Shown here one piece after another: positions 1 through 48,751 of a stretch of 48,751 nucleotides of DNA; positions within the stretch are counted from its first letter, which is position 1, and each line of letters starts with the position of its first letter. Origin of the DNA: Candidatus Aminicenantota bacterium (lineage in GTDB: Bacteria; Acidobacteriota; Aminicenantia; Aminicenantales; JAFGAV01); the NCBI GenBank assembly GCA_016933515.1, contig JAFGAV010000042.1, positions 1 to 48,751 on the forward strand, read 5' to 3'. Under the pieces are notes generated by a model, which saw nothing but the letters and a program-made list of their open reading frames with translations, did no database searches and had not been told where the DNA came from. The position numbers were made by a program, and so were the translations under genes.

Positions 1-2
1 AA

Positions 3-410
3 ATCGAATTCGGCCGGGCCTATCGTTATGCCGTCCGGGCGGTCGTCGGCACTGAGGAGCCCTACGCCGAAAGCGATGAGAGCGCCGTTCTCGAAGTCGC
101 GCCCCGAGACACGTTTCCTCCGGCTGCGCCCTCGGGGCTGGCGACGCTTCCGGGAGAAGACTTCATCAGTCTTGTCTGGGACCGGGGTACGGAGAACGAC
201 CTGGCCGGCTACCGCATCTGGCGTCGGGAGGAGGGCGAAGAGAAGTTCTTGCTCCTCAATCCGGAGCTCGTAACCGAGACGGCCTTCGTCGACCGGGCGG
301 TTGAAAAGGCCAAGCGATACGAATATGCTGTTAGCGCCGAAGACAAAGCCGGGAACCGCAGCCGGCTTTCGGATGGAGTGTCGGATTCCCTGCGGGCGGC
401 TCATTCATGA
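3..410 (+). CDS. Fibronectin type III domain protein, C-terminal part
   Basis: The gene enters from the left edge, so only its last 135 codons are seen. They read as two Fn3-like sandwiches: the tail of one (about residues 1-33, with the RYAVRAV strand) and a complete one (about 38-130). The second starts with PPAAPSGL, has the paired strands SLVWD and LAGYRIWRR, and ends with YEYAVSAEDKAGNRS, which is the typical last-strand pattern of Fn3 domains. Such domains are common in secreted or lipid-anchored surface proteins, and the missing N-terminus probably carries an export signal. Its TGA overlaps the ATG of the next gene (ATGA), so the two are probably co-translated. The domain call is strong. 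The function is unknown. Confidence 0.75.
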   Translation: MEFGRAYRYAVRAVVGTEEPYAESDESAVLEVAPRDTFPPAAPSGLATLPGEDFISLVWDRGTENDLAGYRIWRREEGEEKFLLLNPELVTETAFVDRAVEKAKRYEYAVSAEDKAGNRSRLSDGVSDSLRAAHS

Positions 411-1219
411 AGATCTATCGTTTTCTCCTCGAGGGCCGTCCTGTTTTCGGCGTCCTGCGGGAGGACCGTCTCCATCCCCTCCGGGGTTCGGTTTTCGAGG
501 ATTTCGAAACCGAAGAGGAGGGGATCCCCATCGGCCGGATCCGACTCCTGCCGCCCTGCGAGCCGAGCAAGATCGTGGCCGTGGGAATCAACTACCGCGG
601 CCATGCCCAAGAAAGGAGCAAGGAGCTTCCGAAAGAACCGCTTTTGTTTCTCAAACCGCCCTCGGCGCTCGTCGGTCCCGGCGGGATCATTCTTCATCCG
701 CGAGCGTCCTCTCGGGTGGACTACGAAGGCGAACTGGCCGTCGTCATCCGCCGGGGCGCGCGTCATTTGAGCGCGGATGCGGATGTCGGCCCGTACATCC
801 TCGGCCTCACTTGTTTCAACGACGTCACAGCGCGCGATCTCCAGGACAGGGACGTCCAGTTTACGCGGGCCAAGTCGTTCGATACCTTCGCCGCCGCGGG
901 GCCGTGCATCGCCGTCGGCCTGCCGTCCGACCGCCTGGAAATCAAGACGTTCCACAACGGCAAGCTCCGTCAATCGTCCAACACCCGGAACTTGATCTTC
1001 TCCGTCCCCGAGCTTCTGAGGGCGATCTCATGGGTGATGACCCTCCTGCCCGGGGACCTCGTCACTACGGGCACGCCGCCGGGCGTCGGCCCCATGAAGC
1101 CCGGCGACCGGGTGGATGTCCAGATCGAGGGCATCGGGACGTTGTCCAACACGATGGCCATGGACGAAGACGCCGAGGTGCCGCGGCGGGAGAGAGAGAA
1201 CGGGAGAAGAAAGACATAA
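407..1219 (+). CDS. Fumarylacetoacetate hydrolase (FAH) family protein
   Basis: This 270-residue protein has the size and layout of bacterial FAH-fold enzymes: a short N-terminal domain (about 1-60) and a catalytic C-terminal domain. Family signatures are [11 protein letters not shown] (about 57-67), the metal-ligand stretch [10 protein letters not shown] (about 104-113), [10 protein letters not shown] (about 137-146) and GTPPGVGP near 222. The family splits or decarboxylates oxaloacetate-like and acylpyruvate substrates in a Mg2+-dependent way, and the exact substrate cannot be read from sequence. The C-terminus ([14 protein letters not shown]) is highly charged and probably disordered. It starts inside the stop codon of the Fn3 gene and is followed 19 bases later by transaldolase. 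Confidence 0.85.
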
Positions 1220-1238
1220 ACGCGAAAGGAAGGGCAAG

Positions 1239-1883
1239 ATGAAATTTTTTATCGACACCGCCAACCTCGAGGAAATCCGCGAAGCCGCGGGCTGGGGGAT
1301 CCTGGACGGAGTCACCACCAATCCCACGCTCGTCGCCAGGGAGAAGACGGCCTTCGCCGATCTCGTCGCGGAAATCTGCAGGGTCGTGCCCGGTCCGGTT
1401 TCGGTCGAATGCGTGGCCTCGGAAGCCGGGCCCATCGTCGAGGAAGCGCGCCGCTTGGCGGCCATGGCGCCGAACATCGCGGTCAAAATCCCCCTGACCC
1501 GGGAAGGATTGAAAGCCACCCGCACCCTGGCCCAGGAAGGGATCAAGGTCAACACGACGCTCGTTTTTTCCACCGCCCAGGCGCTCCTGGCGGCCAAGGC
1601 CGGTTCGCGCTTCGTCAGCCCCTTCATCGGACGGCTGGACGACATTTCCCAGGAAGGCATGGATCTTGTCCGCGAGATCCTGACCGTGTTTGAAAATTAC
1701 CGGTTTCAGGCCGAAGTCATCGTCGCCAGCATCCGGCACCCCCGCCACGTCATCGAAGCGGCTCTTCTGGGCGCCCATATCGCCACGGTTCCTTTCGCCG
1801 TTCTCGAGAAACTCTTCCATCATCCGTTGACCGACATCGGCATCGACAAGTTTCTTAAAGACTGGGGTCGGGCGGTCAAGTGA
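1239..1883 (+). CDS. tal: Transaldolase (short, FSA/TalC type)
   Basis: This 214-residue protein has the length of the small transaldolase / fructose-6-phosphate aldolase subfamily. [14 protein letters not shown] opens the TIM barrel, DGVTTNPTL follows at about 23-31, and the Schiff-base lysine is in VKIP at K83. SPFIGRLDD (about 129-137) and the end GIDKFLKDW are also family features. The ATG at 1239 is preferred over upstream in-frame starts because it begins the family's conserved first strand and has an AGGAAGGG ribosome site just upstream. It would interconvert sedoheptulose-7-P plus glyceraldehyde-3-P with erythrose-4-P plus fructose-6-P in the cytoplasm. It lies directly ahead of the acyl-CoA carboxylase genes. 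Confidence 0.93.
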
Positions 1884-1896
1884 GGACGATCCGGCC

Positions 1897-3447
1897 ATGA
1901 GCATCGACGACAAAATCGCCGACTTGAAAGCGCGGAGCGCCTCCGCCGAAGCGGGCGGGGGAGAGGAGCGGGTGCGGAAGCAGCACGCCGCCGGGAAGCT
2001 GACCGCCCGGGAGCGCATCCGGCTCCTTCTCGACGAAGGATCGTTTCAGGAAATGGACAAGCTCGTGCGCCACGACTGCGTGGATTTCGGAATGGACAAA
2101 AACCGTCCTTACGGCGACGGCGTCGTCTCGGGCTACGGCACGGTGGACGGGCGGACGGTGTTCGTTTTCGCCCAGGACTTCACGGTCTTCGGCGGATCGC
2201 TTTCGGCGGCCAACGCGGCCAAGATCGTCAAGGTCATGGACCTGGCCCTGAAAGCCGGCGCGCCCATCGTCGGATTGAACGATTCGGGCGGGGCGCGCAT
2301 CCAGGAGGGCGTAGCCAGCCTGGCGGGCTACGCCGACATTTTTCTCCGCAATGTCCTGGCGTCCGGAGTCGTCCCCCAGATCTCGGCCGTCATGGGGCCC
2401 TGCGCCGGGGGGGCGGTCTATTCCCCGGCCATCACCGATTTCATCATCATGGTCGAGGGCCGAAGCCACATGTTCATCACCGGTCCGGACGTCATCAAGG
2501 CCGTCACGCATGAAGAAGTGACCATGGAGGAATTGGGCGGCGCCGAGACACACAACGCCTTGAGCGGCGTGGCTCACTTCGCAGCGCCGGGCGAGGAGCA
2601 GGCCCTGGAGCTCATCCGCGAGCTTTTGTCTTTTATGCCCTCCAACAACATGGAAGACCCGCCCCTCAAGAGCGCCTCCGATCCCTGGGACAGGGAATGC
2701 TTGGAACTGGACAAAGCCGTGCCCGACGACCCGTATCTGTCCTATGACATCCGCACGATCATCCGGCCGGTCGTGGACGACGGTTGTTTCCTGGAGGTCC
2801 AGTCCGAATACGCCCGGAACATCGTCGTCGGATTCGGCCGGCTGGCCGGACGGCCGGTGGGCGTCGTGGCCAACCAGCCCGAACACCTGGCCGGCGCCCT
2901 GGACATCAATGCCTCGGACAAGGGAGCCCGCTTCGTCCGATTCTGCGACGCGTTCAACATTCCTCTCGTCACCTTCGAAGACGTGCCCGGGTTCCTGCCG
3001 GGGGTGGCCCAGGAGCACGGAGGCATCATCCGCCACGGCGCCAAGCTCCTCTACGCGTTCGCGGAGGCGACCGTGCCCAAGCTGACGGTCATCACCCGGA
3101 AATCCTACGGGGGCGCCTATTGCGTCATGGCGTCCAAACACATACGGGCCGACGTCAATTTCGCCTACCCCCAGGCCGAGATCGCGGTCATGGGGCCGGA
3201 GGGCGCGGTCAACATCGTCTACAAGCGAGAGCTCGACAAGGCGCGGGATTCCGCCCGCGCGCGGGAGGAGAAAATCCGGGAATTCCGGGAGAAACTGGCC
3301 AACCCTTATGTCGCCTGCGAAAAAGGGTTCCTGGACGAGGTCATCGAGCCGCGCTTCACCCGGATCAAGCTCATCGCCGCCCTGCGCATGCTCGAAAATA
3401 AAAGGGACAAAAACCCGCCGCGCAAGCACGGCAACATCCCCCTGTGA
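1897..3447 (+). CDS. pccB: Acyl-CoA carboxylase, carboxyltransferase subunit (PccB/MmdA type)
   Basis: At 516 residues it matches the propionyl/methylmalonyl-CoA carboxyltransferase beta chain, with two crotonase-like halves. [17 protein letters not shown] (about 34-50) is the classic family start. The acyl-CoA oxyanion-hole region is seen in [13 protein letters not shown] (about 127-139) and [13 protein letters not shown]. The biotin-side half holds DVPGFLPG and [13 protein letters not shown] with [12 protein letters not shown]. It transfers CO2 from carboxybiotin to an acyl-CoA, probably propionyl-CoA. The two following genes supply biotin carboxylase and biotin carrier, so a complete holoenzyme is encoded here. 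Whether it works as a carboxylase or as part of a Na+-pumping decarboxylase cannot be decided, but no membrane beta subunit is nearby. Confidence 0.92.
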
Positions 3448-3460
3448 GGAAACCGCCGAG

Positions 3461-4969
3461 ATGTTCCGCAAAATCCTGATCGCCAACCGCGGCGAGATCG
3501 CCGTCAGGGTGATCCGGGCCTGCCGCGAGATGGGTATTGTCCCCGTGGCGGTTTATTCCGAAGTCGACCGCGCCGCCCTGCACGTGCGCCTGGCGGAGGA
3601 GGCCTACGCGCTGGGCGGCTCCTCGCCCGCCGAATCTTATCTGAACATCGAGAAGATTCTGGCCGTCGCCCGCTCCTGCGGAGCGGAAGCCGTTCATCCC
3701 GGCTACGGATTCCTGGCCGAGAACGCCCGTTTTGTGGAGAGGTGCGAGCAGGAGGGCCTTGCTTTCATCGGCCCCCCCTCCCGGCCTATGGACTTGATGG
3801 GGCGAAAGACCACGTCCCGCAAAGTCATGTCCGAAGCGGGCGTCCCGATCATTCCCGGAACCATGGAGCCCATCCGGGACGAGCGCGATCTGAGGGACGC
3901 CGCCGCTCAGGTCGGCTACCCTCTCCTGCTCAAAGCCTCGGGAGGCGGAGGAGGGAAAGGATTGCGCCTCGTCCGTGACGCCTCGGAATTGGCGTCCGGG
4001 TTCAACATGGCCCGCTCGGAGGCCGAATCAAGCTTCGGCGATTCCGCGGTTTACATCGAGAAGTACATCGACGATCCTCATCACATCGAGGTTCAAATCC
4101 TGGCCGATCATCACGGCCGGACCGTTTTTCTGGGCGAGCGGGAATGCTCCCTGCAGAGGCGCTACCAGAAGGTCCTCGAGGAGACGCCTTCGCCTTTCCT
4201 CGACGACGAGACGCGGCGCCGCATGGGGGAGACGGCGGTTCGCGCGGCGGCCGGCATCGGCTACCGGAACGCCGGCACCGTGGAGTTCATCGTCGACGGC
4301 CGAAAAAATTTCTATTTCCTGGAAATGAACGCCAGGCTCCAAGTCGAACATCCCATCACCGAGATGGTCACCGGAATCGATCTCGTGAAAGCGCAACTCG
4401 AGATCGCCGCCGGGATTCCTCTCGACCTCAAACAGGAAGACATCCGGCCCCAGGGGTGCGCTCTGGAATGCCGCATCTACGCCGAGGACCCCGACAACGA
4501 TTTTCTCCCCTCGCCGGGGAGGATCCTTCATCTCCACAACCCGGCCGGAGGATTCGGCATCCGCGAGGACAGCGGCGTTTACGAAGGTTTCGTCGTCCCC
4601 TTCGAGTACGACCCCTTGCTGGCCAAGCTGATCGCCTGGGGAAAGACGAGGGACGAGGCCCTGCGGCGCATGCGGCGCGCTTTGTCCGAATACCGCATCT
4701 ACGGCATCAAGACCACCGTCCCTTTTTTCAAGCGGATTCTGTCTCATCCCCGTTTTCTCGGCGGGGACTATACGACGCATTTCATCGCCGATATGGAAAA
4801 GGAGACCCCGATCGAATCGAGCGAGGAAAAACGGGTGGCCGTCCTGGCGGCGGGCCTCAAGAGCTTATGGGACGCCCGGCACGAAGCGTCTTATTCCTCG
4901 CGGGGAGCCGTCAGTCCGTGGAAGCTCCGTGGCCGCGCGGAAAGCCACTCCAACGCGAGTCTGAGATGA
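3461..4969 (+). CDS. accC: Biotin carboxylase subunit of acyl-CoA carboxylase
   Basis: This 502-residue ATP-grasp enzyme starts MFRKILIANRGEIAVRVIR, as AccC/PccA proteins do; the ATG at 3461 fits the family better than the longer reading frame starting at 3308. Seen in order are the biotin carboxylase N-domain (1-110, with HPGYGFLAEN), the ATP-grasp glycine loop GGGGKGLRLV (about 164-173), ECSLQRRYQK, the active-site run MNARLQVEHPITEMVTGIDL (about 288-307), and the C-domain with CALECRIYAEDP. It carboxylates biotin with ATP and bicarbonate. There is no fused carrier domain; the carrier is the next gene, whose ATG overlaps this stop. The last 40 residues are low in family similarity. Confidence 0.92.
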   Translation: MFRKILIANRGEIAVRVIRACREMGIVPVAVYSEVDRAALHVRLAEEAYALGGSSPAESYLNIEKILAVARSCGAEAVHPGYGFLAENARFVERCEQEGLAFIGPPSRPMDLMGRKTTSRKVMSEAGVPIIPGTMEPIRDERDLRDAAAQVGYPLLLKASGGGGGKGLRLVRDASELASGFNMARSEAESSFGDSAVYIEKYIDDPHHIEVQILADHHGRTVFLGERECSLQRRYQKVLEETPSPFLDDETRRRMGETAVRAAAGIGYRNAGTVEFIVDGRKNFYFLEMNARLQVEHPITEMVTGIDLVKAQLEIAAGIPLDLKQEDIRPQGCALECRIYAEDPDNDFLPSPGRILHLHNPAGGFGIREDSGVYEGFVVPFEYDPLLAKLIAWGKTRDEALRRMRRALSEYRIYGIKTTVPFFKRILSHPRFLGGDYTTHFIADMEKETPIESSEEKRVAVLAAGLKSLWDARHEASYSSRGAVSPWKLRGRAESHSNASLR

Positions 4970-5457
4970 ACATGACGCTGTGGATCGAAGGAGAGGAATT
5001 TCGGCTCAGGCTCGAGGAAAAGGAAGGCGGCCGCTATCGCGCGGCCCTGAACGGCAGGGACCACGATGTCTCGGCCGAATTCATCAATCCCGACGAGGTT
5101 CTCCTGAACGTCGACGGCCGGGTTTTCAACGTGACCCTCAGCCGCAAAGCGGATGTCCGATCGGTTTACGTCAACGGCCGCAGGTTCCAGGTGGAAAGAA
5201 CCGCGGCGTCCCGTGTCTCCGGACAGGAGCGCGGCCGTTCCAGGAGAAAGGACGTCTCGGTTTCCATGCCGGGCCGAGTGGTGCGGATCCTGGCCGAGGA
5301 GGGAAGCCAAGTCATGGAAGGACAGCCGGTCATGATCCTGGAAGCCATGAAGATGCAGAACGAAATCAAGGCGCCGCGTTCCGGGACGCTGCGCCGGCTC
5401 GGAGCCCGCGCCGGCGTAACGGTCGAAGCCGGAGCCGTGTTGTTCACGGTGGAGTGA
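4966..5457 (+). CDS. Biotin carboxyl carrier protein (biotin/lipoyl-attachment domain)
   Basis: This 163-residue protein has a biotinyl domain in its last 70 residues. The biotin-accepting lysine is K129 in EAMKMQNE, and the domain is bounded by VSMPGRVVRIL and the closing strand TVEAGAVLFTVE. The first 95 residues form a beta-rich region similar in layout to the BT (biotin-carrier/transferase bridging) part of propionyl-CoA carboxylase alpha chains, followed by a basic linker (QERGRSRRKD). The start overlaps the stop of the biotin carboxylase (ATGA), so the carrier appears to be a split-off C-terminal part of a PccA-like chain. It would swing carboxybiotin between the two upstream enzymes. 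Confidence 0.9.
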   Translation: MNMTLWIEGEEFRLRLEEKEGGRYRAALNGRDHDVSAEFINPDEVLLNVDGRVFNVTLSRKADVRSVYVNGRRFQVERTAASRVSGQERGRSRRKDVSVSMPGRVVRILAEEGSQVMEGQPVMILEAMKMQNEIKAPRSGTLRRLGARAGVTVEAGAVLFTVE

Positions 5458-5466
5458 ATTTGAAGG

Positions 5467-8400
5467 ATGAGCAAGAAAACGGTCGTCCTGTTGATCATCC
5501 TCGCGGGGTTGATTCTCCTGCCTCTGGCCGCCGGCGTCGTCGTCCGCAACGTCATCCTCCGCCAGGTCCGGGGGCAGGTCGAAGATCATTTCGAGTACAG
5601 CCGGATGAAACTGTCGGCTTTCCCGCCCGTCTTGGTCATCGAAAACATCCGCAGCAAGCCCGGGGCTCCCAATTTTTCGGCCCAGAGCGTCTCTCTGTCC
5701 GTTCCCCTTCGCTCGCTTCTGTCGTCGGACCGGCGCGTGACCCTGGCCGTCGAACGCCCCGTCTTTCGTCTTTCCGAGTCCGCCGCTCCCGGCGCCGAGG
5801 CGTTTGAGGTCGAGATCCCTTTCGCCGTCGAGCGGGGCGTGATTCACGAGGGGGAGTTTCATTACCGCGGCGGAATCCGCTTGCGGGCTCGCGGCGTGAA
5901 CGCCTTTTTCAACTGGCGGAAGGACCGATATGAGGTCCAGGCGCGCATTCAAGAGTCCTTGGTTTTCCTTCCCGGCGTCGAGGAACCGATGGCCGGGTAC
6001 GTGCGTCTTTCGCTCGAGGGCGGACAGGGAGCGACGCGGGTCAGGCGCCTGACGGCGAGCGGCCCGTCCCTTTATCTCCGGTTGGCGGGGGATATCGAGG
6101 CGGACAAGCCGCTCGTTTCCTTGGCCGGAGATTTCAACCTCAAATCCGCTTGGCTGGCGGACTATCTCGACCTTCCCTTTTCCTGGACGGGAGAGGTTCG
6201 CGGCTCGGGGCGGATCGCGGTCCGAGAGGGGCGGCTTGAAATCGAAGGCGACCTCGACAGCCGGGACCTGGCCATCAACCGCGTGCCCCTGGGGAAGGTG
6301 CGGGGACGGGTCGAGGTGGAGGAATCGGGGGAGGGCCGCTTGGACGTCGCCGCCGTATCGGCGTCGGGTCACCGCCAGGAGTTGCGGCTGTCCTTCACGG
6401 GGACGAGGATCGAAGGCCGAGCCGAAAGCTTATTCCTCGATCCGGTGATGAGGGACATCTCTCTTCCCTGGCCTGTCCGTTCCGCGGCCTGGGGCCGCTT
6501 CGCCCTGCAGAACGGGAGGCTTGAAGCCGAGGCGGAATTCCGCGACGATGTCTCCTCGCCGGATGTCGAGCCCGGCCGGTTTCCTCTGCAGGGGGCGTTC
6601 ACTCTCAACTGGGACGGGAAAGAACGGGTCCGTTTCCGCTCCCCGGAGATGGATTCCTCCTTCGGCCTGCTGTCCCTGGATGCGGATCTGGACATCGGGA
6701 GGACGTTCGATATGCGCCTCGCCGGGCAGGTCAAGGACGTCAAGCTCGCCCGCCGCTTCACGTCCCTCATGTTGGAGGAGGATTTTGATTTTCCCGAAAT
6801 TCGCGGCCGCGGAAACGCCGAGATCCAAATTTCCGGCCCGTTTTCTTCCCCCCGCGTCCGGATGAAATTTTTTCTTTTTCCCGGGGCCCTGGACAGGCTG
6901 GAGGCGGATTTCATCGAGGGCACGGCCGACATCGACACCGGGGAAGAACGGGTCACAATCTCCTGCCGGGCCGACGACCCGGAGCTCATGGGCCGGGCGG
7001 ACGTGTCCGTCGGGCCGGAGTCCTGGAAGGCCGACATCGGACTCAGCCGCGGGCTTGTGGAGCGCCTTTTCCCGGCGCTCGACATTCCTCTGCCGCTCAG
7101 CGGCGAGGGCCGGGGAGAGTTCGAGATCGTCGGACGCGAAGACCGCGTTTCCGTGTCCGGGGAGTTCGCGAGCCCGCGGGTGTTTCTGGGATCGCAGGAA
7201 TTCGACGACGTGAAGGGAACGGTCGCTTTCCAGGAAGACGAGGAATTGCGTTTTCCCTCGCTGGAGCTGACCGCTTTCGGCGGCCGCGTCTCGGGATCGG
7301 GTCGGCTCGGCCTGTCCGACGACACCTTCCGCCTGGATGTCTCGGGAAACGAGTTGGACCTGAGCGGATTTGAGTCGGGGCTCCAAGGCTTTTTGTCCTT
7401 TCGGCTGAGCGGCGAAGGGATTCGGGGGAAGGATCCGGTCAAGGGAACGATCGAAATCCGGAATCCGGGCTACGGAAGCATCGCGGCTTCCCGGGCTGAG
7501 GGCGACGCGATGGTCCTTTTTTCCGATCAGGTTCTTGAGGCGTCATGGAAGGGCCAGTTCCGTCCGGGAGAGAACGATTGTTCCCTGAGCTTTCTCTTCC
7601 GATTCCCGGACCGTTCCTATGCCGCGGATGTCAAGGGATCGTTCTCCGACCTGGACATCCTTCTCCCCTGGAAGGGAGCCCGGGGGCAGATCAATTATCT
7701 GGCCGAAATCCGGGGGCCGTCGGGCCGACCGGGATTAAAGGGCGTCGTGGATTTTCAGGGCTCCCTGCTGCCCATCCCCGATTTCTCGCAGGCGGTGAGC
7801 GATTATTCGGGACTGGTGTTCATCGAGGATGGGAACGTTTCGCTCCGTTCCTTCCGGGGCACGCTGGGAGGAGGTCCGGTCGAGGCCACGGGAGAGCTCC
7901 TCCTCGGGCGTAAGGAAGGCGTGGGCGTGGATTTCACGATCGAGGGCCAGGGGATGCGGCTCGCTCCCCTGGAGAGGACGCGGGTCCTGACCGACGGCCG
8001 CCTGCGCCTCGTCAAGGACAGCGACAGATTCGTCCTCGATGGGGATTTCGATGTCCAATCCCTGTCCTGGCGGCGCGAGCTGTCCGAGAAATTCAGCTTC
8101 AGTTCGGAGCCGTATTATCAGCCGGACGCCGAGAAGGGATTTTTCGACGACCTGACGCTGAACATCAATCTCCGGGCCGAGGACGATGCCTGGGTGGAAA
8201 ATTCCCTGGGACGCGCCCGCGGCCGGTTCGATCTCAACGTCACCGGATCGGTTTCCGATCCCATCCTGCTGGGCGAGATCGAATTGCTGGACGGATTCGT
8301 GTTCTTTCAGGACCGGAAATTCACCCTCCTGCGGGGCAATCTCCGGTTTTTCAATCCCATGGCCGTCGATCCGTATCTGGATTTCAGGGGAGAGACTTAT

Positions 8401-8871
8401 GTCAAGGACTACCGCGTCACGTTTTCGCTGTCCGGGCTCCTCGACCATCTCAAGACGGAATTTACGTCCTCTCCGCCCCTGCCGCCCGAGGACGTCCTGG
8501 CCCTCCTGGTCATGGGAGAAGCGTTCAAACGCACCTACCGAGCCGAAACAAGCGCCCAGCTCAGCTCGGCCACGCTGCTCACCCTCCAGCTTTTTGAAGA
8601 GGCCAAAAAACGGGCGTCCAAACTTCTGAGCATCGACCGTTTCCGCATCGATCCCTTCATTCTGGGCACCTCTTCCGAAATGACCGCCCGCCTGACGGTG
8701 GGGAAAAGGATCAGCAGAAATCTGTTCATTTATTACTCGACCAACCTGTCGACCCAGCGCGAGGAGATCGTCAGGATGGAATGGGAGCTCGGGGAGAATC
8801 TGTCCCTGGTCGGCATTCGGGACGATCTCGGACGGATGAGCCTCGATTTCAAGGTTCGCAAGAGATTTTGA
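5467..8871 (+). CDS. tamB: TamB-like translocation/assembly module protein (DUF490)
   Basis: This 1134-residue protein has one N-terminal membrane segment (about 5-25, VVLLIILAGLILLPLAAGVV) and then about 1,000 residues of repetitive beta strands with GEFEIVGRE, SGRLGLSD and GTIEIRNPG-type units. That pattern is typical of AsmA/TamB bridge proteins. The C-terminal 250 residues are the conserved TamB domain: GRFDLNVTGSVSDPILLGEI, FQDRKFTLLRGNLRF, PPLPPEDVLALLVMGE and YYSTNLSTQREE. Family members span the periplasm from the inner membrane to an Omp85 protein and serve barrel insertion or phospholipid transport. The Omp85 partner follows two bases after the stop. An AAGG lies right against the ATG, so translation may depend on coupling to the carrier-protein gene nine bases upstream. 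Confidence 0.88.
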   Translation: MSKKTVVLLIILAGLILLPLAAGVVVRNVILRQVRGQVEDHFEYSRMKLSAFPPVLVIENIRSKPGAPNFSAQSVSLSVPLRSLLSSDRRVTLAVERPVFRLSESAAPGAEAFEVEIPFAVERGVIHEGEFHYRGGIRLRARGVNAFFNWRKDRYEVQARIQESLVFLPGVEEPMAGYVRLSLEGGQGATRVRRLTASGPSLYLRLAGDIEADKPLVSLAGDFNLKSAWLADYLDLPFSWTGEVRGSGRIAVREGRLEIEGDLDSRDLAINRVPLGKVRGRVEVEESGEGRLDVAAVSASGHRQELRLSFTGTRIEGRAESLFLDPVMRDISLPWPVRSAAWGRFALQNGRLEAEAEFRDDVSSPDVEPGRFPLQGAFTLNWDGKERVRFRSPEMDSSFGLLSLDADLDIGRTFDMRLAGQVKDVKLARRFTSLMLEEDFDFPEIRGRGNAEIQISGPFSSPRVRMKFFLFPGALDRLEADFIEGTADIDTGEERVTISCRADDPELMGRADVSVGPESWKADIGLSRGLVERLFPALDIPLPLSGEGRGEFEIVGREDRVSVSGEFASPRVFLGSQEFDDVKGTVAFQEDEELRFPSLELTAFGGRVSGSGRLGLSDDTFRLDVSGNELDLSGFESGLQGFLSFRLSGEGIRGKDPVKGTIEIRNPGYGSIAASRAEGDAMVLFSDQVLEASWKGQFRPGENDCSLSFLFRFPDRSYAADVKGSFSDLDILLPWKGARGQINYLAEIRGPSGRPGLKGVVDFQGSLLPIPDFSQAVSDYSGLVFIEDGNVSLRSFRGTLGGGPVEATGELLLGRKEGVGVDFTIEGQGMRLAPLERTRVLTDGRLRLVKDSDRFVLDGDFDVQSLSWRRELSEKFSFSSEPYYQPDAEKGFFDDLTLNINLRAEDDAWVENSLGRARGRFDLNVTGSVSDPILLGEIELLDGFVFFQDRKFTLLRGNLRFFNPMAVDPYLDFRGETYVKDYRVTFSLSGLLDHLKTEFTSSPPLPPEDVLALLVMGEAFKRTYRAETSAQLSSATLLTLQLFEEAKKRASKLLSIDRFRIDPFILGTSSEMTARLTVGKRISRNLFIYYSTNLSTQREEIVRMEWELGENLSLVGIRDDLGRMSLDFKVRKRF

Positions 8872-8873
8872 CC

Positions 8874-11600
8874 ATGACTTTGCGTTGGATGGGGACGGCC
8901 GCCCTGCTCCTTTGGCTGTGGACCGGTCCGCCGGCCGTCCTTGCCCTCGGGGCCGGGGAAACGATCGCCCGCGTGGACGTCTTCCTGGACGGCGAGGAGG
9001 CTCCGCCGGAGATCCGGAGTCTGGTCTCGGTCAAGGCCGGGGGCGCTCTCTCTCTTCAAAAGGTCGACGACAGCCTCATCCAGCTCTACCGCACCGGGCT
9101 GTTTTCCGACGTGAGGATCGAGCGTCGTGAGGGCGAGGAGACGGTCCTGATCTATGACCTGACCAAAAAGCTTTACGTACGCAGCCTGGTTTTCCCCTCC
9201 GGTCAGGAGCTTCCCCAAAAAACCCTTCGTTCCGGCCTGACGACGCTGCGGCCCGGTTCGGAATTCAACGAAAACTGGGTGAGCCGGGCCGCCGCCGAGA
9301 CCGAGGACATTCTCCGCCGGGAGGGCTTTTTCGGGGCGCGCGTCCGGGCCTCGGCCGTTGCCGACAGGCCGGCGGGAACCGTGGACATCCGATTCGACAT
9401 CCAGCCGGGACGGCGCTATATCGTCTCCTCGGTCGACCTGCGCTCGGACGTCGACCTCGACGAGCGCGCCTTCGCCAAGCGGATGTCCGTCCGGCCGGGG
9501 AGGCTTTTCGCGCCTTCCCTTCTGGAAAAGGATATGGACGTTCTCGCTTCCGTCCTTCGGGACGCCGGCTACCAGCGGGCCAGAGTCGAGGCCGAAAAAC
9601 CGGTCTTCGACGACAACCGCGGGACGGCCGACCTCGTCCTGAACATCGAGGCGGGGGAGAGGATCGAAATCGTCGTCAACGGCGCCTCGGTGCCCACGGA
9701 GCTCATCAGACCCATCTGGGAGGAACGCGTTTTTGAGGAGTGGGGCCTCCAGGAGGGCGAGGCGCGCATCCTGTCGTTCCTAAGGAAGAAGGGCCACATC
9801 TTCGCCCTCATTTCTTCCAGGATCGAAAAAGACGACAATTTGATCCGGGTGGTCCATGACGTGGAGCCGGGAGAGCGGTGTCTGATCCGGAGCGTGCGCT
9901 TCGAAGGGCTGTCGCACTTCGCCCCGGAAGAGATCGAAGCCGCGCTGGAGCTGGCGCCCGTGTTTCCGGGACTGAGCGTGCTCGACGGCGAGCGTGTTTT
10001 CAGCCTGCCCGAGGATATCAGCTATCTTTACCGAACCCAGGGATTTTCCCGGCCGCGCATCGAGCTCGACTTCGAACGTCAAGGACGGTCGGTCACCGTG
10101 GTCTACAAAGTGGATGAGGGGCCGCGCGAAACTCTGAACCGCGTCCTGGTCGAAGGAGCCTCCCTCTTCAGCCCGTCCGAACTGATGGAGGAAATCGGGA
10201 GCCGACCGGGCGGACCGTTCTTTCAGCCGAACATCCAGATGGACGTGGAGCGGCTGGAATCGTTCTATCTCGACCAGGGTGTGCGGGGGACGAGAATCAC
10301 GGCCGAGGCACTTCCGGAATCCCAGGGCCTCTACGACCTGGTGTTTCACGTCCAGGAAGGCCGCCGCGTCCTGGTGGATAAAATCACGATCACCGGCCGG
10401 AAAGCCACCCGACGAAGCACCATCCTCCGCGAGATTCGGTTCCGGGAGGGCGAGCCGCCCTACCGGCAGGCCCTGCTCGACACGCGGCGGAACTTGGAAC
10501 GGCTGGGCATTTTCACCGAGGTCAAGATCGAGGAAATCCCCGTCTCCGCCGAGAAGCAAAATGTCGTCGTCAGCCTCCGGGAAGGGGGGCGGAACTACGT
10601 CTCCTTCGGCGTGGGTTTGGAGAACAAGAACATCCCCTTCTCGCTTACGGTCTGGGAAAACGTCATCAGCCCCCGCGGCACGGCCGAATACATCCGTTAC
10701 AACGTGTTCGGCGACGCCTCCCAGTTCAGCGTCGTCGGGCAATTCAGCCTGAAGGAAAAGAGGGGAGTGGTCTCCTATGAGCAGCCGTACTTCTTCGGCC
10801 TGCCGTTTCAAAACATCCTGAGCGGCTGGCTGGAACGAGAGGACCGGTCGAGCTACGGATATGACCGTCGCGGCGCGAGCCTGAGCGGCGTCATGCCTTT
10901 CGTCCGGGATTTCCTTCTGCTCGCCGCGCTGACCTGGTCGAGCACGACGCTCTATTACCTGGACATCGCCGAGAACGAGATCGACCGTCAGTTCTACCCC
11001 TTTTCCAAAACGTCGGTTTCGTTCAGTGCGTTCCGGGACCGGAGAGACGATTCGGTCAATCCCGTCCGCGGCTCGTTTCTGAGCGCTTCCTTGGAGTGGG
11101 CGTACCCGCTGTTCGGCGTCGAGTCGGATTTTCTCAAGCTGTTCGCCAAATACCAGGTCCATACCATCTTCTTCTCCTCGCTCCGGATCAGCGCCACCGC
11201 TCGGGTGGGCGTCGGTCAGGGCCGCATGCCCATCCACGAACGATTCTTCGCCGGAGGGAGCAATTCCTTCCGCGGGACGGATTTCGACGAGCTCGGGCCC
11301 ATGGATCCTCAGTCGGGCCGGCCGGTCGGCGGCAAAGTCCTCTTCCTCATCAATCTCGAGACGTCTTTTCCCGTCATCGCCGCCCTGCGGGACCTGAGCT
11401 GGGCGTTTTTTTTGGACGTCGGCAACGTTTTCGCCAAGAGAAAGGATTTCAACGTGCTCAAACTCAAGGCCGCCGTCGGTTTCGGCCTGCGCTACCGCAC
11501 GCCCTTGGGGCCCATTCGTCTGGACCTCGGCCTGAGCCCCCAGGCTCCGACCGGCCAGAAGAAAATCTTTCCCTTCCTCACCATCGGACATGTGTTCTAA
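8874..11600 (+). CDS. Omp85-family outer membrane assembly protein (BamA/TamA-like) with about seven POTRA domains
   Basis: The start at 8874 gives 908 residues with a signal peptide (about 1-25, LLLWLWTGPPAVLA). The frame also opens upstream at 8781, but that would overlap tamB and bury the signal. I count seven POTRA-like units, each ending in a helix pair and a G-rich strand. They begin near ARVDVFLDG, YVRSLVFPSG, YIVSSVDLRSD, IEIVVNGAS, IRSVRFEGLSHF, NRVLVEGASLF and VDKITITGRKAT (residues about 27-605). The barrel (about 610-908) has the Omp85 loop FFAGGSNSFRG, the strand GLRYRTPLGPIRLDLG and a terminal phenylalanine, which is an outer-membrane sorting signal. With the upstream TamB-like protein it probably forms a TAM-type complex. 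A main BamA role cannot be excluded. Confidence 0.9.
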   Translation: MTLRWMGTAALLLWLWTGPPAVLALGAGETIARVDVFLDGEEAPPEIRSLVSVKAGGALSLQKVDDSLIQLYRTGLFSDVRIERREGEETVLIYDLTKKLYVRSLVFPSGQELPQKTLRSGLTTLRPGSEFNENWVSRAAAETEDILRREGFFGARVRASAVADRPAGTVDIRFDIQPGRRYIVSSVDLRSDVDLDERAFAKRMSVRPGRLFAPSLLEKDMDVLASVLRDAGYQRARVEAEKPVFDDNRGTADLVLNIEAGERIEIVVNGASVPTELIRPIWEERVFEEWGLQEGEARILSFLRKKGHIFALISSRIEKDDNLIRVVHDVEPGERCLIRSVRFEGLSHFAPEEIEAALELAPVFPGLSVLDGERVFSLPEDISYLYRTQGFSRPRIELDFERQGRSVTVVYKVDEGPRETLNRVLVEGASLFSPSELMEEIGSRPGGPFFQPNIQMDVERLESFYLDQGVRGTRITAEALPESQGLYDLVFHVQEGRRVLVDKITITGRKATRRSTILREIRFREGEPPYRQALLDTRRNLERLGIFTEVKIEEIPVSAEKQNVVVSLREGGRNYVSFGVGLENKNIPFSLTVWENVISPRGTAEYIRYNVFGDASQFSVVGQFSLKEKRGVVSYEQPYFFGLPFQNILSGWLEREDRSSYGYDRRGASLSGVMPFVRDFLLLAALTWSSTTLYYLDIAENEIDRQFYPFSKTSVSFSAFRDRRDDSVNPVRGSFLSASLEWAYPLFGVESDFLKLFAKYQVHTIFFSSLRISATARVGVGQGRMPIHERFFAGGSNSFRGTDFDELGPMDPQSGRPVGGKVLFLINLETSFPVIAALRDLSWAFFLDVGNVFAKRKDFNVLKLKAAVGFGLRYRTPLGPIRLDLGLSPQAPTGQKKIFPFLTIGHVF

Positions 11601-12276
11601 TCCACGAGGTTTTCGCGGCGCGGCCGGACTGGCGGCAACGGCCTGGCTTCTGACCGGGGTGTGCGCGGCCGGCTTGGGCGGCGGCGCGCTTGCCGCGGAT
11701 ACCCTCGATTGTCTCTTGGCGCGAGTCAATGACCAGCCCGTCACCCTGATCGAAGTCAGGATCCTGGAGGCGTTCGGCGTTTTCAGGGAGGACGGCGCAT
11801 CGGGCCCGAGGGAGGTGCTCGACCGATGGATCGACCTCAAAATCGTCATCGATCTGATCAAGAAAACGGTTTCTGTTTCCCCCGAGCGCGTCGCCGCCGC
11901 CCGCGACCGGGCCTTGGCCGGCATGGACGGCGCTCGGGCCGAGGAGGCATTCAGAGCGTTCGATCTGGAACCCGACGACCTGTTGCCCTTTTTCGAACAG
12001 AAACTGGTCTTCGAGGAGATCATTTTTATGAGATTCAGCCGCAGCGCCATCGTGACGCTCGGGGAGATCGAAAGCTATTACCAGAAGACCTACGCGCCCG
12101 AGCAGCGGAGCCGCGGGGAGGAGCCGCGCCCTCTCCTCGAGGTGTTGGACCGGCTCGAAATGCTTCTCAAGACGGAGAAAATCAGGAGTCAGGCCGCCGC
12201 TTGGGTTCAGAATCTTCGCCGCCAGGGCGATGTCCGGATCCTGGAGGGCTGCCTGAACGCCCTGATCGGAAAATGA
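11590..12276 (+). CDS. SurA N-terminal-like periplasmic protein without a PPIase domain
   Basis: This 228-residue protein has a signal peptide-like start (AAGLAATAWLLTGVCAAGLGGGALAA, about 9-35) followed by LARVNDQPVTLIEVRILEAF, which resembles the VNxxxIT..EL start of SurA/PpiC chaperones. Helices with DRWIDLKIVIDLIKK and RSAIVTLGEIESYYQKTY also match the SurA N-terminal helical fold. No parvulin catalytic domain is present, so a chaperone-only role is likely. Its start overlaps the last 11 bases of the Omp85 gene, which supports a function with that barrel protein. The match rests on short motifs, so the specific role is an inference. Confidence 0.65.
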   Translation: MCSNPRGFRGAAGLAATAWLLTGVCAAGLGGGALAADTLDCLLARVNDQPVTLIEVRILEAFGVFREDGASGPREVLDRWIDLKIVIDLIKKTVSVSPERVAAARDRALAGMDGARAEEAFRAFDLEPDDLLPFFEQKLVFEEIIFMRFSRSAIVTLGEIESYYQKTYAPEQRSRGEEPRPLLEVLDRLEMLLKTEKIRSQAAAWVQNLRRQGDVRILEGCLNALIGK

Positions 12277-12283
12277 GATTTTG

Positions 12284-13222
12284 ATGAACCGCACGGTTTT
12301 CCTTTTTCCGGGCCAGGGATCCCAGGCCGTGGGCATGGGGCTGGATTTCCAGCGGAATTCCGAGACGGCGCGGACGCTTTTCGCCAGAGCGGACGATGTT
12401 CTGGGATATTCCCTCTCGCGCCTGTGTTTCGAGGGGCCGGAGGAGGAATTGAAGCTGACTCAAAACACCCAGCCGGCGTTGCTCGTCTGCAGCGTCGTCG
12501 CTTTCGAGCTTCTGGAACTCATCCCGGACTACGCCGCGGGACACAGCCTAGGCGAATATTCGGCGCTTGTGGCCGCCGGAGCTTTGAGTTTCGAGGACGC
12601 CGTCCTTCTCGTTCATAAGCGAGGCCGCTACATGCAGGAGGCGGTTCCGGTGGGCGTGGGCGCCATGGCCGCGCTCCTGGGAGCCGAACGCCGGACGGTG
12701 CTCGACTCTTTGGCCCGGATCGGGTCGGGGACGGTCGAGGTGGCCAATTGGAACAGCCCCGAACAGACCGTCATCGCCGGACACAAGCCGGCCGTCGAGG
12801 AAGCGGTGAGTCTGATTCAGGCCTCCCGTTCGGTTTTTCTCCCCGTCAGCGCGCCTTTTCATACGACATTGATGGTCGGCGCCGAGGCAAGACTTGGAGC
12901 GGACCTCGACGCCGTGCCCTTCCACGACCTCCGCTTTCCCGTCGTCACCAACGTGGATGCCCGAGTCATCCGCACCGGCGGGGAAGCGCGCGACGCTCTC
13001 AAAAGACAGGTCAGCCGGCCCGTCTTGTGGCTCGATTCCATGGAGCGGTTGAAAAACGAGAACGTGACGTGCTTCGTTGAGCTGGGCCCGGGCAGGGTTT
13101 TGTCCGGCCTGATGAAAAGGATCGGGCGCGGCTGGCCCGGAGCCTTCAGCCTTCTCAACGTCGAGGATATGGCCTCTCTGGAAAAAACCCGCCAGGCGAT
13201 TTCTTCCCGGCCGACGGCCTGA
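12284..13222 (+). CDS. fabD: Malonyl-CoA:ACP transacylase
   Basis: This 312-residue protein has the FabD signature FLFPGQGSQAVGMG at the start and the nucleophile elbow GHSLGEYSALVAAG (about 87-100, Ser in GHSLG). The acyl-binding arginine region is around HKRGRYMQEA, and the catalytic histidine is in VSAPFHTTLM. The ATG at 12284 is chosen over a TTG three bases earlier. It loads malonyl groups onto acyl carrier protein for fatty acid synthesis in the cytoplasm. No other fab gene is in view. It sits last in the TamB-Omp85-SurA-like run, 7 bases after the preceding gene, so envelope assembly and lipid supply may share a transcript. Confidence 0.95.
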   Translation: MNRTVFLFPGQGSQAVGMGLDFQRNSETARTLFARADDVLGYSLSRLCFEGPEEELKLTQNTQPALLVCSVVAFELLELIPDYAAGHSLGEYSALVAAGALSFEDAVLLVHKRGRYMQEAVPVGVGAMAALLGAERRTVLDSLARIGSGTVEVANWNSPEQTVIAGHKPAVEEAVSLIQASRSVFLPVSAPFHTTLMVGAEARLGADLDAVPFHDLRFPVVTNVDARVIRTGGEARDALKRQVSRPVLWLDSMERLKNENVTCFVELGPGRVLSGLMKRIGRGWPGAFSLLNVEDMASLEKTRQAISSRPTA

Positions 13223-13271
13223 AGACCGGCCGCCCCAATTTCCGCGGCGGGAATTCCGCAAGACGGACGTC

Positions 13272-13850
13272 TCAGGCGGAAAATCGAGGATCAGAAGGCG
13301 CCGGGGGGGACGTCCGTCCCGAGGCGACCCGCGGCAGGTGTTTCCGGTAATACTCCAGGCCGGAGAGAAGCGACGCCGCCACCGCCAGCCACAACCCTAT
13401 GCGGGCGACGACATAGAGAGATCCGAGATGTGTCTCTCCCAGAAGCAGGAGCGTCAGCGTCGCCGATTCGATCGCCATCTTGATTTTGCCCATCATCGAG
13501 GCGGGGATGGTCACGCCCCGGGAGGCGGCGATGGCGCGGAATCCCGAAACGGCCAGCTCGCGGCCGATGATGATGACCGCCATCCAGGCCTTGACGGCGC
13601 CGAGTTCGACGAGGCAGACGAGGACGGAAACAACGAGCAGCTTGTCGGCCGTGGGATCGAGAAGCTGGCCCAGGGCCGAGATGCGCCGGTTCTTCCTGGC
13701 CCAAAACCCGTCCAGCCAGTCCGTCAGCCAGGCCGCGGCGAACAGGGAGGCGGCCAGAATCTCCCGGCCGCGAAAATCGGAAAGAATGATGACCACCAAA
13801 AAAGGGATGATGAGGATCCGAAAAGACGTCAGGACATTGGCCAGGTTCAT
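13272..13850 (-). CDS. pgsA: CDP-diacylglycerol--glycerol-3-phosphate 3-phosphatidyltransferase
   Basis: This 192-residue membrane protein has the CDP-alcohol phosphotransferase motif D-x2-D-G-x2-A-R-x8-G-x3-D-x3-D, complete in DWLDGFWARKNRR through ALGQLLDPTADK (about 43-69). Several hydrophobic segments follow, including a first helix at about 10-25 and VKAWMAVIIIGREL. It makes phosphatidylglycerol-phosphate at the inner membrane. It is convergent with fabD and divergent from mutS. A putative promoter lies right against the start codon. There is no Shine-Dalgarno sequence before the ATG, which suggests leaderless or near-leaderless translation. Confidence 0.93.
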   Translation of the reverse strand: MNLANVLTSFRILIIPFLVVIILSDFRGREILAASLFAAAWLTDWLDGFWARKNRRISALGQLLDPTADKLLVVSVLVCLVELGAVKAWMAVIIIGRELAVSGFRAIAASRGVTIPASMMGKIKMAIESATLTLLLLGETHLGSLYVVARIGLWLAVAASLLSGLEYYRKHLPRVASGRTSPPAPSDPRFSA

Positions 13851-13858
13851 CGGGGGCA

Positions 13859-13887
13859 GATATATACCACCGGCGGCGCGAAGTCAA
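13859..13887 (-). promoter_or_regulatory. Putative pgsA promoter, nearly leaderless
   Basis: On the minus strand TTGACT (13887-13882) is followed after 17 bases by TATATC (13864-13859). Only eight bases separate this -10 box from the pgsA ATG at 13850, which would place the transcript start at or beside the start codon. No ribosome site is present in those eight bases. Confidence 0.45.
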
Positions 13888-14083
13888 ACCGCAGGGCCTC
13901 GGCGCCCGGCGCCCGAGCTGGCATGCAAGGGATTGGATTTCAGCCTCGCTCGCGGGCCGGTGCAGCCTTATGCCGGATTTCCTCGAAGAGCGCTTCGGGA
14001 GGGTCAAATCCGGCCCGATGCTCGCTTCGGCTAATACTTAATCCCTCTGAATGCCGCCTTGTCTCTTGTTAAAATCAGACGAA

Positions 14084-14173
14084 GAAAGGCCGGGGGGGGG
14101 GTCGAGGCGACATGCGGGGTTCCGCAGCGATTCGAACCCCGCCGGGCGCCGAGGCCCTCCCCCCGGCCCTTTC
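14084..14173. repeat. Large G/C-run hairpin upstream of mutS
   Basis: The outer stem pairs 14084-14097 (GAAAGGCCGGGGGG) with 14159-14173, with a single bulged C. The inner stem pairs GCGGGGTTC (14114-14122) with GAACCCCGC (14134-14142) perfectly. The right arm carries the motif GGGCCTCGGCGCCCGGCG in reverse, which is also present at 13894 and, shortened, at 24477. A T-run follows at 14177-14183, so a plus-strand RNA from here could terminate. Alternatively it is a small mobile palindrome. Confidence 0.6.
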
Positions 14174-14236
14174 TCGTTTTTTTCGTCAGAAGAAATCCCA
14201 TTAGCGTAAGGGCTTGGCCTTCGGCCCGGGCGATTC

Positions 14237-14265
14237 TTGCAATCGCCGGCGGCGGCGGATATATT
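14237..14265 (+). promoter_or_regulatory. Putative mutS promoter
   Basis: TTGCAA (14237-14242) and TATATT (14260-14265) are 17 bases apart and 12 bases ahead of the mutS ATG. The -35 box overlaps the loop and right arm of the small hairpin at 14229-14247. The GGGGGAA ribosome site would lie partly upstream of the predicted transcript start, which weakens the call. Confidence 0.35.
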
Positions 14266-14277
14266 GGGGGAACCGAG

Positions 14278-16911
14278 ATGTCCGAAAAAAATTCCCTGAC
14301 GCCGATGATGGAGCAGTATTTCCGGCTCAAGCGGAACCATCCGGGCGCCCTCCTGTTTTTCCGTCTCGGCGACTTTTACGAGATGTTTTACGAGGATGCC
14401 GAGACGGCCTCTCGGGTGCTCGAGATCGCGCTGACGTCAAGGCAGAAAGTCCCCATGTGCGGCGTGCCCCACCACGCCGTCAATTCCTATTTGGCCAAGT
14501 TGCTCCGGCAAGGCTTCAAGGTGGCGGTCTGCGAGCAGGTCGAGGATCCCCGTGAAGCGAGGGGCGTCGTCAAGCGCGAAGTGGTCCGGGTCCTGACTCC
14601 CGGGACGGCCGTAGAGGTCGATGCGGAAGACGCCGGAGAGGGCCTGTCGATCGCGGGGCTGGTCTTTGCTCCCGCAGGCTGGGGACTGGCGCTGATGGAC
14701 CTGGGAACGGGCGACATGAGGGCCATGGAAGGGGAGCGCGGCGATGAGAAGATCCTAAGCGACGAGATCTTCAAGGCCGGCCCCCGAGAAGTCGTTGTTT
14801 CCGCGGAAGACGAGGCGCGCCTTGAGGCCGTTCTCCTTGCCGTTGGCCTGGAATCCGTTTCCCGAAGCCCGGTCGAGCCCTGGGTCTTCGACATTCCGCG
14901 GGCGCGCAGCCTCCTTCTCGAGGAGCTCGGAGTGTCCACTCTCGCCGGATACGGGCTCGAGGACAGCCCCCTGGCGGCCGCGGCGGCCGGAGGCCTGGTC
15001 CATTACCTGAGGACGGTGCGCCGGGAGACCCGCCGGCTTATCCGCCGGCTCCGAAGTCTGCCCCTCCACGGCCATCTTTTTTTGGACGCCGCATCGGTCA
15101 GAAACCTGGAACTCGTCCGGAACCTGCGCGACGGCAAGGCCGCCGGTTCGCTTCTCGGCGCTCTGGACCAAACGGTCACCTCCATGGGGGGACGCCTGAT
15201 GCGCGAGTGGCTTCTCAAGCCCCTCCTGGACGCCGAGCGCATCCGGGAGCGGCTGGCGGCCGTGAAGGAGCTGGCCGATTCCCTGAGGGGGCGGCAGGAA
15301 CTGCGCCGGACGCTCAGGGATGTTCACGACCTGGAGCGTTTGGCCGGAAAAGCGGCCCTGGGCGTGGCCGGCCCCCGAGAACTGGCGGCGCTCAAGATGT
15401 CGCTCGGGCCGCTCCCCGTCTTGAGACGGCAGCTCGAGCCGTTCGCCTCCCTTCTGCTTCGCGGCCTGCGCGAAGAGGGCGATGACGCCCAGGATGTGGC
15501 CGATTTCATCGACCGGGCGATCCGGGACGAACCCGCGCCGCTTTTGACCGAGGGGGGAATCATCCGCGACGGTTATGACGCCGAGCTCGACGAGCTGAGG
15601 CGCGTCAGCCGATCAGGCAAGACGTTCCTGGCCGACCTGGAAACGAGAGAGAGAGAACGCACCGGGATCTCCTCGCTCAAGGTGCGCTACAACAAGGTGT
15701 TCGGCTATTTCCTCGAAGTCACCAAGCCCAATCTGCCCCATGTCCCGCCGGATTACATTCGCAAGCAGACGCTTGTCGGCTCGGAGCGTTTCGTCACCCC
15801 CGAGCTCAAGGATTACGAGGAGAAGGTTCTTCACGCCGAGGAGCGGATCGTCCGCCTCGAACATCGTTTGTTTCTCGAAGTGCGGGAGCGCGTGGCGCAG
15901 GAATCGGAACGCCTCCTGGCCTCCGCCCGTCGGACGGCGGAGGTCGATGTCCTCTGCGCTCTGGCGGAGACGGCCGTGAGGCGGAAATACGTCGCGCCCG
16001 TGATCCGCGACGACGACCGGATCCTCATCCGTGCCGGGCGTCACCCGGTTGTCGAAGCCGCGGGCGGGGAGCCGTTCATTCCCAACGACACGACCCTTGA
16101 CCGGGAGGAGAATCAAATCCTGATCATCACCGGCCCCAATATGGGCGGCAAGTCCACGTACTTGCGGCAGACGGCTCTCGCCGTCATCCTGGCCCAGATG
16201 GGATCGTTTGTTCCCGCCGGAGAAGCATCGCTGGGCGTCGTGGACCGCATTTTCACCCGGATCGGGGCCATGGATTTCCTGAGTTTGGGACAGTCGACGT
16301 TCATGGTCGAGATGGTGGAAACGGCGGCCATCCTAAACAGCGTGACGCCCCGCAGCCTCGTGCTCCTCGACGAGGTGGGGCGCGGGACGAGCACGTTCGA
16401 CGGCCTGAGCCTGGCTTGGGCGGTGGCCGAGTTTCTCCATGAGCGGGAGGACGTCCGGCCCAAGACCCTGTTCGCCACGCACTATCACGAGCTGACCGAG
16501 CTGGCCCTGACCCATGCCCGGATCAAAAACTATCACCTGGCCGTCAAGGAATGGAAGGGCGACGTCGTTTTCCTGAGGAAAATCGAGCCCGGTCCTTCGG
16601 ACCGGAGCTATGGGCTGCACGTCGCCAAGTTGGCCGGGATTCCTCCGTCGGTTCTCGACCGGGCCCGGGAAATTCTGTTCAATATGGAGAAGCAGGAGCT
16701 CGACGAGGCCGGGCGGCCCGTCCTTGCCCGCCGGTCCCGAAAGGACAGGGACAGAAGCCAGCCCCTGCTCTTTCCCGAAGACCGGGAGCGGGAGACGCTG
16801 GAAGACGTCCGTCGGGAAATCATGGACTGGGAGGGAAGAACGCCGACGCCCGAAGAGGCGCTTGATCTTTTCAACCGCCTTCGCGGTTTCCTGAAACCGG
16901 ACAGACGCTGA
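14278..16911 (+). CDS. mutS: DNA mismatch repair protein MutS
   Basis: The ATG at 14278 gives 877 residues, the usual MutS1 length. The in-frame extension to 14059 reads through the hairpin region and lacks MutS similarity. The mismatch-wedge motif F-x-E is seen in GDFYEMFYEDA (about 31-41). The connector and lever domains follow, with the clamp around 450-530. The ATPase has Walker A GPNMGGKST (about 618-626), Walker B region LVLLDEVGRGTSTFDGLSLAWA, and FATHYHEL. It recognises mispairs and starts repair. No mutL is in view. It is convergent with a small acidic-protein gene seven bases beyond its stop. Confidence 0.97.
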   Translation: MSEKNSLTPMMEQYFRLKRNHPGALLFFRLGDFYEMFYEDAETASRVLEIALTSRQKVPMCGVPHHAVNSYLAKLLRQGFKVAVCEQVEDPREARGVVKREVVRVLTPGTAVEVDAEDAGEGLSIAGLVFAPAGWGLALMDLGTGDMRAMEGERGDEKILSDEIFKAGPREVVVSAEDEARLEAVLLAVGLESVSRSPVEPWVFDIPRARSLLLEELGVSTLAGYGLEDSPLAAAAAGGLVHYLRTVRRETRRLIRRLRSLPLHGHLFLDAASVRNLELVRNLRDGKAAGSLLGALDQTVTSMGGRLMREWLLKPLLDAERIRERLAAVKELADSLRGRQELRRTLRDVHDLERLAGKAALGVAGPRELAALKMSLGPLPVLRRQLEPFASLLLRGLREEGDDAQDVADFIDRAIRDEPAPLLTEGGIIRDGYDAELDELRRVSRSGKTFLADLETRERERTGISSLKVRYNKVFGYFLEVTKPNLPHVPPDYIRKQTLVGSERFVTPELKDYEEKVLHAEERIVRLEHRLFLEVRERVAQESERLLASARRTAEVDVLCALAETAVRRKYVAPVIRDDDRILIRAGRHPVVEAAGGEPFIPNDTTLDREENQILIITGPNMGGKSTYLRQTALAVILAQMGSFVPAGEASLGVVDRIFTRIGAMDFLSLGQSTFMVEMVETAAILNSVTPRSLVLLDEVGRGTSTFDGLSLAWAVAEFLHEREDVRPKTLFATHYHELTELALTHARIKNYHLAVKEWKGDVVFLRKIEPGPSDRSYGLHVAKLAGIPPSVLDRAREILFNMEKQELDEAGRPVLARRSRKDRDRSQPLLFPEDRERETLEDVRREIMDWEGRTPTPEEALDLFNRLRGFLKPDRR

Positions 16912-16918
16912 ATCCGGC

Positions 16919-17275
16919 TCAGCCGTCTTCTCTTTCTTCGTCTTCGGATTCCGCCTCGTCCTCTTTCTCTTCCTCTTCTTCATCCTCGTCTTCGGCGTCT
17001 TCTTCCAGTTCCAAATCGTCTTCCTCGTCGAAGGAGGCTTCTCCCGCTTCCTCTTTGCGTTCCTTTAAAGCGTTTTCGAATTCCTCCCGATCGTCGTAAA
17101 CGAAAATGGCGTTGGAGGCCGAGTCGCTGTACAGGAGTTCGAAAAGATCTTCCTCGATCACGCAAAAAACGGACATGCTGTGTCCGGTTTGGAGATTGCC
17201 GACCGTTTCCACGATGTCGGCGGCCTTCTTGAGCGCGTCCAGCGTGAGCCAGCTCGAGACTTCGAGTTCTTCCAT
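16919..17275 (-). CDS. Small protein with a long acidic tail
   Basis: I do not recognise the family. The 118 residues split into an ordered N-terminal part (1-80: EELEVSSWLTLDALKKAADIVETVG, then SVFCVIEEDLFELLYSD and AIFVYDDREEFENALKERK) and an almost purely Glu/Asp tail (about 83-118). The acidic run is also biased on the DNA level (CTTC/CTCG repeats on the plus strand). The start is supported by AGGAG six to ten bases upstream and by a good promoter. It is divergent from clpB, with the 82-bp repeat between them. Acidic tails of this sort occur in nucleic-acid-mimic or chaperone-interacting proteins, but no function can be assigned. Confidence 0.7.
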   Translation of the reverse strand: MEELEVSSWLTLDALKKAADIVETVGNLQTGHSMSVFCVIEEDLFELLYSDSASNAIFVYDDREEFENALKERKEEAGEASFDEEDDLELEEDAEDEDEEEEEKEDEAESEDEEREDG

Positions 17276-17296
17276 CTGTTTCTCCTGCTAAGAAAA

Positions 17297-17324
17297 AACA
17301 TAGCCATTTTTTTCCTTTTGTCAA
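17297..17324 (-). promoter_or_regulatory. Promoter of the acidic-tail protein gene
   Basis: On the minus strand TTGACA (17324-17319) is a perfect -35 box, followed after 16 bases by TATGTT (17302-17297). The start codon lies 21 bases further on, behind an AGGAGA ribosome site. The -35 box is the outermost part of the repeat element's left end. Confidence 0.6.
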
Positions 17325-17333
17325 GACAGCGAC

Positions 17334-17415
17334 GGCTCCATGACGTTTTGGGTGGTCCTTGAGCGTGAGCATTGGCCCTCAGACTGGAATTCACCACACA
17401 AATCGTCATAGAGCC
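17334..17415 (-). repeat. 82-bp inverted-repeat-ended element, copy A
   Basis: The element begins GGCTCCATGACG (17334-17345) and ends CGTCATAGAGCC (17404-17415), giving 12-bp terminal inverted repeats with one mismatch. Its reverse complement matches copy B at 23270-23351 at 72 of 82 positions without gaps. Weaker similarity between the two ends runs outward to TGTCAAG (17319-17325) and CTTGACA (17424-17430), so the full unit may be 112 bp. It has no coding capacity for a transposase. A short reading frame across it (with the peptide NSSLRANAHA) is shared by both copies but is more easily explained as repeat sequence. Confidence 0.85.
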
Positions 17416-17424
17416 CTTTTCGAC

Positions 17425-17453
17425 TTGACAGCGGGTCGTCGGCCGCTTATTAA
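17425..17453 (+). promoter_or_regulatory. clpB promoter
   Basis: TTGACA (17425-17430) and TATTAA (17448-17453) are separated by 17 bases, close to the vegetative consensus. The expected transcript start near 17460 leaves a leader of about 36 bases with AGGAGAAGGAAG before the ATG. The -35 box is the outer end of repeat copy A. I see no CIRCE-like (TTAGCACTC) heat-shock operator. Confidence 0.65.
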
Positions 17454-17495
17454 AAGGAAGAACACCGTTGCGGGAGGCCGTAGAGGAGAAGGAAG

Positions 17496-20075
17496 ATGTC
17501 CGGCGAAAAATTGACCGTCATGTCCCAGGAAGCGTTCGGTCTGGCTCAAGCCAAAGCGGAGGAGCTGGGCCATCAGGAAATCCGCCCGGAGCATCTGCTG
17601 GCGGGCTTTCTCCGGCAGAAGGAAAACATCGTCAACTCCGTCCTGGACCGAACCGGAGCGGACGTCCCGCGGCTTCATGCCGGTCTGGAGAAGGCGCTCC
17701 AGGACATCCCCCGGGTGAGCGGAGGAGAGACCTACATTTCCGCGTCCCTGAAACGGCTCCTGGATCAGGCCCGCCGGGAAGCGGAGGCTCTGAAGGACGA
17801 GTACATCTCCACGGAGCACTTCCTGTTGGCCATGCTTGAGGATCCGGCCTCTCCCGCGGGCCGGCTGCTGAAGGAATGCGGATTGAACCGCGATTCGGCG
17901 CTCGGCGTCCTCCAGGATCTGCGCGGAAGCCAGCGCGTGACCGATCCCGAGCCCGAGAGCAAATTCCAGGTTCTCGAAAAATACACCCGCGACCTGACGG
18001 CGCTGGCGAGGAGCGGGAAAATCGACCCGGTCATCGGACGGGAGGAGGAGATCCGCCGCCTCATCCAGGTGCTTTCCCGCCGGACGAAAAACAATCCCGT
18101 CCTCATCGGCGAGGCGGGAGTGGGCAAGACGGCCATTGTCGAAGGCCTGGCCCAGCGCATCGCCGACGGCGATGTGCCGCAGCCGCTCTTAAACAAAAAG
18201 CTTCTGGCCCTGGATCTGGGAGCGCTCGTGGCCGGAACCAAATTCCGCGGCGAGTTTGAAGACCGGTTAAAGGCCCTCCTCAAGGAAATCAAGGAGGCTG
18301 AGGGACGAATCATCCTGTTCATCGACGAGCTCCACACCATCATCGGCGCCGGCGCGGCCGAGGGCGCCGTGGACGCCTCCAATATGCTCAAGCCCCCCCT
18401 GGCGCGGGGCGAGCTGCGTTGCGTAGGCGCTACGACCCTCAACGAATACAAGAAGCACATCGAAAGAGACGCGGCGCTCGAGCGGCGATTCCAGCAGGTC
18501 TTCGTCGGCGAGCCTTCGGTGGAGGACACGATTTCCATCCTCCGCGGATTGAAGGAAAAGTACGAGGTTCACCACGGGGTCAAAATCACCGATGCGGCCC
18601 TCCTGGCCGCCGCCGCCCTCTCCAACCGCTACATCTCCGGCCGGCAGCTGCCCGACAAGGCCATCGATCTCATCGATGAAGCCGCTTCGCGCATCCGTAT
18701 CCAGATCGACAGCCTGCCCGAGGAGATCGATGTCCTGGAGCGCAAACTCAAACAGGTCGAGGTCGAGCGCCAGGCCCTCAAGAAAGAAAAGGACAAGGCC
18801 TCCAAGGAGAGGCTGGACAAATTGGGGCGGGAAGCCGCCGAGCTGCGGAGCCGGGCCGACGCGCTGCGGGCCCATTGGCGGCTGGAGAAGGATCTCATCG
18901 AGGACATGAAGAAGCTCAAAGAGGACACCGACGCGCTCAAGGCCGAGGAGGCCCGGGCCGAGCGCGGGGGGGACCTGGAAAAGGTGGCCGAAATCCGCTA
19001 CGGCCGGCTGCCGGCCGTTCTGAGGGACATCGAGGAGAAAACCCGGCGGCTGGCCGAAGCGCAGAAAAAGTCCAAGATGCTCAAGGACGAGGTGGATGAA
19101 GAGGACGTGGCCCAGGTCGTGTCCCGCTGGACGGGCATTCCCGTCTCCAAGATGCTTGAAGGCGAGGTCGAGCGGCTGATCCGGATGGAAGAACACCTTC
19201 GGCGCCGGGTGGTCGGACAGGACGAGGCCTTGCGGGCCGTGGCCGACACCGTGCGCCGGGCGCGGGCCGGGATCCAGGACGCCTCGCGGCCGCTCGGCTC
19301 GTTCCTCTTCCTGGGCCCGACGGGAGTGGGCAAGACCGAACTGGCCCGCGCCCTGGCGGAATTCCTCTTCGACGACGAAAAGGCCATGGTGCGGCTCGAT
19401 ATGTCCGAATACATGGAGAAGCACTCCGTGGCGCGCCTTGTCGGCGCGCCTCCCGGCTATGTGGGTTACGAGGAAGGCGGGCAGCTGACCGAGGCCGTCA
19501 AGCGCCGGCCGTATGTCCTTGTCCTGCTTGACGAGGTCGAGAAGGCCCATCCCGACGTCTTCAACATGCTTCTCCAGATCCTGGACGACGGCCGCCTGAC
19601 GGACGGAAAAGGCCGCACGGTCGACTTCAAGAACACCCTGATCATCATGACCTCCAATTTGGGCAGCCAGATCATCAAGGAGCTCAGCGGAGACTATGAC
19701 GCCATGGAGCGTGAGGTGCGGCGCATCCTCGAGTCGCACTTCCGGCCGGAATTTCTCAACCGCGTCGACGAAGTCATCATTTTCCGGCCGCTGTCCAAAG
19801 AGACGCTGCTGCGGATTGTGGACCTGCAGATCGATCTCCTGCGGAAGCGCATGGAAGCCCGAAGGGTGAGCCTGGACGTCACGGCCGCGGCGAGGGCGGT
19901 TTTGGCCGAACGGGGCACCGATCCGGTCTACGGAGCGCGGCCTCTGAAAAGGACGATCCAGCAGGACCTCCAGAACCCGCTGGCCATGAAACTCCTGGCC
20001 GGAGAGTTCAAGGAAGGGGACGCCGTACGGGTGGACGCGGACGCCAAGGGACAATTGCTCTTCGCCAAGGCCTGA
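17496..20075 (+). CDS. clpB: ATP-dependent disaggregase ClpB
   Basis: This 859-residue Hsp100 protein has every ClpB part. The N domain (about 1-150) holds the double Clp-N repeat around [12 protein letters not shown] and [15 protein letters not shown]-1 has Walker A GEAGVGKT (about 204) and the pore loop region [17 protein letters not shown]. The coiled-coil middle domain is about 405-525, rich in Lys/Glu heptads. AAA-2 has GPTGVGKT (about 606) and [13 protein letters not shown]. The middle domain separates it from ClpA and ClpC. It rescues aggregated proteins with DnaK. The ATG follows a strong ribosome site, and a consensus promoter lies at the edge of the 82-bp repeat. Confidence 0.97.
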
Positions 20076-20216
20076 CCGCCGCTTCGCGGACCGAAGCAGA
20101 AAAAGGCTCCAGCAAAAAAAGGCCCGAATGACCCCCTCCCAACCACCCTGGACGCCGATGGGAGCCCCAACTGCACCATAACTGCTATCTGGAGAAAATC
20201 TGACCCTTGAGAAAAG

Positions 20217-20259
20217 CGGAAGTATTCACGTTGGTGGAATCCGGAAGTATTCACGTTGG
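20217..20259. repeat. Two 18-base direct repeats, period 25
   Basis: CGGAAGTATTCACGTTGG occurs at 20217-20234 and again, identically, at 20242-20259, and is followed by CTTGACA. Read on the other strand the block begins TGTCAAGCCAACGTGAATAC. IS21-type insertion sequences are known to end in TGT/ACA and to carry tandem transposase-binding repeats near their ends, so this may be a stranded IS end. No transposase gene remains. Confidence 0.75.
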
Positions 20260-20281
20260 CTTGACAAGGCGCCGGTTTCGG

Positions 20282-20310
20282 TTGACTTTTCGGAAGGATT
20301 GTTGTAAAAG
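20282..20310 (+). promoter_or_regulatory. Putative promoter of the FadL-like porin gene
   Basis: TTGACT (20282-20287) is followed after 17 bases by TAAAAG (20305-20310). A strong AAGGAGG ribosome site (20322-20328) precedes the ATG at 20334. The -10 box is weak, so the call is tentative. Confidence 0.35.
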
Positions 20311-20333
20311 AACTCCATTCTAAGGAGGAAAAA

Positions 20334-21629
20334 ATGAAAAAACCCCTCAGCGTTCTTCTGTGCCTTGCCCTCCTGCCGGCCCTGGCCTTGGCCAACGGAC
20401 TCAACCTGAACAGCCTCGGCTCCAGGGCGCTGGCTATGGGAGGCGCTTTCGTGGGGCTGGCCGACGATTTCAGCGCCATCTACTGGAACCCGGCCGGCAT
20501 GTCGCAATTCACCACGAAAACCTTCGGTTTCTACGGAACGGACATCATTCCCCGGGGGACTTATGTTCTCGAGATACCCACTCCCATAGGCACGCTGACG
20601 GCCGTCGACGCCAAGTCCATGTCCAAGCACTACCTGAGCGGCATGGCCGCCTACTACCATCCCGTGGGGGAGAAGATCGTGGCCGGCATCGGAGTCTATG
20701 TCCCGGCCGGCCTGGGCTCCGCCTGGGACGGCGACGATTTCGTTATGGCCACCCTGCCGTTCATGCGTTCCTACGAGTGGTCGAGCCGCATCGCCATGGT
20801 GACCATCGCGCCCGGCCTGTCCTACAAGATCAACGACATGATCTCCGTGGGCGCGGCGCTCAACGTGAACTACGGAATGTTCGATCTCAAGCGCTGGGCC
20901 GGAAGCTATCTGGACGTGATCGACCTCGGCCAGTTCGAGATGAGCTTGAACGGCTGGGGCCTCGGCGCAACCTTCGGCGTCCTGGCCAAGCCCAGCGACA
21001 TGATCAGCATCGGCGCCACGTTCCGCACGTCCACGAACATCAAATTCAAAGGGGAAACCTCGATCGCCAACCTGGCCCTGATCGGGCCTCCCGGCACCTC
21101 GGACGTCGAGGTCGAAATCGCCTGGCCGATGTGGCTGGCGGCCGGAGTGGCCGTGCGCCCCATCCCCAATCTGACCGTCACCGGCGACCTTCAGTGGTCG
21201 AAGTGGTCCGTTGTGGATGAGATCAAGCTCTCTTACACCGATCCCCTGTGGCAGCTGTTCATGGGCATGGGCGGACAGGATGCTCTTCCCCTTCGTTGGG
21301 AGAACGCGCTTCAGATCCGTTTCGGCGCCGAGTACATGGTCACGGAATGCCTGGCCGCGCGGGCCGGTTTTTACGTCGACCCCGCTCCCGCCCCGGACCA
21401 GACGATGAACGTCCTGCTGCCCAATTATGATTTCAACGTCGTCACTCTGGGCGTGGGCTACAGCCTCGACAGCCTTCAACTCGACGTGGGGATTGAATAC
21501 CTGATGGGCAAGGAGCGGGACATTCCCTACCTGGACACGGTCCTTGATCCCGACTACGAAGACGCCCAACCGGGCCGTTACGGCATGAACATATTCGTGC
21601 CCACCATCTCGGTCAGCTACAAGTTCTGA
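20334..21629 (+). CDS. FadL/OmpP1/TodX-family outer membrane transport protein
   Basis: This 431-residue protein has a clear signal peptide (MKKPLSVLLCLALLPALALA, cut near residue 20). The FadL-family start follows: NGLNLNSLGSRALAMGGAFVGLADDFSAIYWNPAGMSQF, with the conserved N-P-A-G plug motif. The rest alternates amphipathic beta strands (PGLSYKINDMISVGAALNVNYG, LRWENALQIRFGAEYMVTE) and ends in the aromatic SVSYKF, as outer-membrane barrels do. The family takes up long-chain fatty acids and other hydrophobic compounds. Local codon and base use match the neighbours. It is monocistronic: a promoter region lies upstream and a strong terminator follows. Confidence 0.9.
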   Translation: MKKPLSVLLCLALLPALALANGLNLNSLGSRALAMGGAFVGLADDFSAIYWNPAGMSQFTTKTFGFYGTDIIPRGTYVLEIPTPIGTLTAVDAKSMSKHYLSGMAAYYHPVGEKIVAGIGVYVPAGLGSAWDGDDFVMATLPFMRSYEWSSRIAMVTIAPGLSYKINDMISVGAALNVNYGMFDLKRWAGSYLDVIDLGQFEMSLNGWGLGATFGVLAKPSDMISIGATFRTSTNIKFKGETSIANLALIGPPGTSDVEVEIAWPMWLAAGVAVRPIPNLTVTGDLQWSKWSVVDEIKLSYTDPLWQLFMGMGGQDALPLRWENALQIRFGAEYMVTECLAARAGFYVDPAPAPDQTMNVLLPNYDFNVVTLGVGYSLDSLQLDVGIEYLMGKERDIPYLDTVLDPDYEDAQPGRYGMNIFVPTISVSYKF

Positions 21630-21660
21630 TCGACGCCGGACGCCGCACCGAACGAATGCC

Positions 21661-21711
21661 GGGGGCGGAAGCGTTTTCCCGCCGGGGGAAGCGCGGCCGC
21701 CCCCTTTTTTT
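21661..21711 (+). terminator. Rho-independent terminator after the porin gene
   Basis: GGGGGCGG (21661-21668) pairs perfectly with CCGCCCCC (21697-21704), and an inner TTCCC/GGGAA stem continues it. Seven T residues follow directly (21705-21711). It lies 32 bases after the porin stop. Confidence 0.8.
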
Positions 21712-21745
21712 GCCCGCCGGGATGTTGCCTTCGGCGCCCGGCGCG

Positions 21746-21792
21746 AAATCCGCGGCGCGGAAGGAAAAGGATCCTGTCTTTTCCGCGGATTT
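21746..21792 (+). promoter_or_regulatory. Perfect-stem hairpin in the galU leader region
   Basis: AAATCCGCGG (21746-21755) pairs perfectly with CCGCGGATTT (21783-21792), and GGAAAAG/CTTTTCC can extend pairing inside. It lies about 58 bases ahead of galU and after the porin terminator. No T-run of terminator length follows. It may be a leader structure or a protein-binding palindrome. Confidence 0.4.
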
Positions 21793-21850
21793 TCTGGTAA
21801 AAAGGAAACAGGCCGTGAAGGGTCGAACGCCGAGAGTGGGGAGGATTTCC

Positions 21851-22717
21851 ATGAACATCCGCAAAGCCGTCATTCCCGCCGCCGGTTTCGGAACGCGCTT
21901 CCTGCCGGCCAGCAAGGCCCTGCCCAAGGAAATGCTGAACGTCGTCGACAAGCCCCTCATCCAATACTGCGTCGAGGAAGCGGCCGGCTCGGGCCTGGAC
22001 AAAATCGGGATCGTCACAAGCAGGGGGAAGGCGGTCCTGGAGGATCATTTCGACCGCTGTCCGGAACTCGAAGCCCTGCTCGAGGAAAAAGGCCAAGTCG
22101 ATCTCCTGGAGGAAGTGCGCCGCGTCCAGGGCCTCGCCGAAATCACGGCCATCCGCCAGCCCCAGGCCCTGGGCCTGGGGCACGCCATCCTCATGGGGGA
22201 AACCTTCGTCGCCGGGGAGCCGTTCGCCGCCCTCACGCCCGACGACATCTATGACTGCGAAACGCCCTGCACGCGACAACTGGTCGAGGTCTTCCTGGAA
22301 AAACAGGCCACGGTCATCGTCCTCGGCCGCGTGGACAGGGAGGGGACGAAGAAATACGGCATCGTCAAGCCCAAGCCCCTCTCGGACCGGATCTTCCGGA
22401 TTTTAGACATGGCCGAGAAGCCCGGGCCGGAAAAGGCGTTCTCCGACCTCGGCATCCTGGGACGCTATGTGTTCACTCCGGAAATCTTCGACGACATCCG
22501 GGAGACGCCTCCGGACGGGCGCGGGGAGATCCAGATCACGGACGCCATCCGGCTTCACCTCCGAAGCCGTCCGGTTTACGGCCTCCTGTTCGAGGGGCGG
22601 CGGTTCGACTGCGGCGACAAGTTCGGCTACCTCGAGGCCACGGTCCGCTTGGCTCTCAAACGTCCCGAGTTCCGCGATCGGTTCCGGAGCCTTCTCGAAT
22701 CGGCTCTCAACGACTGA
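21851..22717 (+). CDS. galU: UTP--glucose-1-phosphate uridylyltransferase
   Basis: This 288-residue protein starts RKAVIPAAGFGTRFLPASKALPKEMLNVVDKPLIQY, the GalU nucleotidyltransferase signature with the G-x-G-T-R loop and the KEML lysine. Further family features are AAGSGLDKIGIVTSRGK, QPQALGLGHA, the metal aspartates in LTPDDIYD, and KYGIVKP. The ATG at 21851 follows GGGGAGG at a good distance; longer in-frame starts run into the upstream hairpin. It makes UDP-glucose for surface polysaccharides and lipopolysaccharide precursors. Convergent with the DUF498 gene. Confidence 0.95.
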   Translation: MNIRKAVIPAAGFGTRFLPASKALPKEMLNVVDKPLIQYCVEEAAGSGLDKIGIVTSRGKAVLEDHFDRCPELEALLEEKGQVDLLEEVRRVQGLAEITAIRQPQALGLGHAILMGETFVAGEPFAALTPDDIYDCETPCTRQLVEVFLEKQATVIVLGRVDREGTKKYGIVKPKPLSDRIFRILDMAEKPGPEKAFSDLGILGRYVFTPEIFDDIRETPPDGRGEIQITDAIRLHLRSRPVYGLLFEGRRFDCGDKFGYLEATVRLALKRPEFRDRFRSLLESALND

Positions 22718-22774
22718 GGACCCGCCGGGCTTCGATTTCCCCCTGTCGGGACGGTCTTCCCTCTGAACGGTCGC

Positions 22775-23116
22775 TCAGCAGGTGAGGTGCAGGCAGGCGG
22801 CGGTTCTTTTTGTCTCTTGAAGCCGGTTGAACGTCTCGGCGGCGCGGCCGCTGGGGGCGATGTGAACCTCGATTCCCCGGCTCTCCAAAAAGGCCAGGGT
22901 TTCGGGCGGCACCTTCACCATTCCCCACCGGCCCGTCCCGACGACCAGAGCTTGGGGCGCCGCGGCCACGACTGCGGCGAGATCTTCGGGGAGGAGCCGG
23001 TGGCCTTCTTTCCTCCGCCAGTCCGGAATCACTCTCTCGGGCAGGATGATAAGGTCGGCGACGTAGATTCGGCCGTCGACGACGACCCGTCCGAAAGAGT
23101 ACCGCTCGATGTTCAA
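22775..23116 (-). CDS. MTH938/NDUFAF3-like (DUF498) protein
   Basis: The likely product is 113 residues from a TTG at 23116 (LNIERYSFGRVVVDGRIYVADLIILPERV), which is where family members begin; GGGGA lies about ten bases upstream. The frame stays open to 23335, but that extension is the antisense-free translation of the tRNA gene and repeat B and should not be annotated. Family features are YSFGRVVVDG, PDWRRKEGH, ALVVGTGRWGMVKVP and the ending LQETKRTAACLHLTC. The fold is known from archaeal MTH938 and mitochondrial assembly factor NDUFAF3, but its bacterial job is unknown. It lies 29 bases after tRNA-Phe on the same strand and may share its transcript. Confidence 0.8.
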   Translation of the reverse strand: MNIERYSFGRVVVDGRIYVADLIILPERVIPDWRRKEGHRLLPEDLAAVVAAAPQALVVGTGRWGMVKVPPETLAFLESRGIEVHIAPSGRAAETFNRLQETKRTAACLHLTC

Positions 23117-23145
23117 GAAGATGTCGTCCCCGAAGAAAAGGGAAG

Positions 23146-23218
23146 TGGCCAGGGACGGAATTGAACCGCCGACGCAGAGATTTTCAGTCTCTCGCTCTAC
23201 CGACTGAGCTACCTGGCC
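23146..23218 (-). tRNA. tRNA-Phe (GAA)
   Basis: The 73-base cloverleaf is complete. The acceptor stem pairs GGCCAGG with CCTGGCC, followed by discriminator A. The D arm is GCTC-AGTCGGTA-GAGC, and the anticodon stem-loop is AGAGA-CTGAAAA-TCTCT with anticodon GAA. The variable loop is GCGTC, and the T arm is GGCGG-TTCAATT-CCGTC. The CCA end is not encoded. The promoter lies only 13 bases upstream. Confidence 0.97.
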
Positions 23219-23231
23219 AGCCGCTGCGGTC

Positions 23232-23260
23232 AGTATATTTTTTCGCCCTCTGAAAGTCAA
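23232..23260 (-). promoter_or_regulatory. tRNA-Phe promoter
   Basis: On the minus strand TTGACT (23260-23255) is followed after exactly 17 bases by TATACT (23237-23232). The tRNA 5' end is 13 bases further. The -35 box lies at the outer end of repeat copy B, in the same relation as the clpB and acidic-protein -35 boxes to copy A. Confidence 0.65.
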
Positions 23261-23269
23261 GAATGCGGC

Positions 23270-23351
23270 GGCTCTATGACGAATGGCATAGTGAATTCTA
23301 GTCTGAGGGCCAATGCTCACGCTAAGGGACCGCACAAAACGTCATGGAGCC
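23270..23351 (+). repeat. 82-bp inverted-repeat-ended element, copy B
   Basis: The element runs from GGCTCTATGACG (23270-23281) to CGTCATGGAGCC (23340-23351). It is the reverse-oriented relative of copy A (72 of 82 identical, no gaps). The central GTGAATTC and the 24-base block from 23300 to 23323 are fully conserved apart from one base between them. Outward similarity continues on the left to AGTCAAG (23255-23261). The right side is degenerate (CTTCGAAC where CTTGACA would be expected). Confidence 0.85.
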
Positions 23352-23649
23352 GAATGCGGAAGCTTCGAACCGTCCGCTGCGGCCGGGAAAGACGCGGATT
23401 TCTTCTTTTTCTGGAAAGGACCCGGAAGGCCGATGAAGACCGGGATGTCATTGACGACCATCCGGGGAGTGCCGGCGTTGAGCAGAAAACCGGTCAGAGT
23501 GCGAATCCGGCGGCAATGCCCAACGGCAGTTTTCTGTGCTCCTGAAGCAGGAGGATCCTTTTTCGGAGTCTTGATGCGGGCGACGGTTCGCGCCGCGACG
23601 GAATCCTGGACGCCTCTCCTCCTGGAGCCCGGAAAGGCGTGTTCGTCGG
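23352..23649. other. Gap between repeat B and the XRE regulator, no recognised gene
   Basis: No known gene is seen. On the minus strand one frame stays open for about 100 codons from the end of the regulator gene into repeat B. It contains stretches such as GFLLNAGTPRMVVNDIPVFIG and a KKKK run, but it has no clear start codon or ribosome site. It could be a decayed gene. Plus-strand frames look like noise. Confidence 0.4.
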
Positions 23650-24378
23650 TCAGACCAGCTTGTTCAGGACCCAGAGGACGCGGCCGCGGATGAGGGTCGT
23701 GTCTTCGTGCTCTCCCTTCTTCAGGCTCAGGAGCATCGGGAAATCCTTGAGCTCTCCGGACTTGCGGATCGAGGAGCTCGGGTTGTCTCCGTCGATGATC
23801 AGGTGGTGACGGTCGATCTTTGTCAGCCTCTTGATCGTCACGGCGTTTTGTCCGTCCCGCAACAGGAAGGCGTAGATTTCTCCCACCCGAGGTTCGACGT
23901 CGGACCGGTCGAGACCGACGACCGAACCCCGGTTGATGACCGGAGCCATCCCGTTGTCCGCGGCCAGAACGGCGACCACCCGGTCCTTGTCCGCCTTGGC
24001 CGCGGGGGGGACGAGGTCCTTCAGGACCGGAACGAAATCCAGGGGGATGAGCTCGCTGATTTCGTATCCCGGGCCCAGGATGCCGGGATCGGCGAACAGC
24101 TTCACGGTCGTGTAGTTCCCTTCGGGCGAATCAAAAACCAGCTTGGGCGGTTTTTGACGGTAAGGAACCAGGGGTTTGGTGTCGAAAAGGCCGTAAGGCG
24201 GAACCTGGAGGAAAGAGGCGATGTTCAAGAATTTTTCGATCGTGAAGTTCGCCCGGCCGTTTTCGATCCGGGCGATGTAGGAAGATTTGACTCCGCAGGC
24301 GGCGGCCACCTGCTTTTGGGTGAAGCCTTTTTGCAGGCGTTTTTTCCGAATGGCCCGGCCGATGCTCTGCTTGTCCAT
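23650..24378 (-). CDS. XRE-family regulator with S24 (LexA/CI-like) C-terminal domain
   Basis: This 242-residue protein has an N-terminal Cro/C1-type helix-turn-helix (about 7-60: IRKKRLQKGFTQKQVAAACG, VKSSYIARIENGRAN). Its C-terminal half resembles the S24 autoprotease fold of LexA and phage repressors: AADNGMAPVINRGSVVGLDRS, GEIYAFLL, VTIKRL and HLIIDGDNP. The catalytic serine of the usual G-[DN]-S-M motif is replaced (N-G-M), while the lysine of VTIKRL is kept, so self-cleavage is unlikely. The start has GGGGA six bases upstream. It is isolated between repeat B and a divergent glycosyltransferase; target genes are unknown. Confidence 0.85.
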   Translation of the reverse strand: MDKQSIGRAIRKKRLQKGFTQKQVAAACGVKSSYIARIENGRANFTIEKFLNIASFLQVPPYGLFDTKPLVPYRQKPPKLVFDSPEGNYTTVKLFADPGILGPGYEISELIPLDFVPVLKDLVPPAAKADKDRVVAVLAADNGMAPVINRGSVVGLDRSDVEPRVGEIYAFLLRDGQNAVTIKRLTKIDRHHLIIDGDNPSSSIRKSGELKDFPMLLSLKKGEHEDTTLIRGRVLWVLNKLV

Positions 24379-24396
24379 GGGTTCCCCGGCTGCCCT

Positions 24397-24405
24397 ATTC
24401 TATCA
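24397..24405 (-). promoter_or_regulatory. Extended -10 element of the XRE regulator
   Basis: On the minus strand TGATAGAAT (24405-24397) fits the extended -10 pattern TGnTAnAAT and lies 18 bases ahead of the ATG. No good -35 box is seen, which is usual for extended -10 promoters. Confidence 0.45.
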
Positions 24406-24460
24406 TGTCCAGGGGTTCGGAACATAGAGCCTCATGATTGCCGATCGCTTTTGCCTAATA

Positions 24461-24500
24461 ATTTGAAACCAGGGGGGGGCCTCGGCGCCTGGTCTCAAAT
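24461..24500. repeat. Hairpin with G-run loop sharing the GGGCCTCGGCGCC motif
   Basis: ATTTGAAACCAGG (24461-24473) pairs with CCTGGTCTCAAAT (24488-24500) at 12 of 13 positions around a loop of six G and CCTCGGCG. The motif GGGCCTCGGCGCCTGG (24477-24492) matches the core of the mutS-upstream repeat. It lies between two divergent genes. Confidence 0.6.
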
Positions 24501-24554
24501 CCTTTCGGCGCTGTCGACGGTATCAGGCTTTAGAATGGGAGGCGGCTCGGGGGA

Positions 24555-24566
24555 TTGTGCTAGAAT
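24555..24566 (+). promoter_or_regulatory. Putative leaderless promoter of the glycosyltransferase gene
   Basis: TTGTGCTAGAAT ends at 24566 and matches an extended -10 element (TGnTAGAAT). Eight bases separate it from the ATG at 24575, so the transcript would begin at or next to the start codon. No ribosome site is present. A second TAGAAT sits 30 bases upstream (24531-24536). Confidence 0.45.
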
Positions 24567-24574
24567 AGCGCGGC

Positions 24575-25561
24575 ATGAAAATTGCCGCCCTTTTGCCCCA
24601 TGTCGAAGTTTTCGGAGGCGTCCGCCGCTACTTGGAGTTGGGAAACGCATTCCGGCGGCGGGGCCATGAGTTCGTCCTTTTCCACCCCACCGGCCTGAAA
24701 CCCGACTGGCTTTTTTTCCTGGGGGAGACGCGGCCTCTCGGCTCTCTCGAGGCCGAGCGGTTCGATGTCGGATTGTGCAGCGAATACGCGCTTCTCGACG
24801 CTTTCCGCCGGCTGCGGGCAACGGACAAGCACTTCTATTTCGTCCTCGCCGGCCACAAGGAAGAGAGACGGGCCGCCCGAGGCCCCTGGCGGTTCCTGGC
24901 CAATTCCGAAGGGCTTTGCCGCCGGCTCCGCCGCAGGTACGGCATCGAATGCTTCAAAGCGGCGGGCGGTGTCGATCCGGATCTTTTTCGTCCCTTTTCT
25001 TCCTCCGAGGCACGGACGGAGGGGGAAATCCGCGTTTTGACCTACGGCCGGATCTACAAGAGACGCAAGGGCGTGCGGCAGGTCGTCAAGGCCCTGGACG
25101 GCCTCTCCCTGCGGCATCCCGGCTTGAAGCTCATTCTGTTCGACACTCTTGTCGGCCATGACCGTCGCGACCCGCGGCCCATGCTCCGAACGCGCCTCCG
25201 CCATGAATTCCATTTGAATCTTAGCCAGGAGCGACTGGCGCGTTTGTACTCGGAAGCGGACATTTACGTTTCCGCAGAACGGCGGGCCGGCTGGTCGAAC
25301 ACGACGGCCGAAGCCATGGCCTGCCGGACGGCCGTGGTCTGCACTCCGAGCGGCACCGAAGATTTCGCTTTCGACGGCCGAACGGCCCTCGTCGCGCCTC
25401 TGCCGCTGCCTTTTCTTATCAGAAGAAGGGTGGAACGCCTGATCCGCGATCCCGATCTCCGATCCCGTCTCGCCGAGGCCGGTTGGAAGACCGTCAGGCA
25501 ATTCACCTGGGCGGCTTTGGCCGAGAGGCTGGAGGGGCATTTCCGGTCCGGCCCAAATTGA
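24575..25561 (+). CDS. Glycosyltransferase, group 1/GT4-like (GT-B fold)
   Basis: This 328-residue protein starts MKIAALLPHVEVFGGVRRYLELGNAF, with the glycine-rich first loop of GT4 enzymes. The C-terminal half has VLTYGRIYKRRKGVRQVVKAL (the conserved GR-x4-KG donor-site motif) and LYSEADIYVSAERRAGWSNTTAEAMACRTAVVCT, the region that contains the E-x7-E-like donor-binding glutamates. It lacks membrane segments and is probably peripheral to the inner membrane. The acceptor is unknown. The nearby msbA suggests a lipopolysaccharide-related role, but that is inference. The gene starts with no ribosome site, right after a -10 box. Confidence 0.85.
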   Translation: MKIAALLPHVEVFGGVRRYLELGNAFRRRGHEFVLFHPTGLKPDWLFFLGETRPLGSLEAERFDVGLCSEYALLDAFRRLRATDKHFYFVLAGHKEERRAARGPWRFLANSEGLCRRLRRRYGIECFKAAGGVDPDLFRPFSSSEARTEGEIRVLTYGRIYKRRKGVRQVVKALDGLSLRHPGLKLILFDTLVGHDRRDPRPMLRTRLRHEFHLNLSQERLARLYSEADIYVSAERRAGWSNTTAEAMACRTAVVCTPSGTEDFAFDGRTALVAPLPLPFLIRRRVERLIRDPDLRSRLAEAGWKTVRQFTWAALAERLEGHFRSGPN

Positions 25562-25604
25562 ATTGACCCCCCCATTGTGCTATTCTTTCGACGGAGTGAA
25601 TGTC

Positions 25605-25826
25605 ATGGACGAAAAAGAAATCAGGGAGCGCCTTCTCCGCGAGGACGTCGAATTCAAACGCATTTTCGAGGAGCACCGCCGGCAAGACGAACAACTGGCC
25701 GCCCTCCGGAACAAAAGCCTCCTGACGGACCAGGAGAAGTTCGAGGAGTCCGAGCTGAAGAAACGCAAACTGGCGCTCAAGGACAAGATGTACCAGATGA
25801 TGTCCGATTATCGAAAATCCCTCTGA
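25605..25826 (+). CDS. DUF465/YdcH-family small protein
   Basis: The likely product is 73 residues from the ATG at 25605, which has GGAG ten bases upstream; the longer frame to 25563 adds an unlikely leader. Two helices are predicted from charge pattern: DVEFKRIFEEHRRQDEQLAAL and SELKKRKLALKDKMYQMM. This helix-turn-helix hairpin with E-H-R-x-D and L-K-K-x-R/K-L-x-L-K-D-K is the DUF465 layout. The function of the family is not known. It sits between the glycosyltransferase and the Asd-like gene, 16 bases ahead of the latter. A TGTGCTATTCT -10-like sequence lies just upstream (25576-25586). Confidence 0.75.
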   Translation: MDEKEIRERLLREDVEFKRIFEEHRRQDEQLAALRNKSLLTDQEKFEESELKKRKLALKDKMYQMMSDYRKSL

Positions 25827-25842
25827 ACACCGTTCCCGAAAC

Positions 25843-26871
25843 ATGGCCGCCCAGCCCGGATACAAGGTCGCGTTGGTGGGCACGACCACGCTTCGAGGCC
25901 GGGAGATCAAGCGCGCGCTGGAAGAGGGCGATTGGCCCCTGCGCAGCGTCGAGCTGTTCGACCCCGATATCGAGATGGAGTACAGCCGCCTGTCTCAGTT
26001 TCGGGATGAGGCCAAAGTCGTCCGGGCTCTGACCCGCGAGAGCCTCGGGGACCGGGACGTCGTGTTTTTCGCCGCCGACCCGGAAACCAACAGGAAATTC
26101 GCCCACCTCGCCGGCGAGCTCGGCTTTCTGGCCGTGGACCTCAACGAATCTTTCGTCGACCGGACCGACGTTCCGCTCGTCGTCTCCGGGATCAATGACC
26201 GGCTTCTCGAATCACGCCCCCCTCTCGTCGCCAATCCCCATCCGCTGGTCATCATCCTGGCCCATCTCCTGAATCCGCTGGAGAAGCGATTCGGGCTGAA
26301 GAAGGTCATCGCCTTTGTCCTCCAGCCCGCCTCGGCCTTCGACGAATCGGGCATCGAGGAGCTGGCCGGACAGAGTCTTTCGCTCCTGTCCGGGACAGCG
26401 CTGCCTGTGAACGTCTTCAAGCAGCAAACGGCCTTCAACGTTCTGTCCCACACCTGCGTGCCGGACAGCGACGGCTTTTCCCCGAGCGAGCGGCAGGTCG
26501 TCTCCGAGCTGAACCGCATCCTGGAGCGGCCGCGCTTCCCCCTCAGCCTGTCCATCGTCCAGGCGTCGTTGTTCCACACCTACGCGGCGATGTGCTATCT
26601 CGAACTCCGTGCCGAGACCGGCCTCAACGAGATGAAACGCGTCCTCCAAGAAAACCCCTTTCTCAAGGACAGCGCCTCGGACGACTTCTGCTCGGTGTCC
26701 TGTCTGTCCGTCACCGGGAAGGACGGCGTGTTCGTCGGCCAGGTGAAGCGGGAAAGCCGGTTTCCCCGAAGTTTCTGGATCTGGTCGGTGGCCGACAACC
26801 TGACCCGGGGCTCCGCCCTGAACGCCCTCGAGATCGGGCGAAAGCTCCTCGACCGTCCGGCCGCGTCATGA
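25843..26871 (+). CDS. Aspartate-semialdehyde dehydrogenase-like protein lacking the catalytic cysteine
   Basis: This 342-residue protein has the Asd fold: a Rossmann start (YKVALVGTTTLRGREIKRAL, about 7-26), DVVFFAADPETNRKFA, and the dimerisation domain with FNVLSHT. In true Asd enzymes the loop after the Rossmann domain reads N-x-N-C-S/T with the thiohemiacetal cysteine. Here it reads VANPHPLVIILAHLLNPL (about 126-143), with no cysteine. The Q-A-V-S-G-A-G loop is likewise changed to QPASAFDESG. It resembles the inactive Usg-1 type of Asd paralogue. Dehydrogenase activity is therefore not expected. It overlaps the start of msbA, so its partner may lie in the envelope cluster. Confidence 0.8.
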   Translation: MAAQPGYKVALVGTTTLRGREIKRALEEGDWPLRSVELFDPDIEMEYSRLSQFRDEAKVVRALTRESLGDRDVVFFAADPETNRKFAHLAGELGFLAVDLNESFVDRTDVPLVVSGINDRLLESRPPLVANPHPLVIILAHLLNPLEKRFGLKKVIAFVLQPASAFDESGIEELAGQSLSLLSGTALPVNVFKQQTAFNVLSHTCVPDSDGFSPSERQVVSELNRILERPRFPLSLSIVQASLFHTYAAMCYLELRAETGLNEMKRVLQENPFLKDSASDDFCSVSCLSVTGKDGVFVGQVKRESRFPRSFWIWSVADNLTRGSALNALEIGRKLLDRPAAS

Positions 26872-28673
26872 AACAGATCGTTCAGCTTCTCAAACTCGCC
26901 TTCCGGGAGAAGAAGAGGCTGTATCTTTCCTTCCTCTGCACGCTCTTCGTCGCCGTGTTCACCTACGTTTTCGTCAACCTCGTTCAGCCCATCATCGATG
27001 AGATGTTCGTCCGCTCGCCCGCCGCCCAGGTTCCGGAGAAAACGCGCTTCATGGATTTCGTCTTCCGGACCCTCGGGGTCTCCAAGGAAGATCTCATCAT
27101 CGTCATCCCCCTCATCGTCGTGGCCGTCATCCTGGGCAAGGGCCTTTTCACCTTCCTGTCGTCCTTTCTGATGAAGAGCGTCGGCCACCGGGTGGTCAAG
27201 CGGATGCGCGACGACATCTACGGCCATATCCTCTACCAGTCCTCGTCGTATTTCGATCACATCCCGACCGGCGACCTCATGTCCCGCCTGACCAACGACG
27301 TGGACAAAATCCAGCAGGCCCTCTCCGGAAGCTTGGGGGATTTCATCGAGGAGCTGTTCATTCTGGTCGCCCTGTTGACGGGCATTTTTTTCATCGACTG
27401 GCATCTGGCTTTGGTGTCTTTCGTGGTGGCGCCCCTGGCGGCCGTCCCCCTGGCGGCTTTCAGCCGCGTCCTGAAGAAAAAAGGGCTGAGGAATCAGGAG
27501 GAGATGGCCCGCATCTACACCCTCCTCCACGAGACGATCACCGGGCACAAAGTGGTCAAGGCCTTCACCATGGAGAGGTTCGAGCTCAAGAAATTCATGG
27601 AAGCGACGCGGCGCTATTTCCGGACGAGCTTGAAACTGGCCTGGATCTCGAGCCTGTCGTCGCCCTTCATGGAATTCCTGGGCGGCGTTGTGGGGGCCTT
27701 CATCCTCTACGTCGGTTCGCGCCGCATCGGCGAAGGGGTCATCAGCCCGGGGGATTTCGGCGCCTTCGTGATGGCCGTGTTTCTCATGTATATGCCCATC
27801 AAGCGGCTCAGCAAGGCCAACAACTCCATCCAACAGGCGGTGGCTTGCTACGAGCGCATTCAGGAGGTCATGCAGGCCGTTCCCGAGATCCATGACGCTC
27901 CCGATGCCTACCCGTTGCCGCGCGTCCGGGGGAAGGTCCGATTCGAGTCCGTGTCCTTCTCCTACGACGGGTCGCGTCACGCCCTCCAGGACATCAGCTT
28001 TGATGTGCGGCCCTGCACCACGGCCGCCTTCGTCGGATTGAGCGGAGCGGGGAAAACGACGGTCATCAACCTCCTGGCCCGCTTCTACGAGCCTTCGGCG
28101 GGCCGGATCACCATCGACGGCATCGACATCCGGGAGGTGACTCTCGATTCGCTCCGGGCCCAGATCGGCCTCGTGACCCAGGACATCGTCCTTTTCAACG
28201 ACACCATCCGCAACAACATCGCCTACGGTTTGGCGGACATCACTTCGGAGGACGTTGTCCGCGCCGCCCGGGCCGCGAACGCCCACGAGTTCATCATGGA
28301 TTTGCCCGACGGATACGAGACGGTCATCGGCGAGCGCGGGGGGTTGTTGTCGAGCGGCCAGCGGCAGCGTCTGGCCATCGCCCGCGCTTTGCTCAAGGAC
28401 CCGCCCATTCTCATCCTGGACGAGGCCACCTCCGCTCTGGACTCGGAGTCGGAGCGTCTCATCCAGGAGGCCCTGGCCCGCATCAAGGAGAATCGCACCA
28501 CTCTGGTCATCGCCCATCGGCTGTCCACCATCCGCGGCGCCGACAGGATCTTCGTCATCGACCACGGACGCCTGAGCGAATCGGGCACCCATGAGGAGCT
28601 CTGCCGGTTGAACGGCATCTATATGCGGCTTTATGAGCTTCAGTTTCCCGAGGAAGGGGAGAGGGGACGATGA
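26868..28673 (+). CDS. msbA: MsbA-like lipid A/phospholipid ABC exporter
   Basis: The ATG at 26868 overlaps the preceding stop and gives 601 residues, the length of a half-size ABC exporter. The N-terminal half has about six membrane segments (for instance LYLSFLCTLFVAVFTYVFVNL and LIIVIPLIVVAVILGKGLFTF). The nucleotide-binding half has Walker A GLSGAGKTT, Q-loop VTQDIVLFND, signature LLSSGQRQR, Walker B ILILDEATSALD and the H-loop IAHR. The signature is LSSGQ rather than LSGGQ, a mild change often tolerated. A homodimer would flip lipid-linked cargo across the inner membrane. The ATGA overlap with yicC continues the operon. Confidence 0.9.
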   Translation: MKQIVQLLKLAFREKKRLYLSFLCTLFVAVFTYVFVNLVQPIIDEMFVRSPAAQVPEKTRFMDFVFRTLGVSKEDLIIVIPLIVVAVILGKGLFTFLSSFLMKSVGHRVVKRMRDDIYGHILYQSSSYFDHIPTGDLMSRLTNDVDKIQQALSGSLGDFIEELFILVALLTGIFFIDWHLALVSFVVAPLAAVPLAAFSRVLKKKGLRNQEEMARIYTLLHETITGHKVVKAFTMERFELKKFMEATRRYFRTSLKLAWISSLSSPFMEFLGGVVGAFILYVGSRRIGEGVISPGDFGAFVMAVFLMYMPIKRLSKANNSIQQAVACYERIQEVMQAVPEIHDAPDAYPLPRVRGKVRFESVSFSYDGSRHALQDISFDVRPCTTAAFVGLSGAGKTTVINLLARFYEPSAGRITIDGIDIREVTLDSLRAQIGLVTQDIVLFNDTIRNNIAYGLADITSEDVVRAARAANAHEFIMDLPDGYETVIGERGGLLSSGQRQRLAIARALLKDPPILILDEATSALDSESERLIQEALARIKENRTTLVIAHRLSTIRGADRIFVIDHGRLSESGTHEELCRLNGIYMRLYELQFPEEGERGR

Positions 28674-29548
28674 TCCAGAGCATGACGGGTTTCGCCGAGA
28701 GAACGTTCGCCTCGCCCTCTCTGCGGGTCAAGATCGGACTCAAGAGCCTGAACCATCGGTTTCTGGACTGGTCCTACAAAGGCGCCCCGCTGGGCCTGCT
28801 GGAGAACCGGCTCAAATCCGCCTGCCAAAAAAGGATTCTCCGCGGACGCGTGGAAGCGGCCCTGGAAATCACCCGCCTCGACCCGTCCGGATGGGACATC
28901 TTCATCAACGAGCCGCTTCTGGCCCGGCTGATCCGATCGCTGGAAAAGGCCTCCGCCGGCACCCGGACCGAGATCCGATTCGCCGTGGACAACGTTTTCC
29001 GCATTCCCTATCTGGCGGAGCTCAGACCCAAGGGACTGCGGCGGAAAGAGGCGGATTTTCTGGCCCGTTGTTTCGAACGCACTCTGGACGACCTGGTGCG
29101 CGCCCGGCGCCGAGAGGGACGGGACATCGTTCGCCAGCTGCGGGGCCACGCGCGGACCATCCGCCGCGGCTGTCTTCGGATTGAGCGGAGGTTCCTTTCC
29201 CGGCACCGCCTTCTTCCCGAGCAGGTGCGGAGGAAATTCAAGGAGCAGGGCGGCGGCGAGAAACTCCCCGAGGAACGAGTGGTTCAAGAGGCCGCTCTCC
29301 AAGCCCAGCGTCTGGACATCACCGAGGAAATCACCAGATTGAAAAGCCACCTGGAGGCCGTCGAAAACGGCCTTTCCCCCCGCCGACGGGAACCCCGGGG
29401 ACGCATGCTCGATTTTCTGTCTCAGGAGCTTCTCCGCGAAGTGAACACCATCATCTCCAAATCCCAGGACCTGGCCCTCATCCGGGAAAGCCTGGCTCTC
29501 AAAGGGGAGGTGGAAAGCATCCGGCAACAGGTGCAGAACCTGGAATAG
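28670..29548 (+). CDS. yicC: YicC/YloC-family endoribonuclease
   Basis: This 292-residue protein begins MIQSMTGFAERTF, the hallmark N-terminus of YicC proteins, followed by KSLNHRFLDWSYKGA. The C-terminal conserved part reads ITEEITRLKSHLEAVENGL and RMLDFLSQELLREVNTIISKSQD, which holds the acidic and helical residues of the catalytic domain. Members of this family have been reported as endoribonucleases that act in stationary-phase and sRNA turnover. The gene order yicC-gmk-coaBC-priA is common in bacteria. Overlaps msbA by four bases. Confidence 0.92.
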   Translation: MIQSMTGFAERTFASPSLRVKIGLKSLNHRFLDWSYKGAPLGLLENRLKSACQKRILRGRVEAALEITRLDPSGWDIFINEPLLARLIRSLEKASAGTRTEIRFAVDNVFRIPYLAELRPKGLRRKEADFLARCFERTLDDLVRARRREGRDIVRQLRGHARTIRRGCLRIERRFLSRHRLLPEQVRRKFKEQGGGEKLPEERVVQEAALQAQRLDITEEITRLKSHLEAVENGLSPRRREPRGRMLDFLSQELLREVNTIISKSQDLALIRESLALKGEVESIRQQVQNLE

Positions 29549-29563
29549 CCGGAAGGAGGCAAC

Positions 29564-30178
29564 ATGCTTTATGTCATATCCGGCCCTTCCGGCTGCGGCA
29601 AATCGACGCTCATCCGCCGTCTCCTGAACGAAATGAAACCCGCCCTTCGTTTTTCGGTATCCCACACCACGCGCCCCCGGCGGAGCATGGAGCTTCACGG
29701 CAAGGATTATTACTTCGTTTCCGAGGAGGAATTCCAGAACATGATCCGGGAAAACGCCTTCCTCGAGTGGGCCGTCGTCCACGGTCTTCATTACGGAACA
29801 AGCCGAAAGGAAATCGAGAGCAAGCTCGACCAGGGAGATCTCCTCCTGGATATCGACATCCAGGGCGCCCGCCAAATTCGGGCCGTGCATCCCCAGGCGG
29901 TGTTCGTGTTCGTCGTCCCCTCCCATCCCAAGGAATTGCGGCGGCGCCTGGAGCTTCGCGGTTCGAACACGCCGGAGTCCATTCGGGAACGCCTGGCCGC
30001 GGCCAGGAAGGAAGTGGAGGCTTTCGAGGAGTTCGATTACATCGTGGTCAACGATTTTTTGGAGAGGGCCGTCCAGGAGATCCGGTCGATCATCGTCAGC
30101 GGAAAATGCCGGCGGGGAAGCCGCTTGGAAGAGATGTCCTCCATCCTCAGCCATTACCGTCTGGAGGCGGACTCGTGA
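29564..30178 (+). CDS. gmk: Guanylate kinase
   Basis: This 204-residue protein has the P-loop SGPSGCGKSTL (about 6-16), the GMP-binding SVSHTTRPRR (about 31-40), DYYFVSEEEFQNMI, EWAVVHGLHYGT, and the acidic LLLDIDIQGARQI. It phosphorylates GMP to GDP. A GGAAGGAGG ribosome site precedes the ATG. The stop overlaps the GTG start of coaBC. The omega subunit gene rpoZ, often between gmk and coaBC, is absent here. Confidence 0.96.
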   Translation: MLYVISGPSGCGKSTLIRRLLNEMKPALRFSVSHTTRPRRSMELHGKDYYFVSEEEFQNMIRENAFLEWAVVHGLHYGTSRKEIESKLDQGDLLLDIDIQGARQIRAVHPQAVFVFVVPSHPKELRRRLELRGSNTPESIRERLAAARKEVEAFEEFDYIVVNDFLERAVQEIRSIIVSGKCRRGSRLEEMSSILSHYRLEADS

Positions 30179-31380
30179 ACGGCCCGCGCCGGTTGGTCGT
30201 GCTGGGCGTCTGTTCCTCGGTGGCGCTTTATAAGGCCTGCGAGGTCCTCAGGGGGTTTCAGAAGGCGGGGTGCGACGTCCAGGTCGTCATGACGCCCAAC
30301 GCCGCCAAGCTCGTTTCCCCGAGGCTTTTCAGCGCGCTTTCGGGGCGGCGGGCGGCCGTCGATCTTTTCGATGAGGAGGAGGCGTCGAGGATCGGACACA
30401 TCCGCCTGGCCCGGGAAGCGGAGCTGCTCGTCGTGGCGCCGGCCACGGCCAACATCATCGCCAAATTCGCCGCCGGCCTGGCGGACGATTTCCTGTCCAC
30501 CCTTCACCTGACCGTCACGTGTCCCCTCCTCATCGCTCCGGCCATGAACGAGGCCATGTACCTCCATCCGCAGACTCAGGAGAACATCAGGCGGCTCAAG
30601 AGCCGAGGGGCGGATTTCGTCGAGCCCGAAAGCGGCTCCCTGGCTTGCGGAGACGAAGGCTGGGGACGCCTGGCTTCGGTTGAAGCGATCGTCCAGGCCG
30701 GCTTGAGGCGGATCGGTGCCGAACGGCGCCTGGCCGGGAAAACGGTCCTGGTCACGGCCGGTCCCACCCGGGAAAAACTCGACCCGGCGCGGTTTCTTTC
30801 CAACCCTTCCTCGGGCCGGATGGGCTATGCCCTGGCCGCGGAGGCGCTCCGCCGGGGCGCCCGGACGATCCTCATTTCCGGACCGGCGGGCCTCCTTCCC
30901 CCGCCGGGAGCCGAAATCGTTCGGATCGAATCCGCACAGGAGATGCGGTCCGAAGTTTTGGCGCGATTCGGGGAGGTCGACGCGGTCCTCATGGCCGCCG
31001 CCGTTTCTGATTTTCGTTTTTCCGAGACGAGACGGGAAAAAGCCCGCAAGGAAGAGCTGCCCGAGACCGTCCGCCTGGTGCGGAATCCGGACATTCTGTC
31101 CGAGCTCGGCCGCCTGAAAACCCGCCAGGTGCTCGTGGGTTTCGCCGCTGAGACGGGAAACGTGGAAGACGGAGCCCGGCGCAAGCTCCGGGAAAAAAAC
31201 TGCGACCTCGTGGCGGCCAATGACGTCTCCCAGTCGGGGATCGGATTCGAATCCGAGGACAACGAGCTCGTCCTCGTCGAACCCGAGGGGGACGCGACGC
31301 GGACCGGTCGCGCGTCCAAGGTGGAGCTGAGCCGCCTCGTGATCGACCGGTTGGAGGTCCTTATTGGACGACGCGGCTAA
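30175..31380 (+). CDS. coaBC: Bifunctional phosphopantothenoylcysteine decarboxylase / phosphopantothenate--cysteine ligase
   Basis: The GTG at 30175 gives 401 residues and shares GTGA with the gmk stop. The CoaC half (about 1-180) is a flavoprotein decarboxylase with PATANIIAKFAAGLADDFLSTL and the PAMNEAMY motif that holds the catalytic asparagine, followed by GSLACGDEGWGRL with the catalytic cysteine. The CoaB half (about 185-401) has VLVTAGPTREKLDPARFLSNPSSG and MAAAVSDF, then VGFAAETGN. Together they make 4'-phosphopantetheine for coenzyme A. coaD, the next pathway step, is also in this window, at 40402. Confidence 0.96.
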   Translation: MNGPRRLVVLGVCSSVALYKACEVLRGFQKAGCDVQVVMTPNAAKLVSPRLFSALSGRRAAVDLFDEEEASRIGHIRLAREAELLVVAPATANIIAKFAAGLADDFLSTLHLTVTCPLLIAPAMNEAMYLHPQTQENIRRLKSRGADFVEPESGSLACGDEGWGRLASVEAIVQAGLRRIGAERRLAGKTVLVTAGPTREKLDPARFLSNPSSGRMGYALAAEALRRGARTILISGPAGLLPPPGAEIVRIESAQEMRSEVLARFGEVDAVLMAAAVSDFRFSETRREKARKEELPETVRLVRNPDILSELGRLKTRQVLVGFAAETGNVEDGARRKLREKNCDLVAANDVSQSGIGFESEDNELVLVEPEGDATRTGRASKVELSRLVIDRLEVLIGRRG

Positions 31381-32068
31381 GGGGCTTCTCGGCCCGGCGG
31401 AAGAAAGAATCCGCTTTTTCGAAGAGATCGGGGCGGACTTCCTCGTCCGGCCCGGGCCCGCTTCGTCAGCGGACGCGGCGGGAGCGGGCCCGCGCATTTC
31501 TTCCGCCTCCGGGAACGCGGCCGAACTCGAAGCCTTGGCCGCCGAAATCTCAGCCTGCCGGAAATGCGCCCTGGCCGACGTCCGCAACCGGTCCGTCGCC
31601 GGAGAGGGAAATCCGTCGGCCAGGCTGATGTTCGTCGGCGAAGCGCCCGGCGCGGACGAAGACCTCCGCGGCATTCCTTTCATCGGGAGGGCGGGGAAAC
31701 TTCTGGACCGGATCATCGCCGCCATGGGATTCGATCGGCAAGAGGTGTTCATCGCCAACATTCTCAAGTGCCGTCCGCCGAACAACCGCGATCCGTTGCC
31801 CGATGAGGTCCGGGCGTGCTCGCCTTACCTCCTTCGGCAGGTCGAGATCATTCGGCCCGAAGTCATCGTCACCCTCGGGAAGCCGGCGACGAATTTTTTC
31901 TATGGCCGGGAGACGGCCATCACCGTGGTCCACGGCCGGTTTTTCGATTTCAACGGCATCCAGGTCATGCCCACCTATCACCCCGCCTTTTTGCTTCGCA
32001 ATGAGCGCTTCAAAAGGGATGTCTGGCAGGACATGAGGCAGGTGATGGCTTTCCTGGACAAGAAATGA
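31364..32068 (+). CDS. Uracil-DNA glycosylase, family 4 (Fe-S type)
   Basis: This 234-residue protein starts at a TTG inside the end of coaBC, with GGAGG six bases upstream. The four iron-sulfur cysteines are all present at C65 and C68 (CRKCAL), C136 (LKCRPPNNRDP) and C152. The water-activating region is GEAPGADEDLRGIPFIGRAGKLLD and the second motif is the late MPTYHPAFLLRN. It removes uracil from DNA in base-excision repair. The first 45 residues are a variable, probably flexible extension. The stop overlaps the priA start (ATGA). Confidence 0.92.
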   Translation: MDDAAKGLLGPAEERIRFFEEIGADFLVRPGPASSADAAGAGPRISSASGNAAELEALAAEISACRKCALADVRNRSVAGEGNPSARLMFVGEAPGADEDLRGIPFIGRAGKLLDRIIAAMGFDRQEVFIANILKCRPPNNRDPLPDEVRACSPYLLRQVEIIRPEVIVTLGKPATNFFYGRETAITVVHGRFFDFNGIQVMPTYHPAFLLRNERFKRDVWQDMRQVMAFLDKK

Positions 32069-34215
32069 GCCGGTATGCCGAAGTCGCCTTCCCTTTGCCG
32101 TTGACGCGTTCGTTTACCTATCGTCTCCGCGCCGAGGACGAGAGCCGGGCCCGGGTGGGGGCCCGGGTTTCGGCGCCCTTCGGATCGAGGATTCTCACCG
32201 GTTTCATCGTTCACCTGAGAAGCGCGCCTCCGGAATCGGCCGGAGAGATCAGAGACATCCAGACCGTCCTGGATGACGCCGCCGTTTTCTCCCCCCGCTT
32301 TCTGGCGTTCACCAGGCTTCTCGGGCGGAGGTACGCGTCTTCCTGGGGGGAGTTCCTGGCGGCGTCCGCTCCTCCGTCTTTTTCGCCCCGAGCCCGTTCC
32401 CGGTTCCGGTTGACGGACGAAGGATCGTCCGCCGGAAGCGAGGGCCGCTTGTCCGATGAGGAAAAACGGCTGGCCGACTTTATGGGAACCGGCGGCAGCA
32501 GCGCCCGTTTCCTCAAGACCAAGCTGGGCGCGCGTGTTTCCGCCGTCCTCGCGCGCATGAGAACCAAAGGCTGGGTGGAAGAGGTCGAACCCGGAACGAC
32601 GAAGCGCAGGAGGCGGACCCGCCCGTCCTCTTCTTCCGACGGCGAACAGCAGCTGGCTTTGGATTTCCCCCCCCCAACCGGCCTGGAGGATGTATTCAAC
32701 GCGATTCTCCGTCCCGGCCGTTTCGGGCGCTCCGGCCTGTTCTATCTTTTCGGAGGTGAGGGGAGAAGGAACGCCGTCTATGAGGCGCTCATCCGGGCCG
32801 TCTGGAAGGTCTCGGGCCGGGTCCTGTTCCTCGTCCCTGAAATTTCCCAGGCGGCGGCTCGGGCGAGAACCTATGAAAGCCTCCGCGCCGGGGCGGCGGC
32901 CGTCCTTCACAGCCGGCTGACGGAACGGCAGAGAGAAGAACAGTGGATGCGGATACGGACCGGCCGGGCACGCGTCGTGACCGGCCCCCGGTCCGCTCTG
33001 TTCGTCCCCCTTCCCGGCCTGAGGCTCGTCATTGTGGAGGAGGAAGAGGACGATTCCTTCCATCAGTCCGAGAGCCCTTCTTATGACGCCCGGCGCGCCG
33101 CTTCGCTCCTCGGCCGCGTCATGGGCGCGTCCGTCGTGTTCGGCTCGGCGCATCCCTCCGTGGAAAGCTTCTATGAAGCGGAGACCTGCGGCCGCGTCGT
33201 CCGCCTGGGGTCGGAACCGGCTTCCGCGGTTGTGAGGATCGTGGATGCCCGCCGGGAGCGCAGTTATCTTTCCCGGGAGCTTGTCGAATCCGTCAGGACC
33301 CATGTCCGCCGGGGCGGACGGATGATTGTTTTTCTCAACCGCCGCGGTTTCGCCGCCTCGGTGATCTGCGCCCGTTGCGGCAGGATCCCCAGGTGCGACC
33401 GGTGCGACATCCCTCTTTTTCTTCTGAAGCGGAAGAATTCCTTGGTCTGCCGGTATTGTTCGGCGGTCCGGCCGGTGCCGAACGCGTGTCCGTATTGCGG
33501 CGGTCCGCTCCGGCTGGGGCGGGATCCCGGCGTGGAAGCCGTTCGGGAGGAGATCCAACGGCTGTTTCCGCGCTTGAGGATCGCCGCGTTCGATTCGGAT
33601 GCGCTCCGGGGCGAGGAGGCGCAAGCGCGGGTTCTGGACCGTTTTGATCGAGGCCGCATCGATCTCCTGATCGGCACGCAGCTCCTGGCCTCGAGGCGAG
33701 ACGCTCCATCGGCCTCCCTGGTCGGCATTCTGAGTCCGGAGTCGTTCCTGAGCATCCCCGACTACCGGAGCGGCGAGCGGACCTACCATTCTCTGTGCCG
33801 CATGATCCGTTTCGCCCGGAGCCCGGGAAGCGAAGTCGTCGTGCAGACCGTCGTGCCCGACCACCATGCCCTGACCGCCGCGGCGCGCGATGATTTCGAT
33901 CTGTTTTACAGAACGGAGATCGAGTTTCGGAGGTTGATGAGCTATCCTCCTTTCTCGCACATGGCTGAAGTGATCTTCGAGGGCCGCGACATCCGTCTCC
34001 TGGCTCGTCAGGCCAGGGATTTCCGTGATCGGGTCCGGCAAGCCGGGGGAGAAGTGGAGGTTCAGGGCCCCTCCCGCGCTTTGGGATCGAGACGAAAAGG
34101 GCGGGAACGCCTTGTGGTCATGCTCCGGTCCGGCCGCAGGGACACCCTGGCGGGCATCCTGGATTCAGCCCTGCGGCGGGCCCGGTCGGTCCGGTCCGTA
34201 CACCTCCAGCCCTGA
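32065..34215 (+). CDS. priA: PriA-like primosomal protein with degenerate helicase motifs
   Basis: This 716-residue protein has the PriA 3'-end-binding domain (about 1-105: YAEVAFPLPLTRSFTYRL, VGARVSAPFGSRILTGFIV) and the zinc domain with all eight cysteines (CARC, CDRC, CRYC, CPYC, about 434-480). The C-terminal domain is also clear. However, the ATPase motifs are lost. Walker A G-x-T-G-S-G-K-T reads GGEGRRNA (about 232-239). The DEEH box reads EEEED, and the Q-V-A-G-R-A-G-R motif VI reads RMIRFARS. It should still bind forks and help restart replication but not unwind DNA. PriA proteins without helicase activity are known in other phyla. Convergent with the lipoprotein gene, eight bases away. 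Confidence 0.9.
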   Translation: MSRYAEVAFPLPLTRSFTYRLRAEDESRARVGARVSAPFGSRILTGFIVHLRSAPPESAGEIRDIQTVLDDAAVFSPRFLAFTRLLGRRYASSWGEFLAASAPPSFSPRARSRFRLTDEGSSAGSEGRLSDEEKRLADFMGTGGSSARFLKTKLGARVSAVLARMRTKGWVEEVEPGTTKRRRRTRPSSSSDGEQQLALDFPPPTGLEDVFNAILRPGRFGRSGLFYLFGGEGRRNAVYEALIRAVWKVSGRVLFLVPEISQAAARARTYESLRAGAAAVLHSRLTERQREEQWMRIRTGRARVVTGPRSALFVPLPGLRLVIVEEEEDDSFHQSESPSYDARRAASLLGRVMGASVVFGSAHPSVESFYEAETCGRVVRLGSEPASAVVRIVDARRERSYLSRELVESVRTHVRRGGRMIVFLNRRGFAASVICARCGRIPRCDRCDIPLFLLKRKNSLVCRYCSAVRPVPNACPYCGGPLRLGRDPGVEAVREEIQRLFPRLRIAAFDSDALRGEEAQARVLDRFDRGRIDLLIGTQLLASRRDAPSASLVGILSPESFLSIPDYRSGERTYHSLCRMIRFARSPGSEVVVQTVVPDHHALTAAARDDFDLFYRTEIEFRRLMSYPPFSHMAEVIFEGRDIRLLARQARDFRDRVRQAGGEVEVQGPSRALGSRRKGRERLVVMLRSGRRDTLAGILDSALRRARSVRSVHLQP

Positions 34216-34223
34216 GAGGTCGG

Positions 34224-34676
34224 TCAGCCTTTCAACAGGCGGATTTCGATGGTTTTCCACGCGAAATACGGCGATGAAGTCTGGGGATGGATGTAGAATA
34301 TGACGGTTTGATCGCCGTCGATTTCCGATTTGAGCGGGCTGAGATAGGTGACGACGGCGTAGCCGTTCTGATTCGTGATCGCTGCCGTGCGGCGGGTGTA
34401 ATCGTCGAATTCTCCCGGTCCGTCGAGAACGGTGAAAACCACGAGCTGGTCTGCGGCCGGCTGCCCGCCGTATTTGACCAGCGCTCGGATCTCGACCGGT
34501 TGCCGGACATCGGAGGTGTAGACGACGTTCGGCGAGGCGGAGACTTCAAAAGTCATAAAAAAGGAGGCGGGGCCGAAGGGATTCGGCTCCTCGACGGCCG
34601 ATCGCTTGCAGGAGGCCGCGGCCAGAAGGAACAGAACGGCGATGGGGAAAACGAAAACAGGGCGTATTCTAAGCAT
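34224..34676 (-). CDS. Lipoprotein with a bacterial Ig-like domain
   Basis: The ATG at 34676 has GGGAGG seven bases upstream and is preferred over a TTG 18 bases earlier. The 150 residues begin with a lipoprotein signal peptide ending LLAAASC (Cys about 23). The rest resembles one Ig-like (Big_1, invasin-type) domain: PVEIRALVKYGGQPAADQLVVFTVLDGPGEF and TNQNGYAVVTYLSP. Such domains act as spacers or adhesive modules. The gene is last in the pil operon and follows the other lipoprotein gene closely, so both may serve the pilus or its outer-membrane exit. Specific function unknown. Confidence 0.75.
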   Translation of the reverse strand: MLRIRPVFVFPIAVLFLLAAASCKRSAVEEPNPFGPASFFMTFEVSASPNVVYTSDVRQPVEIRALVKYGGQPAADQLVVFTVLDGPGEFDDYTRRTAAITNQNGYAVVTYLSPLKSEIDGDQTVIFYIHPQTSSPYFAWKTIEIRLLKG

Positions 34677-34690
34677 CAGCCACCTCCCAC

Positions 34691-35290
34691 TCAATTGTTG
34701 GCGTAGTTGGCGAAAAATATGGTCAGTTTGCCGGAGGCTTTTACGGTCTTGCCCGCCATATCCTTGCCGTAGAAATCCACCGTGGCGATTGCCTCCAGAA
34801 CGTCGCCGCCGTCGGCGAGAGACACCAGCGGGGGCTCGAGCTTCGCCACTTCCCGGACGATGATGAAACTCACGTCGCGCGTGCTGCCGACCCGGACAAA
34901 GGCCGCCATGCTCCCCTCAAAGGCATAAGGGACGTCTTGGCCTTCGGCGTTGCTTCCGTCCGGCAGGGAAAAGGTGACCACGTAGCGCGTAACCTGGATG
35001 TCGTTGTAGACCGACGGGCCCATGCTGGAATTGGGATCGAGCAATTCGGCGCGAAAAGTGACCACGGCGCTGTCGGCGAAGATGCTCTCGCTGCCCGTGG
35101 AGGGGTCCTGGAACAAGACGTCGGACTGAAGGTAATCGGACTCCTCCCCCTCCAGATTGGTGCCCGTGATCGAGTCGACGAGCAACAGCGTTCCGGACTG
35201 GCTCTCCCTGACCAAGGCGTTGCAGGAAACGAGAAGCAGGGCGGCCGCCAGACCGGCGAGGCCCTTGAGGATCAAGCCCTCTTTTTTCAT
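34691..35290 (-). CDS. Lipoprotein of unknown function downstream of pilQ
   Basis: This 199-residue protein has a lipoprotein signal peptide with lipobox LVSC (Cys 23, AALLLVSCNALV). The mature part is beta-rich (GTLLLVDSITG, SAVVTFRAELLDP, VTRYVVTFSLPDG, IATVDFYGKDMAGKTVKASGKLTIFF) and may be an immunoglobulin-like or other beta-sandwich fold. I recognise no family. Its start overlaps the pilQ stop by four bases (35287-35290), so it is translationally coupled to the secretin. A role as a pilotin-like or secretin-associated lipoprotein is plausible but inferred from position alone. Confidence 0.75.
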   Translation of the reverse strand: MKKEGLILKGLAGLAAALLLVSCNALVRESQSGTLLLVDSITGTNLEGEESDYLQSDVLFQDPSTGSESIFADSAVVTFRAELLDPNSSMGPSVYNDIQVTRYVVTFSLPDGSNAEGQDVPYAFEGSMAAFVRVGSTRDVSFIIVREVAKLEPPLVSLADGGDVLEAIATVDFYGKDMAGKTVKASGKLTIFFANYANN

Positions 35291-37560
35291 GGCTGTCCTC
35301 CTTGGCGGATGATGCGGGGTGTTATAAAAATCAGAAGCTCTCGGTTTTGCCGCGTCCGGGCCGAGGATTTGAACAGGTTGCCCAAGAGGGGAATTTTGTG
35401 GAGCAGGGGGACGCGTTCGAGGGTCGTCGTGTCTTCGGTCCGGTATATGCCGCCGATCACCGTCGTCCCGCCGTCGGGAATCATGACCGTGGTCGAGGCG
35501 CTCTGCCGGGTGATGGACGGAATGCCGTTGACCTGGTTGGAGAAGTCGGCGGCGTTGTTCTGAATGTCGATGTTCATGATGATCGTGCCTTCGGCCGTGA
35601 TCTGAGGCGTGGCCCTAAGCTCCAAGGCGGCGTTGACGTACCGGGTCGTGACCGTGAAATTGGTCATGGTTTGGATGGGAATCTGGCGTCCCTGGATGAT
35701 TTCCGCTTCCCTGTTGTTCTGGGCGGTCACCTTCGGGCAGGAGATGATGCGGCCCTGGCCGCTCGTTTCCATGGCCGAGAGCGTGGCGTCCAGACGGAAC
35801 GTGTCCAGCACGTTCGCCAGGGACAGGCCCAACGCCGAAGTGAAGGTCGGCGCGGGAAGGTTGATGGCATATCCGCCCAACGGACCGCCCAATCCCCGGG
35901 TCACCTGACCCTGGGGAATCAGGGCGCCGTTCAATCCGATCTTGTTGGGAAATTCCAGATTGGTCTGGTTGCCGTAATAGGCGTCGGCCTGGCCCATGAA
36001 GCCCCACTGGAAACCGAGGTTGCGGATGAAATTCGATGTGGCCTCGACGATTCGCGCCTCGATGGAGACTTGAGGCGTGGGCGTGTCCATAAGGTTGATG
36101 AGCTTTTCCAGAAGTTCCATCCGGTTGCGCACTTCGGTAACGATCAGGGTGTTCGTCCGCTCGTCGACGTCGATCTTCCCCCGGCCGGATTTCTTCTGTT
36201 GCAGGAGCCGTTCCGCGTCGCGGGCCTTGGAATAGGAGAGGGTGAACGTTTTGGTGATCAGGGGGCCGCTCAGCTCCCGGCTTTCCCGCATTTTGTTTTC
36301 ATCTTCCGTTTCCCGCGTCAGGACCGCGATGGGAGCGATGCGCAGGACGTTGCCCTCAAGCACCTTTCCCATTTTGTTGGTCCTGAGGATGGCGTCCAGG
36401 ATCTGATCCCAGGGGACGTATTCGAAATTGCAGGTGACGCGGCCGCGCACATCGGGGTCGAAGATGACGTTCAGACCGGCGAATTCGCCCAAGTAGAGGA
36501 TGATGTCTCTCAGGTCCTGGTCCTTGACTTTGACGCTCAGGACTTCACCGCTGAAGGGCGTTTCCTCGCCTCCCAGCACTTGGGCTCTGTAAGGCGTTTC
36601 GGCCGGCTTGACGGCGGGTTGAGTCTCCGTTCGGGGCTCCGCCTTGGGTTTTTCCTCGGCGGGCTCCTGGGCGGGCGGCTCGGCCGCCGGCTCCGGCTCC
36701 GTTTTTGTTCGGGCCTTCGGTGCGGGCTCCGGCGCGGGCGTGGAGACGGATGCGGGCTGGAAATTCTCCTCCGACCCGAAAAAGGACAGGCTCAGAAGGT
36801 GCTCTCCGAAGTCGAGGCGGTACCCGCCGGGTTCATCGATGTCGAAAACCATCCGGGTGATGGTGTAGGGATTTTGATTCTGGAACTGGCCCACTTTGAA
36901 CTTCGACACGCCGGCCTCTCCGACCGAAAAAGAGGAGGTCGGCCGATTGAAAACGGTGTCGAAAAGATCGACCACCAGCCTCAGGGGGTTGCTGAGGGCG
37001 AAGACGTGGCACGGAGTGCGGTTCTCCACCGCGGCCTGCACCCGAACGTTGCCGTGATCCCGGACGACGTTGACCGCTCCCAAATTCGAGGTGACGATCT
37101 TTCTTTGGGACAGCTGTTGGCGGAAGGAAGGATCGAAAACGTCCGCTGTCTGGGGGTCGAGAATTTTGTTCAGTTCCAGAACCGCTTGCCCCTCCTCTGT
37201 GGACAGACGGAAAAACGCTTGCTCTTTCAAACTCAGAAAAAGCCGGAGAAGCCCTTCCCCGTTAGGAACGAACTTGATTTCCTCGAACAGAGGCTCTCCC
37301 TCCGTGGAGACCGCGAGATCGGAAGGGATGCTGGCCTTTCCCAGGTCGAGGACGAGCGTGCGGGGCAGGGTGAGGGAATAGGCGGCGTTGGTGATCGTGA
37401 GCTCGCCGTCGGTCTGGAGGATGACCTTGGGGCACACCGGGCTCGGCTGGACGAGGACATTCTGTATCATGACCGGCGAGCCGGTGTTCTGGGCGTAGCC
37501 AGCCAGGAAGAGAATGCTGCACATCAACGGCAGGGCCTGAAACCATTTTTTCCTTTTCAT
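35287..37560 (-). CDS. pilQ: Type IV pilus secretin PilQ
   Basis: This 757-residue protein has a signal peptide (about 1-24) and two AMIN-type domains (about 30-115 and 155-255, with TLVLDLGKA and RLVVDLFDTVF). A Pro/Glu/Ala-rich linker follows (about 272-335). An N0/STN domain (VKVKDQDLRDIILYLGEFAGLNVIFDP) and an N1 secretin_N domain (RDAERLLQQKKSGRGKIDVDERTNTLIV) come next. The C-terminal secretin domain has QVSIEARIVEA, GRIISCPKVTAQNNREAEI and VPLLHKIPLLGNLFK. The multimer forms the outer-membrane pore for the pilus. The AMIN domains bind peptidoglycan. It is the fifth gene of the pilMNOPQ run. Confidence 0.96.
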   Translation of the reverse strand: MKRKKWFQALPLMCSILFLAGYAQNTGSPVMIQNVLVQPSPVCPKVILQTDGELTITNAAYSLTLPRTLVLDLGKASIPSDLAVSTEGEPLFEEIKFVPNGEGLLRLFLSLKEQAFFRLSTEEGQAVLELNKILDPQTADVFDPSFRQQLSQRKIVTSNLGAVNVVRDHGNVRVQAAVENRTPCHVFALSNPLRLVVDLFDTVFNRPTSSFSVGEAGVSKFKVGQFQNQNPYTITRMVFDIDEPGGYRLDFGEHLLSLSFFGSEENFQPASVSTPAPEPAPKARTKTEPEPAAEPPAQEPAEEKPKAEPRTETQPAVKPAETPYRAQVLGGEETPFSGEVLSVKVKDQDLRDIILYLGEFAGLNVIFDPDVRGRVTCNFEYVPWDQILDAILRTNKMGKVLEGNVLRIAPIAVLTRETEDENKMRESRELSGPLITKTFTLSYSKARDAERLLQQKKSGRGKIDVDERTNTLIVTEVRNRMELLEKLINLMDTPTPQVSIEARIVEATSNFIRNLGFQWGFMGQADAYYGNQTNLEFPNKIGLNGALIPQGQVTRGLGGPLGGYAINLPAPTFTSALGLSLANVLDTFRLDATLSAMETSGQGRIISCPKVTAQNNREAEIIQGRQIPIQTMTNFTVTTRYVNAALELRATPQITAEGTIIMNIDIQNNAADFSNQVNGIPSITRQSASTTVMIPDGGTTVIGGIYRTEDTTTLERVPLLHKIPLLGNLFKSSARTRQNRELLIFITPRIIRQGGQP

Positions 37561-37561
37561 C

Positions 37562-38038
37562 TTAGGGCTCCTCCTGGGAGATTTCCTTGATCACATCCCG
37601 GGGCCGCGGCAGGCTGACGCCCCGATCCGACGTTTTTCGGAACGTGACGCTCGACTCGCCCACGGAAATGACGTAGCCGTCGGCGAATTTGTCGCCCGCC
37701 TGAATCCTGTGGGGAAAGCCCTGGGGGCCGGTGGTGACCAGGGCATAGAGTTTTTCTCTGGCCCGGACGATGCCGATCAGGATCAAGTCGTCGATGGACA
37801 CCTGGCGTCCTTTGACCGTGCTGGACTTGTCCGCAAGTTCCGTTCCGGCCAGAAGGTCCTTGAACGGGTCGCGCCTTCCGCTCGATGTGTACAGGACGGG
37901 GCCGGTTTCGAGGGTCGGCGGGGCGCTCAGGATCTCGGCCGCCGGTTTCCTCTCCTGCTCCTGGCCGCTCATCCCGAGCCAGGCCCCGCCGAGAAAGAGA
38001 CAAAGCCACAGGACCCGCAATCTCGTTGGCTGATTCAT
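37562..38038 (-). CDS. pilP: Type IV pilus assembly protein PilP
   Basis: The ATG at 38038 follows GGAAGGG and gives 158 residues; the longer frame overlaps pilO. A signal peptide or single anchor is seen at about 8-26 (LWLCLFLGGAWLGMSG), but there is no lipobox cysteine, unlike many PilP proteins. The PilP domain begins at GRRDPFKDLL (about 58-67), and continues with LILIGIVRAREKLYALVTT and the beta strands GYVISVGESSVTFRK. PilP links the PilN/PilO inner-membrane pair to the PilQ secretin. Its stop lies one base from the pilQ start codon. Confidence 0.9.
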   Translation of the reverse strand: MNQPTRLRVLWLCLFLGGAWLGMSGQEQERKPAAEILSAPPTLETGPVLYTSSGRRDPFKDLLAGTELADKSSTVKGRQVSIDDLILIGIVRAREKLYALVTTGPQGFPHRIQAGDKFADGYVISVGESSVTFRKTSDRGVSLPRPRDVIKEISQEEP

Positions 38039-38039
38039 G

Positions 38040-38675
38040 TCAAGTCCCTTCCAGATCGCTTTTTCTTGAGGTTTTGGCGGCGGGCTTGGCCGCGGTCCTG
38101 GCGGCCGGTTTTTTCGCCTGGGCTGCGGCGGCGGCCGCCTCCGTTTCAAGAAAGATGTAGGTTTTTGAGGTGAAGCTGGCGGAGATCGTGGAAAGGTCCG
38201 TCTGCCGGGACAGGGCTTTGATGACGAATCTTTCGATGGTGAACAGCCTCGGGAACCGGCTCAAACGGTCGAAAAAGATCCCCAAATTGTTGTAGTTGCC
38301 CGTGATCTCGATGGGAATGGGCCATTCGGCGTAAAATTCCCGGGGCGCCTCCCCGCGAGGCGTGAACTTGGTGATGTTCAATCTGCTGGAGTAGGCCAAA
38401 TTTTGGAACTGGTTGAGGATGTCGCTGATTTCGCGCTTATCGGGGATGATGGTTTCCAGGCTTTTGAGCGTGATTTGGAGCGATTTCAGTTCATTCTCGA
38501 TTTTGTCCATATCCCGCTTTTTCTGGCGGAGCTTGGCCACTTCCGTCTCCACGGCTTCCCGCTGATCTTTGAGGGCCGAGAGCTGGACGGCCTTGGGGCG
38601 GTAATAGGCGAAGAAAAACACGCCGCACAAAATGACGGTGACGGCGATGGTGACGGCCAAATTCTGTTGTTTCAT
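38040..38675 (-). CDS. pilO: Type IV pilus alignment protein PilO
   Basis: This 211-residue protein has one membrane helix (about 8-24, VTIAVTVILCGVFFFAYY) and a coiled coil (about 32-75, LKDQREAVETEVAKLRQKKRD). The PilO ferredoxin-like domain follows, with LNQFQNLAYSSRLNITKFTP, PIPIEITGNYNNLGIFFDRLSRFPR and FTSKTYIF. The C-terminal 35 residues are Ala/Lys-rich (AAAAAAQAKKPAARTAAKPAAK) and probably flexible. It pairs with PilN in the inner-membrane alignment complex. The ATG overlaps the pilN stop and follows GGAGG. Confidence 0.93.
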   Translation of the reverse strand: MKQQNLAVTIAVTVILCGVFFFAYYRPKAVQLSALKDQREAVETEVAKLRQKKRDMDKIENELKSLQITLKSLETIIPDKREISDILNQFQNLAYSSRLNITKFTPRGEAPREFYAEWPIPIEITGNYNNLGIFFDRLSRFPRLFTIERFVIKALSRQTDLSTISASFTSKTYIFLETEAAAAAAQAKKPAARTAAKPAAKTSRKSDLEGT

Positions 38676-39304
38676 GTCGACCTCCGCGGGGCGGGCGACG
38701 GGGGCTTGGCGGGCGCAGGGGCCGCCGGGACCCCGTAAGCGGCGGTGAGGCTGAACTCCAGAAACGCCTCGTTGCGCTGGGTCTTTTGGGCGATTTCGAC
38801 CAGATTCACCGCGCCGAATAAACCGCTTTGCTCCAGTTTGGCGATGTATTCGGCGATCATGGTGTTGGAAATGGCGCGGCCTTTCAGTTTCAGAAGCTGA
38901 TTTTCGTAGTTGACCTCGGTGAGCCAAACCCAGTCGGGAAGGGTTGTGCTCAGGACGTCCATGATCCGGACGGCGATTTCTCTCTGGGATTTGAGTTCGT
39001 TGATGAGGCCGATCTTTTTCTCCACGATCGATTTCCGCGCTTCCAGCTCTTCGAGCTTGGCGAGGACGGCGGTCAGCTTGCGTTTGTCGTCCTCGGCGAC
39101 GCGCAGGAGCCGTCTTTCCCTGGATGTGGCCTGCTGCTGGGTCAGGGCCGCCGCGGCGACGGCCACCACCGCCAGGAGCATGATGAGCGACGGAGTGGAG
39201 GATCGCCGCGGCTTCTCGACGTCGGGTGCCTGGCCGGGCATCTCCAGGGCCGGAGTGATGATGATGTCTTTTTTCTCGGGCTTGAAAAGGTTGATGCGTA
39301 TCAT
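38672..39304 (-). CDS. pilN: Type IV pilus alignment protein PilN
   Basis: The start at 39304 gives MIRINLFKPEKKD, the PilN cytoplasmic motif (INL) that binds PilM; the longer frame overlaps pilM. One membrane helix (about 39-56, PSLIMLLAVVAVAAAALT) is followed by a coiled coil (RVAEDDKRKLTAVLAKLEELEARKSIVEKK) and the fimbrial-assembly domain with VLSTTLPDWVWLTEVNYEN and GRAISNTMIAEYIAKLEQSG. The C-terminus is Pro/Ala-rich. It follows the pilM stop after one base and has no strong ribosome site, so it depends on coupling. 210 residues. Confidence 0.93.
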   Translation of the reverse strand: MIRINLFKPEKKDIIITPALEMPGQAPDVEKPRRSSTPSLIMLLAVVAVAAAALTQQQATSRERRLLRVAEDDKRKLTAVLAKLEELEARKSIVEKKIGLINELKSQREIAVRIMDVLSTTLPDWVWLTEVNYENQLLKLKGRAISNTMIAEYIAKLEQSGLFGAVNLVEIAQKTQRNEAFLEFSLTAAYGVPAAPAPAKPPSPAPRRST

Positions 39305-39305
39305 G

Positions 39306-40385
39306 TTATTTGTCCATGGTCCGAGTGGCGAGGCCGGCGGCCACGGCGAAGACGAGAGGAATCTTCTGGTAATAGGCGGGATTGAGGCGGCTTTCGTTGT
39401 AGTGAATGTGCCGGAAGGGGTCGAGCAGCCGCGTGGGCGTCTGAAACGTCCGCTCAAAAGCGCCGGTCATCCTCTTCAGTCCGGCCAGGCCTCCGCTGAG
39501 AAAGATAAAATCGATTTTTTTCCCCCGGGCGCTCTCCGTGGTGTGGAGAGAGAGCGTTTTGTCGACTTCGACGAGCATGTCGCCGATGTTCCGCTCCAGG
39601 ATGTCGTCGAGCTGTTCGGGATTGTGGCTTCCGGCCGGCGCGCCCTGCATCAACTTTTCGGCTTCTTCGAAACTGATGTCCATTTCCTTGCTCAGGTTCT
39701 CGGTGAAGAAAAATCCTCCGAGATCCAGGTCGCGGAAAACCTGGGGGATTCCGCGATCGACGACGACGATGTTGGTCACGTGGGCCCCGAGATTGACCAA
39801 GGCCACATTTTTTTCCGGAAAGAGCTCGGGGTAATTGATCTCGTAGCAATTGAGAAGCCCGAACCCGTCTACGTCCACGGCCACGAGGTTTTTCTGGGCC
39901 TGATAGACCACGTTGCTGTAGGCGGTGATTTTTTCCTTCTTGACCGCGACGAGCAGGATGTCCAGGTTGTCTTCGGGCGAGGAGGGGTTGGGGTTGAGGA
40001 TGGCATAGTCGACGCTTGTTTCCTCAAAGGGGTAGGGGATGTTGTGCTTGGCCTCCCAGAGGATGGATTCGGCCATCTCCTCGGGTTTCATCTGCGGTAG
40101 GGCGATTTTTTTTACGATGACCGAGCTGCCCGAAAGAGAGATGAGGACGTTTTTGCTCGTGATTTTCCCCGCGTTCAGGGCGGATCTCAGCGCGTCGGAC
40201 ACGGATGTGCCGTCGATGATCGTTCCCTCGACGATGGCGTCCCGCGGAAGGGTTTCATACCCGACCCGGGCGACCTGAAAGTGGAGGGTTTCTCCTTTTT
40301 TCTTTATGTCGAGTTCGACGGCCTTGATGGCGTAGGATCCGATATCCACGGCGACGATGTTTTTGCTTTTGCCCACTCCGAACAT
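39306..40385 (-). CDS. pilM: Type IV pilus actin-like ATPase PilM
   Basis: The ATG at 40385 gives 359 residues beginning MFGVGKSKNIVAVDIGSYAIKAVEL, the first phosphate loop of the actin/FtsA fold. Further signs are KNVLISLSGSSVIVKKIALP, WEAKHNIPYPFEETSVDY, the second phosphate loop VALVNLGAHVTNIVVVD, and the adenosine motif FIFLSGGLAGLKRM. It sits on the cytoplasmic face and binds PilN. The frame extends to 40439, but that would overlap coaD. GGAG lies ten bases upstream. It is the first pil gene, 16 bases after coaD. Confidence 0.94.
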   Translation of the reverse strand: MFGVGKSKNIVAVDIGSYAIKAVELDIKKKGETLHFQVARVGYETLPRDAIVEGTIIDGTSVSDALRSALNAGKITSKNVLISLSGSSVIVKKIALPQMKPEEMAESILWEAKHNIPYPFEETSVDYAILNPNPSSPEDNLDILLVAVKKEKITAYSNVVYQAQKNLVAVDVDGFGLLNCYEINYPELFPEKNVALVNLGAHVTNIVVVDRGIPQVFRDLDLGGFFFTENLSKEMDISFEEAEKLMQGAPAGSHNPEQLDDILERNIGDMLVEVDKTLSLHTTESARGKKIDFIFLSGGLAGLKRMTGAFERTFQTPTRLLDPFRHIHYNESRLNPAYYQKIPLVFAVAAGLATRTMDK

Positions 40386-40401
40386 TCTCTTCACTCCGGT
40401 C

Positions 40402-40950
40402 TTAAGATATAGACCTCTCGGCCCGACGTTTTTTCTCATCGAGCCCCGCTTCGACGATGGGAGGGACGAGATCCCGGACGCATCCTCCCAGCCAGTGCAC
40501 CTCCTTGACCATGTTCGAGCTCAGAAACGTGTAGCGGATGCTGGGCATCATGAAGAACGTCTCCAGGTCCGGATTGAGCTTGTGATTCATGAGCGCCATC
40601 TGAAACTCGTATTCAAAATCGGACACGGCCCGCAGGCCTCGAATGACGACCCGGGCGTCGTGATTTCTGGCGAAATCCACGAGAAGCCCCGCGAAGGACA
40701 TGACTTCGACTTGCGGCTCCGCGGAAAAGATCTCTTTGATCATGGCCGTGCGTTCCTCCGCGGAGAACAACGGCGTCTTTACCGGATTTTCGAGGACGGC
40801 GACGAGGATGCGGCCGAAGATCTTGAGTCCCCGGGTGATGATGTCCACATGGCCGTTGGTGATGGGGTCGAACGATCCGGGATAAACGGCCTTTCCCCCG
40901 CGCTCGGCATAAGCCACGGAGGGGAAGTCTTCGTTCTTGTTTTCCGACAT
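40402..40950 (-). CDS. coaD: Phosphopantetheine adenylyltransferase
   Basis: This 182-residue protein has the nucleotidyltransferase motif [22 protein letters not shown] (T/H-x-G-H), then [32 protein letters not shown] and the late [13 protein letters not shown]. It makes dephospho-CoA from phosphopantetheine and ATP. The start is uncertain: the ATG at 40950 adds about 19 residues ahead of the usual beginning, and a GTG at 40917 is an alternative, but neither has a good ribosome site. It heads the pilMNOPQ operon, an arrangement that ties a housekeeping gene to pilus expression. About 15 charged residues trail the C-terminus. Confidence 0.94.
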
Positions 40951-41167
40951 ATCAACACCGCGATTGGCCTCATTATACTTGCGGGCTCCGAGCCGACAAT
41001 CACCTAAGGCGATGAATCCTAGGGTGATTTTTTATTTTGTATCCTCACCTATAGGGGTGAGGCTCCCGGGCCGGGGGCGGGGCCCAAAATCACCCTGCGG
41101 GCGGAGAGACCTTGATTTTTTTCAAACCTTTGATAAAAATAAAGATAAGGCGAGGGACGGAGAAGCG
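40951..41167. other. Structured intergenic region between divergent coaD and pcm
   Basis: No gene is seen. AGGGTGATTTT (41021-41031) pairs perfectly with AAAATCACCCT (41086-41096). Between these arms lie two smaller hairpins, CCTCACC/GGTGAGG (41043-41062) and GGGCC/GGCCC (41068-41085). The left arm can instead pair with AATCACC at 40998-41004, giving a competing hairpin. A candidate pcm promoter (TTGATT at 41112-41117, 16 bases, TAAAAA at 41134-41139) lies downstream of the structure. Confidence 0.6.
41112..41139 (+). promoter_or_regulatory. Putative pcm promoter
   Basis: TTGATT (41112-41117) and TAAAAA (41134-41139) are 16 bases apart in an AT-rich stretch that stands out from the GC-rich surroundings. 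The start codon lies 28 bases downstream behind GGAGAAG. Confidence 0.4.
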
Positions 41168-41899
41168 ATGTCCGGACAGTCAAAAAAAGCCTTCGGGATC
41201 CTGTTCCTGTTGATCTGGGGAGGGGAGGCTAGCCTGCTCGGCGGCCAGGATTATGACCTCGAAAGGCGCCGAATGGTCGCTTTTCAGCTGGCCGGCCGGG
41301 ACATCACCGACGCGAGGGTCCTGGGGGCCATGGGACGGGTGCCGCGCCATCTCTTCGTCAATCCGGTCTTCAGGGACCGGGCTTACGACGACCATCCTCT
41401 GCCCATCGAAGAGGGCCAGACCATTTCCCAACCGTATATCGTGGCGTTCATGACCCAGAGCCTGTCTCTTCGGGCGGGGGAAAAAGTCCTAGAAATCGGC
41501 ACCGGGTCGGGCTACCAGGCGGCCGTCCTGGCCTGTCTTACGGACCGGGTTTATTCCATAGAGATTCACTGCGCTCTGGCGGAAAAAGCGGACCGCCTTT
41601 TGCGCCGCTTGGGGTATGAGGTCCGCGTGCGATGCGGAGACGGCTATCACGGCTGGCCCGAGGAAGCGCCCTTCGACGCCATGATGATCACCAGCGCGGC
41701 CAAGCTGGTGCCCGAGCCGCTTCTCGACCAGCTTCGGGACGGAGGGCGGCTCGTCATGCCCCTGGAGGGGGCCTTCGGCCGGCAGGTGCTGGTTTTGGTG
41801 ACGAAAACACGGGGGCGGCCCGTCGTCCGGCGGTTGCTCGACGTTCGGTTCGTTCCCATGACGGGAGAAGTCGAGAGTCGGAACAAGAGAAAGAAATGA
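41168..41899 (+). CDS. pcm: Exported protein-L-isoaspartate O-methyltransferase
   Basis: The ATG at 41168 follows GGAGAAG and gives 243 residues. The PIMT core is complete: MGRVPRHLFVNP, YDDHPLPIEEGQTISQPYIVAFMTQ, the SAM-binding loop VLEIGTGSGYQAAVLA, IHCALAEKADRLL and GDGYHGWPEEAPFDAMMITSAA. The enzyme methylates damaged aspartyl residues to start their repair. Unlike the usual cytoplasmic Pcm, the first 25 residues look like a signal peptide (KKAFGILFLLIWGGEASLLGG), so it may act in the periplasm. SAM supply there would be a problem, so the segment could also be a membrane anchor facing the cytoplasm. Confidence 0.9.
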   Translation: MSGQSKKAFGILFLLIWGGEASLLGGQDYDLERRRMVAFQLAGRDITDARVLGAMGRVPRHLFVNPVFRDRAYDDHPLPIEEGQTISQPYIVAFMTQSLSLRAGEKVLEIGTGSGYQAAVLACLTDRVYSIEIHCALAEKADRLLRRLGYEVRVRCGDGYHGWPEEAPFDAMMITSAAKLVPEPLLDQLRDGGRLVMPLEGAFGRQVLVLVTKTRGRPVVRRLLDVRFVPMTGEVESRNKRKK

Positions 41900-41944
41900 G
41901 ATTGCCCTGTTCCGAAGGTTTGTGTTAACGTTTTCGGGGAAGCC

Positions 41945-43345
41945 ATGATCAGGTTCGGAACGTCGGGCTGGCGGGCGGTGATGGGCAGGGAATTCACCTT
42001 CCACAACGTCCGCCTTGTCGTCCAGGCCATCGCCAATCACCTCCGGAGAAAATTTTCCGACGGCCGCATTTCGGTCATGGTCAATTACGACACTCGATTC
42101 CTGTCCGACCGTTTCGCTTTCGAAGCCTGCAAAGTTCTGGCTCGAAACGACCTGTACGCCTTTCTGGCCGAGCGCGACGCCCCCTCCCAGGCCCAGGCCT
42201 ATCAGATCATCAGGCGCGGCACGCAAGGAGGGATCAACTTCACCGCCTCGTTCAATCCGCCCCATTACAACGGTCTCAAGTACAACACCGAAACGGGCGC
42301 GCCGGCCATGCCCGCCGAGACCGACGAGATCGAGGCCGAGATCAGGCGTCTCGGGCCGTCCTTCACCTTGCCGCCTTCTTATCCGCGCGAGGAGTTCATC
42401 GAGCGCGTGGATTTTCGCCCCGACTACCTGGCTTTTCTTCAGGACAAAATCGACTTTGCTCTCGTGAGACGCGCGAAGCTGCGCGTGGCCGTGGACCCGC
42501 TCTACGGCGCGAGCCGCGAGTATCTGGACGGAATCTTGGAGGACAACCACATTCCGGTCGAAGTGATCCACGGCTATCTCGATCCGTATTTCGGAGGATT
42601 CACTCCTTGCTGCAAGATGGAAAACCTCTGTGACCTCAAGAAACTGATCCAAGAAAAAACGTGCCATCTGGGCGTCGCCACCGACGCCGACGGCGACCGG
42701 TTCGGCATCTTGGACGAAAAGGGAATCCTGGTCAACCAGAACCACATTCTGGCTTTGCTTCTGGATTATGTCGTCTCCGACAAAGGATGGCGGGGCGGCG
42801 TGGCGCGCTCTGTGGCCACGACGCACCTCGTGGACCGAATCGCCCGGACCTACGAGCTTCCGCTGTTCAAGACGAAAGTCGGATTCAAGTATCTGGCCGA
42901 TCTTTTTCTCCAGGACAAAATCATTTTCGGCGGCGAGGAGAGCGCCTGCCTGGCCTTGCGGGGGCATCTTCCGGAAAAAGACGGGATCTTCGCCGGGTTG
43001 CTGGTGGCGGAAATGATCGCCGCCCGGGACCGGCCGCTGTCCGGTTTGATCGAGGACCTGCAACGCCGCTACGGCAAAAAGATGGACGGCCAGAAAAACA
43101 TAGGGCTGACGCCGGACAGAGAGAAGAAACTGAGGCGGCTGATGAAAAATCCGCCCCGCAAACTCGGCGGCCGGGCGGTGCTCGACGTCGAGAGGATCGA
43201 GGGCCTGAAGCTGGATTTCGAGGATGACGACTGGTTGTTGCTGCGGCTGTCCGGAACAGAGCCGCTCATCCGCTGCTACGCCGAGGCCGGGACGAAATCG
43301 GAAATGAGCCGACTGATCAAGCTCGGGCTGGAGCTGCTGTCGTGA
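41945..43345 (+). CDS. Phosphoglucomutase/phosphomannomutase family protein
   Basis: This 466-residue protein follows the four-domain phosphohexomutase plan. It starts IRFGTSGWRAVMGREFTF. The phosphoserine loop reads TASFNPPHYNGLK (about 99-111), where the usual T-A-S-H-N-P has His replaced by Phe but keeps Ser. The metal loop is ATDADGDRFG, the sugar-specificity loop is IIFGGEESACLA, and the phosphate-binding loop is LRLSGTEPLIRCYAE. It would interconvert hexose 1- and 6-phosphates, feeding galU (21851) if it is a phosphoglucomutase. Substrate cannot be fixed from sequence. Its stop overlaps the GTG of the next gene. Confidence 0.9.
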   Translation: MIRFGTSGWRAVMGREFTFHNVRLVVQAIANHLRRKFSDGRISVMVNYDTRFLSDRFAFEACKVLARNDLYAFLAERDAPSQAQAYQIIRRGTQGGINFTASFNPPHYNGLKYNTETGAPAMPAETDEIEAEIRRLGPSFTLPPSYPREEFIERVDFRPDYLAFLQDKIDFALVRRAKLRVAVDPLYGASREYLDGILEDNHIPVEVIHGYLDPYFGGFTPCCKMENLCDLKKLIQEKTCHLGVATDADGDRFGILDEKGILVNQNHILALLLDYVVSDKGWRGGVARSVATTHLVDRIARTYELPLFKTKVGFKYLADLFLQDKIIFGGEESACLALRGHLPEKDGIFAGLLVAEMIAARDRPLSGLIEDLQRRYGKKMDGQKNIGLTPDREKKLRRLMKNPPRKLGGRAVLDVERIEGLKLDFEDDDWLLLRLSGTEPLIRCYAEAGTKSEMSRLIKLGLELLS

Positions 43346-43665
43346 CTTCCGAAGACAAGGGGTCGAAGAACCGCCGGGACGGCCGCGGCGGGAAGCGCTG
43401 GCTCGGTGCCGGCCTGGCCCTGCTGGTGGTCGTTTTCCTGATCACGTCGCTCTTCGGCAAGAAAGGATTTTTGGAGATCCGCCGGGCGCGCCGGGCCGAG
43501 CAGGCCCTCCTTATGGAAAAGCAGCGCCTGGAAGAGGACAAGCGGCGCTTGGAGAGGGAAATACGCGAGCTTGAGACCGATCCCCGGGCCGTGGAGCTCG
43601 AAGCGCGGGACAAGCTGTGGCTGATGCGTCCGGACGAGATCGTCATTGTCGACCCGAAGAAGTAA
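43342..43665 (+). CDS. ftsB: FtsB/DivIC-like septum formation initiator
   Basis: This 107-residue protein starts at a GTG overlapping the previous stop (GTGA). A basic cytoplasmic head (GSKNRRDGRGGKRW) is followed by one membrane helix (about 21-38, LGAGLALLVVVFLITSLF). A heptad coiled coil (about 50-80, RAEQALLMEKQRLEEDKRRLEREIRELETD) ends with ARDKLWLMRPDEIVIVDP, matching the family's E-x-x-A-R-E-x-L-x-x-x-x-P-x-E-x-v. FtsB/DivIC links FtsL and FtsQ in the divisome. The reading frame ends inside the next gene's start, giving a 20-base overlap. Confidence 0.85.
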   Translation: MTSEDKGSKNRRDGRGGKRWLGAGLALLVVVFLITSLFGKKGFLEIRRARRAEQALLMEKQRLEEDKRRLEREIRELETDPRAVELEARDKLWLMRPDEIVIVDPKK

Positions 43666-46600
43666 GGGCGGGCCCTCCCAGCCGCCGGCCAAGGAGGCTG
43701 ACCTCCGCTTTCCCCGTTTCGTCCTGCTCAAGGCTTCGGCCGGGGCCGGAAAAACGCACGCCCTCTCGCTGTGGTACCTTCAGCTCCTCCTGTCCGAAGA
43801 CGTCGGGAGGAGGACGCCCAACGACCTGAGCAATATCCTGGCCATCACCTTCACCAAGAATTCCGTCCGGGAAATGAAATCCCGGATCCTGTCGTGGCTC
43901 AAGGATCTCGCCTTCGGGGACGAGGAGAAGACCGGTCAGGTCCTAAGCCTCGTTTCCCTGGACCCCCGGACCCTCTCCTCGCGCGCCCGAGAACTCCTGG
44001 AGGACATTCTCGGGCGCTACTCCGATTTCCAAGTGACGACCATCGACAGTTTCATGACTTCCGTTTTCAAGGCTTCCGCCCTGGACCTGGGCGTGCCCCC
44101 CCACTTTCAGGTCGTGCTCGACAATTCCAGCCTGCTGGAATACGCCTTCTCCCGTTTTTTGCGGAAAGTGAGCGCCCGCTCGCCCGAGGGACAGACGTTT
44201 CTCAAAATCTCGGAGCTCATCTCCGCCTCCCGCAAACCGGATGAAACGTTCGCCTGGGACCCCACCACCCTCATCCTGGAGAAAATGACCGGCCTCTACG
44301 CCAGGCTGAACGCCCAGACCAAGGCGCCCGAAACAGAGGATTTGGAGGCCCGGCGCCTCGAGGTCGAGGCCGCCTTGCGCGACCGGGCTGCGGAAATCCT
44401 GAGGCTGGTCGAAAGCTCCGGCCTGGCGCCGAACCTGCGTTCAACTTTTTTCCGGCAGGAAAAGGCCATACGGGAGGGAAGGTTCAACGACATCCTGGGG
44501 GCGAGTTACAAGACCAGCCCCGTCCGGAAGTCCGGGAAGAAATCGGACCCGGGGAGAATGCTCCCCGAGGACATAGAACGAACCTGGCGCGAAATGGAAG
44601 CCCTCGGCCTGGAATATCAATCCCTCCACGCCCGGCAGTTTTTCCGGCCCTACCTCTTGGCCCTGGCCGCATTCGCCGACACCCTGGAAGCGGTCAAGCG
44701 ACGGAGGGAAGTCGTCTTCATCGAGGACATCCCCAAACGGCTTTCGTCCTACATCGAAGAGGGCATCGTCCCCGACATTTACTTCCGTCTGGGAGACAGA
44801 GTCTGTCATTACCTGATCGACGAGTTCCAGGACACGTCGCCCATTCAGTGGGCCAACCTGCGTCCCCTCATCGAGAACTCCCTGGCCGAACGGGGCAGTC
44901 TGCTCGTCGTGGGAGACACCAAGCAGGCCATCTACGGATTCCGCGAGGCCGATTACCAGATCATGAGAAGGCTGGAAAAGGGGCAGGAGGGATTCGATTC
45001 CGTCGGGACAACCGTCAAGGAGCTTGGGACGAACTACCGGAGCGGCGAGCGGATTCTGTCCTTCGTCAAGGAGGTTTTCCTGAACAAGTTGACGTCGGAC
45101 CCGAAACTTGACGGGCTCGAGCGCAAGGGATCCCTTAGCGGGCTGACCGATTTCCATCAGGAGGTCGTCGGAAAAAACAGCGGAAAAGGGCATGTCACCT
45201 TGACTCTCCTGGACCGGGAAAATGACCGCAGGGACTCCGAAGAGGACCCGCCGGAGGCCGGGGACGATCTCCCCGAGAAGTCCGTCTTCTTGGACAGGGT
45301 CGCAGACCTGCGCCGGCGGGGATATTCTTTTTCGGACATCGCCGTCCTGACCTACAAGAACGATTCCGTGGTCGAAATCTCCTCCTGGCTGAGCGAGGCG
45401 GAGCCGCCCGTCCCCTTCATCCCTTTCAGCAGCCTGGACATCCGGACGCGGGCCATCACCCGCGAGATTCTGGCGCTCTTGACCTTTCTCGATTCCCCGC
45501 CCGACGATCTGGCCTTCGCGGAATTCCTTCTGGGGAGCATCCTGGCCAGGAAAATGGAGAGCGACGGGCGCCCGGTGTCCGGCGCCGCCTGGCACGGATT
45601 CCTTTTCGAATGCCGGCGCCGGGCGAAAAGCCCCCTGTACATCGCCTTCCGCCGGCGCTATCCCGGGCTGTGGGAAGACTACTTCGAGAGGCTGTTCCGG
45701 CTGGTGGGATATTATCCCCTCTATGACTTGGCCTCCCTGATTTACGGCCTCTTCGACGTCTTCAGGCTTTTTCCCGAGGAGGAAGCGACGCTGGTCAAAC
45801 TCCTGGAGTCGGTCAAGGACTTTGAGGCGGCGGGCAAGAACGACCTGGGCGAGTTCCTGGAAATGACCTCCCGTCAGGACAGGCCGGACCCCGCCTGGAA
45901 CATCGAAGTCCCCCTCAACATCGACGCCGTCCGGGTGATGAGCATCCACAAGGCCAAGGGCCTGGAATTTCCCGTCGTCATCCTGCTGCAATACGGCCAG
46001 AAATTCATGCCGCCGGAATTTTTTCTCGACGCGCGGGGAGAGACCGTCCGGGTCCTCAAACTCGCCAAATCTGCGGCCGAAACGGATGAAGACTTCGCCG
46101 CGGTCTACACCGAGGAACGCGACCGTCACGACGTGGACCGGATGAACACCCTGTACGTGGCCCTGACTCGGGCCATCGACGAACTGCACATCATCTGCGT
46201 TCGCAGCCCGGTCCGGAAGAACGATTATCCCTTCAACCTCCTGGACGGCAGCCTGCCGGCTTCTCTGGGCCGGGCCCTTCCGCGGCCCCCGCGGCCGGAA
46301 CCCCGGACCGGCGCGGATTTGACCCTGCGCTTCCGGGTCGAACATGAAGCTCCTCCCGACACCCGTTCCGAGCTCGATTTCGAGGGCGTCCGCCGCGGGA
46401 TTTTCTTCCACGACCTCCTGGCCGGCGTCGATTTTCTCGGCCGGGACTGGGAAGGCCGGATCAGGCGGACCATCCGGGCGAAGGGTGAAGCCGGAACCCT
46501 GTGGGCCGCCGACGCCGAACGGGTCCTTATCGGATTTTTCCGGGAGTCCCCCTTAAGGGCTTATTTCGAGCGCCGGACGGGAAGGGAGGTTTTCAACGAG

Positions 46601-46849
46601 CTTCAGGTCTGCGACCGCCGGGGAGGGCTGTTCCGGCTGGACCGGGTGGTCGTCGACCCCGAGGGAGTGACCGTCCTGGATTACAAGACCGGTTCTTCCG
46701 GCGGCACGGAAGCCGGACGGATCCGCGAGGAGGAAGACCGGGCCCAAATGCGCCTGTACTTGAGTCTCGCTTCGGAGGTTTTTCCGAACCGCCCGGTTCG
46801 CGGCGTCCTGGCTTATCTCGACCGGGGAACCTGGGAGGAGCTCGAATGA
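43646..46849 (+). CDS. addA: AddA-like UvrD-family helicase-nuclease
   Basis: This 1067-residue protein holds all UvrD/RecB helicase motifs: Walker A KASAGAGKTHAL (about 28-39), Ia ITFTKNSVREMK, II LIDEFQDTSPIQWA (about 391), III VGDTKQAIYGFREAD, IV GTNYRSGERIL, V VMSIHKAKGLEFPVVILL and VI YVALTRAIDELHII. The C-terminal RecB nuclease domain has RLDRVVVDPEGVTVLDYKTG (about 995-1015), with the D...DYK metal site. The only start ahead of Walker A is a TTG at 43646, which overlaps ftsB by 20 bases and has a weak ribosome site. It would process double-strand breaks together with AddB, whose start overlaps this stop. Confidence 0.9.
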   Translation: MSTRRSKGGPSQPPAKEADLRFPRFVLLKASAGAGKTHALSLWYLQLLLSEDVGRRTPNDLSNILAITFTKNSVREMKSRILSWLKDLAFGDEEKTGQVLSLVSLDPRTLSSRARELLEDILGRYSDFQVTTIDSFMTSVFKASALDLGVPPHFQVVLDNSSLLEYAFSRFLRKVSARSPEGQTFLKISELISASRKPDETFAWDPTTLILEKMTGLYARLNAQTKAPETEDLEARRLEVEAALRDRAAEILRLVESSGLAPNLRSTFFRQEKAIREGRFNDILGASYKTSPVRKSGKKSDPGRMLPEDIERTWREMEALGLEYQSLHARQFFRPYLLALAAFADTLEAVKRRREVVFIEDIPKRLSSYIEEGIVPDIYFRLGDRVCHYLIDEFQDTSPIQWANLRPLIENSLAERGSLLVVGDTKQAIYGFREADYQIMRRLEKGQEGFDSVGTTVKELGTNYRSGERILSFVKEVFLNKLTSDPKLDGLERKGSLSGLTDFHQEVVGKNSGKGHVTLTLLDRENDRRDSEEDPPEAGDDLPEKSVFLDRVADLRRRGYSFSDIAVLTYKNDSVVEISSWLSEAEPPVPFIPFSSLDIRTRAITREILALLTFLDSPPDDLAFAEFLLGSILARKMESDGRPVSGAAWHGFLFECRRRAKSPLYIAFRRRYPGLWEDYFERLFRLVGYYPLYDLASLIYGLFDVFRLFPEEEATLVKLLESVKDFEAAGKNDLGEFLEMTSRQDRPDPAWNIEVPLNIDAVRVMSIHKAKGLEFPVVILLQYGQKFMPPEFFLDARGETVRVLKLAKSAAETDEDFAAVYTEERDRHDVDRMNTLYVALTRAIDELHIICVRSPVRKNDYPFNLLDGSLPASLGRALPRPPRPEPRTGADLTLRFRVEHEAPPDTRSELDFEGVRRGIFFHDLLAGVDFLGRDWEGRIRRTIRAKGEAGTLWAADAERVLIGFFRESPLRAYFERRTGREVFNELQVCDRRGGLFRLDRVVVDPEGVTVLDYKTGSSGGTEAGRIREEEDRAQMRLYLSLASEVFPNRPVRGVLAYLDRGTWEELE

Positions 46850-48751
46850 GTGTTGTCCTTCTTCCCCCCGGGACGGACCTCATCGCCGCTTTGGCCTCCG
46901 AGCTGCGATCCCACGCAGGAGATTACCGAGGGCAATGGATCGTGTTTCCGGAAAGACGCCCGGGACATTACTTGCGCAAGGCCCTGGCCGCGGGGCGGAC
47001 GTCGGCGTTCATTCCGCCCGTCATCGAGTCCCTGGACGGATTCGTCAGCCGGCTCTATGAGGACCGCCTGGGCCTGACCGGCGGTCTCATCGATCCCTTG
47101 GACGCCGTCTCCCTTCTTTTCGATATTCACCGGGAAATGCCGACCCGCTTGGGCTGTCCCGGATTCCTCTCCCCGGACGCCTTCTTTCCCCTCGGTCTCA
47201 AGCTGTTCAACGACCTCGAGGACGTCGGCCTGGCCGGCGCGGGGCCGGACAAGCTGCGGGGGGTCGAGAACCTGCCGGGCGAGACGGTGCCCCGCGAATC
47301 TCTAAGCCGTCTCCAGTCCCTGGCCGATTTTTACGAAAGGTTCTACGGCCGCCTGGAGCGCCTGGGCCTCTCCTCGCCGGCCTCGCGTCTCAAGGCCGTC
47401 GTCGAGGGGCTGCGGCCAGAACATCTCTCGGGCGTGGACGTCATCCGCTTTGCCGGGGTTTACGCCCTGGCCAAGTTGGAGCGTGAGCTTTTGCGCCGCA
47501 TCTTGGGATGGGGTTTGGGCAGGCTGTTCCTCAACCGGGCTCGCGGCTGGGAGCGGGCGCTGGAGCTGCTGGACATCCCCTCGGCCTGGTCGCCGTCGGA
47601 TCCGAAAGGCAGGGAGGAGGCGGGCCCGGACATCGAATTCACCAAGTGCCCGGACACGCACGGCCAGGTTTTTGCCCTGAACAGGGTTCTCGGTCCGAAC
47701 CTTCAGAACCCCTCGCGCTTGGGGGAGAGCCAGGCCGTCATCCTCTGCGCCGCCGACACGCTCTTCCCCCTCTATCAGCAGACTCTTTCGGCGCTGCCCG
47801 AGGAAAATTTCAACATCTCCCTGGGCTACCCCCTGGCCCGCACTCCTCTCTACAGCTTTTTCGACAAGCTCCTGGAGCTCGTCCAGACCCGCGACGAAGC
47901 CGGCCGGATCTATGCGCCGCATTACCTCCGTTTCGTCCTTCATCCGTACGTCAAGAACCTCCATTTCCCCGGACCGGAGAGAAGAACCGACCTGACGCGC
48001 GTCCTGTTCCACTCCGTCCAGGACGCCATGACCCGGCGCCGGATGAAGACGTTCTGGGATTTGGAGGAGTTGGAGAGGGATGAAGGCGTCCGGGCGGCGA
48101 TCCAGGAGAGGACGCTGACCCTGGACGAGGCGCCCGAAGTCGCTCTCTTTTTGGAGCATCTCCGCTCCGTTCACGACCGGACGATCCGCCTGTTCCATGA
48201 CATCCGAGACGTGGAGGATTTCGCCGAAAAACTGATCGGGGTTTTGGGGACGGTCTCCGCGCACGGCACGGCGAGCCGGCATCATTTTTTTCACCCTTTT
48301 GCCGAGGCGGCCTTCCGCCAACTCGACCGGTTGCGCCGCTCGCGCTTCCGGACCGCGGTCTTCGAGGACATGACCGGCTATGTCCAGCTCTTCCGCAAGG
48401 TCGTCCAGTCGGGAACGGTGCCTTTCCCGGGGACGCCTCTGCGCGGCCTTCAGGTCCTGGGCTTTTGGGAGGCGCGCGGCCTTCCCCTGAAGGATGTCTC
48501 GCTCCTGGACGTGAATGAGGAGATCATCCCCGCCTTCTCCAAGGAGGATTCGCTCCTGCCCCATGCCGCCCGCCGGTTGCTTGGTCTTCCCACCTACGAG
48601 GACCAGGAGGGGCGGATGTCCTATTTTCTCCATGCTCTGCTCGGGCGGGCGCGGAGGGCGCGGGTGTTTTTTGTGGAGAACGCGGAAAAAGAGCGAAGCC
48701 GGTTCGTGGAGCAACTGCTCTGGGAGCGCCAGAAGCGGGATGGGCGGTCCG
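46846..48751 (+). CDS. addB: AddB-like nuclease/helicase subunit, N-terminal part
   Basis: The gene runs off the right edge, and 635 codons are visible with no stop. It begins SVVLLPPGTDLIAALASELR and RGQWIVFPERRPGHYLRKAL, which fits the degenerate first helicase domain of AddB-like proteins (weak P-loop, fold kept). Later segments include GLQVLGFWEARGLPLKDVSLLDVNEEIIPA, typical of the AddB/RecC 'G-x-x-E-x-R' region, and HALLGRARRARVFFVE. The iron-sulfur nuclease domain expected at the C-terminus is outside the window. The ATG overlaps the addA stop (ATGA), so the two subunits are coupled. Confidence 0.8.
   Translation, partial: MSVVLLPPGTDLIAALASELRSHAGDYRGQWIVFPERRPGHYLRKALAAGRTSAFIPPVIESLDGFVSRLYEDRLGLTGGLIDPLDAVSLLFDIHREMPTRLGCPGFLSPDAFFPLGLKLFNDLEDVGLAGAGPDKLRGVENLPGETVPRESLSRLQSLADFYERFYGRLERLGLSSPASRLKAVVEGLRPEHLSGVDVIRFAGVYALAKLERELLRRILGWGLGRLFLNRARGWERALELLDIPSAWSPSDPKGREEAGPDIEFTKCPDTHGQVFALNRVLGPNLQNPSRLGESQAVILCAADTLFPLYQQTLSALPEENFNISLGYPLARTPLYSFFDKLLELVQTRDEAGRIYAPHYLRFVLHPYVKNLHFPGPERRTDLTRVLFHSVQDAMTRRRMKTFWDLEELERDEGVRAAIQERTLTLDEAPEVALFLEHLRSVHDRTIRLFHDIRDVEDFAEKLIGVLGTVSAHGTASRHHFFHPFAEAAFRQLDRLRRSRFRTAVFEDMTGYVQLFRKVVQSGTVPFPGTPLRGLQVLGFWEARGLPLKDVSLLDVNEEIIPAFSKEDSLLPHAARRLLGLPTYEDQEGRMSYFLHALLGRARRARVFFVENAEKERSRFVEQLLWERQKRDGRS

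Follow-up and report, generated by a model that had tools for sequence, protein, structure and literature searches.

Several Omp85-family partners of TamB have been described. In Proteobacteria, the partner is TamA, an Omp85 barrel protein with three POTRA domains whose gene lies side by side with that of TamB, while in Bacteroidota the TamA-like partner TamL is a lipoprotein. TamB, together with YhdP and YdbH, has been linked to lipid transfer in other species. A cryo-EM study of TamAB found the last strand of TamB paired with the first strand of TamA in one of two states (PMC12800296), and in E. coli POTRA1 of TamA is required for TamB binding (PMC4525385). In Borrelia the sole BamA, a five-POTRA protein, pairs with TamB in a hybrid BAM–TAM system, and completion of its barrel by the TamB C-terminus has been predicted (PMC13382580). 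The closest precedent comes from the Acidobacteria, where a second BamA is encoded in a putative operon with TamB and in some cases carries seven POTRAs (Heinz, Selkrig, Belousoff and Lithgow 2015; PMC4494059); the third of the seven is named as the divergent one, and whether this divergent internal unit is a genuine POTRA is left as a question. The cited statements, and the comparisons made with them below, draw on excerpts of the four papers.

Here we describe a locus of Candidatus Aminicenantota (assembly GCA_016933515.1) in a window, by which we mean the whole 48,751-nucleotide stretch of contig JAFGAV010000042.1 that was analysed. Its Omp85 gene is a member, from Aminicenantes, of the kind already known from Acidobacteria since 2015, with which it shares all three features: it is a second Omp85 besides a canonical BamA, it stands in a putative operon with TamB, and it has seven POTRAs. 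As in Proteobacteria and Borrelia, the Omp85 and TamB genes form a pair; however, Borrelia uses its only BamA, whereas the window system appears to use a dedicated paralog. In related genomes we also find TamB and Omp85 joined in one chain, a form of which the excerpts of Heinz et al. (2015) make no mention and for which a search of the open-access PubMed Central literature (without preprints) found no report of TamA or another Omp85 protein fused to TamB.

Domain organisation of the window Omp85 protein

The Omp85 gene, its domains and its two immediate neighbours are arranged as follows.

5467–8871, plus strand: TamB, 1134 aa, with an N-terminal membrane anchor, an AsmA/TamB-like body and a C-terminal TamB domain (PF04357, 4.6e-39)
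8874–11600, plus strand: Omp85-family outer-membrane protein, putative TamB partner, 908 aa, from the ATG at 8874 to the stop at 11600
8874–8954, plus strand: signal peptide, residues 1–27 (sequence and low pLDDT over residues 1–27), without a lipobox cysteine
8958–9170, plus strand: POTRA W1, residues 29–99 (model and profile), matching BamA POTRA 1
9171–9407, plus strand: POTRA W2, residues 100–178 (model and profile), matching BamA POTRA 2
9414–9653, plus strand: POTRA W3, residues 181–260 (model and profile), extra relative to BamA, equivalent to the first POTRA of the fusion
9654–9872, plus strand: POTRA W4, residues 261–333 (model and profile), extra and divergent, equivalent to the second POTRA of the fusion
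9876–10121, plus strand: POTRA W5, residues 335–416 (model and profile), BamA POTRA 3-like
10125–10361, plus strand: POTRA W6, residues 418–496 (model and profile), BamA POTRA 4-like
10365–10589, plus strand: POTRA W7, residues 498–572 (model and profile), BamA POTRA 5-like and barrel-proximal
10596–11597, plus strand: 16-stranded Omp85 beta-barrel, residues 575–908 (Pfam, model and structural comparison), last residue Phe
11590–12276, plus strand: SurA-N-like periplasmic protein, 228 aa, overlapping the Omp85 gene by 11 nt, a conserved neighbour

A Pfam scan detects seven POTRA stretches at E <= 1 (six at E <= 0.1) and an Omp85 barrel (8.7e-44). The same scan finds five POTRAs in E. coli BamA, five in the canonical BamA of the same genome and two of the known three in E. 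coli TamA; since the three controls give the right count or too few, the scan never overcounted in these controls. An AlphaFold2 model (40-row alignment, pLDDT 83, pTM 0.64) contains seven complete beta-alpha-alpha-beta-beta units (residues 30–98, 101–177, 183–259, 263–331, 337–414, 420–494 and 500–570) followed by 16 barrel strands, and in it the odd internal POTRA also has a POTRA fold, which for this protein answers the question of Heinz et al. (2015) in the affirmative. Both approaches bear out the first-pass annotation, which had read about seven POTRAs ahead of an Omp85 barrel and proposed structure prediction as the check: the model holds seven units rather than five or fewer. The translation has no cysteine within residues 1–40 and hence no lipoprotein signal; in contrast to TamL, the protein carries an ordinary signal peptide.

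Structural comparison of model residues 337–908 places TamA of P. aeruginosa at the top (Z 25.6, rmsd 7.2, 510 aligned residues), a further likeness to the proteobacterial system, with the first E. coli BamA row ranking fourth (Z 24.3). Against the NCBIfam BamA equivalog TIGR03303 the protein scores 358.6, above the cut-off of 297.15, and against the TamA equivalog 90.4 bits, below the cut-off of 625. The TamA-type first POTRA (PF17243) gives no Pfam match at E <= 1 in the window protein and matches 14 of the 40 rows of its family at E <= 0.1. Antisense to the gene runs an open frame of 756 codons (window positions 9780–12050, minus strand), most likely a coding shadow of GC-rich sequence.

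Conserved linkage to TamB

The start codon of Omp85 follows the TamB stop codon after two bases. The TamB domain, which substantiates the TamB-like gene proposed directly before the Omp85 gene, covers residues 796–1130, a hydrophobic N-terminal stretch is visible in the translation, and no other PF04357 match was detected in the genome. The genome collection supplied 25 named loci, of which 22 bear the title Candidatus Aminicenantes; in 24 of the 25, TamB is directly upstream of Omp85, and the contig of the 25th starts inside the gene. Beyond these, in other families and classes, a separate TamB frame stands beside Omp85 in 13 of 14 window-type loci, the fourteenth (L152) being fused. The window protein itself was matched in all 59 genomes searched, its own included. 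Downstream, the SurA-N-like gene is found in 22 of the 25 named loci and FabD in 23. The SurA-N-like gene is thus a conserved neighbour, while its SurA-N label has weak support: SurA_N is matched in 6 of 14 orthologs, and the window copy has no Pfam match at E <= 0.1.

A separate canonical BamA

The genome contains four Omp85 matches in all, the window gene among them. One is a canonical BamA that has five POTRAs and lies just ahead of skp and fabZ; the first-pass annotation had proposed a search for just such a gene beside skp or lpxD. Used as a query, this BamA finds a match (E <= 1e-30) in every one of the 60 Acidobacteriota genomes sampled, the weakest rows of which may be paralogs. In our trees the canonical BamA of this genome falls inside the canonical BamA clade and the window gene outside it. 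As a five-POTRA BamA exists separately, the window gene is not the sole insertase.

The two remaining matches are a 374-residue barrel in which no POTRA is matched (L003, 922–2043, on contig 32 of the same genome, G000) and an Omp85-like barrel behind WD40-like (PD40) repeats (L004, 25–2085, G000 contig 94), which resembles the Omp85 WD40-like group of Heinz and Lithgow (2014). An unusual-looking further Omp85 in another genome (L078 in G003) was rejected as an ordinary BamA. NCBIfam naming would give two BamAs in the genome of the window, since the TamB partner exceeds the TIGR03303 cut-off.

POTRA equivalences and conservation

Single POTRAs of the window protein (W), of BamA (B) and of the one-chain fusions described below (F) were compared by profile. 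W1 matches B1, W2 matches B2, W3 matches F1, W4 matches F2, and W7 matches both B5 and F5; W5 and W6 are equated with B3/F3 and B4/F4 partly by order, their scores alone being ambiguous. W3 also scores well against BamA POTRA 4, and W4 has no good counterpart among the BamA POTRAs (best profile probability 78%). Five of the seven POTRAs therefore match BamA POTRAs 1–5, whereas the two extra internal POTRAs, the TamB linkage and the separate clade set the window protein apart from the five-POTRA BamA. It is the fourth POTRA that is least like those of BamA here, while the excerpts of Heinz et al. (2015) call the third divergent. The five POTRAs of the main fusion match W3–W7, so the main fusion reads as TamB joined straight to W3–W7.

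Within the order, POTRA conservation in the unfused family is highest at W4 and W7 (0.521 and 0.520), whereas the W4 equivalent in the fusion is of average conservation (0.384, fourth of five). The excess of W4 over its neighbours in the order amounts to +0.13 in the unfused set (95% column bootstrap 0.063 to 0.199, 40 rows) and 0.00 in the fused set (15 rows); across the phylum the unfused excess is only borderline, at +0.046 (interval -0.009 to 0.104), and the fused value is -0.01. High conservation of W4 in unfused but not in fused proteins suggests that W4 may dock TamB. The signal thus points to POTRA 4 rather than to the last POTRA, for which co-evolution with the TamB C-terminus had been proposed, and the docking idea fits in kind with the need for TamA POTRA1 in E. 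coli. A direct equation of TamA POTRA1 (PF17243) with W4 was dropped: L152 and L155 show the PF17243 match at W4, L158 shows it at W2 and L126 at its third POTRA, and the profile scores of TamA POTRA1 are spread.

One-chain TamB–Omp85 fusions in relatives

A second Omp85, in a frame some 2,100 codons long, occurs in 16 of the 59 genomes, plus one in which the frame is cut by a contig end, and each of these (16 + 1) has a two-gene-type match as well. Counting as a fusion any single uninterrupted frame to which the TamB and Omp85 portions of the query both match, we find such frames in 31 of the 142 genomes from the class (7 families) and, mostly with 2,000–2,450 codons, in 78 of the 396 Acidobacteriota genomes sampled (29 families), each genome being a different species. 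The phylum count is a lower bound because only matches at E <= 1e-60 were kept; four more long frames were excluded as borderline. The one-chain proteins of the Acidobacteriota include L060–L076 and L114–L133, and three genomes (G122, G292 and G317) carry two fusion copies each. No TamB–Omp85 frame was found in the genome of the window, which is 89.8% complete.

The first three fusion frames scanned display an AsmA/TamB-like N-terminus, a TamB domain, POTRAs and an Omp85 barrel. Matches to TamB, POTRA and Omp85 are present in all 21 whole frames scanned (those left from 36 fetched after removal of near-duplicates and incomplete ones) and in 35 of 35 C-terminal parts. A hydrophobic helix lies near the start in 30 of the 36 fetched frames; two of the other six run off the contig end, in two the hydrophobic stretch lies deeper inside the frame, whose start was probably picked too early, and two are unexplained. 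Outer-membrane barrels typically end in phenylalanine, and this is the final residue in 34 of the 35 fusion frames that have a stop codon.

Five POTRAs were counted in 48 of 49 main-fusion frames, the other one being truncated, and seven in 65 of 69 window-type proteins; the counting profiles were built from the window and fusion families, to which the proteins in those sets are therefore bound to conform. Among proteins outside the profile sets, all ten of L152–L161 have seven POTRAs, and L163 and L165 have six.

A structural model of the last 1,185 residues of a fusion (pLDDT 77, pTM 0.60) has TamB strands and a linker modelled with low confidence, then five POTRAs and a barrel of 16 strands; the join contains no stop codon, and the linker is only about 17 residues long in this protein. 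Six of 50 structural rows against the model start at the last TamB strands, near residue 375. A hybrid-barrel contact in the model is only a hint, because pLDDT there is low; if TamB paired with the barrel as in the TamAB structure, the chain would have to turn back from the paired strand to the first POTRA.

Broken copies also occur: L065 (3163–9579) has two in-frame stops and G089 a frame change on contig 334, and intact copies are present in relatives of both. A convergent gene for a TPR protein (L072, 11512–12201, and its equivalents) is present in 17 of the 36 loci, which span distant families, and in most of the 17 it adjoins the 3' end of the fusion. Function could not be read from the fusion's neighbours, among which, beyond one genus-like cluster, only this TPR gene recurs (17 of 36 loci). 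With regard to fusions outside the Acidobacteriota, none of the 68 plasmid records matching the fusion query covers 80% of it.

Descent of the family

In a tree of 106 rows the Omp85 parts of the fusions form one group (SH-aLRT 92) within the window-type group, and the two jointly stand apart from BamA (95). A 69-row tree with bootstrap likewise unites window type and fusion in one clade (100/98) apart from BamA, with the fusion group itself at 93/91, just short of the mark of the tree program. TamA, which with its three POTRAs also differs from the window protein in domain number, forms a separate clade in this tree, read without L212, a row labelled TamA that is in fact a BamA.

L152 (G180, 4699–11904, minus strand) does not fit the main fusion. 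It is fused to TamB, yet all seven POTRAs are kept, with W1–W2 retained between TamB and W3, and no obvious signal peptide is seen at the TamB/Omp85 join. It groups with unfused proteins, and its placement among the other fusions is rejected (p-AU 0.0005). Because L152 stands apart in the tree, the trees imply that TamB and Omp85 were fused at least twice, provided that the single contig of G180 is right; as it still has W1–W2, loss of these two POTRAs is not required for fusion.

A probable two-gene TAM and its possible one-chain form

Computation shows which domains are present, that the linkage is conserved, that BamA is separate and that the one-chain proteins are kin to the same Omp85 clade, and it is from the gene linkage and the fused paralogs that we infer an Omp85–TamB complex. 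The window quite probably encodes a two-gene acidobacterial TAM, composed of TamB and a seven-POTRA Omp85 with a TamB-linked pair W3–W4, while general barrel assembly would be left to the separate five-POTRA BamA. TamB would be anchored in the inner membrane and span the periplasm, to be received at the outer membrane by the Omp85 protein. The latter may be viewed as BamA POTRAs 1–2 and 3–5 with the pair W3–W4 inserted between them, W4 being the putative main docking surface for TamB. The cargo moving along TamB would more likely be phospholipid than client barrels, by analogy with the work on TamB, YhdP and YdbH.

The first-pass annotation had offered two functional readings, a machine combining BAM and TAM roles or an expanded TamA. 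For the former, in which the window Omp85 would be main insertase and TamB partner at once, there is the Borrelia precedent, in the excerpts of that paper, and a TIGR03303 score that names the protein BamA; with a canonical BamA beside skp and fabZ in the same genome, a BamA match in every Acidobacteriota genome sampled (weakest rows possibly paralogs) and the window gene outside the BamA clade, we regard the hybrid as highly improbable. What stands of the second reading is a TamA-like partner of TamB, on the strength of the 24 of 25 linked loci, the tree and the TamB-fused paralogs. The BamA-like character of W1, W2 and W5–W7 could also indicate a second BamA with clients of its own, next to TamB merely through an old operon accident, but the linkage is maintained across families and two independent covalent fusions to TamB lie inside the same clade, which makes this very unlikely.

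On balance, the fusion is plausibly a one-chain bridge of about 2,000–2,450 residues from inner to outer membrane, arisen at least twice from the two-gene pair, with W3–W4 as the TamB docking module. Its N-terminal helix would sit in the inner membrane and its C-terminal barrel in the outer membrane. Covalent attachment of TamB to W3 in the main fusion may have relaxed the need for a docking surface, and with it the extra constraint on W4. The broken copies might instead suggest that the long frames are artefacts of assembly or gene calling, or the chain might be cut in two after translation, so that no single chain spans the envelope. Such an explanation is unlikely given the spread of the frames over different species in 7 and 29 families (31 of 142 and 78 of 396 genomes), the short join without a stop codon, and the complete set of matches in 21 of 21 whole frames.

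Implications

Automated annotation would label the window-type protein BamA, which calls for caution. Whether TamB and its Omp85 partner act as a stable 1:1 bridge, which POTRA docks TamB and how the end of TamB meets the barrel are live questions that bear on bacterial lipid and outer-membrane protein traffic. The natural one-chain form sets both the stoichiometry and the order of the parts, is encoded by a single gene and allows a side-by-side comparison with the two-gene form within the same cells.

Follow-up and report, generated by a model that had tools for sequence, protein, structure and literature searches.

An 82-bp ISL3-related MITE of Aminicenantales that very probably inserts at one fixed distance from sigma70-type promoters already in place

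Integration just upstream of genes, at a position set by the transcription machinery (Pol III/TFIIIB), is known from the yeast elements Ty1 and Ty3, the comparison of which with the element described here is, however, of a works-like kind only, these being eukaryotic retroelements that use an integrase and share no homology with it, while guidance by a polymerase is, in our case, a proposal. Among bacterial elements, MITEAba12 of Acinetobacter (approximately 110 bp; PMC6382973) generates 9-bp duplications, is moved in trans by an insertion sequence with matching ends, carries putative outward promoters inside, and shows no sequence trend in its targets beyond AT-richness; the 9-bp duplication is shared by the Aminicenantes MITE, whose promoter, in contrast, is external and is itself the target. 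The ISAjo2-type elements of the IS1202 family (PMC10132070), mobilized by a DDE transposase, insert at a distance of 5 bp from the XerC sites of dif/pdif, in a single orientation at dif sites, contact to the bound protein having been suggested. Both they and the Aminicenantes elements are thus fixed a few bp from a functional protein-binding site, but the latter belong with another transposase family, target sigma70 promoters, and are found in either orientation. The ISL3 family (PF01610, GG-TCT-type terminal repeats) is matched by relatives within the order in both the transposase domain (PF01610, E 5e-61) and the terminal repeats (GGCTCTTCAGCCAAAAGTGTGGTG), the differences being a 9-bp instead of an 8-bp duplication and a fixed -35 target in the Aminicenantales lineage. 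Our searches of the literature (open-licence papers) found neither a published bacterial transposon with single-base sigma70-promoter targeting nor ISL3 elements described as promoter-targeting.

The 82-bp repeat presented here is a small mobile element, a non-autonomous MITE related to ISL3-family insertion sequences, and very probably belongs to an ISL3-type lineage in Aminicenantales whose transposase inserts at one fixed position relative to promoters that were already there. That it is mobile is seen from its 9-bp duplications, its empty sites, and its length variants; the single-base offset and the association with both -35 and -10 boxes are likewise observed, and the same target rule is seen in ISL3-subgroup elements, one of them with a transposase gene.

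The repeat and its copies

The window, i.e., the whole 48,751-nt stretch of DNA analyzed (contig JAFGAV010000042.1), comes from a Candidatus Aminicenantota assembly (GCA_016933515.1, G000; 2.37 Mb, 89.8% complete) and contains two copies of the repeat, A and B, with the following surroundings (promoters being predicted from sequence and conservation):

16919..17275, minus strand: gene for a small acidic protein, downstream of the leftward promoter; no confident Pfam family
17297..17302 (AACATA), minus strand: leftward promoter, -10 box TATGTT, spacer of 16 bp; sequence kept in the G001 empty site
17319..17324 (TGTCAA), minus strand: leftward promoter, -35 box TTGACA, at +10 from copy A; also in the G001 empty site
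17325..17333: left 9-bp flank of copy A, GACAGCGAC (target position), 4/9 identical to the right flank
17334..17415, plus strand: MITE copy A, 82 bp, terminal inverted repeats GGCTCCATGACGTTTTG.../GGCTCTATGACGATTTG...
17416..17424: right 9-bp flank of copy A, CTTTTCGAC
17425..17430, plus strand: clpB promoter, -35 box TTGACA, at +10 from copy A; also in the G001 empty site
17448..17453, plus strand: clpB promoter, -10 box TATTAA, spacer of 17 bp; conserved in G001
17496..20075, plus strand: clpB (AAA+ chaperone), downstream of the right promoter
23145..23218, minus strand: tRNA-Phe (GAA)
23232..23237, minus strand: tRNA-Phe promoter, -10 box TATACT, spacer of 17 bp; conserved in G001
23255..23260, minus strand: tRNA-Phe promoter, -35 box TTGACT, at +10 from copy B; conserved in the G001 empty site
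23261..23269: left 9-bp target duplication of copy B, GAATGCGGC
23270..23351, minus strand: MITE copy B, 82 bp, inverted relative to copy A
23352..23360: right 9-bp target duplication of copy B, GAATGCGGA, 8/9 match

As the first-pass annotation had pointed out, three of the four ends of the repeat have an outward-facing -35 box beyond them (TTGACA, TTGACA, and TTGACT), a -10 box following after 16–17 bp, and the coordinates, hexamers, and spacings that it gave are all right. Its reading of TGTCAAG and CTTGACA as extensions of the repeat, on the other hand, had to be abandoned: each lies beyond a 9-bp flank, which in most copies is the target-site duplication.

BLAST and pattern searches of the window's own assembly recovered approximately 47 distinct insertions, most of them sharing the 82-bp element (GGCTCYATGACG...), with length variants of 42, 55, 82, 238, 279, and 324 bp and with the terminal inverted repeats GGCTCYATGACGNNNTGTGYGGT in common. 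The copies have no coding capacity, and in 29 of the 38 copies with both ends available the two 9-bp flanks match at 7 or more of the 9 positions, compared to 0.3% for mismatched flank pairs. Furthermore, both window copies are missing at the orthologous loci of a same-genus relative (G001, a Candidatus Aminicenantes MAG that is 82% complete). Short length, multicopy occurrence, terminal inverted repeats, target-site duplications, and empty sites in relatives are thus all observed. MITEs usually, albeit not necessarily, share their genome with an autonomous element whose ends they match; no PF01610/ISL3 transposase gene was found in either G000 or G001, which are 89.8% and 82% complete.

When searched for as a pattern, the terminal inverted repeats of the element matched no viral contig and, among the genome contigs, only the sister MAG. 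Those of the relatives (see below) were found only in the window's own genome and in one other genome of the same order (396 genomes sampled across the phylum). A 188-bp end of a relative's element, used as a query, returned matches mostly to an unrelated abundant repeat. The Rfam scan of the window and of the relatives' loci revealed tRNAs only.

A separate observation concerns a ~65-bp motif (TTGAGGGAACGGCGTTTAAAACCCGAACGGGAGCGAGGC...) that is nested in larger relatives of the MITE (L095 in G004 and L090 in G015) and also found at G000:C9:8807-8875; 80 of the 94 genomes of the order were reported to contain matches, many of them strong and multicopy, and no Rfam family was assigned to it at the four loci scanned.

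Insertions, promoter positions, and empty sites

Reading outward from the 85 element ends of the 47 insertions in the own genome, TTG occurs exactly at +10, abutting the 9-bp duplication, on at least one side in 41 of the 47 insertions (binomial P ~3e-59), against a frequency of 1.3% at other offsets outside the MITE ends. The coincidence noticed in the window is, therefore, not accidental, TTGACA (at least 5/6) being found at +10 in 35 of the 85 ends as opposed to 0.46% at other offsets. TATAAT (at least 4/6) peaks at +33 (28 ends), which corresponds to a 17-bp spacer, and the best-scoring promoter in either flank, searched for between +3 and +30, starts at +10 in 40/47 and at 10–13 in 44/47 insertions. 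Some of the exceptions are still promoter-like (TTTACC-17-TATGGT at +10 of L006, TTGATT at +9 of L028, TTGACA at +11 of L062 and +12 of L004), and a few insertions in the own genome, e.g., L039, are without a recognizable promoter. The genes downstream, among them rpsP, secA, polA, hisG, clpB, tRNA genes, and those for S-adenosylmethionine decarboxylase and H+-pyrophosphatase, start mostly 45–200 bp away. That the element inserts beside promoters, one of the options initially entertained for the window copies, is thereby strongly supported genome-wide and with single-base precision. With respect to the promoter, the element lies in either orientation (18 vs. 25), which fits a signal carried by the target and not by the element. 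At one locus (L008, G000:C43:6896-7009), the element sits between two divergent promoters, and one -35 box (TTGACT) lies inside the target duplication itself.

Could such a distribution stem from near-random insertion, followed by selection retaining those copies that are harmless upstream of promoters or that improve them? A site just upstream of the -35 box does spare the core promoter, and the secA-upstream insertion is common to two species (L057, G000:C42:11918, and L042, G001:C28:7811), which indicates that at least one insertion probably predates their split. Distances kept by selection should, however, spread, whereas 40 of the 47 are at one base and the rest are mostly within a few bases of it, and the same offset is seen in independent insertions of several families; given this one-base precision, selection alone is insufficient, and we regard such an origin as highly improbable. 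The secA insertion itself is 55 bp long in one species and 82 bp in the other, i.e., an old insertion with an internal deletion.

The fixed promoter distance, together with the high sequence conservation, would also suit a fixed operator/enhancer site shared by a large regulon and kept at constant spacing from the -35 box, with no transposon involved. This very improbable reading is at odds with the 9-bp duplications of unique target DNA, the terminal inverted repeats, the occurrence of both orientations, the 42–324 bp length variants, and the empty orthologous sites, as well as with ends and a target rule akin to those of ISL3 elements with a transposase gene. As an origin it is refuted; a later regulatory role for the MITE is possible.

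The empty sites are informative regarding the order of events, as G001 has neither of the window copies, yet all three window promoters are present. At its copy A locus (CTTTTGTCAAGACG|AACTTGACAGCC), both -35 and both -10 boxes are found, the two -35 boxes being back to back and 7 bp apart, and at its copy B locus the tRNA-Phe promoter is present with the element absent. The promoters, hence, preceded the insertions. Copy A probably landed in the short gap between the two divergent -35 boxes, placing each of them at +10, which would be why it alone looks symmetric; its 9-bp flanks agree at only 4/9 positions, so that it must in addition have decayed or recombined with another copy. In G001 (C92, ~3711), the divergent clpB and acidic-protein -35 boxes are 7 bp apart, and the insertion in the window (17319-17430) separates them by ~100 bp; the two promoters may have been uncoupled by it.

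The first-pass annotation had gone further and proposed that the repeat ends supply the -35 boxes, the element thus creating promoters or acting as a portable bidirectional promoter part with -35 boxes in its conserved ends. Copy A, having a perfect outward TTGACA at both ends, does look the part, but TTGACA lies outside the 9-bp duplication and typically on one side only (TTG is at +10 in 43 of the 85 ends and on both sides in just 2 of the 47 insertions), and no -35/-10 pair is found within the repeated unit. The check that was suggested along with this proposal, namely looking for TTGACA at the same offset in other copies, shows that nearly all of them have a -35 box there, but in unique flanking DNA and not in the repeat. 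As the boxes, complete with -10 elements, already exist at the empty orthologous sites of the sister species, the proposal is refuted, and we consider it next to untenable.

What is recognized at the target

Insertion at a fixed position beside pre-existing promoters could be brought about in more than one way. The transposase might simply read a TTGAC(A)-type motif beside the cut, promoters being hit only because such intergenic motifs are mostly promoters, and this we deem possible, if somewhat doubtful. In its favor is the near-invariance of TTG at +10, with TTGAC in most of the insertions. The -10 boxes were compared against an 813-kb genome sample (taken in stretches, with genes predicted by a simple codon-usage script), the controls being the same -35 hexamers located 40–250 bp upstream of genes with no element adjoining. 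By this standard, a -10 box follows the -35 box in 35 of 43 insertions vs. 21.0 expected (P 5e-6); the looser background of all intergenic TTG hexamers gave an expectation of 17.2, and the result held at the tighter 21.0. The excess resides mainly in the insertions at weak hexamers (not TTGAC), which have a -10 box in 11/13 cases vs. 3.3 expected (P 5e-6) and speak against plain motif reading, whereas those at perfect TTGACA show no significant excess (13/15 vs. 11.4 expected), just as motif reading would have it.

When ends were chosen by a good -10 box only, TTG was exactly at +10 in 17/20 and at +9 to +11 in 19/20, as opposed to the 34% of gene-upstream -10 boxes in the background that have a TTG, which again agrees with reading of the motif. 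Two sites, L006 of the own genome (TTTACC) and L094 of a relative (GAATAT), nevertheless retain the -10 box at +33, contrary to what the motif alone would predict. Taken together, the -10 excess at inserted hexamers and the TTG excess at good -10 ends indicate that both boxes matter, and we infer that the target is chosen as a whole promoter. That weak -35 boxes are associated with a -10 box favors recognition of a working promoter, and the near-invariant TTG favors direct -35 contact by the transposase or sigma. Occupancy of such sites is substantial, as 37 TTGACA-like sites in the 813-kb sample adjoin an element and 120 unoccupied intergenic ones resemble good promoters.

ISL3-type relatives and a proposed route of integration

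Related elements with the ends GGCTCTATGACGAAWAGTGTGGT in other families of the order have the same offset in 14 of 21 loci, many of which have only one end visible. A PF01610 search across the order led to ISL3-type elements with the ends GGCTCTTCAGCCAAAAGTGTGGTG; forms that bridge the two (GGCTCTATAGCAAAAAGTGTGGTG) are similar to the MITE at their ends. Of the 53 distinct ends in this subgroup, 28 have TTG at +10, about half being the ceiling as a promoter is normally found on only one side of each insertion, and a -10 box accompanies 22 of the 28. The 2648-bp L289 (G091) comprises a PF01610 transposase gene with a Cys-rich N-terminal part, interrupted by an IS3-type element, and has a perfect 9-bp duplication (GACCAATTT) with TTGACA at +10, while L188 and L190 (PF01610 E 5e-61 and 1e-55; ends GGCTCTTCAGCC...GTGTGG) follow the same target rule; a Cys-rich region ahead of the DDE domain is seen in the transposase relatives of the subgroup. 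Every transposase-bearing copy examined was interrupted, internally deleted, or partial. One 1049-bp ISL3 element, for instance, is found with identical flanks in two related genomes (L190 in G017:C12 and L225/L241 in G085:C136 and C100), its transposase frame being disrupted between the Cys-rich and DDE portions.

As no ISL3 gene was found in the incomplete assemblies of G000 and G001, the identity of the MITE-moving enzyme is deduced from the terminal repeats and the shared target rule. A DDE_Tnp_ISL3 transposase and related ends are found in the relatives, and it is via these terminal repeats, the 9-bp duplication, and the target rule that the MITE would be linked to the family, from whose 8-bp duplication both the MITE and L289 depart with 9 bp. 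The other ISL3 subgroup of the order, with GGTTCTCTTCC ends, is not beside TTGAC, and four plasmid ISL3 elements (ISIde1, ISPpu12, ISKox3, and one from Citrobacter) duplicate 8 bp of the target and lack TTG at both +9 and +10; the plasmid controls number only four because most plasmid ISL3 copies gave no clear ends in a simple terminal-repeat search. The second ISL3 subgroup of the order, recorded with the ends GGTTCTCTTCCATWTTGTGTGGGT (L131, L132, L182, and L185), occupies AT-rich insertion sites, with no -35 boxes at its ends. The idea that the target mimics the terminal repeat (TGAC occurring in the MITE end as in the target) was dropped, as the GGCTCTTCAGCC subgroup is without TGAC and yet has the same target.

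Under the preferred reading, i.e., a transposase inserting at a fixed position of pre-existing promoters, the 9-bp staggered cut would span approximately promoter positions -44 to -36, so that the duplication would abut the -35 hexamer and the element would come to lie just upstream of an intact core promoter. The target would be chosen by the transposase at integration and not by later selection, with the promoter presumably recognized as a unit, either by a target-binding domain of the transposase reading promoter DNA or, alternatively, by the transposase docking on promoter-bound RNA polymerase/sigma region 4. The latter route, a DDE transposon lineage docking on the promoter-bound holoenzyme (or sigma region 4) and cutting at -44 to -36 with a precision of one base, would amount to a bacterial polymerase-guided integration, and we propose it tentatively, with slightly less than even confidence. 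The element would likely gain landing places that are both frequent and non-lethal, the genome being gene-dense.

A promoter-targeting lineage of this kind makes it testable whether RNA polymerase or sigma can act as the guide of a bacterial DDE transposase. If confirmed, the insertions would constitute a natural footprint map of promoters in the uncultured Aminicenantes and a model of mobile-element survival in a gene-dense genome, and the element might also serve as a tool to place DNA directly upstream of core promoters.
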